This document shows positions 1 through 64,000 of a stretch of DNA of 64,000 nt, piece by piece. Both the position numbers and the translations under genes were made by a program. The notes beneath the pieces were generated by a model. The model was not told where the DNA came from. It saw only the letters and a program-made list of their open reading frames with translations, and did not search any database. The first letter of the stretch is position 1. Every line of letters starts with the position of its first letter. The stretch covers positions 62,001 through 126,000 of the IMG/VR virus record IMGVR_UViG_3300043410_001892; one strand, given 5' to 3'. The stretch comes from a virus.

Positions 1-1003
1 CATCTTCTCTAATAATTGCAGAAAGTCCGGGATGTTTTCTTATTGCAAGATTTCTAAAATTAGGATAATCTTTAATAATATCTCCTGGAGCTCTTAAAAT
101 ATCAATTGGATACTTTTCAATTTGAGTTTCAATTAAAACAGGTTTCTGTTCTGCAACAGTTCGTAGGTCATTAGCAGATAAATCAAAAACAGAAAAGTCA
201 TTAGCAGGTTGGTAAGAATATCTACTACTAATGCCTGAGATTAAATCGCTCAGTATTAGTGCAAGTATATACGGATGGAATTTATTCCCAGGTTTAGCAT
301 TAAAAGGACCTTTTGATTGATAAAGCAATTTATCATCTCTATTCCATTCAAATGTCAATACAGGCCAAACTGGTTTTAAACTGCGAAGACTTAGTAGATA
401 ATTTTCAGATCTTGATGCATTACCGCAGTGTCCCATAGCTTTTGATTCTAGTGGGTGCGTTGAGTGCGGTAACACCCACCAGTTATATTTTCCAACTGGC
501 AAGATTATTGAGTCACCTTCGAGAAGTTCAATATCTGGACGATTATCTAATTCTTGTTGTTTTTTATTATCAGCAATTATCTTTTGTTCTGCTGCAGTTG
601 CATTTGCTATCAATGCGTTTACTGTAGTAGTAGCAGGGCGAATAGCTTTAAGTACATTAGACATGTGTTGATTATTGCCGTAATTGCCTGCAAAGAAATG
701 TGTTAAATCTGTTTGTAGTTTATCAAATCCTTGAAACTGATATTCACCCTCGCCCCACATTTTATTAAATTCTGTTTGAAATGCTGGGTCTTGTGTTTCA
801 TTAAATCTTACAAAATTATTGTACAACAATGTAAACCATTGCAATGCTTGTTCTTTAATAAGTGTAGTTTTAGCCCATGATACTCGTGTGTCAAGTTCTT
901 GTTCACCTGAAGTACCAGGTGCACAGCTAGGTAGGTCAAGTTTCATCTTCCTAACTGTACTAGCATGATTTTCTAATAGAATTTTAAATTCATTAAATCT
1001 CAT
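1..1003 (-). CDS. PcfJ-like module protein, 3' end beyond window (partial)
   Basis: The start codon overlaps the stop of the upstream gene as ATGA, so translation is probably coupled. The reading frame is open to base 1 and the C-terminus is missing. The N-terminus (MRFNEFKILLEN) resembles the capsid-targeting peptides of T4 internal proteins. Around residues 155-230 it carries the order GHCG, then LLSLR, a proline-flanked strand ending in a glutamate, LYQSKG and a Lys-Pro-Gly-Asn. This resembles the conserved block of PcfJ-like proteins (HCxG, SLRD, T-x-E, Q-x-x-G, N). It is a paralogue of the gene just upstream, which shares the same block and the same ILEGD/LPxGK lead-in. Its biochemical role is unknown. 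The family call is from motif resemblance only. Confidence 0.55.
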   Translation of the reverse strand, partial: MRFNEFKILLENHASTVRKMKLDLPSCAPGTSGEQELDTRVSWAKTTLIKEQALQWFTLLYNNFVRFNETQDPAFQTEFNKMWGEGEYQFQGFDKLQTDLTHFFAGNYGNNQHMSNVLKAIRPATTTVNALIANATAAEQKIIADNKKQQELDNRPDIELLEGDSIILPVGKYNWWVLPHSTHPLESKAMGHCGNASRSENYLLSLRSLKPVWPVLTFEWNRDDKLLYQSKGPFNAKPGNKFHPYILALILSDLISGISSRYSYQPANDFSVFDLSANDLRTVAEQKPVLIETQIEKYPIDILRAPGDIIKDYPNFRNLAIRKHPGLSAIIRED

Positions 1004-3711
1004 TGTTGTCCCTCAAACGGATCTGGCCGCCATTGCTGTTGTTCAATGCTTTCTTTCATTTCTCTGATATAATCTTGAAATGCTTCCTCTTCAGTTGGGT
1101 GGCCAGCTATATCACGTAATTCGTTTAATTCTTCCTCACTAAACTTATCCGAGGCTACAACACCATCTATCTGATACATATGAAGTCGCAACGCGGTTGC
1201 AGCTAATTCAAACGTTTGATATCTACTTGGAATTGCAGCAAACGCTCCCCCGTTTTCGCCATTATTGCTATGTTGTATTGTTTTTAAATGTAGCTCATCA
1301 ATTTCTTCGGGAGTAAGAATCTTTGTAAAAACGTTATAATTTAGCCTGTTAATAATACAATCATTGTCAACATCATCATCATGTTCTACACCGGTAAACA
1401 ATACATGTTTTATCAAGTTACGATCAAGTAAGTGATACGGTAGCCAATCAGAAGTTATTAGGTATAATGAATTATTCGCGTCGTCTTCGGCAACAAACTC
1501 TAATGCATCAGTCCAAACGTCTCGAATTTCTTCAGTAGTAAAACTTTCGGGCGGAGTTGGGTTTTCTTCTAACTCAAGGAATTTCCAAGTGTTTCTTGTC
1601 ATCATAAGATTTATACCCTGTAATCTAAGATCCCCGTCTATTAGTTCAGGGTCGGCATACTCTAGTTGGTCTGGGTCTTTTTCAATTGCGTCTTTAGTTA
1701 TTGATTTTAGAAGCTCTATGTTAAACAATCCTTTTGGGATTTCATTTAACTTAAATGGATTATACATTTTACTAGAAAATACTGCAATCCAAGCTTTTTT
1801 TAATATTGCTTTATTTTTAAGAAGATGTTCTGGAAATTCTCTTAAATTATCTGGTTTTGCATAGCATCCCCTGACCCAAAAGTCTGCTTGGGTTTCGTCA
1901 CCATATGAATCAATATACGGGGCAATATTTACGTATTCAGGATGGTTACGTAATGTTTCATTTACAAACTCGTGTTTAAGACTGTTAGATATTAAGGCAT
2001 CTGGTAAATACCTTATTAAATTTGGGAGGCGCCTAATTGCATGTAACCATAGTCTTTCTCTTTCATTTTCGTCTTCAACTAAATCGGGTCTAAATCTTTC
2101 AATATACTCGCCTTGATTGTTACGTACTGCTTTATTTCTTATTTTATCTTTTTCTTCTTCTGGTATTGTAGCATTGACAAACGATTTGTGAACTACTAAA
2201 TGATGATTTTGATCAACTGCTGCGTTCCATAATTCAACTAAATCAGCACCGTCAAACAATCCATTAGGTAGTTTAGTTATTATGCTGCCTTCATCCCGAA
2301 TTTGGCTTTTCCATATATCTTTTTCATCATCTTCTGTGAATAAGTGTACTGGCCAGTCGGGTGTATTCAGATAAAATTTTGCAGCTTTCAACCATGCGGC
2401 TTTAACTTCTTCTCTAGTCCAACCGTCAGTGTTCATTCCTTTAATCAATTGAGGTTGTCTTGATAATGCTAGGTGTGCTAATTCTTTATAATGAGGAGCT
2501 CTATATGGCACTAGTTCAATTGCTGCTGGATTAGCGTTTTCAATTACTGACTTCATTATGTTATAGTTAGCACGTATACGATTATCACAATAACCTAAAT
2601 CACGAGGGTGAGCTATCATATATCTAGTAACTCGTTTTTCCCAATCTTGAAGTGTATTTGGAGCGTAGATAATCATCAGTGGATGTGATTTAATCGATTG
2701 TTCCCAAGTAGCTTCGTCAGTAGAAACATTTCCACTAGTATCAACTAATAAATTAATCCCTGGTAATCTCGTAATAGCAACCTTTCTATAATCTGGATCA
2801 GATCTTACCGATATAGGTGATCGTAAAAAGTCAATTGGGAATTTGTTAATTTGATCTACTATAAGCTTTGGTTTTGCTTGACTAATTTGGTTTATCAAAT
2901 CTTCTTTCATATCAAATATAGAAAAGTCACTACTAGCTTGGTATGATGTTCCGTATATACCTTCAACTATATCACTTAGTAATAATGCTAAAATTGCATA
3001 ATGAAATTTATTTGCTGGTTTAGAATTAGATCTTCCCTTCATTTGATGAAGTTCTTTCCTTTCAGGATTATATTCCATCGTAACCCAAGGCACTGGGGTT
3101 TTATCACGTAAACTTAATAATACACTTGAGCTCTGTGCAGCAGTACCACAATGCCCCATAAACTTAGATTCTGGTTCATGTGATCTAGTAGGTAATAACC
3201 ACCAATCACCTTGCTTACCAAGTGGTAATACTACATGGTCGCCTTCTAATATATCAATTGGAGTTTTATTTTTTAATTCTTCTTCATCAGCTTTTTTAAT
3301 ATCCTCTTCTACTGCTATCAAGTTTTTAACCAATGAATCAACTGTAGTAGTTTGTGCATTGATTCTTGAAAGTAATTGTATAGCGCGATTATCTCTCATA
3401 AATCTTGGAGTACCTAACCAATGATTTAACTCACTTTCAAAAACAGCAAAGTCGTCGATAGGATTTGCACCACCAAGCATACGCTCGTATACTGCTTTAG
3501 CTTTTGGATCAGTATTTTGTTTTAGCCAAGCTTCGTATAATGAAATATACCAAAGCATTGATTGATTTCTATCATTAAATACTTGTTTAGCCCAATTTAC
3601 CCGAGCGTCAATGTCTGCTACGTGGTCTGGAAGTTCAGTTTTAAGTTTGTTTAGTTTGCCATTATAATTTTCAAATAACAATAAATTTTCATATAATTCT
3701 CTTAGGAACAT
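1000..3711 (-). CDS. Large PcfJ-like module protein with helical repeats (903 aa)
   Basis: The start is supported by AGGA seven bases upstream. Residues 1-150 are helical. Residues 150-250 hold the module shared with the downstream paralogue: ILEGDHVVLPLGK, MGHCG, LLSLRD, PWVTMEYN, LHQMKGRSN and KPANKF. The remaining 650 residues look like irregular helical repeats with recurring patterns of W-x-x-A, a short proline turn and LP-x-x-L, comparable to DUF4116-like or other solenoid repeats. No enzyme motif is certain. The gene follows gp41 with a 39-base gap containing AATAAATA, one base from the late-promoter octamer. The protein could be a large virion or host-interaction protein. Function is not assigned. 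Confidence 0.6.
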   Translation of the reverse strand: MFLRELYENLLLFENYNGKLNKLKTELPDHVADIDARVNWAKQVFNDRNQSMLWYISLYEAWLKQNTDPKAKAVYERMLGGANPIDDFAVFESELNHWLGTPRFMRDNRAIQLLSRINAQTTTVDSLVKNLIAVEEDIKKADEEELKNKTPIDILEGDHVVLPLGKQGDWWLLPTRSHEPESKFMGHCGTAAQSSSVLLSLRDKTPVPWVTMEYNPERKELHQMKGRSNSKPANKFHYAILALLLSDIVEGIYGTSYQASSDFSIFDMKEDLINQISQAKPKLIVDQINKFPIDFLRSPISVRSDPDYRKVAITRLPGINLLVDTSGNVSTDEATWEQSIKSHPLMIIYAPNTLQDWEKRVTRYMIAHPRDLGYCDNRIRANYNIMKSVIENANPAAIELVPYRAPHYKELAHLALSRQPQLIKGMNTDGWTREEVKAAWLKAAKFYLNTPDWPVHLFTEDDEKDIWKSQIRDEGSIITKLPNGLFDGADLVELWNAAVDQNHHLVVHKSFVNATIPEEEKDKIRNKAVRNNQGEYIERFRPDLVEDENERERLWLHAIRRLPNLIRYLPDALISNSLKHEFVNETLRNHPEYVNIAPYIDSYGDETQADFWVRGCYAKPDNLREFPEHLLKNKAILKKAWIAVFSSKMYNPFKLNEIPKGLFNIELLKSITKDAIEKDPDQLEYADPELIDGDLRLQGINLMMTRNTWKFLELEENPTPPESFTTEEIRDVWTDALEFVAEDDANNSLYLITSDWLPYHLLDRNLIKHVLFTGVEHDDDVDNDCIINRLNYNVFTKILTPEEIDELHLKTIQHSNNGENGGAFAAIPSRYQTFELAATALRLHMYQIDGVVASDKFSEEELNELRDIAGHPTEEEAFQDYIREMKESIEQQQWRPDPFEGQQ

Positions 3712-3738
3712 TATAAATCCTTTAAATATAATTTATTA

Positions 3739-3746
3739 TATTTATT
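3739..3746 (-). promoter_or_regulatory. Late-promoter-like octamer AATAAATA
   Basis: AATAAATA on the minus strand, one base off TATAAATA, about 27 bases before the ATG at 3711. It could be a late promoter for the PcfJ-like tandem genes. This is the weakest of the set. Confidence 0.35.
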
Positions 3747-3750
3747 CCAT

Positions 3751-5145
3751 TTAGTAGTCGTCTACGTCTAAATTATTGATCAAATCTCGCAGTGCAGAGC
3801 TTTGTATACCGGGTTTAACTTTAGCAGTTTCTTCTACTGTAGTTCTGTTTTTAATTGAATTTAATAATGCATTACCTGCTGTTGGTGCAGATGCATTACC
3901 GTACCCTTGATCTTCTTCTATGTCAGTAATTCGTAAAGTATCAATATCATAACCAAGATCAATTTTCATACCAACACCTGAGCTGCTACGTGTTTTCATA
4001 AGTTGGATTTGATATCTACCACGTTCGCGCATTGCTCTACTTGTAAAAATACCAAACACGTTATCAGCAGTTTGAATTTTACTTAACCCACCTGAGATAT
4101 GACTATGGTCAAATTCAACTTCCTCTACCGCTCCTCTATTAAGCTGTGCCGCAGTAACAAATACACAGTTCTTTTCAACTGCTAGATTTCTTAATTCCTC
4201 ACTAACATATTTGTCTTTAATGAATAAGTCAGCTGGACTAATCTTTTTAGATATTGGCATTAGCAAATCTAAATAATCTACTAATAGTACGTCAACTTTA
4301 ATGCCTGATTTAATTTCGTATTCTTTTAAATAACTTCTAATATCGTTAGCTGTTTTGCCTGACGGCATATATTTAACTTGGAATGATCCGGATTTCTTAC
4401 TAATCATTCTAACTTTAAGTTCTACATCATCAATATTTTTAAATACTTCTCTAGTTGAAATACCTGTAAGCATACTATCAATACGCATTGAAACAAGTTC
4501 TTCACTAAGTTCTAATGTTAAGTAAACTACATTCATTCCTGCTAATGCCCAGTTTACACCTAAGTTAGCTAAGAATAATGATTTACCAGCGCCCGATCCA
4601 CCTGCAAAGATATTAAGTTCTCCTCTGTTCATACCGCCAAAGAGTCTATCATCCATGTTTTTCCAACCAGTAGATACTTGTCCGTTTTTATCTTTAATCT
4701 TCATTAGCCGTTCTCTTGGATTAGCAAAATAATCAGTACCAAGATCTTTTTGTAATCCTATTTGTACAGCCTTTTTAATTTTATCTTCAACTGGGCCATA
4801 TTCACCTTTTTCAAGTAAATCAGCTGATTCATTAATAGCTCGCTCGAGGCCTTTATGTCTAATAAATGTTTCAAAGTCTGAAAGTAACCAATCGTAATGC
4901 TCTTCTTTAAGGTTATCAATTTCTTTAAGATCACCTTTTGTTGCTGCATTGATAATATCAAATGTTGGCATTACATTATGTTCGTTTACGTAGTCGTTTA
5001 TAAATTCTGCAGGTTTTTGTAATTTGCGATCAAACAAGGAATGATCAAAAATTGATTGGCATCTAACAAACGTAGCTGCATCACTTATCATCATTTCTAA
5101 ATATAATTTTTGTATATCATAACCATAGTCTACGTTTTGTTTCAT
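3751..5145 (-). CDS. 41: DnaB-like replicative DNA helicase (T4 gp41)
   Basis: 464 aa, the usual size for gp41. This hexameric 5'-3' helicase unwinds the fork and works with primase gp61. The RecA-like core begins at about residue 160 (GWKNMDDRLFGG). A Walker A loop GGSGAGKS follows near residue 182, then the LTLELSEE segment and the Walker B strand VDVLLVDYLDLL near residue 285. The AAQLNRGAVEE and HISGGLSKI segments are typical of the DnaB family. The N-terminal 120 residues are helical and include QSIFDHSLFD. AGGATATTA precedes the ATG. A perfect intergenic stem-loop separates it from the upstream DUF2490 gene. Primase is the next gene but one upstream, so the replisome pair is nearly contiguous. 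Confidence 0.95.
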   Translation of the reverse strand: MKQNVDYGYDIQKLYLEMMISDAATFVRCQSIFDHSLFDRKLQKPAEFINDYVNEHNVMPTFDIINAATKGDLKEIDNLKEEHYDWLLSDFETFIRHKGLERAINESADLLEKGEYGPVEDKIKKAVQIGLQKDLGTDYFANPRERLMKIKDKNGQVSTGWKNMDDRLFGGMNRGELNIFAGGSGAGKSLFLANLGVNWALAGMNVVYLTLELSEELVSMRIDSMLTGISTREVFKNIDDVELKVRMISKKSGSFQVKYMPSGKTANDIRSYLKEYEIKSGIKVDVLLVDYLDLLMPISKKISPADLFIKDKYVSEELRNLAVEKNCVFVTAAQLNRGAVEEVEFDHSHISGGLSKIQTADNVFGIFTSRAMRERGRYQIQLMKTRSSSGVGMKIDLGYDIDTLRITDIEEDQGYGNASAPTAGNALLNSIKNRTTVEETAKVKPGIQSSALRDLINNLDVDDY

Positions 5146-5166
5146 TTAATATCCTGTTGAAAGAGT

Positions 5167-5194
5167 AGTACGTTATGCACCTACATAACGTACT
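5167..5194 (-). other. Perfect intergenic stem-loop without U-tail
   Basis: An 11-base-pair stem (AGTACGTTATG with CATAACGTACT) and a 6-base loop lie between the DUF2490 stop and the gp41 start. No U-run follows, so it is not a typical terminator. It may stabilise or process the operon mRNA. Confidence 0.6.
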
Positions 5195-5204
5195 CGTACA
5201 TCAA

Positions 5205-5903
5205 TTACTTAAACACGTCGCCGTATAGTGATACACTTAAGATATGCGCCATTCGATCGTAATTATTTTCACGATTCATATATTGATTTAAATAACCAAT
5301 TTCAGTTCTGTAGTTATCGTTAAATTTATAACCAACTCCAACAAACCCTCTATTTTGATCAAAACCAGATACTGGACCCCAGTTAGTTTTATTAACATTA
5401 GCAAAGAATTCTTCTGATGCAATCAGTGACCATTTTTTGTTAAGGTTATGTGTTAGTTTAGCTTGTTCACGGAATCTAACACTAGTATCGTCACTAATAT
5501 CTACAGTACGTTCTTCTAAGCGTGATCTAAAGGTTAGCGTATCAGAGTTATCAAAGTTATATCTATATTCATGTTGTTGCCAAGCACGTTGTTCATCTAG
5601 TGGTTTTTTAGCGTATGGCGGTTCACCGTACTGATATGCATAACCAAAGATTACTTTATTGTTATCTGTAAGTTGATAGCCTAACCCAATCCGCCCAACT
5701 AAGCCGTGAATATCAAATCCAGGATCATGAATTGATTTAGGGTTATCTGTTGCACGAGCAGAACCTTCTGCATAATACAATGCTTTTGAATTAGCAATGT
5801 TACCAGAAAGTACAACTGTCCCCCATGTTCCAAATAATTCTTCAGTACTAGCAGTTGCTACTACTGGTAATAATAATGTCAATAATAATAAAAGTTTTTT
5901 CAT
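5205..5903 (-). CDS. Secreted outer-membrane beta-barrel protein, DUF2490-like
   Basis: 232 aa with a clear Sec signal peptide: MKK, a run of leucines, then VVATAS with cleavage near residue 19. The mature part shows alternating amphipathic strands and the pattern of DUF2490 barrels: LTFRSRLEERT, FREQAKLTHNL, a central EEFFANVNKTNW, then QNRGFVGVGYKF and RTEIGYLNQYMNRE. This family is normally bacterial and of unknown function. The gene sits between primase and helicase. Its ATG overlaps the primase stop (ATGA), and it lies downstream of a consensus sigma70 promoter, so early expression is inferred. It is probably cargo acquired from a host, perhaps altering the cell surface against superinfection. 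The family call is by pattern and not searched. Confidence 0.75.
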   Translation of the reverse strand: MKKLLLLLTLLLPVVATASTEELFGTWGTVVLSGNIANSKALYYAEGSARATDNPKSIHDPGFDIHGLVGRIGLGYQLTDNNKVIFGYAYQYGEPPYAKKPLDEQRAWQQHEYRYNFDNSDTLTFRSRLEERTVDISDDTSVRFREQAKLTHNLNKKWSLIASEEFFANVNKTNWGPVSGFDQNRGFVGVGYKFNDNYRTEIGYLNQYMNRENNYDRMAHILSVSLYGDVFK

Positions 5904-6883
5904 AAATCTACCTCTTTAAAAAAATTCTTAGCTCTTAATTGAATTTTAAGAGCATAGCTTTGCCGTGATTCAATGATTAGCCATAGTGTAGCCAATCGTC
6001 CAAGTTTAGTAACAGCATCGTTTACGTCTTTTATGCCTTCGGGCCATTCTGGCATACTTACTGACCATCCGTAATCGATTGCTTGTTCTACAGTTTTAAT
6101 GCCTTCGTGATCTCTATCCGGAACTAATATAATTTCTTTATAAAATCTTTTTAGTAACCAATTTTGTTTATCGTTTATTTCGCAACCTAATATTGCACAG
6201 CCATCAATGCTAATTGCATCAAGTGTACCTTCGCATACTATAATAAATTTTCGATCATGTGTTTGTCGATCAAGATTAAAAACAAACCCAGGTTGTTGTT
6301 CTGATAAGTATCGTGGTCCATGATTAGGGTCAACACTTCTTGCTGTGTACCCAACTAAACGATTTTCATAGTAATATGGTATAATCAATCTTTTATTATA
6401 TTTGACATGTGAACTCCAATGAAATGGATAATCATCCAAATATAAATTTCGACTGTTCATATATTCCAATACTGGAATAAGTTTATCTGGTATATTGTTT
6501 AAGTAAGTTGTAATAGGTTTTGCGTTGTATGGCAAAGTCTTTGTTTCAAAAGACGGAATTAACGTTTCTATTTGTAGAAGTTCTGAGGCTTCTACTCTAA
6601 ATGCTTCACGTGTTAGTTTAGAAATTTCACTATCGCTTATATTAAGAAAGCGCATAAAATCTTTTACTCTTTTGCTTATATGCCGACCTGGTTGCCAACT
6701 TGCTTTAAACCCACAATTAAAGCAATGGTAAGATAAACCTCCATCATTGTTAGTAATAAAGCCACCACGACTTCTTGTATCCTGGCAACAAGGTGCGTTG
6801 CCAGTGATCCATCCGCTTGGTGTTTTTTTAGTTCGCCTACCAGTTTGCCAGTATACAAGTAATGTATCTGTAATTAAGTTCAT
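5900..6883 (-). CDS. 61: DNA primase (T4 gp61)
   Basis: 327 aa, close to T4 gp61 (342 aa). It makes RNA primers for lagging-strand synthesis with gp41. A zinc-binding N-terminus is seen at residues 30-60: CCQDT, then HCFNCGF. A TOPRIM fold follows at residues 210-290: IIVCEGTLDAIS with the catalytic glutamate, then the acidic LVPDRDHEG strand and DVNDAV. No strong Shine-Dalgarno sequence is seen before the ATG. A TTGACA-17-TATAAT promoter ends 27 bases upstream of the start. The stop overlaps the DUF2490 start by four bases, which ties the two genes in one operon with gp41. Confidence 0.9.
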   Translation of the reverse strand: MNLITDTLLVYWQTGRRTKKTPSGWITGNAPCCQDTRSRGGFITNNDGGLSYHCFNCGFKASWQPGRHISKRVKDFMRFLNISDSEISKLTREAFRVEASELLQIETLIPSFETKTLPYNAKPITTYLNNIPDKLIPVLEYMNSRNLYLDDYPFHWSSHVKYNKRLIIPYYYENRLVGYTARSVDPNHGPRYLSEQQPGFVFNLDRQTHDRKFIIVCEGTLDAISIDGCAILGCEINDKQNWLLKRFYKEIILVPDRDHEGIKTVEQAIDYGWSVSMPEWPEGIKDVNDAVTKLGRLATLWLIIESRQSYALKIQLRAKNFFKEVDL

Positions 6884-6909
6884 ATGGTAGGTTGGTTGAT
6901 TAAAATACT

Positions 6910-6938
6910 ATTATACTATAACACAGTAACGCTGTCAA
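6910..6938 (-). promoter_or_regulatory. Consensus sigma70 promoter for primase operon
   Basis: On the minus strand TTGACA (6933-6938) is followed by 17 bases and then TATAAT (6910-6915), both exact matches to the E. coli sigma70 consensus. The ATG of gp61 is 27 bases downstream. Part of it lies within the 3' end of the preceding gene. It is expected to be read early by host RNA polymerase and to express gp61, the DUF2490 protein and gp41. Confidence 0.8.
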
Positions 6939-7719
6939 CCGTTCCGGTAGGGTTGACAGGATTGTTACCTTGATATAGTACTCTAAAATATTTAAAATCT
7001 GCGATGTTAATGTCGTTGAATGTTACGATTACTGTAGTAGCTGTTGGTAAAATACGTTCAGCTAATTTTGTTGCATGTAAGAATGAATTCACACTAATAG
7101 TTGAATTAGTTGTAGCTTCAAGCCATATTTTTCCAATAAAGCCTGTAACTGCAATAGAAAAAGATAAGCGTGTAGTAGGGATTGCTTCATAATAGGTTGC
7201 AGGTATAGCACTTGTGTGATATACAACATTGCCCATAAAATCAATTTCACCTGTAAATGTTTTATAAATTTTTTCATCACGGAATGTTGGCATGGCACTA
7301 CCGATGAGATCCATAGTCCCTACTGCTCCAAATTTAGTGTCAGCATATAGCAACACATCTTTTCCATCTTTAATTGCTGAAACGCTAAACTTTAAAAATT
7401 GAGGAGTTAAATCAGTAAGATCTTCTTGTGGTATAGTTACTACTGCAATTCCTTTCTTTTCAGTTAGTTCGAGACGATATGGGCTATTAGGCAATGCGGT
7501 ACCTGATGCATCCATGATGTTTAATTCAATAAAGGTTAGTGTAGTCAAATCGATTCTTTTTTGATCTGCATTCTTAATTTCGAATTCAATGGTATTATCA
7601 ATACCATTATATAATTTTACGTTTCTTTGATACACTGATGAAAACTCCACTGTAAATCCGGCCAGATCGATTAGAAGTAAGACTCGGTTTGGGTATAAAT
7701 AACTTGATATTTTTTGCAT
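6916..7719 (-). CDS. Putative virion structural protein, BppU-like N-terminus
   Basis: 267 aa from the ATG at 7719, which has AAGGAT eight bases upstream. An in-frame TTG six bases earlier is less likely. The N-terminal 130 residues are beta-rich, and the phrase IEFEIKNADQKRIDL resembles the Ig-like N-terminal domain of baseplate upper proteins (BppU type). The C-terminal part (GFIGKIWLEATTNSTI and FKYFRVLYQGN) resembles a jelly-roll-like domain common in cyanophage structural proteins. It is transcribed divergently from the next gene, and a CATAAATA late-promoter octamer lies 18 bases upstream. Its stop lies within the spacer of the primase promoter. The virion role is an inference. Confidence 0.5.
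   Translation of the reverse strand: MQKISSYLYPNRVLLLIDLAGFTVEFSSVYQRNVKLYNGIDNTIEFEIKNADQKRIDLTTLTFIELNIMDASGTALPNSPYRLELTEKKGIAVVTIPQEDLTDLTPQFLKFSVSAIKDGKDVLLYADTKFGAVGTMDLIGSAMPTFRDEKIYKTFTGEIDFMGNVVYHTSAIPATYYEAIPTTRLSFSIAVTGFIGKIWLEATTNSTISVNSFLHATKLAERILPTATTVIVTFNDINIADFKYFRVLYQGNNPVNPTGTVDSVTVL
7694..7701 (+). promoter_or_regulatory. Late promoter octamer TATAAATA (plus)
   Basis: An exact T4 late consensus on the plus strand, 41 bases before the ATG at 7743. It lies within the opposite gene's first codons, so a chance match is possible. If real, the conserved 125-aa gene is late. Confidence 0.5.
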
Positions 7720-7737
7720 TGGCAATATCCTTTTATA

Positions 7738-7745
7738 TATTTATG
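7738..7745 (-). promoter_or_regulatory. Late promoter octamer CATAAATA
   Basis: CATAAATA on the minus strand, 18 bases before the ATG at 7719. It overlaps the start codon of the plus-strand gene. With the octamer at 7694 it forms a crossed divergent pair. Confidence 0.5.
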
Positions 7746-8120
7746 ACAAACCTAAGAGATAACATAGAACAAAATTTACCCTTTATAAGTGTATTAAATT
7801 ATGGAAACGACGAGTATGTTGGTATAATCATTAACCAAGATCAGTATGTAACAAGTTTTTATGATTTAAATGCAATACAATCTGCCGAAGACAAAGCTAC
7901 ATTCTTAGAAGTTGGCGAAATTTGGTGGTGGGAATCAAATAGACAATTACCAATATCAATCTTTTGTAAAGATGATATACGACCGTTTAGTTATGCAATT
8001 AAAACTTTCAATAGTAAAGATACTAGAATTATTCTAGGCCCAGTAGTTAATTTAATGAATCTAACAATTAAACGAGTCAAACGTAAATCAGTTCAACTCG
8101 TCCGTCGTCCTACACGTTAA
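7743..8120 (+). CDS. Conserved T4-like protein of unknown function (125 aa)
   Basis: The start at 7743 (MTNLRDNIEQNLPF) is preferred because the longer upstream extension would encode a hydrophobic stretch overlapping the opposite promoter region. The protein has a recognisable cyanophage-type pattern: LPFISVLNYGNDEYVGII, then GEIWWWESNRQLPI, then a basic C-terminus ending LVRRPTR. I recall this as a conserved hypothetical of T4-like phages with no known function. It is the only plus-strand gene in the replication block. An exact TATAAATA octamer lies 41 bases upstream, inside the 5' end of the opposing gene. Its stop shares four bases with the stop of the converging DnaE-like gene. No clear ribosome-binding site is visible. 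Confidence 0.65.
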   Translation: MTNLRDNIEQNLPFISVLNYGNDEYVGIIINQDQYVTSFYDLNAIQSAEDKATFLEVGEIWWWESNRQLPISIFCKDDIRPFSYAIKTFNSKDTRIILGPVVNLMNLTIKRVKRKSVQLVRRPTR

Positions 8121-8677
8121 ATAAGTTGTTCTACTAATAAATTCATTTGTATAATGATTGCCATAGAATATGCAATGGCATGTGATTTTCGAAATGAATA
8201 ACCTGCGTCAGTATCTGTAGTGTCCCAAATTTCTTTCATCACTGTAGTCCAGTCTTTCCCAATCAGATAGCGTTTCGCGGGGCGTATCATCGCAAGGACT
8301 GCAGCTAATTGTTCCACCGAAATCGGCTGCATCTGTTTCAGAATATCTATATGCCCGCTTATATGAAATAGTAGATTCACAAAATCTTCTTGAAGTAAAA
8401 GTTCCCATATTGGCTCAGTTTCCATTAGTCTAATTAAATGATCATTGTCTTTAATGTCTCTATAAATATTAACATTTAAAAAATCAATTTTAAAATAACC
8501 CCTATCTTCAGCTTCTTTGTAGTCAAGTGTACTCACATTAGTTATTGGATTATGCGGTATTCTATGACAGTAGATGCCTGTGTTGTGCTTTTTATGAATA
8601 TTGATGGCTGCTGTGATATATTTGATTTTAGACAGAGCGTCATCTCTATTTGCAAAATCAATATCTATATCTGGCAT
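8117..8677 (-). CDS. Miniature DnaE/PolIII-alpha-like protein (186 aa)
   Basis: The protein reads like a compressed palm of bacterial DNA polymerase III alpha. PDIDIDF at residues 2-8 matches the PDxDxDF motif with two catalytic aspartates. KIDFL at residues 63-67 matches KFDFLGL with the third. IRPAKR at residue 131 matches the RPG segment, and GYSFRKSHAIAYS at residues 159-171 matches GYGFNKSHAAAYA. DnaE is about 1160 aa, so fingers, PHP, OB and tau-binding parts are all absent. Similar short proteins occur in cyanophages. It starts exactly at the catalytic motif. A GGAGG lies 13 bases upstream and a CATAAATA octamer about 40 bases upstream. Whether it retains any activity is unknown. Confidence 0.7.
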   Translation of the reverse strand: MPDIDIDFANRDDALSKIKYITAAINIHKKHNTGIYCHRIPHNPITNVSTLDYKEAEDRGYFKIDFLNVNIYRDIKDNDHLIRLMETEPIWELLLQEDFVNLLFHISGHIDILKQMQPISVEQLAAVLAMIRPAKRYLIGKDWTTVMKEIWDTTDTDAGYSFRKSHAIAYSMAIIIQMNLLVEQLI

Positions 8678-8716
8678 TTGTAGTGAACCTCCAGTGTAAG
8701 TTTATTTCAATCTCAA

Positions 8717-8724
8717 TATTTATG
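8717..8724 (-). promoter_or_regulatory. Late promoter octamer CATAAATA
   Basis: CATAAATA lies in the 48-base gap upstream of the DnaE-like gene. It is about 39 bases from the ATG at 8677, with GGAGG between. Confidence 0.5.
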
Positions 8725-8725
8725 C

Positions 8726-9418
8726 TCATAGCGAACTCTCCTTAACCACAGTTTTTACAAGTTCTACATCGCTTGCATTCTTTTTAAACTTATCAAACCA
8801 AAATGGTAAATCTAATACAGCACTAACAGCTGCCAATTGTTCGTCATTAAATTTTTTAATCATTAGCTTACCTGAATTTGAGTTTAAAATAAGCCATGGG
8901 CTAATCTTACCATCTTTAATATCATACATTGTTCTATTTAAACTAGCATATAAGAAATAATGATTCCATTGTGAATCATGAGTATCGGCCCATGTTATCA
9001 TATGCGATATACTACGTTCTAATGCAGTATCAACACATTCAGTTTTAATTAGATTAACTACGTATTTGTCATACAAATCATCTTTACACCAGTGATCAAG
9101 TTTAGCTCCACTTGTTACTACATATTCTATAAACTTTTCAGGATATAATGGTTTTACGTTACTAATAAAACTACCAAACTTTACAAACGCATTATAGTAT
9201 GGACTTTTACAAAAATCCTCATATGTTTTTGAACCATTAAAGTTTTGAGTTTTTTGAAAAAATATGTTGTATGTTCGAAACCCTATCACAACGTGTTTAG
9301 CAGATTTTGCTAATGCTCTACGTTTTTGTTCGCAGACATGCACTGCAAGAGTAGATTCTTTTACGAATTTACTTTTACAGTACTGACATACAAATGGTTT
9401 AGATGCGTCAACTTTCAT
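8726..9418 (-). CDS. Conserved T4-like protein with N-terminal C2H2-type zinc finger
   Basis: 230 aa. Residues 10-30 read CQYCKSKFVKESTLAVHVC, a Cys-x2-Cys...His-x-Cys zinc finger. A conserved body follows: VVIGFRTYNIFF, KTYEDFCKSPYYNAFVKFG, KLDHWCKDDLYDKY and ERSISHMITWA. I recognise this as a conserved hypothetical of cyanophage-type T4-like phages without an assigned role. The finger and the position in the replication block suggest nucleic-acid binding or a transcription-related role. The start overlaps the upstream gene's stop (TAATG), so it belongs to the uvsW-to-DnaE-like operon. Confidence 0.6.
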   Translation of the reverse strand: MKVDASKPFVCQYCKSKFVKESTLAVHVCEQKRRALAKSAKHVVIGFRTYNIFFQKTQNFNGSKTYEDFCKSPYYNAFVKFGSFISNVKPLYPEKFIEYVVTSGAKLDHWCKDDLYDKYVVNLIKTECVDTALERSISHMITWADTHDSQWNHYFLYASLNRTMYDIKDGKISPWLILNSNSGKLMIKKFNDEQLAAVSAVLDLPFWFDKFKKNASDVELVKTVVKESSL

Positions 9419-9912
9419 TATTTTAAATTCTTTTTAATAGTACTGTCGTCAAACCCATGCTCTTTACCAATTGCCATTATATCTTTATCTGTGTATAACT
9501 TAGCCATCATTTCAATTTCATCTATTTTCATACTTGGATAAAGATCTGCTAAAAACTTTACTCTTTTATTTGTACTGCTTGCGCCATCTTTTTTCTTATT
9601 GCCAATCCATTCATGAAAGAATTTTTCACTACCATAGTTATAACTACACATACATAGCAGCATCCAAAGTAGTTTTGGATGATTCTTTTGTATAGCATAA
9701 AAGTTCTTATTAAAAACTTCATTAACACCTAATACAAAATGTTCTTGTATTTCTCTTGATTGCCCTTTTACATTACTAATATATCGATTTAAAATAAAAA
9801 AGTCTTTTTTAATATCATTTTGTGAGTCTTCAGAAAGCGTATCCCATAATTCTCTTGAGTTAAGATCAATTGCTAATAGTTTTTCTTTAAGGGTTAGTTT
9901 GTCATCAATCAT
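9418..9912 (-). CDS. Probable clamp-loader small subunit (gp62-like)
   Basis: 164 aa. The central FILNRYISN and LGVNEVFNK pattern, followed by HPKLLWMLLCMC, is reminiscent of the cyanophage gp62 signature (FIVNRCLS, NEMN). In T4, gp62 combines with four gp44 subunits to load the sliding clamp gp45. The C-terminal 50 residues differ from gp62: they are basic (NKKKDGASSTNKR) and end with DDSTIKKNLK. Genes 44 and 45 are not in the window, so the assignment rests on the motif and the replication setting. It overlaps both neighbours by 1-4 bases. Confidence 0.45.
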   Translation of the reverse strand: MIDDKLTLKEKLLAIDLNSRELWDTLSEDSQNDIKKDFFILNRYISNVKGQSREIQEHFVLGVNEVFNKNFYAIQKNHPKLLWMLLCMCSYNYGSEKFFHEWIGNKKKDGASSTNKRVKFLADLYPSMKIDEIEMMAKLYTDKDIMAIGKEHGFDDSTIKKNLK

Positions 9913-10415
9913 AATAATTTGTCCAAATGTATTAATTCACTTTGTCTTGAGATTTCTTTTACAAAAAATACGCACTCGGGATTTGAACCACTACTTATAG
10001 GAGTAGTTAATAAATGTCCAGGTTTCATTTTTGGAAAATACCATTTAACATCATTATAGAAATTTATAATTTCAATCTTTTTAAATTCAATTCTAAAGTC
10101 AGATAATGGATTAAACACTAATGCATTAAACCCTCTATCATTTAAGCTTGTTAGCGGTAATATCTCAATGTGTGCAGAACTGCTACTATCGCCAACTGCA
10201 ATACACCAGTCAATTGGCATTGATACTTCGTTATCGCCTATCTTTAATACCATTGCTGGTGCATTAAACGATTCTAGATAGATTAGTTGCATAAAAAAGA
10301 AATCCGGATCGTTTGGATTGCTATTGTCTAAGATATTAAATCTCATGTTATCGTCAACTTCATCTGGCAAATTGTTTAACGAAAATGCAGTATTGTTAAG
10401 TGTTAAAATATTCAT
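9909..10415 (-). CDS. Conserved T4-like protein of unknown function (168 aa)
   Basis: A compact alpha/beta protein with a strongly patterned centre: MPIDWCIAVGDSSSSAHIE, LTSLNDRGFNALVFNPLSDF, then WYFPKMKPGHLL and CVFFVKEISRQSELI. This pattern is familiar from cyanophage and pelagiphage hypotheticals beside replication genes, but I know no function. Its start lies four bases inside the uvsW end, and its end overlaps the gp62-like gene by four bases. It is probably made together with these replication proteins. No catalytic signature or membrane segment is visible. Confidence 0.55.
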   Translation of the reverse strand: MNILTLNNTAFSLNNLPDEVDDNMRFNILDNSNPNDPDFFFMQLIYLESFNAPAMVLKIGDNEVSMPIDWCIAVGDSSSSAHIEILPLTSLNDRGFNALVFNPLSDFRIEFKKIEIINFYNDVKWYFPKMKPGHLLTTPISSGSNPECVFFVKEISRQSELIHLDKLL

Positions 10416-11875
10416 TGCCAGTCTACCTTTTTAATTTCAAATTGATATTTTGCTTCTTTATAGAATTTCTTTCTATCAGCAAGATGTTTTTTTGCATATT
10501 TACAGGTACTAGTAATATCATAAATCTGCACAAAATCTTTATCATGTGCTTTTCTAATACCACGACCAATACTTTGAATTACTCGTGTAAAACTTTTACC
10601 TGGTTCAATTAGTACTAAATTAAAAATTCGTGGAATATTAATACCAACAGCAGCTACACCATATGTTGCTACGATAATTTTATTTGTTGATGTTTTAATT
10701 TCGTCATATTCTGTTTTTCTATTTTTTGTTTTAACATTACCAGACACAAATACTGCACCTTCAATTTCATCAGTTATAATTTTACCTGATTCAATTCTTC
10801 CAACTAATACTAATGTGTTGCCGCTTTCTGCTATGTCTTTAATAACACCACTAATGTATTTCATTCTATCTAAGTTAGTAACTTGATATGAGATTTCATC
10901 AGCATACGATTTAAATTCTTTTAAGTCAATTAGTTGCATTACTCTTACATGGCAGTCTGAAAGTACACCGATCTCTTGTAACTCGTGTGCTTTAATTCCG
11001 CCAATAACTGGTCCAATGCTTGCAAAGATTTGTTCATATTCAAATTTTTCTTTAGGTACAGTTCCTGTTAATCCCCATCGAATCGGTGCGTTACATAGGT
11101 TGTGTGTTAATAGATTTTTTAGAACTTCTGCTTTAGCCATGTGAACTTCGTCAACAATAACTGCACATACTCCATCGAGAAATTCTGCTAATGTTAAAAT
11201 TTCATGTTCTGAATTTTTACTTTTCTTATCTAAAATATTAAGACTTTGCCATGTGCATATAGTATGAGTTTTGTTTAGTTCTTTTCGATCGCCATAGTAC
11301 ATTCCAACATCTAAATCAACATTAACAAAATCTTCATAAGTTTGTTCTACTAAACTTTTATTTGGTACAATAACAATAGTACGTCCATACGGTTCGCATA
11401 CATGAGCAAGTGTTGCAGTAGTAATAGTTTTACCAGCACCAGTAGCAATTTCTTGTAATGCCTGTGTATTTGACAAAAACTTATTGATTGCGTCAACTTG
11501 ATAATCACGTAGCATAATAGGTTGGCCTTCTTGTGTATGTCCTTCTGGCCATACTTTACCTTGATCTGCCCAATATGTTTCTGTAACTTCTTTAAAATCT
11601 AATTTATGATGATGTCGTAAATCTGATACTTCATCTATGTCAATACCTAATGATGATAGTATACCAAGTATTTTTTCTAAATTGTTTATATACCCTGTGC
11701 CACCTAAGCCAAATAGACTAACAGTCCCGTCCCATCTTCCTAACTTAAAGGCAGGACGGTATCTCGCAGTCGGATCTTCAAATTTAAATGCGGCTACTAA
11801 TTTTTTTCTTGCGTCAAGTGGTAAGTTTTCAAATTTAATGTTAACTTCATCTTTTATAATTAGTTTAACTCCCAT
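10412..11875 (-). CDS. uvsW: UvsW-type DNA/RNA helicase
   Basis: 487 aa, close to T4 UvsW (about 500 aa). UvsW is a superfamily-2 helicase that unwinds R-loops and branched DNA and switches replication from origin- to recombination-dependent mode. The N-terminal domain (residues 1-90) has the family phrase RPAFKLGRWDGTVSLF. The core shows LRDYQVDAI (Q-motif region), ATGAGKT (Walker A), VIVDEVHMAK (DEVH box), WGLTGT (motif III), and the C-terminal motifs VATYGVAAVGINI and QSIGRGIRK. The start overlaps the end of the upstream unknown gene by 16 bases. Confidence 0.93.
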   Translation of the reverse strand: MGVKLIIKDEVNIKFENLPLDARKKLVAAFKFEDPTARYRPAFKLGRWDGTVSLFGLGGTGYINNLEKILGILSSLGIDIDEVSDLRHHHKLDFKEVTETYWADQGKVWPEGHTQEGQPIMLRDYQVDAINKFLSNTQALQEIATGAGKTITTATLAHVCEPYGRTIVIVPNKSLVEQTYEDFVNVDLDVGMYYGDRKELNKTHTICTWQSLNILDKKSKNSEHEILTLAEFLDGVCAVIVDEVHMAKAEVLKNLLTHNLCNAPIRWGLTGTVPKEKFEYEQIFASIGPVIGGIKAHELQEIGVLSDCHVRVMQLIDLKEFKSYADEISYQVTNLDRMKYISGVIKDIAESGNTLVLVGRIESGKIITDEIEGAVFVSGNVKTKNRKTEYDEIKTSTNKIIVATYGVAAVGINIPRIFNLVLIEPGKSFTRVIQSIGRGIRKAHDKDFVQIYDITSTCKYAKKHLADRKKFYKEAKYQFEIKKVDWQ

Positions 11876-13050
11876 GTATTCCTCGTTTCAATTAATGGTT
11901 CAGTTGCTGAATAAGTGATCACTAAATCACAGCATTTTGCATATATTGCAGTTTTACTTTGTCGTAATGTGTTGTTTATACTAATAATACTCATTGGTTT
12001 CCAAGTTTCTTTAAGAAAGAATTTAGGTAATTTTCCTGCTCGTACACACGCTACTTGGGTACTATCACTTAAATTACAATTATACTTTCTTTTTGCGATT
12101 ACGTCATTAAATATTTTCCCATCTGGAGTATTATCTAATCTAAAATATACACCTATATCATCAGTAATATTATTTGTAGTTAGCGCATGAGAAATCTCAT
12201 TAAATTGAACAATTGTATTGAAATCTGTGGTTTGATCAAATACAAATAGTATTGGAGTTCTTTTTAATTCAATTAACGATTGAACTAAATTAGATAATGG
12301 GTGTAACCGGCTATTAACCCATAATTTAGTAGTTGGTCGATTTGCAATTGTTTCAGTTAGAGTATTGCAGTTACCTACATAGTTGTCTGTGTATTGGTAT
12401 CGATGTCTTCTATCTATAAGTAATAACGGATTAGTATTATCAATATCTTTTGAAAATATTTTATTAAAGTTATCATTTAGATTAGCTGATAAAAATCGAT
12501 TTTTTATTTCTTTTTCATCCCAAGAACAAATAGTATCATAATATTGTTGTATTTTAGGGTCAACTTCAAATTTATATTCTTCAAGAGTTTTTAGTATGAG
12601 AAAAATATTCTTTTCAGTGTAATCTGCAATGTAAAGAGAACCTGATCGTACTTGGATTATATTAGAAGATAAATGTTGTAATTGTGTTCGGATAACACTT
12701 GAAAATGAAAATTCAATTACAATAACACCGTTTCCGTCAAATTTTGATGATCGAATTGGACTTGTAGGAGAAAAATAGATTTTGCGAACTTCTGGTATAA
12801 TTCTAAAAGGATGTTCCCAAACTGGGTTATCTAATATTTCAAGTTCTTCAGGGTTAAAGAATGCTCGAATATAATCCTGATTTAAGATTTGTAGACATAA
12901 ATTACCTTGTTTTTCAGTAATGTATGTAGGGCTTGATATTGTTTCGTATAAACTATTGATTGTTTTTGTATCGCGATTTGACAGTGTTATTTCGCGATAA
13001 AATGAAGCTTTGGATACAATATGAGTAACTAACTCGTCTACTGATTTCAT
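11860..13050 (-). CDS. Protein of unknown function upstream of uvsW (396 aa)
   Basis: I do not recognise this protein securely. It is mixed alpha/beta without signal peptide, membrane segments or Walker motif. Visible features are an N-terminal helix (VDELVTHIVSKASF), strands such as GVIVIEFSFS and TPILFVFDQT, a basic LLLIDRRHRYQY segment, and a C-terminal CCDLVITYSATEPL. Its position and 16-base overlap with uvsW suggest a recombination or helicase-partner role, which is inference. GAGGTG lies 11 bases before the ATG. A perfect 9-base-pair stem-loop separates it from uvsY. Confidence 0.5.
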   Translation of the reverse strand: MKSVDELVTHIVSKASFYREITLSNRDTKTINSLYETISSPTYITEKQGNLCLQILNQDYIRAFFNPEELEILDNPVWEHPFRIIPEVRKIYFSPTSPIRSSKFDGNGVIVIEFSFSSVIRTQLQHLSSNIIQVRSGSLYIADYTEKNIFLILKTLEEYKFEVDPKIQQYYDTICSWDEKEIKNRFLSANLNDNFNKIFSKDIDNTNPLLLIDRRHRYQYTDNYVGNCNTLTETIANRPTTKLWVNSRLHPLSNLVQSLIELKRTPILFVFDQTTDFNTIVQFNEISHALTTNNITDDIGVYFRLDNTPDGKIFNDVIAKRKYNCNLSDSTQVACVRAGKLPKFFLKETWKPMSIISINNTLRQSKTAIYAKCCDLVITYSATEPLIETRNTWELN

Positions 13051-13072
13051 GTGTTATACACCTCGTAGTAGT

Positions 13073-13095
13073 GATAGGCTGAGTTACAGCCTATC
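13073..13095 (-). other. Perfect intergenic stem-loop without U-tail
   Basis: A 9-base-pair stem (GATAGGCTG with CAGCCTATC) and a 5-base loop follow uvsY within eight bases of its stop. No U-run follows. Confidence 0.6.
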
Positions 13096-13102
13096 GTTGT
13101 TG

Positions 13103-13558
13103 TTAAAGGGTTGCGTCTTCCATGCCTGCACATCTTAATCGTATAATGTTGCTCAATGCATACGATTTCTGATCTAAGGCTTTAGTAATACCTAACCATT
13201 GATTTCGTAGTAATGCAAATTCGTTAATGATAAGTTCATATTCAATTACATCATCTTCACCATCGACATACTTTTCACAATCACGACTACTCAATGCTCT
13301 TGCGTATGTTTCTAAGTATTTTTTAAAATGATAACTGCGTAATCGTTTAAGTTCTATATTAAGGAACTCTAAGACAGCTTCAATCTCTTGAAGCTGTCCA
13401 TATCTGTGTTCTACAATGCCCGGCATTGCTGCAGTTGCACGTTCTACATTACCTGTTATTTTACATTCTTCTTTAGCAGTTGTCAACTCAGATTGGTAAT
13501 ATACAATACCATCGGGCAATTTAGTTATATCTTTTGAGATTGTAGAATACCAACCCAT
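13103..13558 (-). CDS. uvsY: Recombination mediator UvsY
   Basis: 151 aa. T4 UvsY (137 aa) loads UvsX recombinase onto gp32-coated single-stranded DNA. The sequence is mostly helical and has the cyanophage-type UvsY pattern: LQEIEAVLEFLNIELKRLRS, YLETYARALSSRDCEKY, and LLRNQWLGITKALDQKSYAL. It is the third gene of a gp32-uvsX-small gene-uvsY row, the expected recombination set. Its ATG overlaps the stop of the 13558-13794 gene. A stem-loop without a U-tail follows the stop codon. Confidence 0.88.
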   Translation of the reverse strand: MGWYSTISKDITKLPDGIVYYQSELTTAKEECKITGNVERATAAMPGIVEHRYGQLQEIEAVLEFLNIELKRLRSYHFKKYLETYARALSSRDCEKYVDGEDDVIEYELIINEFALLRNQWLGITKALDQKSYALSNIIRLRCAGMEDATL

Positions 13559-13794
13559 TAGACCTCCCAGTCTAAGTCGTCATCATAATCGTCATCGCCG
13601 TTATCTTCAAGATAATATCCAATTGCTTGATCTAATACTGGGTCAATGCCCACTGTATTTTTAAATGTACGATCAGTTGCACCCATGTCAGCGAGTAATT
13701 CAATATATCTTTCAGCAGCATTTTCTGCTTGTTTTTTATCAATATAATCTGCAAACATTAACCATACATCAGCAATTTGTGTTTCATTCAACAT
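13558..13794 (-). CDS. Small acidic protein between uvsX and uvsY (78 aa)
   Basis: The start at 13794 (MLNETQ) is chosen because GGAGG lies six bases upstream. An ATG two codons earlier overlaps that ribosome-binding site. The body is helical (VWLMFADYIDKKQAENAAER, DPVLDQAIGYYLE) and the tail is very acidic (DNGDDDYDDDLDWEV). I recall small proteins of this shape between uvsX and uvsY in cyanophages, with no known role. The acidic tail could mimic DNA or contact a basic partner such as UvsX or UvsY, as with the acidic tail of gp32. That is inference. Confidence 0.6.
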   Translation of the reverse strand: MLNETQIADVWLMFADYIDKKQAENAAERYIELLADMGATDRTFKNTVGIDPVLDQAIGYYLEDNGDDDYDDDLDWEV

Positions 13795-14857
13795 TGTCAT
13801 CCTCCATGCTATCGTTATCTATAATGTCTTCTACTTCAACTGGTTCATCTTTAAATTCAGACATAGCTTTATCTAGTGAATTGTTAAGGTTAGCTTCCCA
13901 TTCCTTACGATATAATTTAGTTTCAGAGCCATCAGTAGCCACATATTTAAGTCTATTTCCATCTTTTGTTAAGATGTTCTTTTTCTCAAATAAGTCAACT
14001 AGCCCGCTATATGGATTCATACCTGTAGTATATGGAATCTTAATTTGTAATGATTCAAACGGTTTTGCATAGCGTGTTTTCATAATTTTACAAGAAGCTC
14101 TAATACCATTGACTTCACTAACTTTGTTACCGTCTTCATCTTCTTTCAGTTTAAGTTTTTTCATTGCAACAACGATACTTGATGCATAGATAAACCCTTG
14201 ACCACCTGAAATCTTATCATCTGGGTCAAACATATCTTGTGATGCATAACTATGATTGGTACATACTAAACCTACATTGTGACTACCAAACATGTTGACA
14301 CAATTGCGAACTAATGCAGTTAAGGCTTTAGGTTTACGACCCATATCACCTTTTAAATCACCTGCTTCAAATTGATTGATATCAGTTGGGGTTAGTAACA
14401 TACCTAATGAATCTACTACAAAGAGAACTTTAGGTTTTTCTTCCATAGTTTTATATTCTTTCATAAACTCGCTAATAGTTTTAGCTACGTCATCGATCAT
14501 AGCCATATTAAGTTTAAGAAGTTGATCTTCGCTAGTTGATACACCCAATGCATGCAGCCATGATTCGTCTAATGCATTTTCACTATCAATTAGTACAACA
14601 TAAATGCCTTGTTCTTGTGCGTGTTTGATAATATTACCAGAACATATATAACTTTTGCCTGCACCTGATTCACCTGCAAATACAGTTACTTTACCTAATG
14701 GAATGCCTTTATTAAAGTCTGAACTAATAAGATAGTTTAATGCGTAATTACCTGTACTTACCCAGTCAGTTGGATCGTTAAAGCCTACACCAAGACCGTC
14801 AATACTTTTTGTTAGTGTTTTTCTAAATTTTGTTAAATCAAATGTTTTCATTGCCAT
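13784..14857 (-). CDS. uvsX: RecA-like recombinase UvsX
   Basis: 357 aa from the ATG at 14857, which has AGGA eight bases upstream. An ATG five codons earlier has no ribosome-binding site. UvsX coats single-stranded DNA and catalyses strand exchange in recombination-dependent replication. Seen in order: FRKTLTKSIDGLGVGFNDP, Walker A (FAGESGAGKS) near residue 60, LIDSENALDESW, Walker B (VLFVVDSLGML) near residue 145, and the loop-2 region SGGQGFIYASS. The C-terminus is acidic. It lies directly downstream of gp32, separated by a stem-loop. Confidence 0.95.
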   Translation of the reverse strand: MAMKTFDLTKFRKTLTKSIDGLGVGFNDPTDWVSTGNYALNYLISSDFNKGIPLGKVTVFAGESGAGKSYICSGNIIKHAQEQGIYVVLIDSENALDESWLHALGVSTSEDQLLKLNMAMIDDVAKTISEFMKEYKTMEEKPKVLFVVDSLGMLLTPTDINQFEAGDLKGDMGRKPKALTALVRNCVNMFGSHNVGLVCTNHSYASQDMFDPDDKISGGQGFIYASSIVVAMKKLKLKEDEDGNKVSEVNGIRASCKIMKTRYAKPFESLQIKIPYTTGMNPYSGLVDLFEKKNILTKDGNRLKYVATDGSETKLYRKEWEANLNNSLDKAMSEFKDEPVEVEDIIDNDSMEDDNVE

Positions 14858-14877
14858 AAAATAATCCTGCATGAATT

Positions 14878-14905
14878 TAACGTGGCAAGACCCCTTACCA
14901 CGTTA
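14878..14905 (-). other. Intergenic stem-loop between gp32 and uvsX
   Basis: The arms TTAACGTGG and CCACGTTAA flank a 12-base interior that can pair further (AAG with CTT). It lies 12 bases after the gp32 stop and 20 bases before the uvsX ATG. No U-tail. Confidence 0.55.
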
Positions 14906-14917
14906 ACCTTGTAACCC

Positions 14918-15931
14918 TTAACCGCGATTACGAATTCTTGCTAAAATATCGTTAGCTCTAGAATCACTAGATGTAGTTGTTTCTACAGCAGTTGGTGGAG
15001 TAAACGCAACGATCTCAGCTGGTTCATCCCAAGGCATAGCTTCATTTTCAGATACCTGCACAGTTTCTGTAGTATGAACTACTGGCTGTACTGATACTGT
15101 TGGTGTTGGTGTTGGTGCTGATACTGTAGGTGATTCTGAAATACCATATGGTCTAAAGTATTTGCCCCAACGTTCAATATCGTATGCTTCACCATTCACT
15201 GATGCTTCAAACATTTCCATCATAACTTTAAGTTCAACTTCACCTGGTTTTTTAGGTAAATGATCTGCTAAGTTTGGTAATTGATATTGTTCAAGTGCAG
15301 CGGTTTCATCGCTTGATAATGGACGTGTACGTCTGCTCCATACTGAAGTTGAATAATCAGCGTAACCGCCTTTGGTTCCAACTTTTAAACGGAAGTCAAT
15401 ACCATTTACATAATCAGTTGGTGAATCTTCTCCAAATTCAGGATCAAGAATTGCTGCATGAATTATTTTATAAATTTGTGGTCCAATAACGAATCTACGA
15501 ATTGGATTTTCTGGTTTTTCTTTTTCATCTAAACCGTCTTCAACAACAAAGCCTTGGAAAATATAAGATTTCTTTTTCCAGTATTTGCGACCCATATCTT
15601 CTAATGAAGGATCTTTAAACCAATTGCGTACTTCTGAAAGAATTGGACAAACTGAACCGTCGTCATACATTTCAACGCATGGTACATTTACTACTATTGG
15701 TTTATTGTCGTTACGACCTTTGATACCTGCGAAAGGTAATTTGATTACAGAACGTTCAACCCAAAATAATGTATTTTTTTGATTGCCGTCTGGTAGGAAT
15801 CTAAAAACTGCTTCACCGCCATTTTTAATAGTCCAAAAAGGATAAATTGCTTTATCACCGCCTGTATTGCTATCTGTTGTACGTGTTTCTGCCGCTTTTA
15901 ATTTTGCTCTAATTTCTGCTAAAGTTGCCAT
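14918..15931 (-). CDS. 32: Single-stranded DNA-binding protein gp32
   Basis: 337 aa. Binds single-stranded DNA cooperatively and organises replication, recombination and repair. Residues 1-20 form the basic N-terminal cooperativity region (LAEIRAKLKAAE). The core (residues 25-245) shows FWTIKNGGEAVFRFLPDG, FAGIKGRNDNKP, a possible zinc-site cysteine pair around VPCVEMYDDGSVCPIL, and YWKKKSYIFQGFVV. The C-terminal region is Pro/Thr/Val-rich, moderately acidic, and ends ANDILARIRNRG, unlike the plain acidic tail of T4. The long upstream leader contains promoters and stem-loops that could carry autogenous control, as known for T4 gene 32. Confidence 0.92.
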   Translation of the reverse strand: MATLAEIRAKLKAAETRTTDSNTGGDKAIYPFWTIKNGGEAVFRFLPDGNQKNTLFWVERSVIKLPFAGIKGRNDNKPIVVNVPCVEMYDDGSVCPILSEVRNWFKDPSLEDMGRKYWKKKSYIFQGFVVEDGLDEKEKPENPIRRFVIGPQIYKIIHAAILDPEFGEDSPTDYVNGIDFRLKVGTKGGYADYSTSVWSRRTRPLSSDETAALEQYQLPNLADHLPKKPGEVELKVMMEMFEASVNGEAYDIERWGKYFRPYGISESPTVSAPTPTPTVSVQPVVHTTETVQVSENEAMPWDEPAEIVAFTPPTAVETTTSSDSRANDILARIRNRG

Positions 15932-15958
15932 ATTTTAATTTCCTATTGTGTTTTGATG

Positions 15959-15984
15959 TAACACACAGGTTGCCCTGTGTGTTA
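15959..15984 (-). other. GNRA-capped hairpin in the gp32 leader
   Basis: On the minus strand an 11-base-pair stem (TAACACACAGG with CCTGTGTGTTA) is closed by a GCAA tetraloop, 27 bases before the gp32 ATG and just upstream of its AGGAAA. It has no U-tail. It could be a translational control element, as gp32 mRNA is autoregulated in T4. Confidence 0.6.
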
Positions 15985-16042
15985 TATAGCCTATGTGTTT
16001 TATTACTAATATTTTTTTGTTTTTATACTTTAATATATAATG

Positions 16043-16060
16043 CCTTACTGTTAAAGTAAG
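16043..16060 (-). other. Short hairpin in gp32 leader
   Basis: CTTACT and AGTAAG with a TTAAC loop on the minus strand, in the middle of the gp32 leader and upstream of the GNRA hairpin. Confidence 0.4.
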
Positions 16061-16065
16061 CGTGT

Positions 16066-16087
16066 ATTATATACTCTATTATTTATA
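16066..16087 (-). promoter_or_regulatory. Overlapping late octamer and -10 element upstream of gp32
   Basis: TATAAATA is exact at 16080-16087 and TATAAT is exact at 16066-16071 on the minus strand. The sequence 17 bases before TATAAT is TTGCTC, a weak -35. Together they suggest gp32 is transcribed in early and late periods with a leader of about 130-150 bases. Confidence 0.55.
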
Positions 16088-16092
16088 AGAGC

Positions 16093-16114
16093 AAGTGAAA
16101 TCTTTCACTTTTTT
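16093..16114. terminator. Hairpin with U-run on plus strand
   Basis: AAGTGAAA, TC, TTTCACTT then six T on the plus strand. There is no plus-strand gene to end here. In the minus direction it follows the LysM gene but has only a short, broken U-run, so its use is uncertain. Confidence 0.35.
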
Positions 16115-16123
16115 ATAGTCATT

Positions 16124-17470
16124 TTACCATTTTACTAATTGTAAAATTCTTGCTAAACTATCTTCATTTCCAAATGATACATGATTGGTTGATTCGGATA
16201 CATGTCCAACGCCTGGCATTGTAGGTGGTGCAGCCGGAGGTGTAGGTTGTTGCATTTTTGAAATTTTCCACAAGCTATCACCTGGCTTAACTATGTATGT
16301 TGAACCATTTGGCATTTTTAATTGCTGTCCTGGATATATTTTATTTGGATTTTTACCAATTACTTGTTTGTTTAAATCGTAAATTTCTTTCCAGTTATGC
16401 GATGTTTTGTTAGCTGCAGGTACTGCTGCAGTTGGTGCAGGATGCGCTGCTAATACTCGTTTAACTACTTCATTAGGTGATGGATCAGCATTAGGATTAT
16501 CTAATTCCATTGATAATGCTGCGTATGCATCTTCGGAACTCATACCAGTACCTGTGATAATTTGTTGAATAGCATCGTTCCATATATTACTTGCATCAGT
16601 AGTAGGTTTAGCACCTGCACCAGTTTCGTCACTGCCATCAATTCCAATTACTGCACCTGATTGAGGTGGAGTTCCAGTTTGTACAGGTGTGCTAGGCGAA
16701 ACAATTGGAGCTGGTGTTTCTGGAGGAGTTACATACTTATCAGGTGTTACTGGTCCATTTTGCACAGGTGTACTAGGTGAAACGATTGGAGCTGGTGGTT
16801 CTGAAGGAGTTACATACTTATTAGATGCTTCTGGTTTGTCTGCTGGTAACACAAAGTTATCAGGAGCCCCGTACTCTTGTATTAGACTATTTAATGAATT
16901 GATTGATTCGAAAAGTGTTTGTTCATTATGTTTTTTCATTTTGTTTTCCTGTATATTTTCAGCAACTTTATCAAACGGTGAAAGCGTTATTTGCCGAGGA
17001 CCGTTAGGTGTTCGTATAATTTCTCTTGGCCAATCACGTCTTGGATTCATTACCTCAGCAGGAGACTTTGTTGCTGAATCCTGACTAAAATGTGGATTAT
17101 CAAAGTAATCATAAGAAAATGCATCACCTGGTTTTACTCTAATCTCGTTTTTATCTTTAGGAGGCGGAGTGTTAGGCGGGCGTGTCCATTCGTAGTTAGG
17201 TCGTGAAACATCTTTTGGAGAATTAGGATTTACTTGATTCCATAACTTATCTTGCTGTAATGCAGAACGTGGACCAATGCTGCCAGGTGGGACTGTAGAT
17301 CTATACGAATTAGGTGGTTGACTTTGAGGATTTGGTTTTCCTTGCATCTGTTGATCTAACTCGTCTTGAGTTCCATATCTAACCGGCTGAACATCAGCTT
17401 CAATTAGTTTAATCGTTTCTTTTAATGATTTAACGGAATCTTGAAGTGTTATTTTTGTAATTTCTTTCAT
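16124..17470 (-). CDS. LysM-containing, proline-rich virion-type protein
   Basis: 448 aa. The N-terminus is helical (ITLQDSVKSLKETIKLIEAD) and the middle is rich in Pro, Gln and Asn, likely unstructured. A tandem repeat, KYVTP-x-E-x-PAPIVSPSTPVQ, occurs twice near residues 215-265. The C-terminal 90 residues carry LysM halves in swapped order: WKEIYDLNKQVIGKNPN...IYPGQQLKMP first, then TYIVKPGDSLWKISK. LysM binds peptidoglycan, so the protein may contact the cell wall during assembly, entry or lysis. No catalytic residues are seen. It overlaps the preceding large gene by 41 bases. Confidence 0.55.
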   Translation of the reverse strand: MKEITKITLQDSVKSLKETIKLIEADVQPVRYGTQDELDQQMQGKPNPQSQPPNSYRSTVPPGSIGPRSALQQDKLWNQVNPNSPKDVSRPNYEWTRPPNTPPPKDKNEIRVKPGDAFSYDYFDNPHFSQDSATKSPAEVMNPRRDWPREIIRTPNGPRQITLSPFDKVAENIQENKMKKHNEQTLFESINSLNSLIQEYGAPDNFVLPADKPEASNKYVTPSEPPAPIVSPSTPVQNGPVTPDKYVTPPETPAPIVSPSTPVQTGTPPQSGAVIGIDGSDETGAGAKPTTDASNIWNDAIQQIITGTGMSSEDAYAALSMELDNPNADPSPNEVVKRVLAAHPAPTAAVPAANKTSHNWKEIYDLNKQVIGKNPNKIYPGQQLKMPNGSTYIVKPGDSLWKISKMQQPTPPAAPPTMPGVGHVSESTNHVSFGNEDSLARILQLVKW

Positions 17471-19829
17471 AGTTGTTTCTCATAGTTCTACGAGCTTTGT
17501 GTTTATCAATACTACTTAATTTGTATCTTTTACCAAACCCGTACAATTCTTTCATCAATAACTCGATAGATTTTCCATCATCCATTTCGTCTGGATTATG
17601 TTCATCGGTATTACCAACACCTGCTAATCTCATTATATCTGAATGTTCGCTGTCAGCATCTTCACTCGGATCTAACTGACTAACTTTTTTCATTACATAT
17701 CTAACATCATCTTCTGATACACTGCTGTCGTATTCGTTATCATCAAAATTCTTTTTAATAATAGTTTTAACACGAGTTCCGCCAATTGTGAAATTCTTTT
17801 CTTCGTTATTCCAAAAACCTTCAATTGAATCTAAGATTTGTTGAATACCTGATTTTTCAGTTTCTTTAGAATCATCAATCTCTTCATATCCAACTTCATC
17901 CGGAGTCATACCTGATTCTCTAATAAGATCACGTATAGTCATACCTTCTGCAATTTTAGTATCAAGTTTTGCACCTGCAGCTTTAGCTTTAATGAATTTA
18001 GCTTTCATTTTATTTTTCTTATGCTGCATGCCTTCATTTACTTGTGTAGGTTGTTCATAAACTATTTTTGGTTCAATGTGTTCAACTTCAACTTGTTCAG
18101 ATTCAACTTCATCTTCGCCTAATAATCCAGCAAGTTTACGGTATCTTTTTAATTCTTCTTTTACTGGTTCAGCTGGAGCTTCTGCTGGAGCTTCAGGTGT
18201 TTCTGCTGCTGCCGGACCTGCTGGAGCTGCACCTGGCGCTGCGCCTGGGGGAGGTAATTCACCCTCTGCACCTGGTTCACCTTCTGGTGGTGTTTCGTCG
18301 CCGCCTAACGGTGGCATACCGCCGCCTCCGCCTAATGCAGGTAACCCGCCAGCACCTGCTGTTGAATCAGGTGGCATATCACTTGGCTCAGAAGAGTCTA
18401 ATGGTTCACCACTATTTGCATCTGGGGGTAAGTCTTGTCCACCAATTTCTTGAGGTGTTTCAATATATAGATTTGGTAATGCTTCAAGGTCTTTTGCATT
18501 ATGACCTTTGATATAATCAGCAATAATATCACGAACTGCTTTATCTTCTGCGTATGAGTCTTGATAATCAATATTTCGAATTAGTTCAACTATGTGTTTG
18601 TCGTCAATTAACCCTTTTAATGCTAATACTCCAGTTGTTCCACCGTTCATATTATTTTTAAGACGATCATTTAATCTTTCTAATGCTGGTCCTTTATTTG
18701 GACCTGTTATTTCATTTTTATCTTCTGAAACAATAGATTCAAGCATATCTTCAATTTCAAGTTCAGGGGCACGATATTTAATTGTCTTAGTTTCTGATGT
18801 AACAGTAGTATCAGTTTTAATTCTACCCATTAAATCTTTTGCAGATAATTTACGAACTGGTAAATCACTTTCGTGTACAATGTTGTACAAGAATGGAAAT
18901 ACTGCTTTCATATCTTCATTAAATGTACGAATTGTTAAACGATCAATCCAATCGTTCATAACTGTTTCTGGTACTTTAAGTTCTTCAGCTGCAATAAATG
19001 ATTCTGCAAATTGTTCATAATATGCAGGGCGTTGCAGATTTTGTATTTCTTTTTTAACTTCATCAATACGATCAATTACTTGATTAGTAATTGAACCCAT
19101 TGCTTCTGATATTTGTGTTTGTCTACCAACGTATCCTTTAAATTTACGAAGGCTATTTAATTCTTCACTTAACTTAGTAATGTATTTTCCAATCTCGTCA
19201 TATGGGTTGCCACCATGATTGACATGTTCAGCTAATGCACGAGCACCGGATAAATGTTTATAGGGATATTTAAATCTTTCACCGTCTGCATTTTCAATAT
19301 AAATGCTTGAAATATGCATGGTTCTCCCTGCAGCTAAGTCTGGATTGATAGGTTGGCTATGTTTAACAACTAAACGTGCTTCTCCTAAATTTTGGTAACT
19401 CAATCGTGAAGTACCAAACATTTTATTTTCCATAACTGGTTCCTTATGTTTTGACTGAAATTCGTAGTCGCGTTTGTCTAAGTTGCTCTTTCCAATATTT
19501 TGCACATCAAAATTTAACAATCTACTTTTAGCAAACTGTCTAAATGAACGTATAAACTTATACGCTTTTTTGTGAGAGGCTTTGTGATCATCGTCAACGA
19601 TATCTCCGCTAACTTGAACTACAACACCATCGTCTTGGTCTAATGTAATAGTAATAGTTCCAATTGGTTCACCGTCCTCGGTGTAGTCAAATTCAAAGAA
19701 TCTGGCCTTTGGAATATCAACTTTTTTAGTTAAGACATCTGCGTTTTCGTCACCGATATTTATGTCAGTGAATCGTGTTTGTATTTTGCCATAAAGGTCT
19801 GAAGCGATTTTATCTAAATTATTGTCCAT
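17430..19829 (-). CDS. Large putative virion protein next to terminase, Pro/Ala-rich linker
   Basis: 799 aa from the ATG at 19829. A GTG five codons upstream is also in frame but lies inside the GATAAATA promoter octamer. Residues 1-110 look like a small alpha/beta domain (ARFFEFDYTEDGEPIGTITI). Residues 130-480 are mixed helical. Residues 480-590 are a low-complexity Gly/Pro/Ala/Glu linker. The C-terminal 200 residues are charged and contain KYRK-type motifs KLAGLLGED and RLAGVGN, similar to the RRLAGL end of gp22. No enzyme motif is seen. Location between terminase and the LysM protein suggests a virion or core protein, which is inference. Confidence 0.5.
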   Translation of the reverse strand: MDNNLDKIASDLYGKIQTRFTDINIGDENADVLTKKVDIPKARFFEFDYTEDGEPIGTITITLDQDDGVVVQVSGDIVDDDHKASHKKAYKFIRSFRQFAKSRLLNFDVQNIGKSNLDKRDYEFQSKHKEPVMENKMFGTSRLSYQNLGEARLVVKHSQPINPDLAAGRTMHISSIYIENADGERFKYPYKHLSGARALAEHVNHGGNPYDEIGKYITKLSEELNSLRKFKGYVGRQTQISEAMGSITNQVIDRIDEVKKEIQNLQRPAYYEQFAESFIAAEELKVPETVMNDWIDRLTIRTFNEDMKAVFPFLYNIVHESDLPVRKLSAKDLMGRIKTDTTVTSETKTIKYRAPELEIEDMLESIVSEDKNEITGPNKGPALERLNDRLKNNMNGGTTGVLALKGLIDDKHIVELIRNIDYQDSYAEDKAVRDIIADYIKGHNAKDLEALPNLYIETPQEIGGQDLPPDANSGEPLDSSEPSDMPPDSTAGAGGLPALGGGGGMPPLGGDETPPEGEPGAEGELPPPGAAPGAAPAGPAAAETPEAPAEAPAEPVKEELKRYRKLAGLLGEDEVESEQVEVEHIEPKIVYEQPTQVNEGMQHKKNKMKAKFIKAKAAGAKLDTKIAEGMTIRDLIRESGMTPDEVGYEEIDDSKETEKSGIQQILDSIEGFWNNEEKNFTIGGTRVKTIIKKNFDDNEYDSSVSEDDVRYVMKKVSQLDPSEDADSEHSDIMRLAGVGNTDEHNPDEMDDGKSIELLMKELYGFGKRYKLSSIDKHKARRTMRNNYERNYKNNTSRFR

Positions 19830-19834
19830 GTTTA

Positions 19835-19842
19835 TATTTATC
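19835..19842 (-). promoter_or_regulatory. Late promoter octamer GATAAATA, 5 bases before ATG
   Basis: GATAAATA on the minus strand ends 5 bases before the ATG at 19829. There is no room for a ribosome-binding site after a transcript start some 5-7 bases downstream of the octamer, so a leaderless mRNA is predicted. Confidence 0.55.
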
Positions 19843-21433
19843 ACATATTAGAGGAAACAAATATTGGTAGAGGTGCTTCCCAGTCCTCTAAACGTTCTTC
19901 AATTCGCATTCTTTCAAATACCATAGGATCCCATTCTGCTAATACATCCGTCATACGTACAATAAGTAGTAATGCTGAAACTAAATCATCATGTTGTCCT
20001 GGTTTACCTTTAAAACTAATTCCATGTGCGATAAATGTTTTTAATTCACTTATAAGAGGTTTACTATAAATTTGCATTTTATCTTCTTCAATAAAATACT
20101 TTAACCTTGCACATGCCGCTAATTTAGAATTAAATGTAGTATTAAATCCTTTACGAAATTTACGAACATGCCCTTTTTTGCCCGGTTCACTTACGAAATA
20201 TCCCGGAAATGTATCTTCTCCTAAATTCTCAACAACTACTAAAGCACTTTCGCCTACAGTATTATTTTCAATTGACCAATATATTGAATTATATTGTTCA
20301 TATCCTAATTCATCTTGTATATATTTTAATACATCTCTTAACAATTTAACTTGACCTTGAATGGTAGTAATGTTATGATGCCATTCGCCAATTTGTTTTT
20401 GCGATGGTAATTCAAATATTGTAATAGCAGAATAGTCGCCGCCTGTACCTAAACTTGGATCTAATGCAACCAAATATAAATTACCAGGTTTAGGATGATT
20501 ATACCATCTAACTTGGCCTAATTTTGTTAATGGTTCTTTACCTACTATCTCTGCTAGTTTCATACTGCTAATAAGCGTTTCGTCATAGATTAAGAATTCA
20601 CAACCGTATTCACGTCTAAACATCTCTTCGCCAATACGACCTAACTCAGCTTTCTTCCATTCTTCATCGCGATCCGGGTGATCCCACCAATTAGAACGAA
20701 AACCAGAAAAGCCATTAATCCCAATCTTATCTGCTTTTTCATTACCAAATTCATCAAAAAATTGTTGGCTTTCTTTCCAGATAGTTGCAAATTGGTCTTC
20801 GTCACTGTTTGGTGTTGAAGTAATAATACAACGTCCACCAGTTGCTAATGTAGGGGAAATTGAAGTCCAAAACTCTTCAGCAATGTTAGGTTGTAAGAAT
20901 GCAAATTCGTCACAGTATAATAACGAAATAGCCATACCCCGTCCAGTTGTACCTGTAGTAGTTTGACTTACAATACGTGACCCATTATCAAATTCCATTG
21001 AACCCTTGTTATAACTGATTACACCTGCACGTAAAAAATCTGGACATAGTTCGTATCCATATCTAATACGTTGCATAATCTCCTGGGCACCTGTATATTT
21101 GTGTGCTGCAATTAGCACAGTTTGATCTGGGTGAAACATTGCATACCATAGTAAATATGACGATGCACAAGTTGTTTTACCAGATTGTCTTGGTAACATA
21201 TTGATATTAAATCGATATGAATTATAACAATTTAGTAAATCAACTTGGTAATCAAAAGGTTCAAATAATAATTTACCCTTTACTGCGTGTTGTATGTGAA
21301 AGAACTTTTTTGAAAAATGTAAATAACCAATGTCAGGGTCAGAACATAGTTGTAAATCAAGAATCTGTTCTTCACTAAATTTTTCAGTCTTGTGTGCTTT
21401 TTTAGTTAGAACACCTTCTAAACTTTTAGCCAT
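19841..21433 (-). CDS. 17: Terminase large subunit (T4 gp17)
   Basis: 530 aa. The DNA packaging motor with ATPase and nuclease domains. The ATPase domain shows FDYQVDLL, the Walker A variant PRQSGKTT near residue 87, the coupling SQTTTGTTGRG, and Walker B SLLYCDEFAF near residue 170 with the catalytic glutamate, then the SP-x-LATGG-x-CIITSTPN motif III. The RNase-H-like nuclease domain begins with LYLVALDPSLGTGGDYSA near residue 310 and has the later acidic ENNTVGESAL and HDDLVSALLL. AAAGGAG precedes the ATG, and a strong terminator lies immediately upstream. Confidence 0.96.
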   Translation of the reverse strand: MAKSLEGVLTKKAHKTEKFSEEQILDLQLCSDPDIGYLHFSKKFFHIQHAVKGKLLFEPFDYQVDLLNCYNSYRFNINMLPRQSGKTTCASSYLLWYAMFHPDQTVLIAAHKYTGAQEIMQRIRYGYELCPDFLRAGVISYNKGSMEFDNGSRIVSQTTTGTTGRGMAISLLYCDEFAFLQPNIAEEFWTSISPTLATGGRCIITSTPNSDEDQFATIWKESQQFFDEFGNEKADKIGINGFSGFRSNWWDHPDRDEEWKKAELGRIGEEMFRREYGCEFLIYDETLISSMKLAEIVGKEPLTKLGQVRWYNHPKPGNLYLVALDPSLGTGGDYSAITIFELPSQKQIGEWHHNITTIQGQVKLLRDVLKYIQDELGYEQYNSIYWSIENNTVGESALVVVENLGEDTFPGYFVSEPGKKGHVRKFRKGFNTTFNSKLAACARLKYFIEEDKMQIYSKPLISELKTFIAHGISFKGKPGQHDDLVSALLLIVRMTDVLAEWDPMVFERMRIEERLEDWEAPLPIFVSSNM

Positions 21434-21458
21434 AAATTCTCCTTTATTGTTTATTTAC

Positions 21459-21486
21459 AAAAAAAAGCGGACATATTGTCCGCTTT
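21459..21486 (-). terminator. Rho-independent terminator before gp17
   Basis: On the minus strand AAAGCGGACA, ATA, TGTCCGCTTT, followed by a run of T. It lies five bases after the stop of the -1 frame extension and 26 bases before the terminase ATG, so it ends the gp16 operon. Confidence 0.8.
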
Positions 21487-21490
21487 ATGA

Positions 21491-21796
21491 TTATACTGTA
21501 GGATCTTTAAATGTATCTCTAATTTCGTAATTTTTATTAGCCTGATCTGCATAATAGTTTGCTTTATGCCGAGCTTTATGATGTGCAGCTTTGTGTTCTG
21601 CAGTTCCTTTTACACCGCCAGCAAACACCATAAATGGAACATCAGTTCCTGGATTAAATAACCCAACATTTACAGTCTTACCTAAGTCACGTATTGCAGG
21701 ATGGACTTTATTTGCATCATCATAAGAAAAACCGCCACGTCCGCCGTAGACATGATCATGTTCTTCAGGACCGTGTATACGATTCTCTTTTATCTT
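21491..21796 (-). CDS. -1 frame extension (101 codons) of the 21790-22284 gene
   Basis: An open frame of about 100 codons lies in the -1 frame immediately after an A9 run (21795-21803) in the upstream gene. It has no ATG, GTG or TTG start before FMVFAGG two-thirds of the way in, yet has coding character: PEEHDHVYGGRGGF, VHPAIRDLGKTVNVGLFNPG, VPFMVFAGGVKG, then an Ala/His/Lys-rich helix and a TAA. In the zero frame the run reads CAA AAA AAA AGA TAA, so slipping back one base on A-AAA-AAA gives AAG and enters this frame. The product would be about 264 aa. A sequencing error in the run is the alternative. A terminator follows at once. Confidence 0.6.
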   Translation of the reverse strand, partial: KIKENRIHGPEEHDHVYGGRGGFSYDDANKVHPAIRDLGKTVNVGLFNPGTDVPFMVFAGGVKGTAEHKAAHHKARHKANYYADQANKNYEIRDTFKDPTV

Positions 21797-22284
21797 TTTT
21801 TTTGAGGACGAGCTTTAATATCTTCGTATAAAGAAGAAAGCTGATTTACTAACGATTCATGTTGTAATTTAAATGGATTTTCTCCACCGTTAGCTTTTAC
21901 TGCGCCACGGCCTTTACTTGCTAAATCGTCGCCTGTAAAAATAACAGAATCTAAACCATGAACTTTTGGTCCTTTATCGTTATGTTTTGCGTTTTTAAAA
22001 TCGTCGCCAATGACAATTTCATGTTCTTCGTCATCTGATGCCATTTCAGAATCGCTACCACTGATACCTTTTAAAATATCCATTAAATCGCGTATTCCGT
22101 CAACACCTTTACTACTGATTGAAATATTCATTTGTGTATCGCTAGATGAATTGTCACCTTGTATAACCATAGGTTCCATATCACCACCGCATTCTTCAAC
22201 ATCCATTTCAGCAGCTGATTCGATATCTAAATCACCGCCATCTTGAATCTCTTTTAATTTTCTTGCAAGTTCTGTAAAATTCAT
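21790..22284 (-). CDS. Acidic protein of unknown function, frameshift donor (164 aa)
   Basis: The protein is acidic and Asp/Ser-rich (LDIESAAEMDVEECGGDMEP, SGSDSEMASDDEEHE) with short helices at the N-terminus (FTELARKLKEIQ) and C-terminus (NQLSSLYEDIKARPQKKR). The zero frame stops just after a nine-A run that forms a slippery site, so a longer -1 product is likely. AGGA precedes the ATG, which overlaps the upstream stop (TAATG). It lies between gp16 and gp17, a place where T4 has no extra gene. Acidic composition suits a head-core, packaging-partner or DNA-mimic role, but none can be assigned. Confidence 0.55.
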   Translation of the reverse strand: MNFTELARKLKEIQDGGDLDIESAAEMDVEECGGDMEPMVIQGDNSSSDTQMNISISSKGVDGIRDLMDILKGISGSDSEMASDDEEHEIVIGDDFKNAKHNDKGPKVHGLDSVIFTGDDLASKGRGAVKANGGENPFKLQHESLVNQLSSLYEDIKARPQKKR

Positions 22285-22901
22285 TATAATTTTCCTAAGT
22301 TAGCAGTTGGCAATTTAACTTGGCGAGATCCAATTGGACTTGTTGTTCCAACATTTGTACATACTGATGCCGGTTTTTCCGATGGTGATTTTTTAGCTAA
22401 TAATGAATCATTAACACCTGTATATTGATCGCCTTGAGTTTTAACTTTACCTAACTCTTTTAGCAATGACATAGTGTGAGCATCGCCTACTATTTTTTGG
22501 TTGTTTTCGTTTTCATAATCTTTTGTAAGTAATGATTCACCAGATGCAGTATTAAATTTGTTATTAAGATCAATTTCTTGTTCTTCTAACATACTACGAA
22601 CTTTGATGCAGCATTCTGACAAGCCCATAGTTTCGGCTGCCATTTGATGTATTTGAAAACTAGTTGCCGGATATCCTAAGACTACATCATAAACTGTAGC
22701 TGCAACATTTTTATGTGAAGGAAAATCAACTTGAGTTTCCTGTATTGGTGTACGTGTGCCTGAAGAAAATGATTCAACAGAGAACCTCGCTAATGCACCT
22801 TTAAGTTTATCGAGTTGGCAAGTAGTAAGTTCATCTATTACTTTAATTTTAAACTCGTACACTTGTTTTGATTCTAATAAGTATTGTTTAAATGATTTCA
22901 T
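22284..22901 (-). CDS. Putative head-associated protein with capsid-targeting-like N-terminus
   Basis: 205 aa. The first residues, MKSFKQYLLES, resemble the capsid-targeting sequences of T4 internal head proteins (MKTYQEF, MKTFKEF types), which are cleaved by the gp21 protease. Residues 15-100 form a small alpha/beta domain (YEFKIKVIDELTTCQLDKL, VAATVYDVVLGYPATSF). The rest is low in structure and rich in Lys, Ser and Asn. AAGGAT lies before the ATG. It sits directly downstream of gp16 in the packaging cluster. It may be packaged in the head or bind the packaging motor, which is an inference from the N-terminus and location. Confidence 0.45.
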   Translation of the reverse strand: MKSFKQYLLESKQVYEFKIKVIDELTTCQLDKLKGALARFSVESFSSGTRTPIQETQVDFPSHKNVAATVYDVVLGYPATSFQIHQMAAETMGLSECCIKVRSMLEEQEIDLNNKFNTASGESLLTKDYENENNQKIVGDAHTMSLLKELGKVKTQGDQYTGVNDSLLAKKSPSEKPASVCTNVGTTSPIGSRQVKLPTANLGKL

Positions 22902-22922
22902 ATTATATCCTTGATAATATAT

Positions 22923-23402
22923 TTATTTCATATTCTTTAATTTTTCAATCAGACTATTTCGATCAGAAACAATAAATCCTTCACCAGAAATATTGATCCC
23001 AGGGTCTTCTGGATGGGCATCGTAATCTAGTTTTTGTTTCTTAAGTTGCAAATCGATCATTTTAAGTTTTTTATCTATTTTTGCAGCTTTTGCATCGATT
23101 GCATTTTTTAACATGCTTGATGCAACTTCAAAAATTCTGCCACTATATCTTGCTTCTACGTTCATACCTAAGTCCATTAGATCGTCGTAAGCATCAGTTG
23201 CGCGTTGTGCTAGTGCGTCAAATTCTGTATCGCTTACGTCACCTAAGCCTTTTACTTGCGGCAATGCTGCTGATATTTTATCAAATTCGGCCATATCACG
23301 AAATAACGGTACTGGATCAGTAGGTACAGTAGCAGGTTCTGCTTCTGATATTATTTTTTTATTTTCTGGTAAATTTAGAAGTTCTTCTAATTTGCGAGTC
23401 AT
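22923..23402 (-). CDS. 16: Terminase small subunit (T4 gp16)
   Basis: 159 aa against 164 in T4. The small terminase recognises concatemeric DNA and regulates gp17. The sequence fits the T4-like pattern: an N-terminal region ending ALPQVKGLGD, the EFDALAQRATDAYDDLMDLGMNVE helix pair, then IFEVASSMLKNAIDAKAAKIDKKLKMIDLQLKKQKLD, the long central coiled coil. AAGGAT sits before the ATG. The order gp4, gp16, two unknown genes, gp17 keeps the terminase subunits close together. Confidence 0.85.
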   Translation of the reverse strand: MTRKLEELLNLPENKKIISEAEPATVPTDPVPLFRDMAEFDKISAALPQVKGLGDVSDTEFDALAQRATDAYDDLMDLGMNVEARYSGRIFEVASSMLKNAIDAKAAKIDKKLKMIDLQLKKQKLDYDAHPEDPGINISGEGFIVSDRNSLIEKLKNMK

Positions 23403-23438
23403 GATGTATCCTTTTATAGTATAAGTGTACTATTTAAG

Positions 23439-23879
23439 TTATTTGGAACCATTATGAAAAATATCATTTTCATTAATGACTCTAAATACAAGACCATTTT
23501 GTTTACAATATGCAGAAGCAGCAGCCCATTTGGCTTGATTTTTAATAAATTGTGCTTGATTGTATTTGTTTTTTCCTACACGTTCTAATATTTGCTGACT
23601 TGCAGGTTTTATTTCAATCAATTCATTATGTATGTGATTATTTTTATCTACGTATTGAATAAAAAAATCAGGTAGATAAATGGTGTTACGATTAGTCAAT
23701 GGATCTCTATATGGAATAGTTACTGCTTCACTTGCCCATTTTTGTACTGCAGGGTTAGTATCGCACATGTGCATAAATGTCATTTCCCATGAACTTCTGT
23801 AATATGGTATTTTGGTTCCTATGTATTTGTCAGGGTGTTTAAATTTAAAAGACCCCTTGGCAAATTTTCTACTACTCAT
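23439..23879 (-). CDS. 4: Head completion protein, nuclease-like fold (T4 gp4)
   Basis: 146 aa, the usual length. The family acts in head completion after packaging and has a restriction-endonuclease-like fold. Seen are the start FKFKHPDKYIGT, YYRSSWEMTFMHMCDTNP, SEAVTIPYRDPL, and the likely active-site set YLPDFFI with aspartate followed by ELIEIKPA with Glu-x-Lys. NQAKWAAASAYCKQNGL ends the fold. AAGGA precedes the ATG. The preceding gene overlaps its start by four bases. Confidence 0.88.
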   Translation of the reverse strand: MSSRKFAKGSFKFKHPDKYIGTKIPYYRSSWEMTFMHMCDTNPAVQKWASEAVTIPYRDPLTNRNTIYLPDFFIQYVDKNNHIHNELIEIKPASQQILERVGKNKYNQAQFIKNQAKWAAASAYCKQNGLVFRVINENDIFHNGSK

Positions 23880-24247
23880 ATTACTACATTCCTTAATTCG
23901 TATGCGTTATTTTCTACAGAAGTTCTATATCCAAGTAAACTTGTTTTTTCTCTATATGCATTTAATATTTGAGTTACTACACGAGATAGTTGAATAGCTG
24001 GTACTAATGTTAATGTATCTAATAATTCAAATACATTTACATTTTCATTTCTAGCTTGATTTAATAACATAATTGTAAGTGATCTTGCACTTTCTAAATC
24101 AAAATCTCTACGCTGAAAGAACCCAACCACTGCGTCAATTTCGTTACTTGGAAATGTAACATCTTCAATATAAAATTTATCAAAGAATTGTTTTATTTCT
24201 TGATAACTTGTTTCTGGAGTAAGTGGTAAATTTGCAGTAATTGTCAT
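23876..24247 (-). CDS. Conserved T4-like structural-type protein (123 aa)
   Basis: A small helical protein with a pattern I recall from cyanophages: FPSNEIDAVVGFFQRRDFD, SARSLTIMLLNQARNE, VFELLDTL and ILNAYREKTSLLGY. No function is known to me. It lies between the tube-like gene and gp4 and overlaps gp4 by four bases, suggesting a role in tail or head-completion assembly. There is no Shine-Dalgarno sequence. Upstream is TATAAATT three bases before the ATG, one base off the late octamer, so a leaderless mRNA is possible. Confidence 0.6.
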   Translation of the reverse strand: MTITANLPLTPETSYQEIKQFFDKFYIEDVTFPSNEIDAVVGFFQRRDFDLESARSLTIMLLNQARNENVNVFELLDTLTLVPAIQLSRVVTQILNAYREKTSLLGYRTSVENNAYELRNVVI

Positions 24248-24253
24248 AATAAT

Positions 24254-25291
24254 TTATATTTTGTTTGTATAACTGGGAGATGTCCCTGTTGTAGCTGTAG
24301 TAGTTGGTGTATTACCGGTTGTAACTTGTGTAGCTGTTATTGTATTTGTAGAACTACTTGCTTGCGGAACTGATATTCCATTTAATCCTGATGTTGTGTT
24401 AGTTTGCCCATATACTAATGTCGATGCAGTTGTTCCTGCTGTCTTAGTAACGGCTGTTGTACTAACGGTAGTAGTTGCTGCGGGATCTCGTTTCCCGCCA
24501 AACGCAGTATTAGCAAATGATGGATACGGTGCAGTATCTTGAGGCCAACTACTTGTTAATGGTGACGGTGTGAAGTCATAATGTAATGATCCAAACCCTT
24601 CCATATCTCCTGAACTAACAAAACCAACATCATAATAAACTGATTCATATGCTATTTTAAAATCAAAATGATGAGAATTACCGTCAGCGTATGCAAGTTT
24701 ATTTCCATTCCATTGTGTTATAACAGGATTCATTAATTTGTAACTAACATATTCATGTCTTGACATTTGATATATCGTAATATAATTAAAAAATGCAGGT
24801 ATGTGGCCAACATAACCATATGGTGATTTAATTGCTGACGATGCTAAAGTTGCATTTTTCTTATACGCACCTTTTACATTTGATGCCACAGGATCAGCAT
24901 AATAATATTTGTAATATGTTTGCCATAATTTATTTATTAACCCCATATTATCATCATGAAATGACATGTTTATTTCATTATATTTGTGCTGATATTGTGC
25001 TATTCGTTTTCTATTATATTGATTTAGCACATCGTGGCTTACTGTATACGAAGGTAAATCAGTAGACTTAACAAGAAGGTTTATTTCATCTTTCAATGTT
25101 AAAATCATTTGCGTATCGATGTTTTTAATATTCAGCGCAGGCCAATTGATATTAAATGCAACATGATACAAGAATTTTGTTTTTGGTAATAATCTGAAAC
25201 TATCGTCAACAAAAGTTCTCGCAGCGTGTTGTTGGCAGCGAAAATGTTCTACAGGATCAGCTTTTAAATATTGATTAGGACTAAATGACAT
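24254..25291 (-). CDS. Tail-tube-like virion structural protein (345 aa)
   Basis: The family pattern is clear: MSFSPNQYLKADPVEHFR, RLLPKTKFLYHVAFNIN, LPSYTVSHDVLNQYNRKR, ISFHDD-type NMSFHDDNMGLINKLWQ and YYKYYYAD. This resembles the tube-protein fold, a strand followed by NQYNRK and FHDD, seen in tube and tube-initiator proteins of T4-like cyanophages. The last 75 residues are Thr/Ser-rich and probably disordered. It follows gp19, separated by a terminator, and has its own GATAAATA octamer 5 bases before the ATG with no ribosome-binding site. It could be a baseplate tube protein (gp48/gp54 role). That is inference. Confidence 0.55.
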   Translation of the reverse strand: MSFSPNQYLKADPVEHFRCQQHAARTFVDDSFRLLPKTKFLYHVAFNINWPALNIKNIDTQMILTLKDEINLLVKSTDLPSYTVSHDVLNQYNRKRIAQYQHKYNEINMSFHDDNMGLINKLWQTYYKYYYADPVASNVKGAYKKNATLASSAIKSPYGYVGHIPAFFNYITIYQMSRHEYVSYKLMNPVITQWNGNKLAYADGNSHHFDFKIAYESVYYDVGFVSSGDMEGFGSLHYDFTPSPLTSSWPQDTAPYPSFANTAFGGKRDPAATTTVSTTAVTKTAGTTASTLVYGQTNTTSGLNGISVPQASSSTNTITATQVTTGNTPTTTATTGTSPSYTNKI

Positions 25292-25296
25292 ATATA

Positions 25297-25304
25297 TATT
25301 TATC
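25297..25304 (-). promoter_or_regulatory. Late promoter octamer GATAAATA, 5 bases before ATG
   Basis: GATAAATA, then TATAT, then the ATG at 25291 of the tube-like gene. No Shine-Dalgarno sequence is possible in the gap. It lies directly after the gp19 terminator, so the gene needs its own promoter. Confidence 0.65.
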
Positions 25305-25334
25305 CATTTAATAAGGTGTGTGGTTAAATGATCA

Positions 25335-25364
25335 TAAAAAAAGCCCGGAATACGGGCTTTTTAT
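25335..25364. terminator. Rho-independent terminator after gp19
   Basis: A palindrome with AAGCCCG and CGGGCTT arms, a 5-base loop, and A and T runs on both sides, 12 bases after the gp19 stop. It can work in both directions and separates the sheath-tube unit from the tube-like gene. Confidence 0.85.
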
Positions 25365-25375
25365 AAGTTGAGTTA

Positions 25376-26014
25376 TTAGCCCAACGGACCGCCACCCATA
25401 ATTTGTGGGGACGAAGTAACTGCTGGACGTTGTGTATCTTGAGCACCAATTGCACCACCTGCTGTTTGAATACAGTTGTCAGGTTGGATTGACATTTGGA
25501 TTTCCATTGGACTTGCGTCTGAATACACTAATTCGCCAAATGATGATGAAACAATGTAACAACCATAGCATTCCCAAGTTTCTAAAATGTTAGCTTCAGA
25601 ATAGTTGTTATTGTTAGCACCGTCTAGAACGTAAATAGTCATTCTAAATTTGTAATCACCTGCAGCAGCAGCAGAACTTTGTTCAAAGAAATCAAATTGT
25701 TTCTGATTTTGTTGACCAACAATTCTATTAACTGTACCGCCGGCATCGTCACGAATAGTAACAGAAATTGGATCCCATGTTGGTTTCCCAGCATAGTTAA
25801 TTTTACTGTTGTAAACGTCAATTACTTTAGCTTCAAACTTCACATTAGGACGTGAAGCTTTAGAAACCTGTTTAGTTAATTCTGTTGTATCAGTTTCAGC
25901 ACCTAAACCATCGAAGATAATTTTAAAACGGTACTTTAACTTAGGCATTAACAGGCCTGTATTATCACTTCCGTTAATAGGAACTGAAAAGTTTGATAAT
26001 GATGATATTGACAT
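25376..26014 (-). CDS. 19: Tail tube protein (T4 gp19)
   Basis: 212 aa against 163 in T4. This is the major tube subunit through which DNA passes. Features are FSVPINGSDNTGLLMPKLKYRFKI at the start (read in parts), TKQVSKASRPNVKFEAKVIDVYNS with the typical SRP segment, the WDPISVTIRDD strand, the GDYKFRMTIYVLDG strand and ETWECYGCYIVSSSFGELVY near the end. A Gly/Pro-rich tail of about 30 residues follows. GGAGAA precedes the ATG, and it lies 14 bases after the sheath gene. A U-tailed hairpin terminates it. Confidence 0.9.
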   Translation of the reverse strand: MSISSLSNFSVPINGSDNTGLLMPKLKYRFKIIFDGLGAETDTTELTKQVSKASRPNVKFEAKVIDVYNSKINYAGKPTWDPISVTIRDDAGGTVNRIVGQQNQKQFDFFEQSSAAAAGDYKFRMTIYVLDGANNNNYSEANILETWECYGCYIVSSSFGELVYSDASPMEIQMSIQPDNCIQTAGGAIGAQDTQRPAVTSSPQIMGGGPLG

Positions 26015-26028
26015 ATATTATTCTCCGA

Positions 26029-29000
26029 TTATTTACCAATAGTTTTAACTTCACCGGTGTTCGCTAAACGTAATGGAATATAAATGAATTCCACAGCTTT
26101 TGTCGGTTCGATTGCAATGTCAAGATATAATTCGCTTCTGTCTACTCTTGCTGGTGTGTTATTAGAAGTATCACATTGAACAACAAAGTCGTAAATTGCA
26201 CGTTGTCCTTGCAATTCGAGTAATAAACTTTCAGCAGCATGTTTGATTTGTTTGCGTGTTGCATCATCATTTGGTTGGAACAAATACGCTTTTGACATCA
26301 ATGATAATCTACGACGTAAACTTACTACCAATCTTGCAACATTAATACGATCTAAAGAAGTAGTTTCTGGAGAACGAGTATATTGGGCCATGTTAACTAA
26401 GCCTGATCCAGCGATAAATGTAATTGGATTAACTTTAATGCCAGCTAACGTATCACGTTGTCCAGTGTTTAAAGCAACTGTTTGCCATTCACCATTTTGA
26501 TCAATGTATCCAACTGATGTTGCATTTGAAATAGTACCACGTTGTGTACCTGCAGGTGCATACCATGGGAAGCTTGCAGCATCACTCAATGCAATTGTAC
26601 GTAACATCATGTGGCTTGGAGGAACAACTATGTTACGACCTAAGTTGTCACTTGTGTAACCCCATGGATAAAAGAATGCCAAGTATGGATCAGCTGAAAC
26701 TAAACCATTATCGTCATCTTCTGAAGTTCCGTTAACATTATTTCCCCAGTTTAACAATGTAGTTGCATCTGGTTTCAATCTTGATGGAGTATCACCGATA
26801 ACAAATGCTGTAAGACCACGTGAAGTATTCAAGTCTTTCATTTCGCCAACAAGTTCTGGATATCCAGGTGCTGCAATCAAGTTAAATACGCGATATTCTT
26901 CTTCACGAATTTCTACATTGCTGTTAACTAATGCTTGTAATGATTGAACAACTACTTTACGTTGTGCTTTACGACCAAATGATCCTGATCCATTTTCGTT
27001 ATTACCTGATTCAGTTACCCATCTGTCTGGGAAATAATTAATCATTGATTCATTGTTATAACGTGTGTTGTGATCTAAGATGTTAACGTAGTTTTTACGA
27101 TATTTTTTAACATTGTAACCACTTCTACGTAAATTCCACAATAAACAACCTTCTGGATATAATGCAGGGTTTGGTGCATCAAAGTCAACAAAGTTAGCAG
27201 CTTCAATTGCATCAAGTGATAATTCAGATGGAGGACCACCTAACAAATCAACAATTGCCGAAGGACTTGAAGAAATACCATCAATGTTCCAACGTGCATC
27301 AGCAAAAACTATACCATCTTCTGTTGTTTGATCAGTTGTATCAATTTTAACCCATTTTTTAGTAAAGTTGATATATCTGTAAATTTGTGGATAGTTTTCT
27401 AAATCTGATGTATCAATCCATAAATCACCTTCAACTAACAATGATTTATCAGCGTCAGTTTGTGTAGTTGGTTTAGTTGGGCTTAAGATTGGACCAGTTT
27501 TGTTAGTAGCACCAAGACCTTGTCCATGATCGACACTACGATATGCCATCCATTTATGACCATGGTTGATCATAATGTCAACATCTTCAATGTTGCTATC
27601 ATACCATAATAAGCCATCAGATGCATTACCAATTGGTGTTGAATCACTTGGTTGAATGAACGATTTTGTTCTGTCAGCGCCGTATTCAGACCAAAGACTT
27701 GCAAGGTAATGGTTACTAATACCATTTGGGTGATGGAAGAAGTTAGTTGTTTTGTTAGCATCGAACAATTTTGCAATTGGTTCGTTTGTACCATCAACTA
27801 ATCTAATTTCACCGCCAGTTACATGGGTAATAACAATTTTGTTACCATCTAATTGCGATGCATGTACGTTAGTATCACCTGAACTTGAGTTAATTTTTGA
27901 TTCAATTTCATCTAACATTGCTTGAATAACAACTGCATCTGAATCAGATTCACTTGGTTCGTCAATGTTAAATTGAACTAATCGTGTAGCCAACAGTGTA
28001 CTACCAATAACACTTTCACCAATTGCAAAATTGTATGTTCCTGATTGGAATGACGATCTTGTGAATTTTTTAGAAATGATTTTAGTAGTAGATGATGCAG
28101 TACGACGATATATTTTAAAGTTTGCAAACAATGTTGGGCTTTCAGATGTATTGTATTTCACATACACTGTGTTTCCAGCAAGATTTAACCCACCATTAGT
28201 AGGATCTAATGCCGCAATTGCTGCTTCGTTATTTTGGAATATAGGAGCAGAAATAGTTACCCATGATTTAATGCTTGCATCATAGCGTTTAACATTCCAA
28301 TCAGCACCTTTATTAACAACTGTTGTTTTGATCCATAATGAACCAGTTGGACGACCGTTAACAGTAGTTGGTAAATCTTTACGTTTGTATGTTGGGATAG
28401 TAACATGATTTGAAATTGTCAAAGCAGGTGCTTTGTAAATACCAATTTCAATACCAATTTTAAGAGCAGTATCAACATCAGTACCATTTATATCAATATC
28501 AACTCCTGTTGAATACAAATATAATCTGTGATTTGAAACAACGGCAAAAATACCATCATCGATTGCATCAGTATTAATCAGTAACGCTAATTCGTCTAAT
28601 GTTGAAAAACCAATAAATGGGTTATAACCATTAATTACAAATACATCAACATCAGGATCTAATGGGCTTGCAAATGCAAGTTCCGAATTTACACCTTGTG
28701 CAGTTGGAATACTTGAAACCCAAGCTTCACTACCAATCTCAACCCAAGATGATGTTCTTTTTGATTTATACCAAAATGATACAAGACTTGACGTTGCAAC
28801 TACTGCATATGAACCAGTAGCACCAATACTTGCTTTTGGTGCACCTGTAAGGTCATCAACTTTAGAAATTTCAGTAATTACAGTTGGTGTGACATTTGTA
28901 AATGTTTGTCCGTTTGCTGTAGTAGCAGCGGCAGAGTCCCATGAAAATAAACCCCAATGCGAACTTGCAGTGTCAAACCAGAATGTGTTATCATCTGGTG

Positions 29001-29397
29001 TACCAGTTGGGATCGAAGTAGAAGCCTGAATTGCATCTAAATCAATATCTGCACGTACTACAAATGCACGGTTACTAACATTCAAATAACTATAAGCAGC
29101 TTGTAATCCATATTCATTTTGTTCATGACCATGGATAGGTTTGTTGTTTGAGTCGGTTTTAAAAACCGGTGTACCGAATGTATCGGTTAATTCTTTTGGA
29201 CTAGTAAGTAATCTTACTTTTCCATAATCTTTATCTGTTTTTAATGTGCCTGGGGCAATTCCAGTCCCAGAACCGTTTAGTTTGTTTGCTGCAGTGGCAA
29301 CAAAGATCAACGGAATTGTTCCAGCGCCAGCTGATGTATACATGCTATCATCAGTAACAGATATACTTACGCCTGGTGAACTAAGTGTTTGAGCCAT
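26029..29397 (-). CDS. 18: Tail sheath protein (T4 gp18), enlarged
   Basis: 1122 aa, against 659 in T4. The sheath contracts around the tube to drive it into the host. The N-terminus (SSPGVSISVTDDS, then TIPLIFVATAANK) and the C-terminal 320 residues (NNVNGTS, YPWGYTSDNLGRNIVVPPSH, GLVNMAQYTRSPETTSLDRIN and VEFIYIPLRLANTGE) are sheath-like. The middle (about residues 130-700) is a large insertion with four copies of a small module of the form LW-hydrophobic-x-T/S...W (near residues 145, 365, 600, 645). These probably form surface domains. An exact TATAAATA octamer lies 33 bases upstream, and GGAGA precedes the ATG. Confidence 0.92.
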   Translation of the reverse strand: MAQTLSSPGVSISVTDDSMYTSAGAGTIPLIFVATAANKLNGSGTGIAPGTLKTDKDYGKVRLLTSPKELTDTFGTPVFKTDSNNKPIHGHEQNEYGLQAAYSYLNVSNRAFVVRADIDLDAIQASTSIPTGTPDDNTFWFDTASSHWGLFSWDSAAATTANGQTFTNVTPTVITEISKVDDLTGAPKASIGATGSYAVVATSSLVSFWYKSKRTSSWVEIGSEAWVSSIPTAQGVNSELAFASPLDPDVDVFVINGYNPFIGFSTLDELALLINTDAIDDGIFAVVSNHRLYLYSTGVDIDINGTDVDTALKIGIEIGIYKAPALTISNHVTIPTYKRKDLPTTVNGRPTGSLWIKTTVVNKGADWNVKRYDASIKSWVTISAPIFQNNEAAIAALDPTNGGLNLAGNTVYVKYNTSESPTLFANFKIYRRTASSTTKIISKKFTRSSFQSGTYNFAIGESVIGSTLLATRLVQFNIDEPSESDSDAVVIQAMLDEIESKINSSSGDTNVHASQLDGNKIVITHVTGGEIRLVDGTNEPIAKLFDANKTTNFFHHPNGISNHYLASLWSEYGADRTKSFIQPSDSTPIGNASDGLLWYDSNIEDVDIMINHGHKWMAYRSVDHGQGLGATNKTGPILSPTKPTTQTDADKSLLVEGDLWIDTSDLENYPQIYRYINFTKKWVKIDTTDQTTEDGIVFADARWNIDGISSSPSAIVDLLGGPPSELSLDAIEAANFVDFDAPNPALYPEGCLLWNLRRSGYNVKKYRKNYVNILDHNTRYNNESMINYFPDRWVTESGNNENGSGSFGRKAQRKVVVQSLQALVNSNVEIREEEYRVFNLIAAPGYPELVGEMKDLNTSRGLTAFVIGDTPSRLKPDATTLLNWGNNVNGTSEDDDNGLVSADPYLAFFYPWGYTSDNLGRNIVVPPSHMMLRTIALSDAASFPWYAPAGTQRGTISNATSVGYIDQNGEWQTVALNTGQRDTLAGIKVNPITFIAGSGLVNMAQYTRSPETTSLDRINVARLVVSLRRRLSLMSKAYLFQPNDDATRKQIKHAAESLLLELQGQRAIYDFVVQCDTSNNTPARVDRSELYLDIAIEPTKAVEFIYIPLRLANTGEVKTIGK

Positions 29398-29429
29398 ATT
29401 ATAATCTCCATATATACAAGTTCTAACTG

Positions 29430-29437
29430 TATTTATA
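29430..29437 (-). promoter_or_regulatory. Late promoter octamer TATAAATA
   Basis: An exact T4 late consensus, 32 bases before the sheath ATG, with GGAGA in between. It should drive gp18 and gp19. Confidence 0.75.
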
Positions 29438-29458
29438 GGAAAATGGCATTTTATGGCA

Positions 29459-30076
29459 CTATAACTTAACTATAGCTGTAACTTTATCATATAACTCTTC
29501 AAGTGTTCCGTTGTTATCAATTACATGATCTACATGTAATCCATACCATGCCCACTCACTTTCATGAATTTTATATTCTTTTAATATTGCAATTGATTCT
29601 AAATCACCAGTCAACGCTAATTCAACAAATTGATGCCATTCTGGTTCTGGTCCTCGTTTTACACGAACAATAATTCCTCCTGCATTTCTAATAGCAGAAA
29701 ATTCATTTGGAAATCTACAATCGCTGATTACGACATTACCGTTAGATTGTCTTAATCTATTTTCTAAACTTGCAATCCAAATATCATCATGGAAACTTCT
29801 TCTAGCTACTTCTGTACCCCATAATTGTAACACTAATCGTGGTGTTAAATCTGGCATATTTAAACGGTGTGCCCACCACGGATCGACTTGTTCTCTCCAT
29901 GCTCTTGATTCTGCAGTTTGACCTTCTAATAGAGTTCGATCCCATCCAAAAACTGATGACACTGCGTCTTTTAATGAATTTGCAAAACTTTCTCTTGCAA
30001 AATTATAATTACTAACTAAGTATTCAGCAACTGTATCCTTACCTTCACCTATATTTCCAACAATTCCTATAATCAT
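29459..30076 (-). CDS. 1: Deoxynucleoside monophosphate kinase (T4 gp1)
   Basis: 205 aa. The enzyme phosphorylates dNMPs for phage DNA synthesis. The N-terminus IIGIVGNIGEGKDTVAEYL is a P-loop of the gp1 type. RESFANSLKDAVSSVFGWDR, then ARRSFHDDIW and NVVISDCRFPNEFSAIRNAGG (Walker B region) are characteristic. GGAGAA lies seven bases before the ATG. A TTGACT-17-TATAAT promoter ends about 20 bases upstream of the start, so it can be expressed early even though it sits after a virion gene. Confidence 0.9.
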   Translation of the reverse strand: MIIGIVGNIGEGKDTVAEYLVSNYNFARESFANSLKDAVSSVFGWDRTLLEGQTAESRAWREQVDPWWAHRLNMPDLTPRLVLQLWGTEVARRSFHDDIWIASLENRLRQSNGNVVISDCRFPNEFSAIRNAGGIIVRVKRGPEPEWHQFVELALTGDLESIAILKEYKIHESEWAWYGLHVDHVIDNNGTLEELYDKVTAIVKL

Positions 30077-30095
30077 ATTATTCTCCTAAAAAAGC

Positions 30096-30124
30096 ATTAT
30101 ATGATCATTTTATCAAAAAGTCAA
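30096..30124 (-). promoter_or_regulatory. Sigma70 promoter for dNMP kinase
   Basis: TTGACT (30119-30124), 17 bases, then TATAAT (30096-30101) on the minus strand. Only one base differs from the consensus. The gp1 ATG follows 20 bases later with AGGAGAA between, fitting an early nucleotide-metabolism gene. Confidence 0.75.
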
Positions 30125-30125
30125 G

Positions 30126-30896
30126 TTATCCTATTATAAATGCATACCCTGTTCCACCAGAAATAAGTGTTTCAAGTTCTTTATCAAGTTTTTCAATTTC
30201 TTCTTTGCCAGCTGTTTTTAAATCATTGCCATTCATTGTAATGCCACCGCCCGGTCCTGCAATACTTGAAAATAAACTACGAGCTTCACCTAACATAATT
30301 TTACAAGTAGCAAGCGTGTAATCACGTAACCATTGTTTAGCATATATGTCAGTTAGTAAGACAAAGTCAGGGCGATAGTTATGTGATTTAATTAGAATCT
30401 GTTCACCTTGCGCAAACGGACGTTGTAAAATTGTTAAAATATGACTTTGTGGTTTCCATTTAAATTCAATATAACTACCAAACATTCTACCAACTAATTT
30501 TTGGTATCCTGAAAATAGTTCATAAGTTGCAAGTCCGCCCATCATACTACCACTCATTAGATATGTGTTAGTATATGCTAAGTTAAATGGTTCAAATAAT
30601 GTACCACCTGCACCAATACCTGACCGTGAGCCAATTGCTCTTCTAAATACACTTTGTACTTCAATAATTTCGTCAGGTAATCTATATTCGTTTTGATCTT
30701 GTATTAATTCTAAAAAGCTGTAACTTTCTTCTACTGCATTTGGACTGCGTTGTCTAAAGCGTGTTAACGCTCTGTCTAATGCGGTTTCGTAATGAATTGG
30801 ATCTAAGTCTATGTCAATGAGGCCATCTCCCAACATTACTCGTACATAATCAAATACTTTATTTCGTTCTATTAATGAGGTTGTTTCATCAGACAT
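30126..30896 (-). CDS. Virion connector-like protein (probable neck gp13 type)
   Basis: 256 aa from the ATG at 30896, chosen because GGAGC lies seven bases upstream. Earlier in-frame starts lack a site. The sequence VFDYVRVMLGDGLIDIDLDP, then HYETALDRALTRFRQRSPNAVEE and NEYRLPDEIIEVQSVFRR is a helical pattern seen in portal-adaptor and neck proteins, and it is well conserved in cyanophages. The C-terminus is helical (LDKELETLISGG). It may bind the portal after packaging. Genes 14 and 15 follow on the other strand. The gp13 label is an inference. Confidence 0.5.
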   Translation of the reverse strand: MSDETTSLIERNKVFDYVRVMLGDGLIDIDLDPIHYETALDRALTRFRQRSPNAVEESYSFLELIQDQNEYRLPDEIIEVQSVFRRAIGSRSGIGAGGTLFEPFNLAYTNTYLMSGSMMGGLATYELFSGYQKLVGRMFGSYIEFKWKPQSHILTILQRPFAQGEQILIKSHNYRPDFVLLTDIYAKQWLRDYTLATCKIMLGEARSLFSSIAGPGGGITMNGNDLKTAGKEEIEKLDKELETLISGGTGYAFIIG

Positions 30897-30920
30897 ATAT
30901 TGCTCCATGTTAATCGTTGT

Positions 30921-30928
30921 GATAAATA
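30921..30928 (+). promoter_or_regulatory. Late promoter octamer GATAAATA (plus)
   Basis: GATAAATA on the plus strand, 61 bases before the HNH start. An ATG just downstream of it is followed by TAG and is not a gene. Confidence 0.45.
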
Positions 30929-30989
30929 AAAATGTAGCTCGCGGAACGGCAATTCCCAACTACCTTAATGCCTCAGGAGGACATCAACA

Positions 30990-31631
30990 ATGATATTTAT
31001 CAATAATAAATATACCAACATCTATTTTAATATAATCAGATCTGCACAAATACGAGAGTCATTAACTGGATATACTGAAAAACACCATATCATACCAAGG
31101 AGCTTATGCGGCTCAAATAAAAAAGATAACTTAGTTATTTTAACTGCTAGAGAACATTTTATCTGTCACTGGTTACTTACTAAAATGGTAGCAGGCGATA
31201 ATCTAAGAAAAATGAAACACGGGTTATGGAGAATGTTAGTTCAAGGTGCAACTTTTCAAATAAGATATAAACCAAATTCTCGTACATATGAAACACTAAG
31301 ATACAAATACGGATCATTACGAAAAGGAATAAAAACTTCAGATGAGGTTAAAGCAAAAATCTCAAAAGCAAATAAAGGTAGATTAAAAGGTGAAAATAAC
31401 CCAATGTACGGAAATACTCATACTGCAGAATCTAGAAAGAAGATATCAGAAAAAGCACAAGGTAGAACGCCATGGAACTTAGGTGTCACACATACTTATG
31501 AAGTAAAACAGAAAATGTCAATATTAGCATTACAAAGAACAAAATATAAATGTGAACATTGCGGTGTAGAATGTGTTAAATGTAATTATAATAGATGGCA
31601 TGGAGCAAACTGTAAATCTATCGTAAGATAA
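30990..31631 (+). CDS. HNH homing endonuclease with NUMOD3 repeats
   Basis: 213 aa. The HNH nuclease fold shows KHHIIPRSLCGSNKKDNLV and LTAREHFICHWLLTKM in residues 30-75, with the paired histidines and asparagine. Two NUMOD3-type DNA-binding motifs follow (KISKANKGRLKGENNPMYG and SRKKISEKAQGRTPWNLG). The C-terminus has a Cys/His metal site (CEHCGVEC, KCNYNRWHGANC). AGGAGG precedes the ATG. It is a free-standing homing endonuclease without visible intron, placed between the neck-type gene and gp14. A GATAAATA octamer lies upstream. Homing enzymes usually cut the allele lacking them. Confidence 0.88.
   Translation: MIFINNKYTNIYFNIIRSAQIRESLTGYTEKHHIIPRSLCGSNKKDNLVILTAREHFICHWLLTKMVAGDNLRKMKHGLWRMLVQGATFQIRYKPNSRTYETLRYKYGSLRKGIKTSDEVKAKISKANKGRLKGENNPMYGNTHTAESRKKISEKAQGRTPWNLGVTHTYEVKQKMSILALQRTKYKCEHCGVECVKCNYNRWHGANCKSIVR
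30994..31001 (-). promoter_or_regulatory. Late promoter octamer GATAAATA for the neck-type gene
   Basis: GATAAATA on the minus strand, 97 bases before the ATG at 30896. It lies within the first codons of the HNH gene on the other strand. Confidence 0.4.
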
Positions 31632-31634
31632 ATA
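31627..31634 (+). promoter_or_regulatory. Late promoter octamer GATAAATA for gp14
   Basis: GATAAATA on the plus strand, 23 bases before the gp14 ATG, with AAGGAG between. It overlaps the HNH stop codon. Confidence 0.65.
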
Positions 31635-31657
31635 TCATAATACCAAGGAGAAGTACT

Positions 31658-33073
31658 ATGCCGAGACTTAGTCTTTATAAGCCGGAGAAAGGAAATAATT
31701 ACAGATTTATTGATCGACAAATATCAAGAATGTTTCAAATTGGCGGAACTGACGTTCATTTTCACAAATATTTAGGTCCAAAAAACCAAACAGAAGGAAC
31801 AGCAGATCAACCAGTTTACGATGTAATAAAAGAAACTAACATTCAAGATTTGTTGTTTTTAGAAAATAGAGATCGAAAATACGAAGAAGAAATATATTTG
31901 CTTAGAGGGCATTATCAAGTTCAAAACATTGATTTTAGTTTAAGTCAATTTGGGTTGTTCATTGATAACGACACAGTGTTTATGACTGTGCATATCAACG
32001 ATTTTATTACATCAATTGGTCGTAAACCACTTACAGGTGATGTTATAGAATTACCACATTTACGAGATGATTTTGCTTTAAATGAATTAGATTTAAGTGT
32101 TCCAAGATTCTTTGTAATAGAAGATGTTGGTAGAGCAAGTGAAGGATATAGTGCAACATGGTATCCACATTTATATAGATTAAAGTTGAAAAAAATTACA
32201 GACAGTCAACAATATTCTGACATCCTTGATCAACCTGCGGGCGAAGATGCACCGTATGCATTACGTGAATTATTAAGCACTCGTAATAAAGAGTTAGAAA
32301 TAAATGATGCTATTTTACGTCAAGCAGAAGCTGATTCTCCAATGAGTGGATTTGAAACTCGTCAATTTTATACAATAGCAGTTGATCCTATAACAGGTGA
32401 AACATTATTATCTACGGTTGACAATGCAGATTTATATGCAAGTTCAAATGGCGCTTCAATAAATTCAAGCAGTGTAAATGCAATACCATTAAGATCAGGA
32501 TATACTGGTTACTTATTTGGTGACGGATATCCGCCAAATGGTTATCCATTTGGACAAGGTATACATTTTCCAGAAAATCCAGCAAAAGATGATTATTATT
32601 TACGATTAGATTTCGTACCAAACAGATTATTTGTATTCAATGGTCAAAGATGGCTTAAAGTTGAGGATAACTTAAGAATGACAATGACTAATACTGATAC
32701 AAGACGAACACCAAAAACTAGCTTTATTAACAATAGCAATTATACATATAATGACGAAGTTGCAACTGATTACGTTAGACTTATTTCTGGTGTTACTACA
32801 TTTACTACTAAAATTGATTACACTACAGAAGCGTTATATTTGGTTCTAAAATTAGAAATTACTCGTTTAGAATTTGTTATAGCAGACACTGATAATTTAA
32901 TTGAATCGTACAGTCTTAATGGAGTTGATAAAATAAAAATCAACTTACCAGTAGTAAAAGATACACAACTTACTATACCATATGATGGAGCATGGAGAGT
33001 TAGTTTATATACCTATAGAGAAGCAGAGCGTCAAAGTCTTTCTAAAGCTCTTAGACCAAAAGCAGACTTGTAG
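31658..33073 (+). CDS. 14: Neck protein (T4 gp14-like)
   Basis: 471 aa, longer than T4 gp14 (256 aa). The neck joins the filled head to the tail. The start MPRLSLYKPEKGNNYRFID, then QIGGTDVHFHKYLG and NIQDLLFLENRDRKYEEEIY, resembles the gp14 family, as does the SLSQFGLFIDNDTVFMTVH strand and RFFVIEDVGRASEGYSATWYP. The C-terminal third contains an LFVFNGQRWLKVED module like those in other virion proteins here. AAGGAG precedes the ATG, and GATAAATA lies 23 bases upstream, overlapping the HNH stop. Confidence 0.75.
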   Translation: MPRLSLYKPEKGNNYRFIDRQISRMFQIGGTDVHFHKYLGPKNQTEGTADQPVYDVIKETNIQDLLFLENRDRKYEEEIYLLRGHYQVQNIDFSLSQFGLFIDNDTVFMTVHINDFITSIGRKPLTGDVIELPHLRDDFALNELDLSVPRFFVIEDVGRASEGYSATWYPHLYRLKLKKITDSQQYSDILDQPAGEDAPYALRELLSTRNKELEINDAILRQAEADSPMSGFETRQFYTIAVDPITGETLLSTVDNADLYASSNGASINSSSVNAIPLRSGYTGYLFGDGYPPNGYPFGQGIHFPENPAKDDYYLRLDFVPNRLFVFNGQRWLKVEDNLRMTMTNTDTRRTPKTSFINNSNYTYNDEVATDYVRLISGVTTFTTKIDYTTEALYLVLKLEITRLEFVIADTDNLIESYSLNGVDKIKINLPVVKDTQLTIPYDGAWRVSLYTYREAERQSLSKALRPKADL

Positions 33074-33109
33074 AACTGCAATATGTTTAAATAAAAGAAG
33101 GAGAACGCA

Positions 33110-34594
33110 ATGCAACATTTTTATGACGGTGCCATAAGACGGTACCTTACTCAAACAATTCGAGTTTTTAGTGAATTTACAGTACGATACGGTGACGGAA
33201 CGCTGCATCGTGTACCTGTCGGTTACGGTGACGGTGATCGGCAAACTACTAGTGTTATTAGACAAAATTCAGAAAACACTCTAAATTCAATACCACGTAT
33301 CAGTATATACATATATGGTCTTGATTTAGACCGAGATCGTCTTGCAGATTCAACATTTGTTAGTAAAAAAAGTATAAGAGAACGAGATATCAACGGAAAC
33401 GCTTACACTAATAATCGAGGTAGAAATTACACAATCGAACGCGTAATGCCAACCCCATTTAAATTAACTATGAAAGTTGATATTTGGTCTGCAAATACTG
33501 ATCAAAAATTACAAATTTTAGAACAAATTTTAGTGTTATTCAATCCAAGTTTAGAAATTCAGTCGACTGATAATTATATTGATTGGACGAGTATTTCTGT
33601 GTTAAATTTAGATAGTGTTGCTTGGACAAGTAGATCAGTTCCTGTAGGAAATGATAGTCCTATTGATATTGCTACATTAACAGTAGACTCACCAATATGG
33701 ATTAGTCCTCCTGTTAAAGTTAAACAACTTGGTGTTATTACTAAAGTTATTACTGGAATTACTGATGCAAATGCAGCAGGATCAACTGGATTTGGTACAG
33801 ACTATGTAGTACCTGATTATATTCAATCTGCACTGTTAACTGAAGTTATTTCGTGTGTAGAAAATTACACAATTGAAGTATTAGGAACACAAATCACATT
33901 ATACAGTTCACATGAATCAGATTTAGCAAATTACGTTTCATTTGATATGCCATCTCATAGCGAATATCCACGTAAATGGGAAGAAATATTTGAAAAATAT
34001 CCTAAAAAATTTATACCAGGAGTTACTCGTGTTTTCCTAATGCAACGCAATGGTACAGAAATTAATGGTACTGTATCACTTCATCCAACAGATGACGGTA
34101 TTTTACTAGTTGATTGGGATTATGATACATTAAATCCTAATACTGGTATTAACAGTCAAGGTTATTTAGATACCGATGATACAAGTTTGTATAATCAATC
34201 TCCGCAATATAGACCAAATAGCCCTGGAACATTTGATGCAATTATAGATCCGTTATCATATGATCCACATAGACCATTAAAAGAAAGCACAGATCAGCCT
34301 ATTCCAGTTGGTTTAAGATATTTAATAATTGAAGATATTGGTAGTGATATAAATGCCGACGGAGCAAGTGCTTGGAAATCTAATAACGGAAGTGATTTAG
34401 TTGCTCATGCTAATGATATTATTGAATGGACAGGCAGTCAATGGAATGTTGTTTTTGATTCGATACATGAAACAGATACTATGATTTGGCAAACTAATAC
34501 ATATACAGGTATACAATATCTATGGAATGGTATTTCATGGGTTAAAAGTTTTGAAGGAATTTATCCGGTGGGAAAATGGCGATTAGAACTGTAA
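33110..34594 (+). CDS. 15: Tail sheath stabiliser and completion protein (T4 gp15-like)
   Basis: 494 aa against 272 in T4. The N-terminal 200 residues match the gp15 pattern: FYDGAIRRYLTQTIRVFSEF, RVPVGYGDGDRQ, NSIPRISIYIYGLDLDRDRLA, TPFKLTMKVDIWSAN and LQILEQILVLFNPSLEI. The C-terminal 290 residues are an extension with Trp-rich phrases (IIEWTGSQWNVVF, YLWNGISWVKSFEG), similar to modules in gp14 and gp18. GAAGGAGAA precedes the ATG. The end overlaps the Nudix gene by 19 bases. Confidence 0.8.
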   Translation: MQHFYDGAIRRYLTQTIRVFSEFTVRYGDGTLHRVPVGYGDGDRQTTSVIRQNSENTLNSIPRISIYIYGLDLDRDRLADSTFVSKKSIRERDINGNAYTNNRGRNYTIERVMPTPFKLTMKVDIWSANTDQKLQILEQILVLFNPSLEIQSTDNYIDWTSISVLNLDSVAWTSRSVPVGNDSPIDIATLTVDSPIWISPPVKVKQLGVITKVITGITDANAAGSTGFGTDYVVPDYIQSALLTEVISCVENYTIEVLGTQITLYSSHESDLANYVSFDMPSHSEYPRKWEEIFEKYPKKFIPGVTRVFLMQRNGTEINGTVSLHPTDDGILLVDWDYDTLNPNTGINSQGYLDTDDTSLYNQSPQYRPNSPGTFDAIIDPLSYDPHRPLKESTDQPIPVGLRYLIIEDIGSDINADGASAWKSNNGSDLVAHANDIIEWTGSQWNVVFDSIHETDTMIWQTNTYTGIQYLWNGISWVKSFEGIYPVGKWRLEL

Positions 34595-35025
34595 CAGACA
34601 GTATTGTATGTAGTGGATCGTTGATTTATTCAAGATCTACTCATAGATTTTTACTCATTCAAAAGTCTTCAGGCAAACATCAAGGAACTTGGGGATTAGT
34701 AGGAGGCACAAATTTAGCCAACGAAAATCCCTGGCAGGGTCTTACCCGTGAAATTGAAGAAGAAATAGGCTTTTTACCAGACATTAAAAAAACTCTACCA
34801 TTAGAAAAATTTGTATCAAATGATAGTATTTTTAATTTTCATACATATTTTTGTTTAGTTGATAACGAATTTGTTCCAATTCTAAGTGATGAACATATTG
34901 CTTGGGGTTGGTTCAGTATGTCTGCATTACCAAAGCCAATACATCGAGGGTTAAATCTTAGTTTGCGTAATAAAATTATTCAAACTAAGATTCAAACTGT
35001 AATTGACATTATTGATAGTTTATAA
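34576..35025 (+). CDS. Nudix hydrolase
   Basis: 149 aa. The Nudix box is intact: GGTNLANENPWQGLTREIEEEIGF fits G-x5-E-x7-REUXEEXGU, giving the metal-binding glutamates. The surrounding fold is standard (SIVCSGSLIYS, FLLIQKSSGKHQGTWGLVGG, and AWGWFSM). Substrate is not predictable, but phage Nudix proteins act on nucleotide sugars, dinucleotides or oxidised nucleotides. The start lies 19 bases inside gp15. The stop shares TTATAA with the converging GT9-like gene, so no terminator separates the two operons. Confidence 0.9.
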   Translation: MAIRTVTDSIVCSGSLIYSRSTHRFLLIQKSSGKHQGTWGLVGGTNLANENPWQGLTREIEEEIGFLPDIKKTLPLEKFVSNDSIFNFHTYFCLVDNEFVPILSDEHIAWGWFSMSALPKPIHRGLNLSLRNKIIQTKIQTVIDIIDSL

Positions 35026-35943
35026 TTTTGCTTTAATATCAGCTAACATATTGTCAATTAGTCGTTTTGTTTCGTCTTCGTTAAAATCCATTGCAGTATC
35101 GTTTAGCTGATCAGCTTCAAACGACGAAAACATGTTAATTCTAATTGGACTATATCGTTTATTAAATCCTTCTTTTTCAATGATATTAAAATGATTTGGA
35201 TAAGTTACATTTTCAGCAAATGTACTTCCTAAAATTACAGTTCCCGGTGTATTAACTGCGTAAGCTAAATGTTGTCCTACACTATCACACCCTATAAAAT
35301 AATCAGCATGTTGAATAATTGAACCCCAAGTACGCAACGGAACATTTTCTGGGTGTCTTGTATATTCATTATTTGGTATTTGAAATTCTGACATACTGAT
35401 AATATTATAATACTTGCTTAATTCTTTTGCAATTGATATAAATGTAGATAAATTTAAACTTCTACTCATTGGGTCAATTACTGTATTAAGATCAGTGCAT
35501 TCTTCAGAACTGCGACCAAATGGTTGAATTACAATAGTTTTTTCTTTGTTAAACTGTTCTTTTGCTCTTAAACATGCTACTTTCCCAGTAATATCGTCTT
35601 GTTTGTTAAACATAATATTAGGTCGGTAATCAAAATCTTCTCTAATACTACCATTTATTAATTTATCAAATGCCTGTGAGATATTAATTTTTTGATTATA
35701 GTATTCATAATCAGCATACGGTTCTGGTATAATTAATTCACTACCTTTAATAATATTTTCAAATATGCCTTTAGTTGATGATTCGTACATCCTATCTTGT
35801 AATAACGGATTGCCTAATAAAAATTCAGACCCGCCATCAAGAATAATATACGAATCTGGGTTTTCAATAATAAACCGCTCTAACGCCGGAATAGCGCATA
35901 TTACTCTCCCCATACCACCGTTGATTAAAATTGTCTTTTTCAT
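35020..35943 (-). CDS. GT9-like glycosyltransferase (heptosyltransferase family)
   Basis: 307 aa. The shape is that of GT9 heptosyltransferases such as WaaF: an N-terminal Rossmann start (TILINGGMGRVICAIPAL), NPDSYIILDGGSEFLL, the middle strand TIVIQPFGRSS, and the C-terminal domain phrase GCDSVGQHLAYAVNTPGTVILGST, the site used by GT9 for its sugar-nucleotide donor. The gene is the last of the sulfate cassette and overlaps the kinase end by 80 bases, with GAGGATTT before its ATG. It may modify a phage or host surface glycan. Donor and acceptor are unknown. Confidence 0.7.
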   Translation of the reverse strand: MKKTILINGGMGRVICAIPALERFIIENPDSYIILDGGSEFLLGNPLLQDRMYESSTKGIFENIIKGSELIIPEPYADYEYYNQKINISQAFDKLINGSIREDFDYRPNIMFNKQDDITGKVACLRAKEQFNKEKTIVIQPFGRSSEECTDLNTVIDPMSRSLNLSTFISIAKELSKYYNIISMSEFQIPNNEYTRHPENVPLRTWGSIIQHADYFIGCDSVGQHLAYAVNTPGTVILGSTFAENVTYPNHFNIIEKEGFNKRYSPIRINMFSSFEADQLNDTAMDFNEDETKRLIDNMLADIKAKL

Positions 35944-36379
35944 AAATCCTCAATTTGTTTTCATTATTTACACAGTATGATAGCAAGATATCTCTAATAT
36001 GGTTTGACCAAAATTCTGCATCTTGTGTGCTAACTCTAACATTGTAAGTTATTGGCGGTTGAAATATTTGATTAGTATTTTGGTATTTACAAAATAAACA
36101 TGTATCAACAAATACTGTAAAATCTGCATTAAATAAGTTTCTTATTTTAGCAGTAGGCGCAATAAAATCACAAATAACATATTTTGATTTAGATTCATCT
36201 GCTAATGATTTCATTCTAATGCCTTGTCGTAACCGACCTTCATCACTAAAATCCCAATCATTATAAAGTGATCGAATAGTATCACCGTTATAATATGTTG
36301 AATTTGGTAATTTTTCTATTAATTTACGAGCTAATGTAGTTTTACCGGCCCCTGATAATCCCATAATTAAAATTTTCAT
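35864..36379 (-). CDS. Adenylylsulfate (APS) kinase-like P-loop kinase
   Basis: 171 aa. The fold resembles APS kinase, which makes PAPS from APS and ATP. Seen are Walker A (GLSGAGKTTLA, matching the GLSGAGK of APS kinases), YYNGDTIRSLYNDWDFSDEGRLRQ (matching DGD-x-IR and FS-x-x-DR), then VICDFIAPTAKIRNLF (matching the ISP-x-x-x-R segment). The typical length is about 200 aa, so this is short. The last 26 residues lie inside the next gene in a different frame. Its neighbour is a sulfotransferase, which uses PAPS. The enzyme specificity is inferred from motifs. Confidence 0.7.
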   Translation of the reverse strand: MKILIMGLSGAGKTTLARKLIEKLPNSTYYNGDTIRSLYNDWDFSDEGRLRQGIRMKSLADESKSKYVICDFIAPTAKIRNLFNADFTVFVDTCLFCKYQNTNQIFQPPITYNVRVSTQDAEFWSNHIRDILLSYCVNNENKLRIYEKDNFNQRWYGESNMRYSGVRAVYY

Positions 36380-36897
36380 ATATTAAAAAAGTCAGTAGCA
36401 CTGTTTCTAATGTTTTCGCATTTATCGTATAATGCAACATAGTCGTATCCTAACTCTTCAAATGCTTCGTGTCTAATAGCATTTTCAAAATCAGTTTTAG
36501 CCTCAACGGTATAACCCCATCGTCTATAAGCTTCTTGTCGTATTTCTAACGATTGATCATTTACTGCTTCTGGCGGATATCCAAATGTTCGATACGCAAG
36601 TCTACGAATAAAGAAAAACGGACTTTCGCAAGCTTCTAGTTTAATACCAGTAAATGCCCAATATCGCATATTATAACTTAAATCTGGATCAGGTAATGTA
36701 AATGTGTTTAAAGCCATACTTGCTTCCCATCGAATATCCGGATCTGGATCAGTTAGTGCCGCTTCTGTAAATCCGTTTGTTCGATATGCATATTCACGAA
36801 TTTGGTAATCTGGGTCGTCGTATGCTTCATCTGTTATTCCGTTTTCCTTGTAGTATTGTAGTCGTTGTTTTGTTGTTAACTCACTCATTTCTGTCAT
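36376..36897 (-). CDS. Short helical solenoid of about 22-residue repeats
   Basis: 173 aa built from roughly eight repeats of about 22 residues. The consensus begins I-R-x-x-A-Y/F-x-x-x-G-Y/F and ends x-x-E-A-x-x-D, as in IREYAYRTNGFTEAALTD, IRRLAYRTFGYPPEAVND and IRQEAYRRWGYTVEAKTD. The pattern is similar to LRV or HEAT-type solenoids that bind proteins, but I do not know the exact family. It sits between the sulfotransferase and the APS kinase with overlapping ends on both sides, so it may scaffold these enzymes. GGAG precedes its ATG. Confidence 0.6.
   Translation of the reverse strand: MTEMSELTTKQRLQYYKENGITDEAYDDPDYQIREYAYRTNGFTEAALTDPDPDIRWEASMALNTFTLPDPDLSYNMRYWAFTGIKLEACESPFFFIRRLAYRTFGYPPEAVNDQSLEIRQEAYRRWGYTVEAKTDFENAIRHEAFEELGYDYVALYDKCENIRNSATDFFNI
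36380..36860 (-). repeat. About eight 22-residue coding repeats
   Basis: Tandem units start with Ile-Arg and an Ala-Tyr/Phe pair, followed by Gly-Tyr/Phe and an EA-x-x-D end. They are degenerate in DNA, so the repeat is best seen in the protein. Confidence 0.6.
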
Positions 36898-37678
36898 AAA
36901 ATTTTCTCCAGTATTCTAAATCTGAGTATCGTTCTATAATATCATCAGGCAAAAGCATATGATTATTTATTTTGTTAACACTTGGTCGAACATCATGTAA
37001 TCCTGGTAGATTAACTTCGGCATCGCAACCGTTATCGTTAACTGTTGGAAGATTTGTAAAATCGTGTTTAAAATTTTCTATTTCTAAAAACTGATATAAT
37101 GCATTAATCTCAAATTCTGTATTTGAAACTAACGATTCATATTCTATCAAATATATAGAATGCGAATATTTTGAATGTATTGCTTGTTTTAACGCATTTA
37201 AACTATATCCAACTACACCATTCCAATCCATTAAGCATTCAGCTCTTGAATATACATTTACATATTGTGAACCATATACTTGTGAATATATTGAATACGG
37301 ATTTTTTCTGTATATAGTTTCAAACGAATTTAATATATCACATATTGAGCGTACACAGCAAATAATTTTTACATTAGGCATTGCGTTGTATAATATATCA
37401 ATGTGTCCAGCCCACATACGATTTGTATCAAAAATTATTTCATTTGGTATAGATTCATAGACTGTATCAAACACTAATTTTATAAGTTTTTGTGTATGTT
37501 CAGTAGTAACTATATGATTTGTTCCTGAATAATCAGGTTTAAGAAGTGAATCAACTAATGGCCCTACTCCTGATGTAATATTTGCATAGCATTTTGGATT
37601 CTGTGATAAGATTGACGATAATAATGTTGACCCAGATCTTGGTAATCCAGATATAAAAAAATATTGTTTGTTAGACAA
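36881..37678 (-). CDS. PAPS-dependent sulfotransferase
   Basis: 265 aa. The P-loop-like 5'-phosphosulfate-binding motif LPRSGSTLL lies near residue 12. The 3'-phosphate-binding strand IICCVRSICDILNSF follows near residue 105 (VRS then a serine downstream). IYLIEYESLV and FLEIENF complete the fold. The family transfers a sulfuryl group from PAPS to a carbohydrate or other hydroxyl acceptor. The start codon is TTG, read after GGAGGAG, which is itself encoded in the last codons of the fibre gene (Arg-Gly-Gly-Ala). It overlaps the fibre stop by eight bases, so sulfation and fibre synthesis are coupled in one operon. Confidence 0.85.
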   Translation of the reverse strand: MSNKQYFFISGLPRSGSTLLSSILSQNPKCYANITSGVGPLVDSLLKPDYSGTNHIVTTEHTQKLIKLVFDTVYESIPNEIIFDTNRMWAGHIDILYNAMPNVKIICCVRSICDILNSFETIYRKNPYSIYSQVYGSQYVNVYSRAECLMDWNGVVGYSLNALKQAIHSKYSHSIYLIEYESLVSNTEFEINALYQFLEIENFKHDFTNLPTVNDNGCDAEVNLPGLHDVRPSVNKINNHMLLPDDIIERYSDLEYWRKFYDRNE

Positions 37679-40241
37679 GTGCTCCTCCTCGATAGCCTTT
37701 TGTTACCCATGTTACATTGCTGTTTCCGCATACTGCTGCTCCTCCGGTACCGCCCGGTCTTCCTCCACCATAATACACAGTTGTATTTTGAGCAGTACTT
37801 TGTCCGCCACCCTGGCCACCAGAACCGCCATATGTGCCTCCACCGCCACCACCTCCACCGCCGAGTCCGCCAGTAGAACAAAACCCACCAGATGATCCAC
37901 CAGAACCGCCAGTTTGCGTACAGCATATAGTATCAGTAGCATTAGTAGTACATGCTTTCCACCCTCTGCAGCCTCTTCCTCCTGGATTACATGATGATCC
38001 AATGCCTCGTCCAAATCCACCATTACCGCCATTGCCAGCGTAGTAATACGAATATGATGAGCACCAACCAGCTGCGGTACCGGCAGTACCTGCTGTTGAA
38101 CCAGCATAGTTACCGGATGTTTTATATGCTGCTCCATATGTTCCACCTGCTCCTCCTGGTATACCACCACCGCCTCCACCGCCACCACCGTGCCACGCGT
38201 CGCCACCACCACCACCGCCACCACCACCGCCAATTGTGCAGTTGTTTATTATACGCAATGGGATATTAGTCCATATTGCTGGGCCACCATTAAAACCAGC
38301 AACACCTGTGCTTGTTCCTTTACACCCTCTTCCGCCAGCACCGCCGCATCCCATTACTGTTCCATAATTAATAAATGTAAGTGATTTACGAGCAGGCATT
38401 GTGATTCCACAGAAACAGAACATAGGATTAATGTTTGATGAGCATAGTCTGCTACCAGAACCTATACAAACATTAACTGCTTTTATCCCGTCCCATCCAT
38501 AATTAGATAATGTAGAACTATTAAAGAGTATGTTACCTGAACATGAATAGTATGTTATGTTTAAAACAGTTGGTACTCCGGCAATTGTTGGTCCAGTTTC
38601 GTATGTTTGAAATGAAGAACCAGTAGCTGTACATGCAGTTAACGTGTAATAGTAGGTATTTCCGTTAGTTAATGGGCCCACACATACTGGAGATACTGTA
38701 GTAACTGTATTTTTAACAGTGTCTAAATATGTTCCACCGTTAGCTATATTTGCATTTGATTGCGAAGTATATGCACGAAGTGTATATGAGTTAATAACGC
38801 TATATGGGTCATATGGTACATTAAATAACAAGTATGTACATTGATTATTAGGTTCTACTATAATCGATGACGGTGCAGACGGGGCTGCACGAACAGTTAC
38901 CGCAGACGATGTTGCAGTACCTCCGGGGTTTGATGCTTTTAAATAAACAGTATTATCAAGTGCCGGTGTTAATCCGCTAATTGTAAAATTTGTAGACGAA
39001 AGCTGTGTACTAATATAGAAAAATACTAATGAACCAATAGATCCACTTGCAGTAGTCGTAATTGGAGGGCCGTTAAATGTTGCAGATAACTGAAATTGAT
39101 TAGAATATACTGATGTATTAACAATATAATATGTAGTTGGGTTAACATATCCAGTTATTGTTCCTGGACTCGTACCAGAAACCATTATAGTAGCACCTCG
39201 TTCATAAGAAACTGTAGTAGTTGTAGTAGTAAACCAACCATTTGTTACTGCGTTAATTGATACACTAGATAATATAGTCGCGTCATGACAATATGTAAAA
39301 GTATATCCACTTGTAGATCCACCATTTGTAGTAGTGATTGCTGCTCCGCCTTGTGTTGCTGATAATTGAAATGTAGTAGGATTAGAAGATCCTATTACAT
39401 AGTAAGTTTTAGGATTTGAGTATCCAGTAATAACTGCTGCACCGGTACCACTTATTATTACTCTACAACCAACTGAGATATTTGGATAATAAATATCGCC
39501 AGTACCGCCGCATGCAAAATTCCCAGTTGTGCTTGTAATAGTTACACTTGATAATGGAAAAATACCAATATTAATAGGTACAAGTGTGCTTCCAACCCAT
39601 GCAGTATAATACCCACCGGATCCTGTAAAATTAAGATATGCAGAATTTGATCGTATATTACCGGTTGAACTATATACTGGTGCATTAGGTATTGTCCATG
39701 CAATTAAAACATCTGATGATGTTGATCCAGACGAATTAGTTGCATATACATACATATTATATGAAGTATTTGCAACAGGTGATAGATTAGTTGAACTATT
39801 AATAGTAGTTCCAGTGTATGCTGGTGTAACACCGGTTATTAGCGTAGAATTATTATAAATTGAATAAGTTAATCCTGAAACATTTGTCCATGATATTATA
39901 AATGATGTTTGCGTTGAACTAGAATATGCCAATCCTGTTGGTGCAACAGGTGCAGTTAATACTGTATAGTTTGCCGAATCAGTATATGCTGTTCCTAAAA
40001 ATGCTCTAACTCTCATTACATATGATGTATTTCCAGTAAGTCCACTAATTGATGAACCGGTATTGCTAGTAGCTCCTACAACTTCAACACCTGCTTTATA
40101 AACCTTATAAGTTATGCCCGGAATTGATGCAGCATCCCATGTAAGAATAAATCCTGTACTTGTAATCGACGATGCAGCTATATTTGTCGGTGGAGGTGGT
40201 CCGCCGGCACTACCTACTAATATTAAGTTATTTCCACTCAT
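37671..40241 (-). CDS. Fibronectin-type-III and polyglycine tail-fibre adhesin
   Basis: 856 aa from the ATG at 40241 with AAGGTAA upstream. Residues 15-200 are two or more Fn3-type modules (SSITSTGFILTWDAASIPG, TGLAYSSSTQTSFIISWTN). Further beta-rich modules run to about 500. The C-terminal 220 residues are extremely glycine-rich, with runs of nine or ten Gly, and resemble the polyglycine-helix tip of gp38-type T4-like adhesins. About 25 cysteines are concentrated there, which is unusual. It is probably the receptor-binding tip. It follows the 1231-aa fibre protein and precedes the sulfotransferase. Confidence 0.75.
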   Translation of the reverse strand: MSGNNLILVGSAGGPPPPTNIAASSITSTGFILTWDAASIPGITYKVYKAGVEVVGATSNTGSSISGLTGNTSYVMRVRAFLGTAYTDSANYTVLTAPVAPTGLAYSSSTQTSFIISWTNVSGLTYSIYNNSTLITGVTPAYTGTTINSSTNLSPVANTSYNMYVYATNSSGSTSSDVLIAWTIPNAPVYSSTGNIRSNSAYLNFTGSGGYYTAWVGSTLVPINIGIFPLSSVTITSTTGNFACGGTGDIYYPNISVGCRVIISGTGAAVITGYSNPKTYYVIGSSNPTTFQLSATQGGAAITTTNGGSTSGYTFTYCHDATILSSVSINAVTNGWFTTTTTTVSYERGATIMVSGTSPGTITGYVNPTTYYIVNTSVYSNQFQLSATFNGPPITTTASGSIGSLVFFYISTQLSSTNFTISGLTPALDNTVYLKASNPGGTATSSAVTVRAAPSAPSSIIVEPNNQCTYLLFNVPYDPYSVINSYTLRAYTSQSNANIANGGTYLDTVKNTVTTVSPVCVGPLTNGNTYYYTLTACTATGSSFQTYETGPTIAGVPTVLNITYYSCSGNILFNSSTLSNYGWDGIKAVNVCIGSGSRLCSSNINPMFCFCGITMPARKSLTFINYGTVMGCGGAGGRGCKGTSTGVAGFNGGPAIWTNIPLRIINNCTIGGGGGGGGGGDAWHGGGGGGGGGIPGGAGGTYGAAYKTSGNYAGSTAGTAGTAAGWCSSYSYYYAGNGGNGGFGRGIGSSCNPGGRGCRGWKACTTNATDTICCTQTGGSGGSSGGFCSTGGLGGGGGGGGGTYGGSGGQGGGQSTAQNTTVYYGGGRPGGTGGAAVCGNSNVTWVTKGYRGGALV
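37690..38340 (-). repeat. Polyglycine-coding low-complexity tract
   Basis: A glycine-codon-rich tract codes for the tip of the 856-aa adhesin, including runs of nine or ten glycine codons. Its reverse strand reads as false proline-rich open frames. Confidence 0.8.
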
Positions 40242-40258
40242 ATTTTTAATTACCTTTT

Positions 40259-43200
40259 TTATGAAATTCCGGATCCGGAAATGACCCAAGAAGTAGAACC
40301 TATCTTAAGTAAAGTAGCAAGTCCGGATGCTCCTAATGTTCTTGTTTTTGTAGTATCTGAAGTTCCTGCCCAAAATAAATTATCAGTTGTTGTAATAGAT
40401 AATGCAGCTGATGTTACATCATTAACAATCGTAATTGCAGTTCCTATTGGAAATGCAACTGACGAGTTTGCAGGTATTGTATAAGTATGCCCAGTTGTTG
40501 CACTACTATGGAAAACATGTTTTCCAGAATCAGTTAATGCAAAACTGTATGATCCTACTTGTGCATTTTGAGGTACTTCTAAATAACCAACAGTAAATGT
40601 TCCAGCCGGTAATGTAGCATTTGTAGTAGCCGTTGATGTTAATGTTATCGAATTTGCACCAGCTGTTATTAATGAAGAACCATTTGCAATTGTTAGTGTA
40701 GTAGTTCCAGATGCTCCAGGATCTGTAATCACTAAGTTATTTACTTTAGTAAATGTACCAGTGCTTGCAGTAGTTGAACCAATTGGTGTATTTTGAATAC
40801 TTAAAGCTTCAAATCCAACATTACTAACCCATCTTCCTGATGTAGATGACCAAGTTAATGTTTTATCAGTAGCACCTTTTAATGTAATACCGCCACCATT
40901 TGCCGTTGCATCAGACGGAGTAGTAACTACACCTAATTCTATATTTTTATCATTAACTTGAATTGTAGTAGAACTAATAGTAGTTGTTGTTCCGGATACG
41001 GTTAAATTACCATTAATAGTTGTTGTTCCTGATGACGAACCAATTGATATAGTTGTCGCAGCACCAAATGCATTTATAGTTGTTGCTGTAGTATTAAACA
41101 CTGAAAATACAGTTGAATCTGTAACAACTGATGTTGTAAATGTTGGGCTTGTTGAAAGTACATTATTAGTTGAACCGGTTGATGTAGTAACACCTGTACC
41201 TCCATTAGCAACTGCTAATGTTCCAGTAACGCCAGTTGTTAATGGTAACCCGGTACAGCTTGTTAATGTACCTGATGTTGGTGTTCCTAATGCAGGTGTT
41301 ACTAATGTTGGACTTGTATTGAACACTAATAAACCAGAGCCAGTTTCATCTGAAATAACACCAGCTAATTCAGATGAAGTTGTTGCAGCAAATACTGATA
41401 ATTTGTTTGTTGTGTAAGTAACGGTACCACCGCCACCTAATGAAATTGTTGCTGAATCAGTTCCACTAAATGTAAGAGTATTGTTTATACCAAGTGTTTT
41501 TCCATCTACAATAGTAATTGTAGATCCTGTAGCTACTGCAGTAAATGCAATCTTATTAATTGAAGTTGCAGTTGCAGCACCAAGTACTGGAGTTGTTAGT
41601 GTAGGACTTGTTGATAACACGTTGTTACCAGAACCAGTTGATGTAGTAACACCTGTACCGCCATTAGCAACTGCTAATGTTCCGGTAACACCAGTTGTTA
41701 ATGGTAATCCAGTACAGCTTGTTAATGTACCTGATGTCGGTGTTCCTATTGCTGGTGTTACTAATGTAGGACTATTACTAAACACTAATGATCCAGTACC
41801 AGTTTCATCTGAAATAACACCAGCTAATTCAGATGAGCTTGTTGCAGCAAATACTGATAATTTGTTTGTTGTGTAAGTAACGGTTCCACCAAGTCCAAAT
41901 GACACTGCTGCAGCACCGGTAGCATCGTTTGAAGTTAATGTTATTGAATTACTAACTAACAGTGTTTTACCGTCTGCAATAGTTAATGTTGATCCAGTAG
42001 CCGGAGCAGTTATTGTAACTTTGTTAATTGCACCTGATGTTAATGAACCGTAAATTGTCGCTGACGTAGTGCTTGCAGTTCCAATAACTGTAGTGTTTGG
42101 TCCTGCTCCAATTGCATTTGCACCAATAACAATTGTATTACTGTCTGCCGGAGCAGCACTAGTTGTATTATAACCTATAAATGTGTTATTATTACCGCTA
42201 GTTACTGAATTTGATCCATTTGCATACCCTGCATACCATCCTACTGCAACGTTGCCGGCACCGTTTAATACATCGTGTAGTGCATAATGGCCTACTGCAG
42301 TATTGTTGCTAGAAGTTGATGTTTTAAGAGCATAATAACCAATTGCAATAGAACTTGATCCAATTAAGTTAGCCGATAATGCACTACTACCAATAGAAAT
42401 ATTATTACTTCCAGTAGTATTTGCAAGTAATGATTGATGACCAAATGCAACGTTATCTGAACCAGTTGTTGCTGCTTTAAGAGTCTGATATCCAGATGCG
42501 GTATTTCTTGCACCACTTGAAACTGCAGCAATTGACGATAAACTTTGATATCCAAATGCAGTATTTGTTGCTACTGAGTTAGCACCTAACCCAACTGTGA
42601 GTGTATGCAGAGATGCATCTGTTGTTGTTGTAATTGTGCTTGACCAAGTACCTGTTGTAATTGTACCAACTGAAACTAATGATGATAATGTTGTTACATC
42701 AGTATTAACTAATGTACCAGTAGTAGGCAATGTAACAGTAGTTGCACCAGTAGAAGTTAGTGTAATTGAATTTGCACCAGATGTTGCTAATGTTGATCCT
42801 TGTGCTAATGTTAATGTTGCACTTGTTGTTGGTTCAGTGATTGTAACTTTGTTTACTGATGTTGCAATTAATCCACCAATTTTTAAACTATCATATGTAG
42901 CTGAAGTAAAATCAACTACATTTGATGCAGGAGCAGTAGGTACTCCGCTGAATATTTTCCACACAGAATCACTTGCGTCTCTAATAACCCCTGTATAATA
43001 CTGTGTTGAATTTTGTCTATAAGTTGAAACGATACCAATATCAACTAGATCTTGTAAATTAGTGTAACCGGAAAATACGTACGAATTAGAAATTCCTTTA
43101 TTTAATGTTACAGTATTTTTAATTGTAGTTGCACCGGTGCTTGCACCAATATTAACTACAGTACCTGCACCTGCAAAGTTTACAGTAGTGGCAGTTGTAT

Positions 43201-43954
43201 TAAGTAAATCAAAACTAGTAGATGCAGTAGTTACTGAAATTGCTATATTTGGACTTGTTGTAGTTAGTGTATTAGCAACAGTTGTGGTACCAGTGCTTGC
43301 ACCAATACTAACCAAAGTACCTGCACCTGCAAAGTTTACAGTAGTGGCAGTTGTATTAAGTAAGTTAAAACTGGTAGATCCAGTAGTTATTGAAGTTGCT
43401 ATATTTGGACTTGTTGTAGTTAGTGTATTAGCAACAGTTGTGGTACCAGTGCTTGCACCAATACTAACCAAAGTACCTGCACCTGCAAAGTTTACAGTAG
43501 TGGCAGTTGTATTAAGTAAATCAAAACTAGTAGATGCAGTAGTTATTGAAGTTGAAATACTTGGGCTAATACTGAATACAGCTTTTGCACCAGTAGAATA
43601 ACCAGTTTCGTCTGTTAAGTTACCAGCTAAATCTGCAGAACTGCTTGATGATAATGCAGTTAAATTATCGGATCTATAAACACCATTTGTAACAGTTGCG
43701 GCATTTCCGCCAATATTTAAATTAGCAACAGCAGTAGTTGATAAAACAGTGAACGGTGCTGTGCCGGTTGCAACAGTTGAAACAAATTGTGTTCCTGTAA
43801 CTGTGCTACTTGAATATATTTTTTTACTAACACCGATACCACCAGTAACTATTAAAGCTCCAGTAGAAGACGATGTTGAGTCGGTTGATAACTTCAAACT
43901 TACAAGTTCGTTAACTGTTAAACCGTTTTGTACAATAAAATCGACTGCTGCCAT
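40259..43954 (-). CDS. Repetitive tail-fibre protein with YadA-like head repeats
   Basis: 1231 aa. The N-terminal part has three tandem 52-residue repeats (SFDLLNTTATTVNFAGAGT, VSIGASTGTTTVANTLTT). Residues 460-630 contain left-handed beta-roll repeats of the YadA-head type (NTAFGYQSL, NNTAVGHYAL, GNVAVGWYAG, NNTFIGYN), usually trimeric. A duplicated block with LAVANGGTGVTTSTGS and FAATSSELAGVISDETG follows, with a 153-residue spacing. GGTG-type repeats are common in long tail fibres. The C-terminus (FHSSATTGHTYTIPAN, NLFWAGTS) looks like a beta domain. AAGGAAA precedes the ATG. It lies between the 3171-aa and adhesin genes. Confidence 0.75.
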   Translation of the reverse strand: MAAVDFIVQNGLTVNELVSLKLSTDSTSSSTGALIVTGGIGVSKKIYSSSTVTGTQFVSTVATGTAPFTVLSTTAVANLNIGGNAATVTNGVYRSDNLTALSSSSSADLAGNLTDETGYSTGAKAVFSISPSISTSITTASTSFDLLNTTATTVNFAGAGTLVSIGASTGTTTVANTLTTTSPNIATSITTGSTSFNLLNTTATTVNFAGAGTLVSIGASTGTTTVANTLTTTSPNIAISVTTASTSFDLLNTTATTVNFAGAGTVVNIGASTGATTIKNTVTLNKGISNSYVFSGYTNLQDLVDIGIVSTYRQNSTQYYTGVIRDASDSVWKIFSGVPTAPASNVVDFTSATYDSLKIGGLIATSVNKVTITEPTTSATLTLAQGSTLATSGANSITLTSTGATTVTLPTTGTLVNTDVTTLSSLVSVGTITTGTWSSTITTTTDASLHTLTVGLGANSVATNTAFGYQSLSSIAAVSSGARNTASGYQTLKAATTGSDNVAFGHQSLLANTTGSNNISIGSSALSANLIGSSSIAIGYYALKTSTSSNNTAVGHYALHDVLNGAGNVAVGWYAGYANGSNSVTSGNNNTFIGYNTTSAAPADSNTIVIGANAIGAGPNTTVIGTASTTSATIYGSLTSGAINKVTITAPATGSTLTIADGKTLLVSNSITLTSNDATGAAAVSFGLGGTVTYTTNKLSVFAATSSSELAGVISDETGTGSLVFSNSPTLVTPAIGTPTSGTLTSCTGLPLTTGVTGTLAVANGGTGVTTSTGSGNNVLSTSPTLTTPVLGAATATSINKIAFTAVATGSTITIVDGKTLGINNTLTFSGTDSATISLGGGGTVTYTTNKLSVFAATTSSELAGVISDETGSGLLVFNTSPTLVTPALGTPTSGTLTSCTGLPLTTGVTGTLAVANGGTGVTTSTGSTNNVLSTSPTFTTSVVTDSTVFSVFNTTATTINAFGAATTISIGSSSGTTTINGNLTVSGTTTTISSTTIQVNDKNIELGVVTTPSDATANGGGITLKGATDKTLTWSSTSGRWVSNVGFEALSIQNTPIGSTTASTGTFTKVNNLVITDPGASGTTTLTIANGSSLITAGANSITLTSTATTNATLPAGTFTVGYLEVPQNAQVGSYSFALTDSGKHVFHSSATTGHTYTIPANSSVAFPIGTAITIVNDVTSAALSITTTDNLFWAGTSDTTKTRTLGASGLATLLKIGSTSWVISGSGIS
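41160..41885 (-). repeat. Duplicated 459-bp-spaced fibre block
   Basis: Two near-identical blocks within the 1231-aa gene (about 41160-41420 and 41620-41885) are 459 bases apart, equal to 153 codons. They encode the GGTGVTTSTG and SELAGVISDETG segments. Confidence 0.75.
42070..42580 (-). repeat. YadA-head-like beta-roll repeats
   Basis: The tract codes for repeats of the form N-x-A/S-x-G-x-x-A-L, such as NTAVGHYAL and NVAFGHQSL. These form left-handed beta-rolls in trimeric adhesins. Confidence 0.65.
43110..43560 (-). repeat. Three 156-bp tandem repeats
   Basis: The same sequence recurs exactly 156 bases apart (anchors at 43171, 43327 and 43483), coding 52-residue repeats near the N-terminus of the 1231-aa fibre protein. 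The low divergence suggests recent expansion or ongoing homogenisation. Confidence 0.8.
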
Positions 43955-43967
43955 TCTAAATTTCCTT

Positions 43968-46900
43968 TTATATAATTGTTAAACTACTTATTACGCGAAC
44001 TGAAATTGTATCAGTAGCTGCTGCAGCTTGGGCAAGAATTCTTACATTTCCGCTATTAATATCACAGGTAAATGTTGCTAACATAGCACCACCTGATACT
44101 GTTGATATATCACCATATTCTACCATATATGCATTTGTTCCATTATGCAATACAAGTATTTCTGCAACTTGATATGTATTCAAATTTGATCCAGAACTTG
44201 CTGTACAATTAGCTTGTACTATGAACTTAGCACTTCTATATGTTGTCGCTGAAAATGATTTAATAGTAGTAGGAGTAGTTGTAATTCCAGTTACAACTGT
44301 ACCTTGTACTTCCAGATCAGTTTTAATTACTACTGAATTTACAAAAGTAGCAAGGCCATTCCCGTCAATTGTTAATCTTGTAGTAGCACTTTGTGTAATA
44401 TCACCTGATGTTCCAGGAGCTCCTGTTTTAATTATAAAGTTACCAGTGGTACCTGTTCCTGTTGCTAAACCTGGAGTAATTGTAAAATCACTTGCGGAAA
44501 TATTAGTTCCAACTGCATTTTCACCTTTAAGGGTTGCAGCAACTGGTGTTGCACTTGCTTCGCTACTACCTAATGTAACCGTTTTATTTCTTAATAATAA
44601 TGTATTGATTTTTTCAATAGTTCCAACACGCGGTGACGATGACAATGTAATTATTGTTGCTATTTTAACAGTAAATGACGATGATGAACTACCTGCACTT
44701 GTCACAGGCCATGTTCCGTCTAAGTTAGCAATGCCTGATGAAGCTATTGTTACTTGATCACCTGCTTTAATACCTAAACTTGTATTGGTATGTGCAAAAA
44801 CAACGGTTGTTAATGAAGTAAGATCAGTTGAAATTGCGTTGCTAAGATACACCGATGTTGCATCAATACCTGTTACAAGTGTATTTGATGGTATACCTGC
44901 TGCAGATTGAACTAATTGTCCAATTACAATTCCAGTTGTACCTGAAAATGTTAATTTTGTACTTGAGCTTGTGGCTGCTGTGAATAGAGCAAATCCAGTT
45001 CCGCCTGTATATACAGTACCAACACCTGCGACCGTGCTTAATGTAGTACCAGTATTTGCATACGTAAATGTTGTTGTATTAACTACCGTTACTACTGATA
45101 AATTTAATCCATTAAATGTTGTATTGTTACATACAATCGTAACAGTATCACCAGAAGTTAATCCATGTGCAGTTGAAGTAACAATAGTTGCAATATTGCT
45201 GCCATTTCTTGCAACAGTTGAAATTACTAATGCTGATGATATAACTGCACTAATTGAAGTTGTAGCACTACCTGATGTGGTATAATTCTTAACGATTGTA
45301 GTAAATGATCTAGTATTTGAACTTGCACCAATTACTACACTGCTTGCAGATCCACCTACATTTATTGATAATGCATTAGTGTTGAATACATTTGCAGTAC
45401 CTGTGGAAACAGTTTGTATTTCTCCAGAATTAGTTTTAACTATAGTTGCTAATGTTAATGAATCTGCCCAGTATGGCAATGAACCATTACTGCTTAAAAT
45501 TGTATTTGCTGGGCCAATTGCTAATTTACTAAGTGAAGATGCATTATTAGCATAGAGTAAATCGCCTGCTGTATAACCAGTTAAACCAGTACCACCTTTA
45601 TCTACTGGTATTGAACCAGTAAAGTTAGCTGGATCTAAGAAGTATGATGAATCATAAGTATCAAGTGTACCTGCATCAACAACACCGGCTTTAATAAACA
45701 CACGCCCAGCGGTATTTCCAGTACCAACATCAAATTGCAAGACGTTAAATTGTGCTACACCCATAGTTGAATAATCACTATTATCAGTTGGGAAAGTTGC
45801 TTTTGCAATATCCATTGTAACTGCACCGTAGTACGGTGATACACCAGTTCCGCCAAGTGTTATTATAGATGTGTTAGATTTTAAACTGGCAACAGCAGTT
45901 GCCCAAGATGAATCACCTCGTAAATATGTACTTGAATTTGCAGTTCCAGAACTTGCTAATCGACTAGTTGAAATTGTTCCAGAAACGATGTTACTTGCAT
46001 CAACACCTGATGTAGTTAAAAGTCCCCAGTTTGATAAATTTTTACCACTAGTATTTGAGAACCCAATTATTTGTACTTGATCATGAATTAACCAATAAGT
46101 GTTTGAACCGGTTGAACTAAAATCAACTGCTGCAATAGTAGAACCTGATACACTTACTAACGAATCTGCTCTATAAAAATGTAAAGTAAATGAATTAGTA
46201 GTAACTGATCCAATAAAGAATGTTTGTCTATCAGTTATTTGTATAATAGATCCAGATAACAAATAAGACGGTAACGTTGATCCTGTAATCGTTACAGCAT
46301 CACCTGTTGCTAATCCATGACTTGCAACATATATTCTGTTGTTAGTGGTATTAACTGTACTAATTGTTAAAGTGTGGCTACCTGTTGAACTTGTACCTAA
46401 TGTTACATACGTAGCACCATTGTATTCAGTTGATAATCTAAATGTATTAGCCGATAGCACTATAATATAATACGGTGTAACAATAGATAAATTACCAATT
46501 GCAGGATTTACACCTGGGCTATATATAACTGGGTCACCATTTGATAATCCATGTGAGTTAATTGTGATTATATTATTAACATAATCAACTGCTGATGCAG
46601 CATTAAATGTTTTTGTTATAGTAGTACTAACAGTTATTGGTAACCAAGAACTATTGTTATCAGTAACAAAATCTGGTGAATTTGAAGATCCAGTAAACTG
46701 CCCACCTGTCATATTATTGATATACAGTCTAGTTTCAACTGTTGATACTGTTATACTAAATCCAGAACCAACCGGTAATGATGCTGATAATGTATTGCCA
46801 ATTCCGTAACCTGTACCTGCATATACTAAATCAACTGCGGTAACTGCTCCACCTGTTACTGTAATATTTGCTAATGCGCCAGACCCTGCACCGCCTGTAA

Positions 46901-49900
46901 GTGCAACACGAGAGTAAGATCCATTAGTGTATAATGATCCACCTGATATTGTTAGATTGTTTACAACAACTACCATTCCTCTGCGCACTTCATATACTTC
47001 GCCTTGTGCTTGAGAACTTGCTGCAGTGATTACAGAATTTACAGTTCCAGTTTCAGATACTGGGGTAATAAATGTTAATGCTGCCGTGCTTGTTGATGTC
47101 ACTGACGATGTTGTTGGAAAAGTAACAGTAAAGGTACGTGGACTTGCAGACATGTTAACTGCAGAAATAATAGATCCAAGAGGTAACCCGCCACCAAACA
47201 CATAATCATTTACATTTATAGTTCCGGATAATGCAGCACTTGCTACTGTTCCAGTTGTAGTTGATGCATTTGATGCTGCATTGATAGTTGCTGTAGCAGT
47301 AGTAGTTGCTGATGCAGTAGTTGCAGTATCAGTATTTGGATAACTAAACTTCGTTGTTGTTAAAACAGTAACATACGGTGAAGTGTTATACGATGTCAAC
47401 GTGGTTGCAGTAACCTTAACTTGATTATTTGTAACTAAATTATGAGCTGCAGTTGTGATCACATAAGCAATATTGTTATATCGTATTACTGAGCTGATAG
47501 TTGCATTTGTATAGGTGTACGTACCGTTGTATGGAATTACTAAGTATTGATTAGTTGATGAATCTCTTAATACGTTTGTATCATTTGCTTCAACTGCGGC
47601 GCTAACTGCAGAACAATAAACTGAAGTATTTGTTGTGCTTGGTGTTGCATCTCCGCCAATTGTTAGTATATGTGCGCTGTTAGTATCAAATGATACGCTA
47701 AAAGTTTCATATTGACTTGCAATTACTACAGTTGTACTGTTCGTAACATCACCTTTAATGTAACCAGTTGCTCCACTTGTATCTTGTGTAACTAATGCAA
47801 AATCTAAAGCAGTAATTGGTAGGCTTAACGTAATAGTAACTGTTTGGAATTTTTCAGTACAAGTGTCGCCTGCTATAAAACTAACAGACGGAACATCTTC
47901 GTATGCAGTTAACCGTGAATGATAACCTAATCTAATAAGTGCAGTTGGTGCTCGTTGTGCCGGAATCAAATCATTATTAATTTGTCCAGCCGAGTTAAGT
48001 TGAACAACTGCACCTGGTACTGCGTTTGTGCTAACTGATTTATCAATAAATGATCCTAATCGAGTTTTAAGATAAGTCCACATAGCAAGCTGTGTGCTTA
48101 ATTTATTATTAGCTGGTCCACTGATTTCGTTTTCACCTAATCCAATATCGCTGCTAATTGCATCAATTGAAATATCACTTAATGCTAATTTTAATACATT
48201 TAACTGGCTAACTGTAACTGTATTTTTAAATACGATATTACCTGTTCTGTTGTAAGCAGTAATAAAGTTACCAACTTGGAAGTCACCTAATTCGTTAGTT
48301 CCTGATGAGTAAACTCGTCCTGCGTTCTCTTCAAATTGTTGGAAAGCAGGGTAACCTTGTCCACCGTTAACTGGTAATGCATTATAGTCAATACCAGAAC
48401 CTGCATATTCCCATGTATGACCTGATGAGTTAACAATACTTGGTCTATGGAAATAAACTTTCTTACCTGGTAATGAGTTAATATTGTTTAATGATCCATC
48501 TAACAATGATGGCATTACTGTAAATGTTGCACCATATAAGTCACTTCTTAATGTTACAGAAGTAACACTAATTGCTGGACTAAACACATCTGAACCAGCT
48601 TTAGTTATAGTTGATCCAGCTGCAAATAATTTTCTAATTGGATTGTTATAAATGGTAACAACATTGATTGCAACTACTAATGTATTTTCTCCATCAAAGC
48701 TATAAACGTTTGCACTATTTGGTTGTCCAGTTGTTACACCTTCAAGTTTTTGTCCAGGAACAAATGTATAGGTATTGTTATTAAGAACAATAGTTTGGAA
48801 TACATGATGTGTTTCTATTACATCATCAACAAATAATTCGTAGTCGTTTTTAACGATTGAATGTAAACCGGTACTAGTGCGTGTAACATTAAGTAATAAT
48901 GATAAACTATTATCATGTGCCAATTTAAATTGTGTAGTGTTCAAAAATACTACATAGTATTGGCTACCTGTAAACATACCACCAAGCGGTACTTGATTAT
49001 TTGTATTGTAAACAACCGCATCACCATTTACAAATCCATGTGGACTGCTTGTTGTGAAGATATCATTTACTATATCAATTTCAGTTGCAGCATTAAATGT
49101 CACTTCTAAGTAACTTGGTGATCTTGTTTTATAATTTGAAGTAAGATCAAGTGGTCCAAATTGTGTAGAAATATAATCAGTTACAAATGTTTTGATTGCA
49201 TCTTTATTAGTTTGTAAAATTGTACTTTGAACTACTAAATTCGTATCTTCAACCCAACCTACACCTGGTTCAAATACTGATGGTTCAGTCCCAGTGCTAA
49301 CCATTATGCGTAACTCTTCAAGTCTTGCAACAACAAATGCAGTTGCATCTACTGACCCTGGATTACCACTAATGTATTGCCCATTACCAGCTCCGTATCT
49401 TAGTGCAACATAGTTAGATATTTCAGTTTGACTTGCACCTTTATTAGAAACTAAGTTGCTGTTTTGAGTAGTTAAGTTTGAACTAACCCATGATGTACTT
49501 GGAGAAATAACAGTTGGTTCAACACCTGTACTAACCATTACACGCAATTCTTCTAAACGAGCAACTGCAAACGTAACTGCATCTGATGAAGCAGCAGTTC
49601 CACTAATTACTTGTGTTGCACTACCAGTAACTGAAGTTATATAAGTTGTAACTGCAGTTTGACTTGTTGATTTATTTGTAACTAGTGTACTATTTTGAGT
49701 AGTTAAGTTTGAACTAACCCAAGTAGTGCTAGGCGAAATAACACTTGGTTCAGTTCCGGCACTAACCATTACACGTAATTCTTCTAAACGAGCTACTGTA
49801 AAAGTAACTGCATCAGTAGAACCTGCATTTCCGCTTACTACTTGAGTTGTTACATTTCCAGTTGATTTAGTCCAAGATGTATTATTAGTTAGAATGCTTC

Positions 49901-52900
49901 CAATGATTGCTTTTAGTCTTACATAAACTGCAGTCAATGCAGTTTGTTGATCACCTACTTCAACTAGTGTGCCTGTTTGTTGATTTTTATATAATCTAGC
50001 ACATACTGCAGTTTCTAAGTTGCCACCATATACTAAATCATAACGTATGGCATCAACAATATAACCTATATCACGAGTACATAATGATTTTTGAGTTTGT
50101 GTAAACCCAGACCAAAGTGTGTTATAATTTGTGTTTAAGTACGCAGTTACTTCGTCTTGAATAAATGCTTTATTTGCATAAAGTAATCGGGCTGCATCTG
50201 AAAAACCAGTTAAAATGTTAGATGGTTCAGGCAAAACTACCGCAGGAACTACACTTAAACCATTGTTGATTATATTGATAATTGTGTTTAAACTGTTAGT
50301 AACTGATGTTGCAGCAGGTGCATATCCGCTAACTTGTGTAGCTAAGTAATCTCTCAAATAAGTAAATGCATCAACTGTGATTGCTTTTTCAGTACTTAAT
50401 AAGTTAGCTGATTGAGCAGTATAATAGCTCATACCAGCTTTAATAGATCTAAAGTTAGATCCAAACATCATATCATATCGCAACGCATCGATAACAAATC
50501 CAACATCTCGCTGACATAAAGATGAGTCATAAACAAATGCACTTGTTGTCCAAGATGTATTATTGGTTAAAATATTGCCAATAATTGCTTTTAATCTTGC
50601 GTATACCGCAGTAACAGCAGTTAGTTGGAGTGCAGGTTCAACTAATACACCAGTTTTTTGATTTTTATATAATCTAGCACATACTGAAGTTTCTAAGTTA
50701 CCGCCGTAAATTAAGTCATAACGTATGGCATCAACAATATAACCCATATCGCGCTTACATAATAATTTTTGAGCAGGTGTTAAACCTAACCAAGTTGACG
50801 TGTAGTTAGCCAGTAAATACCCACTTACTTCGTCTTGTATAAATGCCTTGTTAGCATTGATTATACGAGCTGCGTTTGAGAAACTTGCAACGATGTTAGA
50901 TGGTTCAGGTAATGTAATAGTAGGAACAGCACTTAAACCAGTATTGATAATACTAATAATAGTGTTCATATTATCAGTTACTGATGTTGCTGCAGCTGAG
51001 TAACCACTAACTTGTGCAGCAATATAATCTCTTAAGTGTGTAAATGCATCAATTGACGCAGCTTTTTCATCACCGACTACTGCAGATGCTTGGGCAGTAT
51101 AATAGCTCATACCTGCTTTAATAGATCTAAAGTTAGATCCAAACATCATATCATAACGAACTGCATCAATAATAAAACCAACATCTCGTTGACACAGTGT
51201 TGGATCATATGCAACTGATGATTTAGTCCAAGATGTATTATTAGTTAGAATATTTCCAATAATTGCTTTTAATCTTGCGTATACCGCAGTTACTGCCGCT
51301 TGTTCTGATGAATCTTCAACTAACACTCCAGTTAACTGATTTTTATATAACCGTGCTGCTACCGCAGTTTCTAAGTTGCCACCGTATATTAAGTCATACC
51401 GTATTGCATCAACAACATAGCCCATATCACGTTTACATAATGTGCGTTGATTATCAGTTAAACTAGTCCATAATGATTGGTAATTTGCATATAAGTAAGC
51501 AGTTACTTCGTCTTGAATGAACGATTTATTAGCATAAAGTAGTCGAGCTGCATCTGAAAAACCTGATAATAACGTAGGTGGTTCTGGAAGTACAGCAGTA
51601 GGAACAGCACTTAACCCATTAGTAATAATATTGATAATGGTATTCATGTTATTGACTACAGAAGTACCAGCAAGTGGGTCACCATTTACTGCGTTTGCTA
51701 TATAATCTCTTAAGAATACATACGCTGCAATGGTTGCATCTTTTTCAGATCCAATTACATTTGATGATTGTGCAGTGTAGTAACTCATACCTGCTTTAAT
51801 AGATCTAAAGTTAGATCCAAACATCATATCATATCGAATTGCATCAATAATAAAACCAACATCTCGTTGGCAGATATCAACATCATAAGTAAAGTTAGCT
51901 GTATTGCTGTATACTCGAATAATATATTGTTGTACAGGACCATCTGGTCTAGTAAAACCAATAACGGTTAACGTTTGGTTAACTCCTGAGTAACCAACTT
52001 CAGTAACAATACCTCTATCAAATGTAAATGAAGTAGGTGAAAACCCTGACGATCTAAGAGCATATATACCAAAGTTAGTAGCAGAATTAGTAATAGACGC
52101 ATAACCGCCGCTTTGTGTATACACACCATTTAATGCAAACAGTTGGAAACATGATACTAATTGAACGTAAGCTTCGTTAACAACACGCCATGCAGTACCA
52201 CCAAATAAGATCATTGTAAACGCTGCAGCAACCATTGACTTACATTGTACTGGAACAGCACCGGTTGGATTAACTTCAACCTCTAATAAGCTAACTGGAA
52301 CGTTAGGGTTAGCAATCTTTCCACCATCAATGTATGCTCCGTTACCACCTAAGAAGCTAAGAGCTGTACAGTTTTGAATATACGGTGATAATGTCATTAA
52401 TGGTTTAGTTGTAGGTAAGTTAATATACCCACTACGATCGGTGTTTGTATCAAAAACATCGTCAAATGCAACAGCATAGTCCCATGTGTATGATGCAATC
52501 CCATTTGCATCAACACCATCTCTAAATGTAAATTCAGAAAAGTAACAACCATTTCTAACTCTAAATAAGTCTTTATTTGCGTTTAATGGTCGGAAGATAC
52601 ATGAACGCAATGCTGCACCAATAACACTTACGTTATCTGGTATAATAATTGGGTTATCTTCAATATATTCACCAGCAGCTACGTTGACTACTACTCTTGT
52701 ACCGTTTGGTGCTTTTACTGAGTTGTAAACAAGTCCTGATGCAATTTGCAAACCTCGTTTAAGTGTTCTTACTGGAGAAGTAATACCGTCATTAGTATCA
52801 CTACCTTTAGTGGCTGAAACGTAAATGCAGTTACCTCCAAAGGTATCAGAGTCAGTAAATGCTAAATTTCCATTACCATCAGTTGATATTATTTGTCCTG

Positions 52901-53483
52901 CTAACCCTGTACTTGAAGGAAGTGTTAATGTATAATCAGCAGCTAAGTTAGCTGGTGATCTAAGTCCAATAAAGTTTACACCGTTAATAGTTGATTCAAA
53001 GAATTTAACTGACCCACGGTTTGTAACTGACACAGATGAAGCTGATGCATCACCTATTGTTGGTGAAATCAGTACAGGATTGTTAGAAAATACAACTTTA
53101 CCTGTGCCTGTTTCATCGGTAAGAATGCTTGCAAGTTCTTCAGATGAAGTTGCAGTAAATGCTGATAACTTATCTTCTAAGTAAGCAGCAGTGCCGCCTG
53201 TTCTAAACGTAACAGTTGAACTATCAGTACCAGAAAATGTTAAAGTATTGGTTACAGATAGAGTTTTACCACCAGTTAATGTCAAAGTTGCATCTGATGT
53301 AGGCATAGTGAATGCAATCTTATTAATAGTTGTTGCAGTTGCAATTCCTAAGTCTGGAGTAATCAATGCTGGATTAGTTGATAGAACTACCGCACCAGTA
53401 CCTGTTGAAATAGTTACACCAGTACCTCCGTGGATAACCGGAAGTGTTCCTCCTTTTAGAATGCTTGAAAGAGTTTTTGACAT
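43968..53483 (-). CDS. Giant tail-fibre/baseplate structural protein (3171 aa)
   Basis: The N-terminal 200 residues repeat the fibre motif VIHGGTGVTISTGTG and IASILTDETG-like phrases. Residues 210-480 look like a right-handed beta-helix or pectin-lyase fold (IYVSATKGSDTNDGITSPV, VNVAAGEYIEDNPIIIPDN, CIFRPLNANKDLFRVRNG). Residues 540-1200 comprise three repeats of 226 residues, each with CQRDVGFIIDA-x-RYDMMFGSN and CKRDMGYIVDAIRYDLIYGGN. Three shorter repeats with VARLEELRVMVS follow. Later domains are beta-rich. Similar huge virion proteins occur in T4-like cyanophages. Exact location in the particle is unknown. AAGGAATT precedes the ATG. Confidence 0.75.
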   Translation of the reverse strand: MSKTLSSILKGGTLPVIHGGTGVTISTGTGAVVLSTNPALITPDLGIATATTINKIAFTMPTSDATLTLTGGKTLSVTNTLTFSGTDSSTVTFRTGGTAAYLEDKLSAFTATSSEELASILTDETGTGKVVFSNNPVLISPTIGDASASSVSVTNRGSVKFFESTINGVNFIGLRSPANLAADYTLTLPSSTGLAGQIISTDGNGNLAFTDSDTFGGNCIYVSATKGSDTNDGITSPVRTLKRGLQIASGLVYNSVKAPNGTRVVVNVAAGEYIEDNPIIIPDNVSVIGAALRSCIFRPLNANKDLFRVRNGCYFSEFTFRDGVDANGIASYTWDYAVAFDDVFDTNTDRSGYINLPTTKPLMTLSPYIQNCTALSFLGGNGAYIDGGKIANPNVPVSLLEVEVNPTGAVPVQCKSMVAAAFTMILFGGTAWRVVNEAYVQLVSCFQLFALNGVYTQSGGYASITNSATNFGIYALRSSGFSPTSFTFDRGIVTEVGYSGVNQTLTVIGFTRPDGPVQQYIIRVYSNTANFTYDVDICQRDVGFIIDAIRYDMMFGSNFRSIKAGMSYYTAQSSNVIGSEKDATIAAYVFLRDYIANAVNGDPLAGTSVVNNMNTIINIITNGLSAVPTAVLPEPPTLLSGFSDAARLLYANKSFIQDEVTAYLYANYQSLWTSLTDNQRTLCKRDMGYVVDAIRYDLIYGGNLETAVAARLYKNQLTGVLVEDSSEQAAVTAVYARLKAIIGNILTNNTSWTKSSVAYDPTLCQRDVGFIIDAVRYDMMFGSNFRSIKAGMSYYTAQASAVVGDEKAASIDAFTHLRDYIAAQVSGYSAAATSVTDNMNTIISIINTGLSAVPTITLPEPSNIVASFSNAARIINANKAFIQDEVSGYLLANYTSTWLGLTPAQKLLCKRDMGYIVDAIRYDLIYGGNLETSVCARLYKNQKTGVLVEPALQLTAVTAVYARLKAIIGNILTNNTSWTTSAFVYDSSLCQRDVGFVIDALRYDMMFGSNFRSIKAGMSYYTAQSANLLSTEKAITVDAFTYLRDYLATQVSGYAPAATSVTNSLNTIINIINNGLSVVPAVVLPEPSNILTGFSDAARLLYANKAFIQDEVTAYLNTNYNTLWSGFTQTQKSLCTRDIGYIVDAIRYDLVYGGNLETAVCARLYKNQQTGTLVEVGDQQTALTAVYVRLKAIIGSILTNNTSWTKSTGNVTTQVVSGNAGSTDAVTFTVARLEELRVMVSAGTEPSVISPSTTWVSSNLTTQNSTLVTNKSTSQTAVTTYITSVTGSATQVISGTAASSDAVTFAVARLEELRVMVSTGVEPTVISPSTSWVSSNLTTQNSNLVSNKGASQTEISNYVALRYGAGNGQYISGNPGSVDATAFVVARLEELRIMVSTGTEPSVFEPGVGWVEDTNLVVQSTILQTNKDAIKTFVTDYISTQFGPLDLTSNYKTRSPSYLEVTFNAATEIDIVNDIFTTSSPHGFVNGDAVVYNTNNQVPLGGMFTGSQYYVVFLNTTQFKLAHDNSLSLLLNVTRTSTGLHSIVKNDYELFVDDVIETHHVFQTIVLNNNTYTFVPGQKLEGVTTGQPNSANVYSFDGENTLVVAINVVTIYNNPIRKLFAAGSTITKAGSDVFSPAISVTSVTLRSDLYGATFTVMPSLLDGSLNNINSLPGKKVYFHRPSIVNSSGHTWEYAGSGIDYNALPVNGGQGYPAFQQFEENAGRVYSSGTNELGDFQVGNFITAYNRTGNIVFKNTVTVSQLNVLKLALSDISIDAISSDIGLGENEISGPANNKLSTQLAMWTYLKTRLGSFIDKSVSTNAVPGAVVQLNSAGQINNDLIPAQRAPTALIRLGYHSRLTAYEDVPSVSFIAGDTCTEKFQTVTITLSLPITALDFALVTQDTSGATGYIKGDVTNSTTVVIASQYETFSVSFDTNSAHILTIGGDATPSTTNTSVYCSAVSAAVEANDTNVLRDSSTNQYLVIPYNGTYTYTNATISSVIRYNNIAYVITTAAHNLVTNNQVKVTATTLTSYNTSPYVTVLTTTKFSYPNTDTATTASATTTATATINAASNASTTTGTVASAALSGTINVNDYVFGGGLPLGSIISAVNMSASPRTFTVTFPTTSSVTSTSTAALTFITPVSETGTVNSVITAASSQAQGEVYEVRRGMVVVVNNLTISGGSLYTNGSYSRVALTGGAGSGALANITVTGGAVTAVDLVYAGTGYGIGNTLSASLPVGSGFSITVSTVETRLYINNMTGGQFTGSSNSPDFVTDNNSSWLPITVSTTITKTFNAASAVDYVNNIITINSHGLSNGDPVIYSPGVNPAIGNLSIVTPYYIIVLSANTFRLSTEYNGATYVTLGTSSTGSHTLTISTVNTTNNRIYVASHGLATGDAVTITGSTLPSYLLSGSIIQITDRQTFFIGSVTTNSFTLHFYRADSLVSVSGSTIAAVDFSSTGSNTYWLIHDQVQIIGFSNTSGKNLSNWGLLTTSGVDASNIVSGTISTSRLASSGTANSSTYLRGDSSWATAVASLKSNTSIITLGGTGVSPYYGAVTMDIAKATFPTDNSDYSTMGVAQFNVLQFDVGTGNTAGRVFIKAGVVDAGTLDTYDSSYFLDPANFTGSIPVDKGGTGLTGYTAGDLLYANNASSLSKLAIGPANTILSSNGSLPYWADSLTLATIVKTNSGEIQTVSTGTANVFNTNALSINVGGSASSVVIGASSNTRSFTTIVKNYTTSGSATTSISAVISSALVISTVARNGSNIATIVTSTAHGLTSGDTVTIVCNNTTFNGLNLSVVTVVNTTTFTYANTGTTLSTVAGVGTVYTGGTGFALFTAATSSSTKLTFSGTTGIVIGQLVQSAAGIPSNTLVTGIDATSVYLSNAISTDLTSLTTVVFAHTNTSLGIKAGDQVTIASSGIANLDGTWPVTSAGSSSSSFTVKIATIITLSSSPRVGTIEKINTLLLRNKTVTLGSSEASATPVAATLKGENAVGTNISASDFTITPGLATGTGTTGNFIIKTGAPGTSGDITQSATTRLTIDGNGLATFVNSVVIKTDLEVQGTVVTGITTTPTTIKSFSATTYRSAKFIVQANCTASSGSNLNTYQVAEILVLHNGTNAYMVEYGDISTVSGGAMLATFTCDINSGNVRILAQAAAATDTISVRVISSLTII
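49240..49860 (-). repeat. Three repeats of about 231-234 bp
   Basis: Anchors at 49297, 49531 and 49762 code for ARLEELRVMVS units of 77-78 residues in the giant fibre protein. Confidence 0.75.
49850..51875 (-). repeat. Three 678-bp repeats in the giant gene
   Basis: Anchors at 50499, 51177 and 51855 are exactly 678 bases (226 codons) apart. Each unit codes for a CQRDVGF-type and a CKRDMGY-type sub-unit. The sub-units themselves look related, suggesting an older internal duplication. Confidence 0.8.
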
Positions 53484-53504
53484 TTAAAATTCCTTATTAT
53501 ATTT

Positions 53505-55139
53505 TTATCCAGTAACTTCAACATAGTTGCAGATAGCTACCCATTTAATTGTTTTGTTTGTTTCGCCTACTACTGTTATAGATAACCCGCCATTAGTAGT
53601 ATCAATTGAAATATTGCAGTCCCAACCAGTTGTATCTTTGCCTAAAACGGTTTTTACGGGTGTTCCTACAAATGCAGTTGATGCAGCATTAGCATTTCGA
53701 TCTATTACCCCTTCAAACTTAAATCCTGCTGATTCATCGTCAGCATCAGTGCGTCTAGCTGATACTAATATTGAAAATGTTTGAGTGCTATCATTTCTTA
53801 AAATTAATTGATTTGTTGCGGTTGCAGCACCAGAATCAGTCGTTAAAACTGCTGGAGTACTGCTAGTTGTAGTGTTACGAGTTATAATTCTTCCATTAAT
53901 ACTTGTTAAACCGTTGCTGCCACTTACTGGTCCTAATGGTGTTTCTTGTAGTTTCCAATTACTAATTGCACTAACATATACAACAGTTGAAAAAGCACCA
54001 TCTAAGTCTAAAATTAATGAAGTATCGCTCTCAATTGTGGTGCCTGAATTAGGAACAAGCGTTACTGGGTTTGTATTAAATGTATTTGCGATATCAATTA
54101 CACCAACAACATCACCGTCGTTTGGACTGTCTGGTAAAAAGATTGAGAATGCACCAGCAGTTGAGTCTGCTCTAACTAAATTATTTGCTAAAGCGTTGTA
54201 ATTTTCAGTTGCAATGCCTAAACTTGATTGCAATCCGCCGCCAACTAATCCCCATAAAGTTCCATTATACCCTTCAAATGATCTTAATTGTGTGTTGTAA
54301 CGAATGTTACCTGCGGTTGCATCACCGGGTCTTGCACCGGTATTGCCAACCGGCACAGTCATTGAAGTAGTTGTGGTTAATTTAGTGAATTTACCAGTAC
54401 TTGGCGTAGTTGTACCAATTGCTAAATTATCAATTGACCCAGTAGTACCTGATGTAATAGTAATAGTTCCTGCACCGGTAGTTGAGAATGATTGATTATT
54501 AGTAGTGGTGTTAAATGCAATAGTACCTGATGCTGTAATGCCTTGTGTTGAAATACCTGAAGTTACGTATGTAGTGACGTATTTTTTAGTAGTAAGGTCA
54601 TTATCTGTTATTCTACTTTCGTATGGAACTGAGTTGTAAGTAGAGTTAGCAATCGATATAGTTGCTTGAGAATTCTTTAGATTAAAAACGATGCCATCGG
54701 TGTTAGCTGTATTACATGCAATACCAGTTACTTCAAGTGAGCCAAGTTGCAAACTGGCTAAAATTGTTGAAGATCCTCTGGTAGTTTGTGCTACAAAGGT
54801 ACCGTTTATATCCATATTAGTTGATGGATCAAAATGACTTACTGATTCGTTAAAGACAAGTCTCGCTGATAATGGAATGCTTACATCTTTACCTCGATCT
54901 ATTTCAATACCAGATGTACGAAGAGAATTACGAGCAGTAATACCATTACCAAGTTCACCCTTGTTTAAAATAATAATGTTATCTTTAACAGTTGTATCAG
55001 TTGTTGTGATATAAGTTGCAGCACCTAATATATTAAGATCTCCAGAAACAACAACTGCGCCTGCTTCAAAGATAATAGAATTTGAGGTCGATGCTTGAAC
55101 CTTATAATCACCTTGGCTAATTTTTAATATTCTTGTCAT
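53505..55139 (-). CDS. Tail-fibre or baseplate structural protein (544 aa)
   Basis: Beta-rich and low in cysteine. The N-terminus (ILKISQGDYKVQASTSNSI, GDLNILGAATYITTTDTTV, KDNIIILNKGELGNGIT) is like phage fibre proteins that wrap around each other. The middle includes a short RYNTQLRSFEGYNGTLWGL module, which resembles the Trp modules of gp14 and gp18. The C-terminal 200 residues (NDGDVVGVIDIANTF, RTDADDESAGFKFEG) look like a beta-sandwich. It is the second gene of the fibre operon and lies 21 bases before the giant gene. AGGAT precedes the ATG. Confidence 0.65.
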   Translation of the reverse strand: MTRILKISQGDYKVQASTSNSIIFEAGAVVVSGDLNILGAATYITTTDTTVKDNIIILNKGELGNGITARNSLRTSGIEIDRGKDVSIPLSARLVFNESVSHFDPSTNMDINGTFVAQTTRGSSTILASLQLGSLEVTGIACNTANTDGIVFNLKNSQATISIANSTYNSVPYESRITDNDLTTKKYVTTYVTSGISTQGITASGTIAFNTTTNNQSFSTTGAGTITITSGTTGSIDNLAIGTTTPSTGKFTKLTTTTSMTVPVGNTGARPGDATAGNIRYNTQLRSFEGYNGTLWGLVGGGLQSSLGIATENYNALANNLVRADSTAGAFSIFLPDSPNDGDVVGVIDIANTFNTNPVTLVPNSGTTIESDTSLILDLDGAFSTVVYVSAISNWKLQETPLGPVSGSNGLTSINGRIITRNTTTSSTPAVLTTDSGAATATNQLILRNDSTQTFSILVSARRTDADDESAGFKFEGVIDRNANAASTAFVGTPVKTVLGKDTTGWDCNISIDTTNGGLSITVVGETNKTIKWVAICNYVEVTG

Positions 55140-55188
55140 TTATGATCCTAAAATTAGAGGGTCTTACGACCCTCTATAACAGTTGTTA

Positions 55189-56205
55189 TTAACCGTTTGC
55201 AATCTTTACTACGCCAGTTACAGCAGTAGCAAATGACCATGGAGCTTGTTGTGCAACACCGTCTGCAAGCAGTGGAAATTCGTGTCCATTTGTTCCGTAA
55301 GGAACAATCATTGCTTTACGAGCAGTTAATTTTTGAACATAATAAGTTTTACCTAAACTGTCAGTTGCAGTAATAGTCATTTCATCAGACGCACTTGCAG
55401 CTGCTGATGTTTTCAACTTAGCAATAAAGAATGTAGAACCATTAGTTGTTACTTTATAACGGTCTTTTGCTACTTGTTTAGCAATATCAGCCAATGCATT
55501 AGTTGCACCAGCATACGCAATAATTGCAGGTTCAGAACCAGTTGTTGAAGAAGCAATAACTGAAGTTGCAGTTAATACTGGAGTCAATGTTGTAGTACCT
55601 TGTGTACCAGTATTTAATGTAATAGTTGGTGCAGCAGTATAACCAGAACCTTGATCTGTAATTGTAATGCTTTTGATTGCGCCAGTTGCAGTAACAAAAG
55701 TTGCAACAGTTAAAGTTAAATCGTTAGTAACGTCGGCTCCTCCTAATGCACTACCAAGAATTTTGATTGTGTTAGTTAATGCATAGCCAGCACCTGGATC
55801 TACAACAGTTACAGTGATTGTTGAGCTATATGCTGTACCGGAAGTTTTTGTTACAATAAATGTAGCACCTGTTCCAGATTGTGCCGAAGTTGATGCTAAA
55901 GGTGCTGATGCAGAACCATATGTTGCTGCAGCAGTAACACCAGTACCGCTTGCAGTAAAAGTAGTTTTATCAGTTAATGCACCTACTGAATGCGTTACGA
56001 TTGTACCAGTGGCAGTAACACCGCCTGGTGTAGTTGGTGCAGAAAATACTGCTTGTGTTGTTGAACCGTTAGTGTAACCAGATGAGTTGTTAACTGCAAT
56101 AGTAACACTTGCTACACCTTTACCGCCAATTCCGTCGTCAGCAGTTGTTGAACTTGTACCAACGTTACGGTTACCAAAGTATTTTTTATTTAAGGGACGT
56201 CCCAT
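55189..56205 (-). CDS. Putative virion structural protein, MGRPLNKKYFG type (338 aa)
   Basis: The start at 56205 (MGRPLNKKYFGNRNVGT) is preferred over longer forms because of AGGAGA eight bases upstream. This N-terminus is conserved in cyanophage structural proteins as I recall it. The body is Ala/Thr/Gly-rich with beta repeats (VVDPGAGYALTNTIKILG, ITDQGSGYTAAPTITLNTG), and the C-terminal 80 residues are more typical globular sequence (FFIAKLKTSAAASASDEM). A GATAAATA octamer lies 82 bases upstream, overlapping the end of the 56291 gene. It starts the roughly 21-kb fibre operon. Confidence 0.6.
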   Translation of the reverse strand: MGRPLNKKYFGNRNVGTSSTTADDGIGGKGVASVTIAVNNSSGYTNGSTTQAVFSAPTTPGGVTATGTIVTHSVGALTDKTTFTASGTGVTAAATYGSASAPLASTSAQSGTGATFIVTKTSGTAYSSTITVTVVDPGAGYALTNTIKILGSALGGADVTNDLTLTVATFVTATGAIKSITITDQGSGYTAAPTITLNTGTQGTTTLTPVLTATSVIASSTTGSEPAIIAYAGATNALADIAKQVAKDRYKVTTNGSTFFIAKLKTSAAASASDEMTITATDSLGKTYYVQKLTARKAMIVPYGTNGHEFPLLADGVAQQAPWSFATAVTGVVKIANG

Positions 56206-56287
56206 TTTATTTCTCCTATGACGTTCTATGTCATTACGCATTAGACTATGCATAAGTCTGCAAGATACAGCACTTAAAATGACTAAG

Positions 56288-56295
56288 TATTTATC
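56288..56295 (-). promoter_or_regulatory. Late promoter octamer GATAAATA for fibre operon
   Basis: GATAAATA on the minus strand, 82 bases before the ATG at 56205, overlapping the end of the preceding gene. No other octamer was seen until the end of the 21-kb fibre and cassette operon. Confidence 0.45.
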
Positions 56296-56875
56296 CGTAG
56301 GTAATACCTATTCCTACTCGATTTATAACTGGAATATCTCGATGTGGGTAAACTTTATTGCTTACAAACCCAATGACAATACCAAAAGATGAATTAGAAA
56401 CATCTGCATTTGTTAATCCATTAGCACCCCAAAGATTATCAGGCCCACCGTATATATTGTAGTCTTCCACTATTGGTGCTACTAAATTGTTATCGCCGGT
56501 ATACATATTAGCTTGAACTGGGTACACTGGATCTGCAAAATTATCTCCAATTAGTTCATCATTTAATGTTAATTGAATTGTTAAGTCTTCAATTCTTGAC
56601 TTTCTGTCAATATCTAATAAGAATTCTATACCTGCAATAGGTCGAGTATCTAATGGAATGTTAAGATTAGTACACCAAAGTTGATTAGTTTTACTAAGAA
56701 ATTTTTCCATCCATAGACCACTTATAGTGTATAATGGTTTTGATGTATATGCTTTGCTGTTTTCGTTAATGCTATTATTATTAATTACCCACTCAACTGA
56801 ATCAGAAATGCTTTCAACTGAATCAGGTATTGGGCGTTGTATAATATTTGTAGGAGTATAAAATATTGTGTTCAT
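56291..56875 (-). CDS. Conserved virion-type protein of unknown function (194 aa)
   Basis: A mixed protein with the recurring pattern LSKTNQLWCTNLNIPLD, RKSRIEDLTIQLTLNDELIG, then YGGPDNLWGANGLTNADVSNSSFGIVIGF and NKVYPHRDIPVINRVGI. I recall similar proteins next to the capsid gene in T4-like cyanophages without a named role. It could be a head decoration or accessory protein. The start is 4 bases after a GATAAATA octamer with no ribosome-binding site, and a strong terminator lies just upstream, so it forms its own late unit. Confidence 0.55.
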   Translation of the reverse strand: MNTIFYTPTNIIQRPIPDSVESISDSVEWVINNNSINENSKAYTSKPLYTISGLWMEKFLSKTNQLWCTNLNIPLDTRPIAGIEFLLDIDRKSRIEDLTIQLTLNDELIGDNFADPVYPVQANMYTGDNNLVAPIVEDYNIYGGPDNLWGANGLTNADVSNSSFGIVIGFVSNKVYPHRDIPVINRVGIGITYG

Positions 56876-56879
56876 ATTA

Positions 56880-56887
56880 TATTTATC
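56880..56887 (-). promoter_or_regulatory. Late promoter octamer GATAAATA, 4 bases before ATG
   Basis: GATAAATA, then TAAT, then the ATG at 56875. It lies directly after the capsid terminator and there is no ribosome-binding site. Confidence 0.65.
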
Positions 56888-56890
56888 ATA

Positions 56891-56917
56891 AAAAAAGGGC
56901 TCAATGAGCCCTTTTTA
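56891..56917. terminator. Rho-independent terminator after the capsid gene
   Basis: GGGCTC, AAT, GAGCCC with A and T runs on both sides, 25 bases after the gp23 stop. It ends the head operon, and the following gene restarts from its own octamer. Confidence 0.85.
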
Positions 56918-56941
56918 AATATAGTTATAACTAAAAAAATC

Positions 56942-58117
56942 TTAGCTAAATTTAACACTTGTATGTGTGATACCAACACGACCTAAGTAGTCAGCAGCGT
57001 TACCCAAAGATGACGCAGTGTTAGAAAGTTCAACATAACCATAACGTGTCATGAACGATACAACTGGTTCAAATGTTGATGGATCAAGTACAACACCTGA
57101 TGACATCAATGGAATATATGGACAGTAGAATGCAGGTGCATCTGATTCTGAACCACCTTTGTAACCAATTAAGATTGAAGTATTGTCTGTAGCATAGCTG
57201 TTTACATATACTTTTAATGAGTTGTTTAAAGTACCAACGAATTTTGTATTAGTTGGAGCTTCAAATGTACCTTCAGTTGTACGAGCAAATGCTGAAGTTG
57301 TAGCAGATTGCAAAATAGTTAATGCAAATGGAGATACAACAGCATAGTTACCAGCACCACGACGTGTACGTTGTGCAATCAAGTTGCTTACACGGTTGAT
57401 TTGAACAGCTAATGCAGCGTGTTCGTCACCTACGAATGTAGCAGTACCTGATACTGCAGATTGATTGTATGTTTCAACATCTGATCCAGCCAATGTTAAT
57501 AATGAAGCGATAATTTCTTGATCGATCTCAGCGGTAATTTCTTGAGCCAAAGCAGCCATAATTTCTGCTTCAACGTCAATACCTTGTTGTGCTTGCGCAT
57601 CTTGAGCAGATTCAAATGTCCAGCGAGCTGACAACTTACGTGTTTTAGCTTCAACTGTTTGTTTCAAGATTTGAATGCTCATTTTTTTACCAGCTTGTCC
57701 TTCTAAAGTTGCAGTTGACGTAGCTTTTGCTGCGTTTGCATTTTCATTACCTGAATATGCTTCTGCAATTTTGAATGGGCTTAACGCTTCTTCGCCTGCT
57801 AATACACCTGCTCCAGTGCTTGTGTCTGCATAACGAACGCGCAATGTGTGGATTTGACCAACAGGACCAGTCATCGGTTGTACCCCAACCAATTCGTTAG
57901 CGATAACGGTTGGCATAACACGACGGATTACTGGTAAAATCACGCGGTTTAAAGTTGCAACGTTGCCAGCAGATGTAGCACCAGCAGTTGGACTTTCCAT
58001 CAAATACTTACGTGTATTTTCAAGTGTTACGCCCATTACTGATTTTTTTGTACCTTGCAAGCCTTCTAAAAGAGCTTGTTTTGTTTCTGCCCAACGGCCA
58101 TTAAGTAGTTCTGACAT
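56942..58117 (-). CDS. 23: Major capsid protein (T4 gp23)
   Basis: 391 aa, shorter than T4 gp23 (521 aa), mainly because the inserted surface domain is small. The N-terminal 60 residues form the prohead propeptide (TKQALLEGLQGTKKSVMGVT), cut by the protease. The fold has LNRVILPVIRRVMPTVIANELVGVQPMTGP and IHTLRVRYAD near residue 80, KMSIQILKQTVEAKTRKLSARWTFESAQD in the middle, and VVSFMTRYGYVELSNT near the end. AGGAGAA precedes the ATG. It lies after gp22 with 18 bases between, and is followed by a bidirectional terminator. Confidence 0.95.
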   Translation of the reverse strand: MSELLNGRWAETKQALLEGLQGTKKSVMGVTLENTRKYLMESPTAGATSAGNVATLNRVILPVIRRVMPTVIANELVGVQPMTGPVGQIHTLRVRYADTSTGAGVLAGEEALSPFKIAEAYSGNENANAAKATSTATLEGQAGKKMSIQILKQTVEAKTRKLSARWTFESAQDAQAQQGIDVEAEIMAALAQEITAEIDQEIIASLLTLAGSDVETYNQSAVSGTATFVGDEHAALAVQINRVSNLIAQRTRRGAGNYAVVSPFALTILQSATTSAFARTTEGTFEAPTNTKFVGTLNNSLKVYVNSYATDNTSILIGYKGGSESDAPAFYCPYIPLMSSGVVLDPSTFEPVVSFMTRYGYVELSNTASSLGNAADYLGRVGITHTSVKFS

Positions 58118-58135
58118 TTAAATTCTCCTAAATTT

Positions 58136-59227
58136 TTATAGTCCAGCGAGGCGGCGGATATCAATAATGTTTGATTCATCTTCGCTGCTACGGTTGGTGT
58201 TGGAAATTTTATTTCCGGTTATTTCTTTAGCTTCTACAAGAGCTTGTCTTTTTTGTGGTGCTTGTTTACCAGAAATTACTGCTGGTAAATATTTTTCAAA
58301 GCTTTCATTAAGTTTTGAAGTTTTCACACTCGTCATCAATTCGCTCATGATATCACGTTGCTCTACGCTAAGAGGAGCTAATAACTCACTCATGATATCT
58401 TTTCTTTCTTGCGTTTCTTTCAACGCACGGATTTCTGCTTGTTTGCTTTCTAATATTTTTTCAGCTTTGATAACTGCTTTAGCAGCTTCATTGATGGCCA
58501 AATCTTTCATGTCTATGACTTTGAGCAATTTTGCAGTTTCCGATTTATCATTCAAGTAACTTGCTTGATATTCAGAAGCAAATGCTTCAAATAACTTACG
58601 ACCAAAATCACTACGGCGAGCTGATTCAATGTCTTCTTTTAATGAAGTAATTTCAGCGTTTAAGGTTTGACCTACAACACTTTCAACCATTGTAGCTGCA
58701 CGTTGTACAAATTGTTGTTTTACTCGTTTGATTTCTTGACGACCTTCACGAATTAGACGAACTTTTGATTCGGCTAAATCCTGTTTGTCTTTATAAAATT
58801 CTGTAATTTCTTGAGCCAAAGCTTCTACTACAAAATGTTCCAATGTGCTAAATTTATTTGCCATTGACATTTGATCTTCGTGCAATTCTTTAACTTCTTG
58901 TGCTAATTGACGTGTAACGAATTTGTTAACCGTGTTTGCACTTTCAGTCATTTTCTTAGCAAATTTAACTTTCATTTCTGCTAATTGCATACGATCTGCA
59001 ACGAATTCGCTAAGTTCATCAGATAGTTGTTCAGAGATCATACGATCAACTGCTTCAACCATGATGTTTTTGTCATGCTCATACTTTTGAGCGAATTCTT
59101 CGCGTAGTTGTTGAGCAACAATTTCACGGTTTTCAACGATACGTTGTTCCCATGCTTGCTCAATAGACTCTTTGATCTCTTGCGAAACCACATTGTTTTC
59201 AAATAATGTTTTTAATGCATCCAACAT
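58136..59227 (-). CDS. 22: Prohead scaffold protein (T4 gp22)
   Basis: 363 aa against 269 in T4. A long helical, coiled-coil scaffold, with heptad-like stretches from residue 1 to 280 (ESIEQAWEQRIVENREIVAQ, VKFAKKMTESANTVNKFV, LKVIDMKDLAINEAAKAVIK). The C-terminal 60 residues carry FEKYLPAVISGK and end DIRRLAGL, a motif found in the core proteins. It is probably removed from the prohead by the gp21 protease. GGAGAA precedes the ATG, and the start is 14 bases after the protease gene. Confidence 0.9.
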   Translation of the reverse strand: MLDALKTLFENNVVSQEIKESIEQAWEQRIVENREIVAQQLREEFAQKYEHDKNIMVEAVDRMISEQLSDELSEFVADRMQLAEMKVKFAKKMTESANTVNKFVTRQLAQEVKELHEDQMSMANKFSTLEHFVVEALAQEITEFYKDKQDLAESKVRLIREGRQEIKRVKQQFVQRAATMVESVVGQTLNAEITSLKEDIESARRSDFGRKLFEAFASEYQASYLNDKSETAKLLKVIDMKDLAINEAAKAVIKAEKILESKQAEIRALKETQERKDIMSELLAPLSVEQRDIMSELMTSVKTSKLNESFEKYLPAVISGKQAPQKRQALVEAKEITGNKISNTNRSSEDESNIIDIRRLAGL

Positions 59228-59241
59228 GTGATTCTCCTTTA

Positions 59242-59868
59242 CTATTGGAGTCCGTTTATTATATTTAATAAACTTTCTTTAAGGTATTTTTGCGCCTTTG
59301 GATCACCTCTTACCTCTTCCGCTAAACGAATTGAATTAAGACCACCTTTACTATTCATTAAGTGTTCGTAGATTGGGGTAGGATAAGCTCCTGGTGCACT
59401 TGGTTGAGCTACCATATCAACTGTGATAATCTCAAAATCTGATACTTCACCGGATCCGGAATCACTAACATTGCCAGATCCGCGTGAGCTAACGCCAAGT
59501 TTCACACCACTTTCTAACATGGTTTTAATTAGTTGACCCATTGGTGTTGGTAAAATTTTAAGTTTACCATAACCATTTGGACCTTCCATCCACATGTTAG
59601 TTATCATATGTGAAACTCGGTCTAAATTAATTTTTAGATCATCTGGGTGATCTACTTCTCCTAGTACAGAATAACCATTTTGAATTTGATCGTTGAGGGT
59701 CTTAACAGCCTTGCTAATCTCACTCACAGGGTACACACGTTGATTTGCGTTTCGGATGCCACCTTGTATACAGATACCGCTCATATACAAGTTTTTTCCT
59801 TCCTTATCGTCAGATTCAACGATCATTTGCGCTTCGTTGAAGCTAAGGTTTTCTCGGAGATGTAACAT
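59242..59868 (-). CDS. 21: Prohead maturation protease (T4 gp21)
   Basis: 208 aa, near T4 gp21 (212 aa). This S78-like serine protease cuts capsid, scaffold and core proteins during head maturation. Seen are the N-terminal GKNLYMSGICIQGGIRNANQRVYP, the catalytic histidine in GEVDHPDDLKINLDRVSHMI, and the catalytic serine in KLGVSSRGSGNV, then DFEIITVDMVAQPSAPGAYP. The genes 20, 67/68, 21, 22 and 23 are in T4 order. The upstream gene ends four bases before the start. Confidence 0.93.
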   Translation of the reverse strand: MLHLRENLSFNEAQMIVESDDKEGKNLYMSGICIQGGIRNANQRVYPVSEISKAVKTLNDQIQNGYSVLGEVDHPDDLKINLDRVSHMITNMWMEGPNGYGKLKILPTPMGQLIKTMLESGVKLGVSSRGSGNVSDSGSGEVSDFEIITVDMVAQPSAPGAYPTPIYEHLMNSKGGLNSIRLAEEVRGDPKAQKYLKESLLNIINGLQ

Positions 59869-59871
59869 AAA

Positions 59872-60753
59872 TTACTTGCTGCCTCTTCCGCGGAATACAC
59901 TTGTAGTGTTTTGTCCGTTGTCAGGACTTTTTCCTTTTGTTTCAGGACCATGACCTGGTTCTCTTTTCTTAAATGCGGTTTTTCCAGCTTTGCTGTCTGG
60001 ACGATTTTGGATTGTGCCTAAGCCTGAAGTTAAATCGCCTGCTTTAGGGCTTAACAATCCACCTTGGGTGCCTTCACCTTTAGATTCACCTGCAAATTTA
60101 GGTGCTACGCCGCCCATGTCGTTATATTTTGCTTTGTTAAAAATACTTTTGTTATTAACACCGTTGTCACCGTGTTTAGGTAATGCAACTTTGTTTACGT
60201 ATTCAAACATGCTTTGGAATTCATTTTCTTCTTCACCGGCTCCAAATTCGTCGCCGCCCATGCCCATGTCGTCATCGCCCATGCCCATTTCGTCGCCGCC
60301 AAACATGTCGTCGTGTTCTGGTTCATCTTCTTCACCAGCTAATAATTGTTCAAATTCTGATTTTAATTCGTCTAATGCATCTTCAAGATCTAATACACGA
60401 TTTTCTAAATCGCCATCTTCTTCATCACCAAATTCGTCATCACCGAATTCATCACCTTCTTCATCACCGAATTCATCGCCTTCTTTATCGCCAAATTCAT
60501 CGTCTTCGCCTTCTTCGTCATCACCAAAGGTGTCGCCGCCAAAGTCATCATCGCCTTCATCTTCGTCATCACCAAAGCTATCGGTGTCGTCTTCTTCAGA
60601 CTCTTCTTCTTCTTCAAATTCTTCTGCTAATAATTTTTCGTAAATCTCACGTGATTTACCTACTACGATATTGTGAAAAATATCTTTTGCTGCTTCATGA
60701 TCTTCATTGATCAAAGCCTCAAGCATGGCTTCAAATTTGGTACGGTCAGTCAT
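59872..60753 (-). CDS. Acidic prohead core protein (gp67/gp68 position)
   Basis: 293 aa from the ATG at 60753 with AGGAGAG upstream. An ATG seven codons earlier is less likely. The N-terminal 50 residues are helical (RTKFEAMLEALINEDHEAAK, then IVVGKSREIYEKLLAEEFEE). The next 120 are extremely Asp/Glu-rich with repeated GDDEFGDEE patterns. The C-terminus (residues 190-293) is basic and Gly/Lys-rich (GAGEEENEF then FAGESKGEGTQGG). In T4, core proteins gp67 and gp68 are coded between portal and protease and are degraded in maturation. Position and composition fit, although this protein is much longer. Confidence 0.7.
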   Translation of the reverse strand: MTDRTKFEAMLEALINEDHEAAKDIFHNIVVGKSREIYEKLLAEEFEEEEESEEDDTDSFGDDEDEGDDDFGGDTFGDDEEGEDDEFGDKEGDEFGDEEGDEFGDDEFGDEEDGDLENRVLDLEDALDELKSEFEQLLAGEEDEPEHDDMFGGDEMGMGDDDMGMGGDEFGAGEEENEFQSMFEYVNKVALPKHGDNGVNNKSIFNKAKYNDMGGVAPKFAGESKGEGTQGGLLSPKAGDLTSGLGTIQNRPDSKAGKTAFKKREPGHGPETKGKSPDNGQNTTSVFRGRGSK

Positions 60754-60863
60754 GTTTCTCTCCTGTGATATCATTTTCTACAAGGCTGTCTTATATTTAC
60801 ACTACTTATAAAAAATATTGCAAATATGGCGCCAAAGCGATGGTTTTTGGCATGTTCTTTAGA

Positions 60864-61103
60864 CTATATACCAGTTGGCGCAGGTGTTGAATACATTGTA
60901 TGAATAAAATTTAATTCAACTTCTTGTTCTAAGATATGAGCTTCACTACTCTTCCGAAGTTCATTAATCTGTCTAAGCGATAATCTTGTTTTTCTCGTAT
61001 CAGAACGATGAACTAACGATTTATCGTTATCAGAATTATACCTCATATCACTGGCAACATGCTTTGAGTTTGGGTCGTTATAAAAAAGTTCTCTAAGTAT
61101 CAT
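60864..61103 (-). CDS. Small conserved protein between portal and core genes (79 aa)
   Basis: The ATG at 61103 (MILRELFYNDPNSKH) is chosen because the in-frame GTG five codons earlier lies inside a GATAAATA octamer and overlaps the portal stop. The octamer ends 5 bases before this ATG and there is no ribosome-binding site. The protein contains a KSLVHRSDTRKTRLSLRQIN segment and a helix (ELRKSSEAHILEQEVEL), a pattern present between genes 20 and 21 in cyanophages. It may be the equivalent of a prohead core protein such as gp67. This is inference. Confidence 0.6.
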   Translation of the reverse strand: MILRELFYNDPNSKHVASDMRYNSDNDKSLVHRSDTRKTRLSLRQINELRKSSEAHILEQEVELNFIHTMYSTPAPTGI

Positions 61104-61108
61104 AGTAT

Positions 61109-61116
61109 TATTTATC
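61109..61116 (-). promoter_or_regulatory. Late promoter octamer GATAAATA, 5 bases before ATG
   Basis: GATAAATA, then ATACT, then the ATG at 61103. It overlaps the stop codon of the portal gene. The small core gene has no Shine-Dalgarno sequence. Confidence 0.6.
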
Positions 61117-62860
61117 ACATTGGAGGCGGTGCCATACCCGGTGCAGCAGGTGGCGGCATAGCTCCTGGCATACCGCCAGTCATTGGATCAGGTGGCATAA
61201 CCCCTGGAGGTGCTGCTAAGTTACTTGCAGAGTTCATATCTTGTTCCATACCAGCAGCTGATAGCCCAGCTCCGCGTAATTCTCCTGCTGCATCTGTGTG
61301 AGTTGGCTGGCCTTTACCTTGTTCTTCACCCCATAGACGTTCATTTTCTGCCATTTCGTCTTCAGTTAATCCTAAAAATCTTTTTAATGCAAAGCGTTTA
61401 CTCATATAAGGCACTGCTTGAATAGTATTAAAGGTATTAATTCTTTCGGAATCTAAACTTGCTTGACGTGCGCTTGCGAAGTTCATTGGTGGGTTAAATT
61501 GTAATTCAAATAAATTTGAATCAATATTTGCACCGCGCGAGTACATGTACATTTTAAATTCATTTGTAAATACATCTGTGATTAAACTTTGCAATCTTTC
61601 GCAGTATTTGTTAAATCTTAACTCTTGAATATACGCTGTACCAACACGCCCGTCTTGAAAACTTGATTGACTATCGTCTGCACCAGTTGGTAAGTAGCTA
61701 CTTGGAATACGTAAGCCACGGAATAACTTGTTTGTAAAGAATTTTAAGTCATCAATTTCACCTAAATTAGTTCCGCCCGGTAATGTTTCTACTTTAGAAC
61801 CGCGTCCTTCTGCAGTTTGTGGGAAGAAATAGTCTTCATTTATACTTAAAGGATTGTAAGCACTGTCAATAACGTTCTGTCCACCGCCACTTTGGCTTGG
61901 AATTCTACGTTGATGTATTTCATTTTTAACTCTTTCTACAAAGGCCATAGCTAAATGGCTTGGCATATTACCAACATCGATATGAAATACGCGTCTTTCT
62001 GGAGCTCTTTGTATACGATATATTAAAATAGCATCTTCTAATAGTTCTTTTTGCTTATAAACTTTAAAAATATTCTCTAATAAGCTGTTACCAAACGGAT
62101 AATTGTTATCTAACCCTTCAGAAAGTGATAAATGAACAACATGTTCTGCATCAACTGCGTGTTCTGTATCGCCTAAACCAAATCTTGAACCTGCTCCTGT
62201 ATTAGGATATGGACCAGATGCACCATATTGAGCACCAGATGTTCCCATATAACCTGCACCTGATGTCATTCCACCGCCGGATTGTTTTGGATTTATGTTA
62301 GGTGTAATGCGTGTTGCTACGAGATTTTCAAAGTTAGGAGCTAAATCTTTAATGATATACTGTACAGGCTTCTTTCCTTCGCTTTCATTTACGATTACAG
62401 TTTCAATTTTACTAGGATCAATCCAGTTCCATTTTTGATTTTCAGGATCTCTAATGAAAAAAGCATCACCGTATTTGAATACATTTCGAACAATCCTAAA
62501 GATTTTAGTATCAAAATTCTGTAATTTGTTCCATTGTTGTAGATATTCACCTAAAATTCTAATTTCTGAATTAGTTCCTCGATTATTCCAACGAACTGTA
62601 AATGGACTTTTACCATCTTTTAACTTTTGTGTACAAAATTCAGCGAGAATATCAAGTGCTGCGTTGATTTCAGGATCACTATCCATTACTTCGTACTGTT
62701 GATAACGATCAACACGATTAGGGCTTCCGGTATAAACATCTGGCAAGTAACTTGAATAATTTTTTCTTGCAGGTCCTGCTTTTGATGTTAAACCTAGTGT
62801 AGGAGTAGTATTAAGTTGTGTTGTACTGGATATTTCAGTGAAATGTTTACGCCAGGCCAT
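61115..62860 (-). CDS. 20: Portal protein (T4 gp20)
   Basis: 581 aa, close to T4 gp20 (524 aa). It forms the dodecameric portal and the initiator of head assembly. Seen are RVDRYQQYEVMDSDPEINAALDIL, NVFKYGDAFFIRDP, NWIDPSKIETVI, HVVHLSLSEGLDNNYPFGNSLLE, LEDAILIYRIQRAPERRVFHIDVGNMP and LPGGTNLGEIDDLKFF. The C-terminal 60 residues are Met/Pro/Gly-rich and likely flexible. AGGAGAAATATATG gives its start, 50 bases after the upstream gene. Confidence 0.95.
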   Translation of the reverse strand: MAWRKHFTEISSTTQLNTTPTLGLTSKAGPARKNYSSYLPDVYTGSPNRVDRYQQYEVMDSDPEINAALDILAEFCTQKLKDGKSPFTVRWNNRGTNSEIRILGEYLQQWNKLQNFDTKIFRIVRNVFKYGDAFFIRDPENQKWNWIDPSKIETVIVNESEGKKPVQYIIKDLAPNFENLVATRITPNINPKQSGGGMTSGAGYMGTSGAQYGASGPYPNTGAGSRFGLGDTEHAVDAEHVVHLSLSEGLDNNYPFGNSLLENIFKVYKQKELLEDAILIYRIQRAPERRVFHIDVGNMPSHLAMAFVERVKNEIHQRRIPSQSGGGQNVIDSAYNPLSINEDYFFPQTAEGRGSKVETLPGGTNLGEIDDLKFFTNKLFRGLRIPSSYLPTGADDSQSSFQDGRVGTAYIQELRFNKYCERLQSLITDVFTNEFKMYMYSRGANIDSNLFELQFNPPMNFASARQASLDSERINTFNTIQAVPYMSKRFALKRFLGLTEDEMAENERLWGEEQGKGQPTHTDAAGELRGAGLSAAGMEQDMNSASNLAAPPGVMPPDPMTGGMPGAMPPPAAPGMAPPPM

Positions 62861-62910
62861 ATATTTCTCCTAATGTTTGTTCTTTTTGTTGTATATTCAT
62901 TTTTTCATCC

Positions 62911-64000
62911 TTAATAGAACCTATTAGACATATTATTCGTAGCTTTCACTTGTTTTTGACTGCTTGAACTAATAGATTCAGTATGTGAAGCCATTTGTGA
63001 CATTGTTTTATTTAACTGTATCACTGCATCGTATATCTCTTTTAGGCTAACTGTATGAGATGTTTGTGATGATGCAGGTTTTGCATTTGATTGTTGCTCT
63101 GTATGCATTGGCTCCGGTGCATGTACCGGTGCAGGTTTGGTTGTTAGTTCATGTGTTGACGGTGCAACTTGATTTTGTGTCACATCTTTAATCTGAGCAT
63201 GTGAACTTTTAACACTTTCAGCATCTTTTCTTGCATTAAACTCTTGCCAAGACTCTAAACCACCAATATGATGTGGTGCAGGTTTAGCAACACCTGCAGG
63301 TTCTGCCGATTTTGCTGATTGTCCTTTAGCTTTATCTTCATTAACTATAGATTTCCAAAGATCGTCATGTTTATACAAACCAGAATTTTTTATTTGTTCT
63401 CTATATATGTTTGCCGGATCATTTGGGTCTGCTTTTCTTGCTGCAATAGCCTCTGGTGTATTCTCTGCGGCAAGTTTTGCTGCATTTTCTTCCGGAGTTT
63501 CTTGTTTAACATTTTCATACCGTACATTTCCGCGTGTAAACAATGGACTATTGTCAGGTTTGAACATATCTCCTATTTTATCAAAGAATCCTTTTGATTC
63601 TGTTGGCTGATTTGCTTCAAGTTTTTGTTCATTTTCAACTGGAACTGGAGTTTCTTGATTAGGAGCTAATGTTTCTGATACTTTTGCAGATTCATCTTGT
63701 AATTTTGCTGCAGTAACATCTTTATTAGTTGCACTTTCAGCAAATTTATCACCAAGACTGTTAAATGACGCAGAATAGTCTGGAGATTTAAATGTTTCCA
63801 TTGCATTTGTTAGCTTTTCAGTATTATCCTCTGGTTTAACAACATTAGTAGAAACAGATTCTGTAAGTTTATCACTTAAATTGTTAAATGACTTATCTAA
63901 AGATGATTCTTTTTTCTCTTCTGGTTTTTCTGTGCTAATTTCTTTAAAGTCTAAACCGGTTGACAGTACATCTTTCTCTGCAGTTTTAATTTGAGCTTTT
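62911..64000 (-). CDS. Large virion-type protein, 5' end beyond window (partial)
   Basis: The frame is open across the right edge, so the N-terminus is outside the window. A Met at 63801 is internal. The visible 363 residues are Lys/Glu/Ala/Ser-rich with an imperfect repeat (SFNNLSDKLTESVSTN and SFNSLGDKFAESATNKD). The C-terminus (SLKEIYDAVIQLNKTMSQMA, then SISSSSQKQVKATNNMSNRFY) is a helical tail of a type seen at the ends of tape-measure and large structural proteins of T4-like phages, as I recall it. It lies immediately upstream of the portal gene. It may be a tape measure or a head-tail structural protein. Identification is uncertain. Confidence 0.4.
   Translation of the reverse strand, partial: KAQIKTAEKDVLSTGLDFKEISTEKPEEKKESSLDKSFNNLSDKLTESVSTNVVKPEDNTEKLTNAMETFKSPDYSASFNSLGDKFAESATNKDVTAAKLQDESAKVSETLAPNQETPVPVENEQKLEANQPTESKGFFDKIGDMFKPDNSPLFTRGNVRYENVKQETPEENAAKLAAENTPEAIAARKADPNDPANIYREQIKNSGLYKHDDLWKSIVNEDKAKGQSAKSAEPAGVAKPAPHHIGGLESWQEFNARKDAESVKSSHAQIKDVTQNQVAPSTHELTTKPAPVHAPEPMHTEQQSNAKPASSQTSHTVSLKEIYDAVIQLNKTMSQMASHTESISSSSQKQVKATNNMSNRFY

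Follow-up and report, generated by a model that had tools for sequence, protein, structure and literature searches.

A jumbo phage related to PA5oct and Atu_ph07 carries, between the primase and helicase genes of its replication operon, a gene for a predicted outer-membrane beta-barrel of the DUF2490 family. The gene lies at positions 5205-5903 (minus strand) of the window, i.e., the 64,000-nt stretch of DNA analyzed here, which belongs to a 372,173-bp virus record (G000). In our preferred reading, to which we give a probability of about 0.4, the product would be an early-made, arginine-lined, anion-permeable outer-membrane channel that remodels host uptake during replication.

The gene encodes 232 amino acids (start ATG at 5903, stop at 5205-5207), and its placement between primase and helicase was as the first-pass annotation had described. 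That annotation's call of a DUF2490-like protein was also sustained, with a signal-peptide-like start. Our Pfam search returned PF10677 (DUF2490) with E = 1.2e-43 and 149.4 bits (149.6 bits in a genome-wide rescore), exceeding the gathering cut-off of 29.8 bits. The match was full-length, starting at barrel residue 24 and spanning profile positions 1-184 of 186, and the barrel relation that the annotation had left to a database search was thereby found. Residues 1-19 (MKKLLLLLTLLLPVVATAS; 5847-5903, minus strand) resemble a signal peptide by inspection. All twelve columns that were invariant in an alignment of 15 members are kept in the phage protein (W27, R50, G87, Q109, R126, R128, E130, R145, E165, R185, G189, and Y204), and the same alignment placed about seven additional residues ahead of H66 relative to the bacterial members. 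The frame is intact and the gene is real, with a GC content of 0.346 against 0.350 for the window. An assembly chimera was rejected, as the genes are arranged identically in another IMG/VR contig (L001), with 99.94% nucleotide identity over 13.9 kb and across the junction.

We infer a barrel fold from the sequences of the family as a whole; the beta-type amphipathic alternation of 56 members was such that only 2 of 1000 column shuffles scored as high. An AlphaFold model built from a 2-row alignment had a mean pLDDT of 37 and is uninformative on the fold, and no solved homologue of the barrel was found in the PDB. By residue parity, R126, R128, E130, and R132 would lie on one face of a strand, and R143, R145, Q147, and K149 on one face of the next, several of these residues being invariant. 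With R126, R128, R132, R143, R145, and K149 on one face of alternating strands, the lumen would probably be positively charged and anion-permeable. A C-terminal aromatic residue, the beta-signal read by BAM, is usual in outer-membrane barrels but not universal, and 42 of 52 bacterial members of the family end in F. This residue is absent from both phage copies known to us, the window protein ending in GDVFK (F penultimate) and that of a second phage contig, L122, in GDYI (Y penultimate). Because the terminal aromatic residue has been lost in both proteins, the last strand of the phage barrels differs, and BAM may fold them less efficiently or recognize a shifted signal.

Upstream of the barrel is a DNA primase of the Toprim type (5900-6883, minus strand, 327 aa; Pfam, and phrog_47 at E = 6e-44). 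The ATGA overlap noted previously between the two genes was confirmed, the primase TGA at 5902-5900 sharing bases with the barrel ATG. A DnaB-like replicative helicase (3751-5145, minus strand, 464 aa; Pfam, and phrog_19 at E = 6e-69) starts 59 nt downstream of the barrel. The sigma70-type promoter of this region (TTGACA-N17-TATAAT; 6910-6938, minus strand) stands 26 nt ahead of the primase start and is the sole 12/12 match in the window; about 25 perfect sites of this form occur across the 372-kb record. The barrel had previously been placed behind this consensus promoter, and a perfect site is indeed present upstream, but it drives the primase first. Because relatives without the barrel retain the promoter, slightly altered, we assign it to the primase and replication operon and not to the barrel as its own. 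A 14-nt imperfect palindrome (86%) at window positions 6932-6959 overlaps the -35 box and lies where the coding sequence of the upstream gene ends; it may be a chance occurrence or an operator.

On the other side of the gene, the barrel-helicase spacer (5146-5204, minus strand) carries AGGATATTAAATG ahead of the helicase start, as do the relatives L008 and L011, and this shared ribosome-binding region of the helicase fixes the downstream edge of the cargo. Between the barrel stop and the helicase start is an 11-bp perfect inverted repeat with a 6-nt loop (5167-5194, minus strand), a hairpin (z -3.2) that is unique in the window and has no T run after it. It was found neither at the junctions of relatives without the barrel nor in L122, and is lineage-specific. 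One arm-like copy occurs elsewhere in the record (L116:14585).

The window helicase is nearest to those of Pseudomonas phage PA5oct (57%), Agrobacterium phage Atu_ph07 (51%), and Sinorhizobium phage Phosso (48%), and on these similarities the source is a PA5oct/Atu_ph07-like jumbo phage, outside the close relatives of T4. Primase and helicase are directly adjacent in these three phages, and the barrel was not found in their records. Of the 80 IMG/VR relatives with the most similar helicases (L007-L086), both genes were on the contig in 78; one of these had an unclear 203-nt gap, leaving 77 that could be scored, none of which (0/77) had the barrel at this site. The first-pass annotation's statement that T4-like phages normally have no such gene here is supported as an absence from these relatives, although "T4-like" was inexact for a phage with these neighbors. 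With the same count, the possibility that the barrel is a conserved core gene of the locus, present in all relatives, was rejected.

The occupants of the junction varied among these relatives. No gene was present in 14 of the 77. The other 63 had a gene of the carbamoyltransferase family (PF02543, in some together with PF16861), preceded in 57 cases by a small ORF of about 37-44 aa ending in RDPFIYK; a few relatives had extra cargo, including a 2OG-Fe(II) oxygenase and an FkbM methyltransferase. In many relatives the carbamoyltransferase is a short form with the N-terminal domain only. Within the window's own fully supported helicase subclade (n = 6), four junctions were empty, one held the carbamoyltransferase, and one the barrel. 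Given such varied occupants, the primase-helicase junction is a recurrent cargo slot, general in use and not singled out by the barrel, which is the different item of this lineage. Neither the carbamoyltransferase, by tblastn, in the rest of the 372-kb record nor the small RDPFIYK ORF elsewhere in this phage was found, and relocation of the carbamoyltransferase cassette within the phage was rejected on the tblastn result. Movement of the barrel to another place in the relatives was likewise rejected; PF10677 was found only in L001 and L122 among 50 related-phage records, most of which are fragments. The first 15 nt of the barrel (ATGAAAAAACTTTTA) match the small ORF of L008, which suggests that an exchange took place at the start codon; proteins beginning with MKKLL are common, however, and this match is not relied on.

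The barrel had no PHROG match at E <= 1, and no match was obtained among 50,697 GenBank phages (INPHARED), whether the phage protein or a bacterial member served as query. In IMG/VR, four alignment-based scans recovered only L001/L123, the window phage in another contig, and L122; such scans work with short motifs and overlook divergent DUF2490 members. The barrel of L122 is 66% identical to that of the window, and the gene order on this contig is T4-type primase, thyX, mazG, barrel, SPFH lipoprotein, nrdB, and nrdA. Its primase is nearest to that of the Methylophilales phage Melnitz (43%), and almost nothing in L122 matches the jumbo phage besides the barrel and the SPFH lipoprotein (53% identical). 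On its gene content, L122 is a T4-like phage contig unrelated to the window's jumbo phage, and the Melnitz affinity, together with the abundance of DUF2490 in a bacterial family that is probably Methylophilaceae, hints at a methylotroph as its host. Judged from dN of 0.26 against dS of 1.44 (dN/dS about 0.18), the two phage barrels have diverged under purifying selection.

The window protein resembles DUF2490/PF10677 of Pseudomonadota and Bacteroidota in its full-length match, invariant residues, signal-peptide-like start, and size. It differs from the bacterial proteins in being phage-borne and in its extra residues and missing C-terminal aromatic residue, and sampled bacterial homologues reach only about 41% identity to the phage barrel. 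In a tree of 53 barrels, the phage pair formed a clade of its own (100/99 support), separate from all the bacterial groups sampled and on a long stem (1.14 changes per site). The phylogeny that had been proposed as a way to find the donor lineage thus left the pair unplaced, with no donor resolved or nameable. One small-genome bacterial family rich in DUF2490 is probably Methylophilaceae, since TIGR03128, the key enzyme of the RuMP pathway, scored over the cut-off in all seven of the seven members tested. The phage pair is not nested within this Methylophilaceae-like family. A Mitsuaria match of L002 (29% over 96 aa) was not confirmed.

DUF2490 is listed in TCDB as putative porin family 1.B.81, with function not established (PMC4827864). 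At three bacterial loci by Pfam, and three more by clustering, a phosphate-selective porin (PF07396) lies upstream on the same strand, and a BBP2 porin was found downstream of bacterial DUF2490 genes. On two sphingomonad plasmids DUF2490 stands third in a chrB-chrA chromate operon; in Legionella it follows a TauE/SafE exporter (sulfite exporter), and in Blastomonas it is near thiosulfate genes. Bacterial neighborhoods vary, and many loci are without porin or oxyanion genes; no phosphate-selective porin was found in this phage itself. The surroundings with a phosphate-selective porin, chromate efflux genes, or a sulfite exporter point to an oxyanion channel at least as well as to exclusion or masking.

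As a channel, the product would be exported by its signal peptide early in infection, and the host's BAM machinery would fold it into the outer membrane as a small beta-barrel. There it would alter outer-membrane permeability or uptake, our best guess being uptake of oxyanions such as phosphate, during replication of the 372-kb genome. Marine phages carry phosphate-acquisition genes, and the role of the barrel may be likened to theirs. In support we count that two unrelated phages hold the barrel among replication or dNTP-synthesis genes; against it, a lytic phage would profit from extra uptake only if the infection is long.

Superinfection exclusion or receptor masking, which the first-pass annotation had suggested, is the main rival and only somewhat less probable than the channel. 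An early outer-membrane barrel would then block, displace, or dilute the receptor for the same or competing phages. Such a role would suit a gene in an operon of early type with a consensus promoter ahead of it, and the patchy occurrence in two unrelated phages is in keeping with conflict between phages. Inactivating the receptor is one of the main exclusion routes known, as for Cor of phi80 and N15, which acts by inactivating FhuA (PMC11436027), and the authors of the Melnitz study proposed a surface role of this kind for an S-layer-like protein of a phage (PMC9004378). However, Cor and other known exclusion proteins lie outside DUF2490, and the bacterial family often adjoins porins and anion exporters, not surface antigens. 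Llp of T5 offers a further exclusion comparison. Cor and Llp may share an outer-membrane site of action with the barrel, but no sequence relation of either to it was found.

We consider it unlikely that the barrel serves in envelope remodeling or as a lysis aid, acting late or for lysis timing together with the phage's SPFH lipoprotein and curli module. The phage does encode both. Its SPFH/Band 7 lipoprotein (phrog_200; L113:8712-9563, minus strand) has the counterpart noted above in L122 (L122:5350-6195), where the gene is close downstream of the barrel. The curli-like module (L116:13195-16981, about 279.2-283.0 kb of G000, minus strand) comprises a CsgF-like protein (PF10614, E = 7e-7), CsgG (PF03783, E = 2e-48), a FecR-domain protein, and two proteins with curlin-like repeats (PF07012), of which one exceeds the cut-off and the other falls below it. 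The presence of a secretion pore and amyloid-like subunits within one phage is striking in itself. A lysis role has been suggested for phage CsgG by the Melnitz authors (PMC9004378). Against such a joint action, the window barrel belongs to the replication operon and to no late or lysis cluster, the genes for SPFH and curli are distant (at about 215 kb and 279-283 kb in the record), and the lipoproteins of phrog_200 form a phage family that is established in its own right.

Neutral cargo, or a recent passenger kept in the slot by chance, is an improbable description of the gene. Such cargo might be expected where the slot takes items as varied as the carbamoyltransferase, oxygenase, and methyltransferase and where all sampled near relatives are without the barrel, but the intact frame, the retained family-invariant residues, the low dN/dS between the two phages, the GC content close to that of the window, and the maintenance of the gene in two unrelated phages argue otherwise. 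That the product is no barrel but a soluble or periplasmic DUF2490 protein is very improbable, for although the low pLDDT and the lost C-terminal aromatic residue would allow it, the signal-peptide-like start, the family-wide amphipathic strands, the terminal F of the bacterial members counted above, and the putative-porin assignment in TCDB speak against it.

Outer-membrane cargo in phages is already known. Temperate coliphages encode outer-membrane proteins such as Lom of lambda and the Lc porin of PA-2, which are likewise outer-membrane barrels carried as cargo; the protein described here differs from them in having no Ail_Lom or Gram-negative porin Pfam match, in belonging to a lytic-type jumbo phage, and in its replication-operon location. 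Among lytic aquatic phages, the closest earlier case of an outer-membrane pore is CsgG/CsgF of Melnitz and the pelagimyophages, which is of bacterial type (PMC9004378). The window phage has CsgG and CsgF as well, but the barrel is from a different protein family and the curli genes are elsewhere in the record. The novelty would lie in the family, DUF2490, which did not turn up in the collections of named phages covered here.

Few phage genes are known to act in the outer membrane of infected cells, and most of these come from temperate phages. A barrel present in two unrelated phages under purifying selection provides a testable case of host uptake or surface being altered in lytic growth, and suggests that some phages rebuild the outer surface or uptake of the infected cell early in infection. 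It also offers a handle on the TCDB porin family, and the primase-helicase junction of jumbo phages is a cargo slot worth mining. A wider proposal, which we regard as rather unlikely, is that a gene set for remodeling the outer surface (the DUF2490 barrel, the SPFH lipoprotein, and a curli secretion pore accompanied by amyloid-like subunits of its own) is carried by lytic aquatic phages and exchanged among them, and would rebuild the infected cell's outer membrane during replication, the barrel being a mobile member passed between unrelated lineages.

Other features of the phage include a 903-aa protein downstream of the helicase (window 1000-3711, minus strand), with a DUF4116 match at E = 3e-7 and no PHROG. 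A tmRNA carrying the ARAGORN asterisk flag (possibly permuted) and an unusual tag peptide is located at L116:7620-8041 (minus strand), and a cluster of 11 tRNA genes at L115:12894-18290.

Follow-up and report, generated by a model that had tools for sequence, protein, structure and literature searches.

What is made by four overlapping genes that lie directly behind a fibre gene in a large uncultured phage? The locus was taken from IMG/VR record IMGVR_UViG_3300043410_001892 (372 kb), positions 62,001 to 126,000 of which were analysed; this 64,000-nt stretch is called the window, and all coordinates refer to it. The initial annotation had read the genes as a sulfation-like cassette, in which a kinase (KIN) could supply PAPS to a sulfotransferase (SULT).

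Layout of the locus

The four ORFs lie on the minus strand, directly 3' of the adhesin gene. The features of the locus are listed below.

34576..35025, + strand: convergent NUDIX hydrolase gene (NUDIX 9.9e-15), island boundary, outside the cassette
35020..35943, - strand: GT9-like (heptosyltransferase-like) protein, 307 aa (phrog_8954 1.9e-92)
35864..36379, - strand: APS-kinase-like kinase KIN, 171 aa (PF01583 1.4e-9, above cut-off)
36224..36289, - strand: N-G-D..R36..DWDF44S..GR49..Q52 of KIN, invariant, aligning with R66, F75, R80 and N83 (P. chrysogenum numbering)
36338..36361, - strand: P-loop GLSGAGKT of KIN, from the alignment of the KIN family
36376..36897, - strand: HEAT-like repeat protein, 173 aa (PF02985 6.9e-5, slightly below cut-off)
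36881..37678, - strand: sulfotransferase SULT, 265 aa, TTG start (Sulfotransfer_3 7e-18; phrog_27463 6.6e-54)
37325..37351, - strand: 3'-phosphate-binding motif R110..S118 of SULT, both residues invariant in 20 homologues
37619..37648, - strand: 5'-phosphosulfate-binding motif GLPRSGSTLL of SULT, with P13, R14, G16 and T18 invariant in 20 homologues
37671..40289, - strand: fibre/adhesin gene (fn3 N-terminus 1.7e-10; gp38-like glycine-rich C-terminus, GP38 6e-5)
37684..37689, - strand: Shine-Dalgarno AGGAGG of SULT, 5-nt spacer to the TTG, within the final codons of the adhesin gene

The adhesin also matched phrog_2056 (tail fibre, host specificity) at 1e-8. The four genes had been described as following it without gaps, and indeed all ORFs were recovered at these coordinates with every junction overlapping, by 8, 17, 4 and 80 bp in the order adhesin, SULT, repeat protein, KIN and GT9-like protein, the last start codon lying 80 bp within the KIN ORF. 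The reported TTG start of SULT was likewise borne out, its AGGAGG being encoded by the C-terminal codons of the adhesin (...YRGGALV*). Since TTG, Shine-Dalgarno sequence and overlap are found as in the window in L007 (identical context) and in L010, the arrangement is conserved. The NUDIX gene closes the island in the phage's own lineage, and this boundary is conserved among relatives. Chance ORFs were ruled out by the conservation of the cassette ORFs among relatives, and the family assignments are beyond chance because the Sulfotransfer_3 and APS_kinase matches (7e-18 and 1.4e-9) both exceed the Pfam cut-offs. Judged by overlap and strand, the adhesin and cassette genes would be co-transcribed. 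Promoter and terminator scans of the locus gave signals no better than in shuffled sequence.

SULT is a predicted PAPS-dependent sulfotransferase

SULT scored 66.1 bits against Pfam Sulfotransfer_3 (curated cut-off 27), and the sulfotransferase assignment made from the letters was thus confirmed by profile search. The structure model (pLDDT 89.8) gave PAP-bound sulfotransferases as its top PDB matches, with tyrosylprotein sulfotransferase TPST1 closest (1e-9). None of the PAPS-binding residues is lost, as P13, R14, G16, T18, R110 and S118 are all kept in the 20 homologues. Based on the Pfam match, these invariant motifs and the predicted fold, SULT is a genuine predicted PAPS-dependent sulfotransferase. 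It shares both binding motifs, the predicted fold and a score above the Pfam cut-off with the Sulfotransfer_3 enzymes, whereas it differs from TPST1/2 in its acceptor site and belongs to the phage family phrog_27463.

By profile and by fold, the nearest solved relatives of SULT are the PAPS-dependent enzymes TPST1/2, and its gene overlaps the adhesin gene, both of which would suit a protein-tyrosine sulfotransferase acting on the fibre itself. We consider this quite unlikely, since at about 20% identity TPST is no more than the closest fold with a solved structure, the neighbours of SULT are glycan enzymes, and the region after the 5'-phosphosulfate-binding motif, where TPST has its catalytic Glu, is without conservation in the SULT family alignment.

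Homologues of SULT with 25-33% identity are the sulfotransferases of cyanophages S-SKS1, S-SRM01 and S-SCSM1, that of S-SRM01 lying near a glycosyltransferase and a nucleotide-sugar epimerase; KIN was not found by tblastn in these three records. The function of phage sulfotransferases has been described as unclear (PMC10580990).

KIN is related to APS kinases

KIN matched Pfam APS_kinase PF01583 over its N-terminal part only, with 38.6 bits (cut-off 21.1), and 8/8 KIN family members scanned were above the cut-off; the NCBIfam apsK equivalog cut-off was not reached (31.6 vs 138.7 bits). Against solved structures, the KIN profile had APS kinases or PAPS synthetases as its best 12 chains (from 1.6e-11) and as 24 of its 27 best, while the 50 best PDB matches of the predicted fold were all APS kinases (TM 0.57-0.72 on the query). 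Nicotinamide riboside kinase was rejected as an identity for KIN, its profile match being far weaker (2.4e-4). PADLOC returned nothing beyond weak matches of KIN.

In established APS kinase structures, R66, F75, R80 and N83 are APS-contact residues. The invariant R36, F44, R49 and Q52 of KIN, together with an aromatic residue (F/Y99), align with these positions and with F165. Arg, Phe, Arg and the aromatic residue are therefore retained at the contact positions, and N83 is replaced by an invariant Gln. Like APS kinase (CysC; PAPSS1 APSK domain; PF01583), KIN has the P-loop core, GD..R, FS..R, FxxP and the second aromatic residue. Unlike CysC, it has a shortened lid, the RDxKGLYKKAR segment of about 14 residues being deleted in all aligned phage family members, and Asn in place of the first Asp of the canonical DGD (NxD). 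The family forms a distinct phage clade, separate from but beside the canonical APS kinases. The kinship proposed for KIN thus stands as far as nearest solved relatives by profile and predicted fold are concerned, but the separate clade, the lid loss and the altered DGD set it apart from the canonical enzymes. Intermediate forms with NKDLGFSEADR motifs are encoded directly after SULT (L160).

KIN and SULT genes are linked in phages

Linkage was measured in 80 loci fetched by SULT only and in 80 uvsX control loci, KIN being counted when within 8 kb. KIN was present in 38/80 SULT-selected loci and in none of the 80 controls (Fisher p 2e-14), so that the suggested functional connection of the two enzymes is far stronger than could be known from the window; the other 42 SULT loci had no KIN nearby. 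In the reverse direction, SULT homologues occurred in 33/80 KIN-selected loci. The uvsX control is the fair test of this linkage, rather than a comparison of Pfam families near to and far from KIN, where the result 'none far' is inexact because the far set excluded three SULT genes that lie 5-6 genes from KIN (those in L011, L021 and L025).

Several SULT-selected loci have overlapping stop/start pairs between KIN and SULT. Among the families that adjoin KIN, those of sulfotransferases are the most frequent, and families other than that of SULT (Sulfotransfer_2; weak Sulfotransfer_1) lie beside it elsewhere. No recognisable sulfotransferase was present in about 18 of the 43 KIN loci taken as representatives. 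The islands with KIN or SULT also contain glycosyltransferases, FkbM methyltransferases and carbamoyltransferases. The association of the cassette with fibre genes, also part of the initial annotation, is present in the window's lineage and in most T4-like relatives; in some phages SULT adjoins portal or head-tail genes instead.

The phage cysC genes (K00860) in the literature are, like KIN, short APS-kinase-like proteins enriched in large phages, and have been interpreted as auxiliary metabolic genes of assimilatory sulfate reduction (PMC9529941, PMC10914622). With its Pfam APS_kinase match, KIN could be such a gene boosting the host pathway. This is very improbable in our estimation: the 372-kb virus record has no family match to ATP sulfurylase or PAPS reductase, PAPS reductase is absent from the 25 commonest families adjoining KIN, what recurs beside KIN is a sulfotransferase, and the KIN gene sits in the fibre region. 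The linkage with SULT argues against assimilatory sulfate reduction for the KIN family as a whole.

An NMNAT-like partner in longer KIN relatives

Longer relatives of KIN are fused to an NMNAT-like adenylyltransferase (HIGH-type domain), which in 45/128 KIN loci is either joined to KIN or encoded nearby. Neither the window nor its KIN contains this domain. The architecture resembles PAPS synthetase (APSK plus ATP sulfurylase) in having an N-terminal kinase and a C-terminal adenylyltransferase of the HIGH superfamily, but the domain is short and nearest to NMN adenylyltransferases (1.2e-9), not to ATP sulfurylase. Two functions can be envisaged for the KIN/HIGH pair, that of a compact PAPS synthetase or that of making another cofactor.

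The second option would mean that KIN makes no PAPS, that with its partner it produces another adenylylated cofactor (NAD-like or other), that it shares exchangeable islands with SULT, and that SULT uses host PAPS. Besides the nearest relatives and frequency of the HIGH domain, the NADAR gene adjoining the HIGH-type domain in phage Bhz60 speaks for it, as does the pair in SAR11 and SAR86, which lies beside other operons with no adjacent SULT. We keep this as a tentative possibility, since KIN is APS-kinase-like rather than nicotinamide riboside kinase-like by profile, and APS-kinase-like also by predicted fold, and shared islands explain neither the KIN-SULT stop/start overlaps in unrelated phages nor the several different sulfotransferase families recurring beside KIN.

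The first option, extended, would make KIN and HIGH a compact non-orthologous PAPS synthetase, HIGH being a sulfate adenylyltransferase of a new type, in many phages and in SAR11 and SAR86 bacteria without canonical ATP sulfurylase and CysC, and such phages, including that of the KIN-only window, would sulfate surface glycans or fibres in the course of infection. We regard this broader proposal as rather doubtful. Four SAR11 genomes with SULT and KIN/HIGH had no canonical cysD-cysNC set that could be seen, and one near-complete SAR11 genome with SULT and without KIN/HIGH had it, which counts in favour of the sulfation module considered below. No sulfotransferase adjoins SAR11 KIN, and its co-occurrence with Sulfotransfer_3 (25/60 vs 15/58) is given little weight because the association is weak and the genomes are incomplete.

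A candidate sulfation module

On balance we think it probable that the cassette is a phage module of PAPS supply and sulfotransferase, expressed with the fibre genes and acting on a surface glycan or fibre as the probable acceptor. KIN, as a trimmed-lid relative of APS kinase, would phosphorylate adenosine 5'-phosphosulfate at the 3'-OH to PAPS, and SULT would transfer the sulfate from PAPS to a hydroxyl of the surface glycan or virion fibre, presumably when the fibre genes are expressed. The host would provide the APS; in SAR11 and in phages other than this one, its source might instead be the NMNAT-like adenylyltransferase that is encoded with KIN. The GT9-like enzyme may add or prepare a sugar on the acceptor of SULT. 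Against this reading stand the altered lid, DGD and N83 positions of KIN and its low apsK score, the SULT and KIN loci that lack the partner, the weak association in SAR11, and a virus record with neither ATP sulfurylase nor PAPS reductase families; the chief doubt comes from the NMNAT-like fusions of longer KIN relatives and from the SAR11 pair with no SULT beside it.

Recurrence of the KIN-SULT pairing in many unrelated phages suggests phage-made sulfation machinery, beyond the boosting of host sulfur metabolism. The reciprocal linkage unites the phage cysC-like genes and the phage sulfotransferases as one testable module, whose predicted output is sulfate esters at the surface of the phage or its host, not assimilatory reduction; no published account of a phage PAPS/sulfotransferase module emerged from our literature search. 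If true, this would be a new phage surface chemistry, which might serve adsorption, superinfection exclusion or receptor masking, and it could account for PAPS synthesis in streamlined marine bacteria.

The GT9-like and repeat proteins

The fourth cassette protein appears distantly GT9-like by sequence. In the window it scored 16.1 bits against Pfam Glyco_transf_9, below the cut-off of 22 (E 0.007), and 13/13 members of its family matched Glyco_transf_9 (best 4e-8) and no other Pfam family; a search of the family against the PDB gave no match. It had been proposed to supply a glycan. The GT9-like kinship holds, but such an enzyme transfers sugars and alone would not suffice for a whole glycan. 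Homologues were present in 29/80 SULT loci and 0/80 control loci. The HEAT-like repeat protein had homologues in 9/80 KIN loci, 1/80 SULT loci and 0/80 controls, and is nearly confined to close relatives of the window's island.

Gene organization of the cassette

In the 372,173-bp IMG/VR virus record, of which bases 62001-126000 form the window, T4-like structural genes surround a cassette that is probably a phage sulfation module. The initial annotation's overall interpretation was partly supported, and its central point, a module joining the APS-kinase-like kinase (KIN) with the sulfotransferase (SULT), was strengthened by gene linkage.

Genes of the cassette and its borders (window coordinates)
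37671-40289, minus strand, fibre/adhesin gene, ahead of the four-gene cassette
36881-37678, minus strand, SULT, TTG start
36376-36897, minus strand, HEAT-like repeat protein
35864-36379, minus strand, KIN
35020-35943, minus strand, GT9-like protein
34576-35025, plus strand, NUDIX gene, convergent, island end

The adhesin gene is followed by four same-strand genes with successive overlaps of 8, 17, 4 and 80 bp. AGGAGG lies 5 bases before the SULT TTG, within the last codons of the adhesin, and this arrangement is also present in the viral loci L007 and L010. Coordinates, overlaps and this conservation confirmed the proposed four-gene set and its embedded ribosome-binding site. The 80-bp overlap (35864-35943, minus strand) places KIN and the GT9-like gene in different frames. 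Since the kinases of relatives are shorter (142-153 aa), the window KIN may end in a read-through tail of ~30 residues. Amid the neck genes, an HNH-endonuclease-like ORF (30990-31631, plus strand) looks, by its sequence, like a mobile homing endonuclease; it is present in relatives L006, L020 and L021 and missing from L010 and L016.

Identity of SULT and KIN

The sulfotransferase call was borne out. SULT matched Sulfotransfer_3 (7e-18) and Sulfotransfer_1 (1e-11) of Pfam, both above cut-off, and phrog_27463 (6.6e-54). When 20 homologues were aligned, no variation was seen at P13, R14, G16 and T18 of the 5'-phosphosulfate-binding motif or at R110 and S118 of the 3'-phosphate-binding motif. Tyrosylprotein sulfotransferases were the best solved structures for the SULT profile (4.9e-15) and came first, followed by other PAPS enzymes, in a fold search with the AlphaFold2 model (pLDDT 89.8, pTM 0.88). 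SULT is accordingly filed as an additional member among PAPS sulfotransferases and taken as PAPS-dependent, with tyrosylprotein sulfotransferase as its nearest solved relative and not its class assignment.

KIN matched Pfam APS_kinase (1.4e-9, 38.6 bits, cut-off 21.1), but fell below the NCBIfam apsK cut-off (31.6 against 138.7 bits). With a profile of 35 family members, the best solved relatives were APS kinases, from 1.6e-11 down, and nicotinamide riboside kinase reached 2.4e-4. The 50 best PDB matches of the KIN model (pLDDT 88.4, pTM 0.77) were APS kinases. Invariant R36, F44, R49 and Q52 and the aromatic F/Y99 align with the APS-contact positions R66, F75, R80, N83 and F165 of canonical APS kinases. 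Unlike canonical APS kinases, KIN lacks the mobile RDxKGLYKKAR segment and has NxD in place of DGD, and its family forms a single group beside them in the tree (support 100/100). In some phages (L160), a kinase with the canonical DLGFSEADR motif stands directly behind SULT. On these results, KIN is judged to be a divergent APS-kinase relative, filed as a variant standing beside APS kinases, and it very probably binds an APS-like nucleotide.

In L160, an HldE-like nucleotidyltransferase start (GCFDILHRGH, 2811-3119) directly follows the SULT-KIN pair. Elsewhere, a ~310-330 aa phage protein ends in a degenerate kinase copy with the P-loop lost (L117:8759-9742, L102:12314-13237), sometimes directly ahead of an intact kinase; it is a possible pseudokinase partner.

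Linkage of KIN and SULT

Viral contigs scanned with KIN alone gave at least 463 relatives, and SULT homologues were found in 33 of the best 80 loci. Among 105 genes lying no more than about three genes from KIN, the commonest families were Sulfotransfer_1 (16 members) and Sulfotransfer_3 (13). Cluster 27 (Sulfotransfer_2, 2.7e-10) lies immediately downstream of KIN in L069 and its kin, and cluster 17 (weak Sulfotransfer_1) is beside KIN elsewhere.

Conversely, KIN was present in 38 of 80 loci selected by a SULT profile alone, while KIN, SULT and HIGH (an NMNAT-like nucleotidyltransferase) were absent from 80 control loci selected by the uvsX-like gene of the window (Fisher p 2e-14 for KIN; the control sequence amounts to 747 kb against 1,089 kb, and the loci lack phylogenetic independence). 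The functional link proposed initially is strengthened by this contrast. The 80 SULT loci form 22 SULT clusters at 60% identity, nine of them with KIN. A GT9-like homologue occurred in 29/80 SULT loci versus 0/80 controls, and SULT fused to a TPR/GT9-like domain adjoins the kinase in L062:5731-7434 (568 aa) and L068:3169-4944 (592 aa). A trio of carbamoyltransferase, GT9-like protein and sulfotransferase also recurs in islands (L025, L040, L123, L139, L151, L158, L163).

The HIGH partner in phages, SAR11 and SAR86

Longer KIN relatives carry HIGH as a C-terminal HIGH-superfamily domain (GRWQPWHxGH...ISATKIR), which also occurs as a separate neighbouring gene; among SULT-selected loci it was never found without KIN.

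HIGH fused to or beside the kinase
L086:6772-7602
L054:7995-8810
L044:8425-8787
L173:6366-6773

The KIN/HIGH gene pair is also found in genomes of SAR11 and SAR86. Of ten genomes with the pair, nine have Sulfotransfer_3 proteins, and Sat is missing from all ten. The near-complete SAR11 genome G019, with a sulfotransferase and no KIN/HIGH, has canonical cysD along with fused cysN and cysC. In G027, G061, G088 and G103, which have both a sulfotransferase and KIN/HIGH, neither Sat nor canonical CysC was seen, and no CysD was clear; in G088 a single PF01507 match, in a 497-aa frame, was intermediate. Across these few genomes, several of them incomplete, the contrast resembles the pattern expected of a replacement PAPS synthetase. 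HIGH is nearest to NMN adenylyltransferase rather than ATP sulfurylase, and the cellular pair stands away from the sulfotransferases; the pair may instead make another adenylylated cofactor. In a wider SAR11 survey the association was weak (25/60 versus 15/58).

Genomic setting

Phage cysC genes have been read as assimilatory sulfate reduction (PMC9529941, PMC10914622) and phage sulfotransferase function has been called unclear (PMC10580990); no published link between the two was found, with subscription journals sparsely covered. PAPS reductase and ATP sulfurylase families had no match in the virus record. In the window's lineage, whole islands are swapped between the adhesin and the neck genes, and the same slot in relatives holds carbamoyltransferase, FkbM and other methyltransferases and GT2/GT4 proteins; KIN islands in other phages include 2OG-Fe(II) oxygenases and radical SAM genes. 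The proposed fibre-gene setting held in this lineage and in most T4-like relatives. RCC1-repeat or tail proteins mostly precede SULT, and one phage group has portal or head-tail adaptor genes upstream and no kinase near SULT (L119-L120, L124, L131, L141, L155, L156). A surface-modification island is a better match for this setting than central sulfur metabolism. The RCC1-repeat proteins directly before SULT are ~400 aa long, often in tandem (L054, L076, L146 and other loci), and are probably fibre or adhesin parts.
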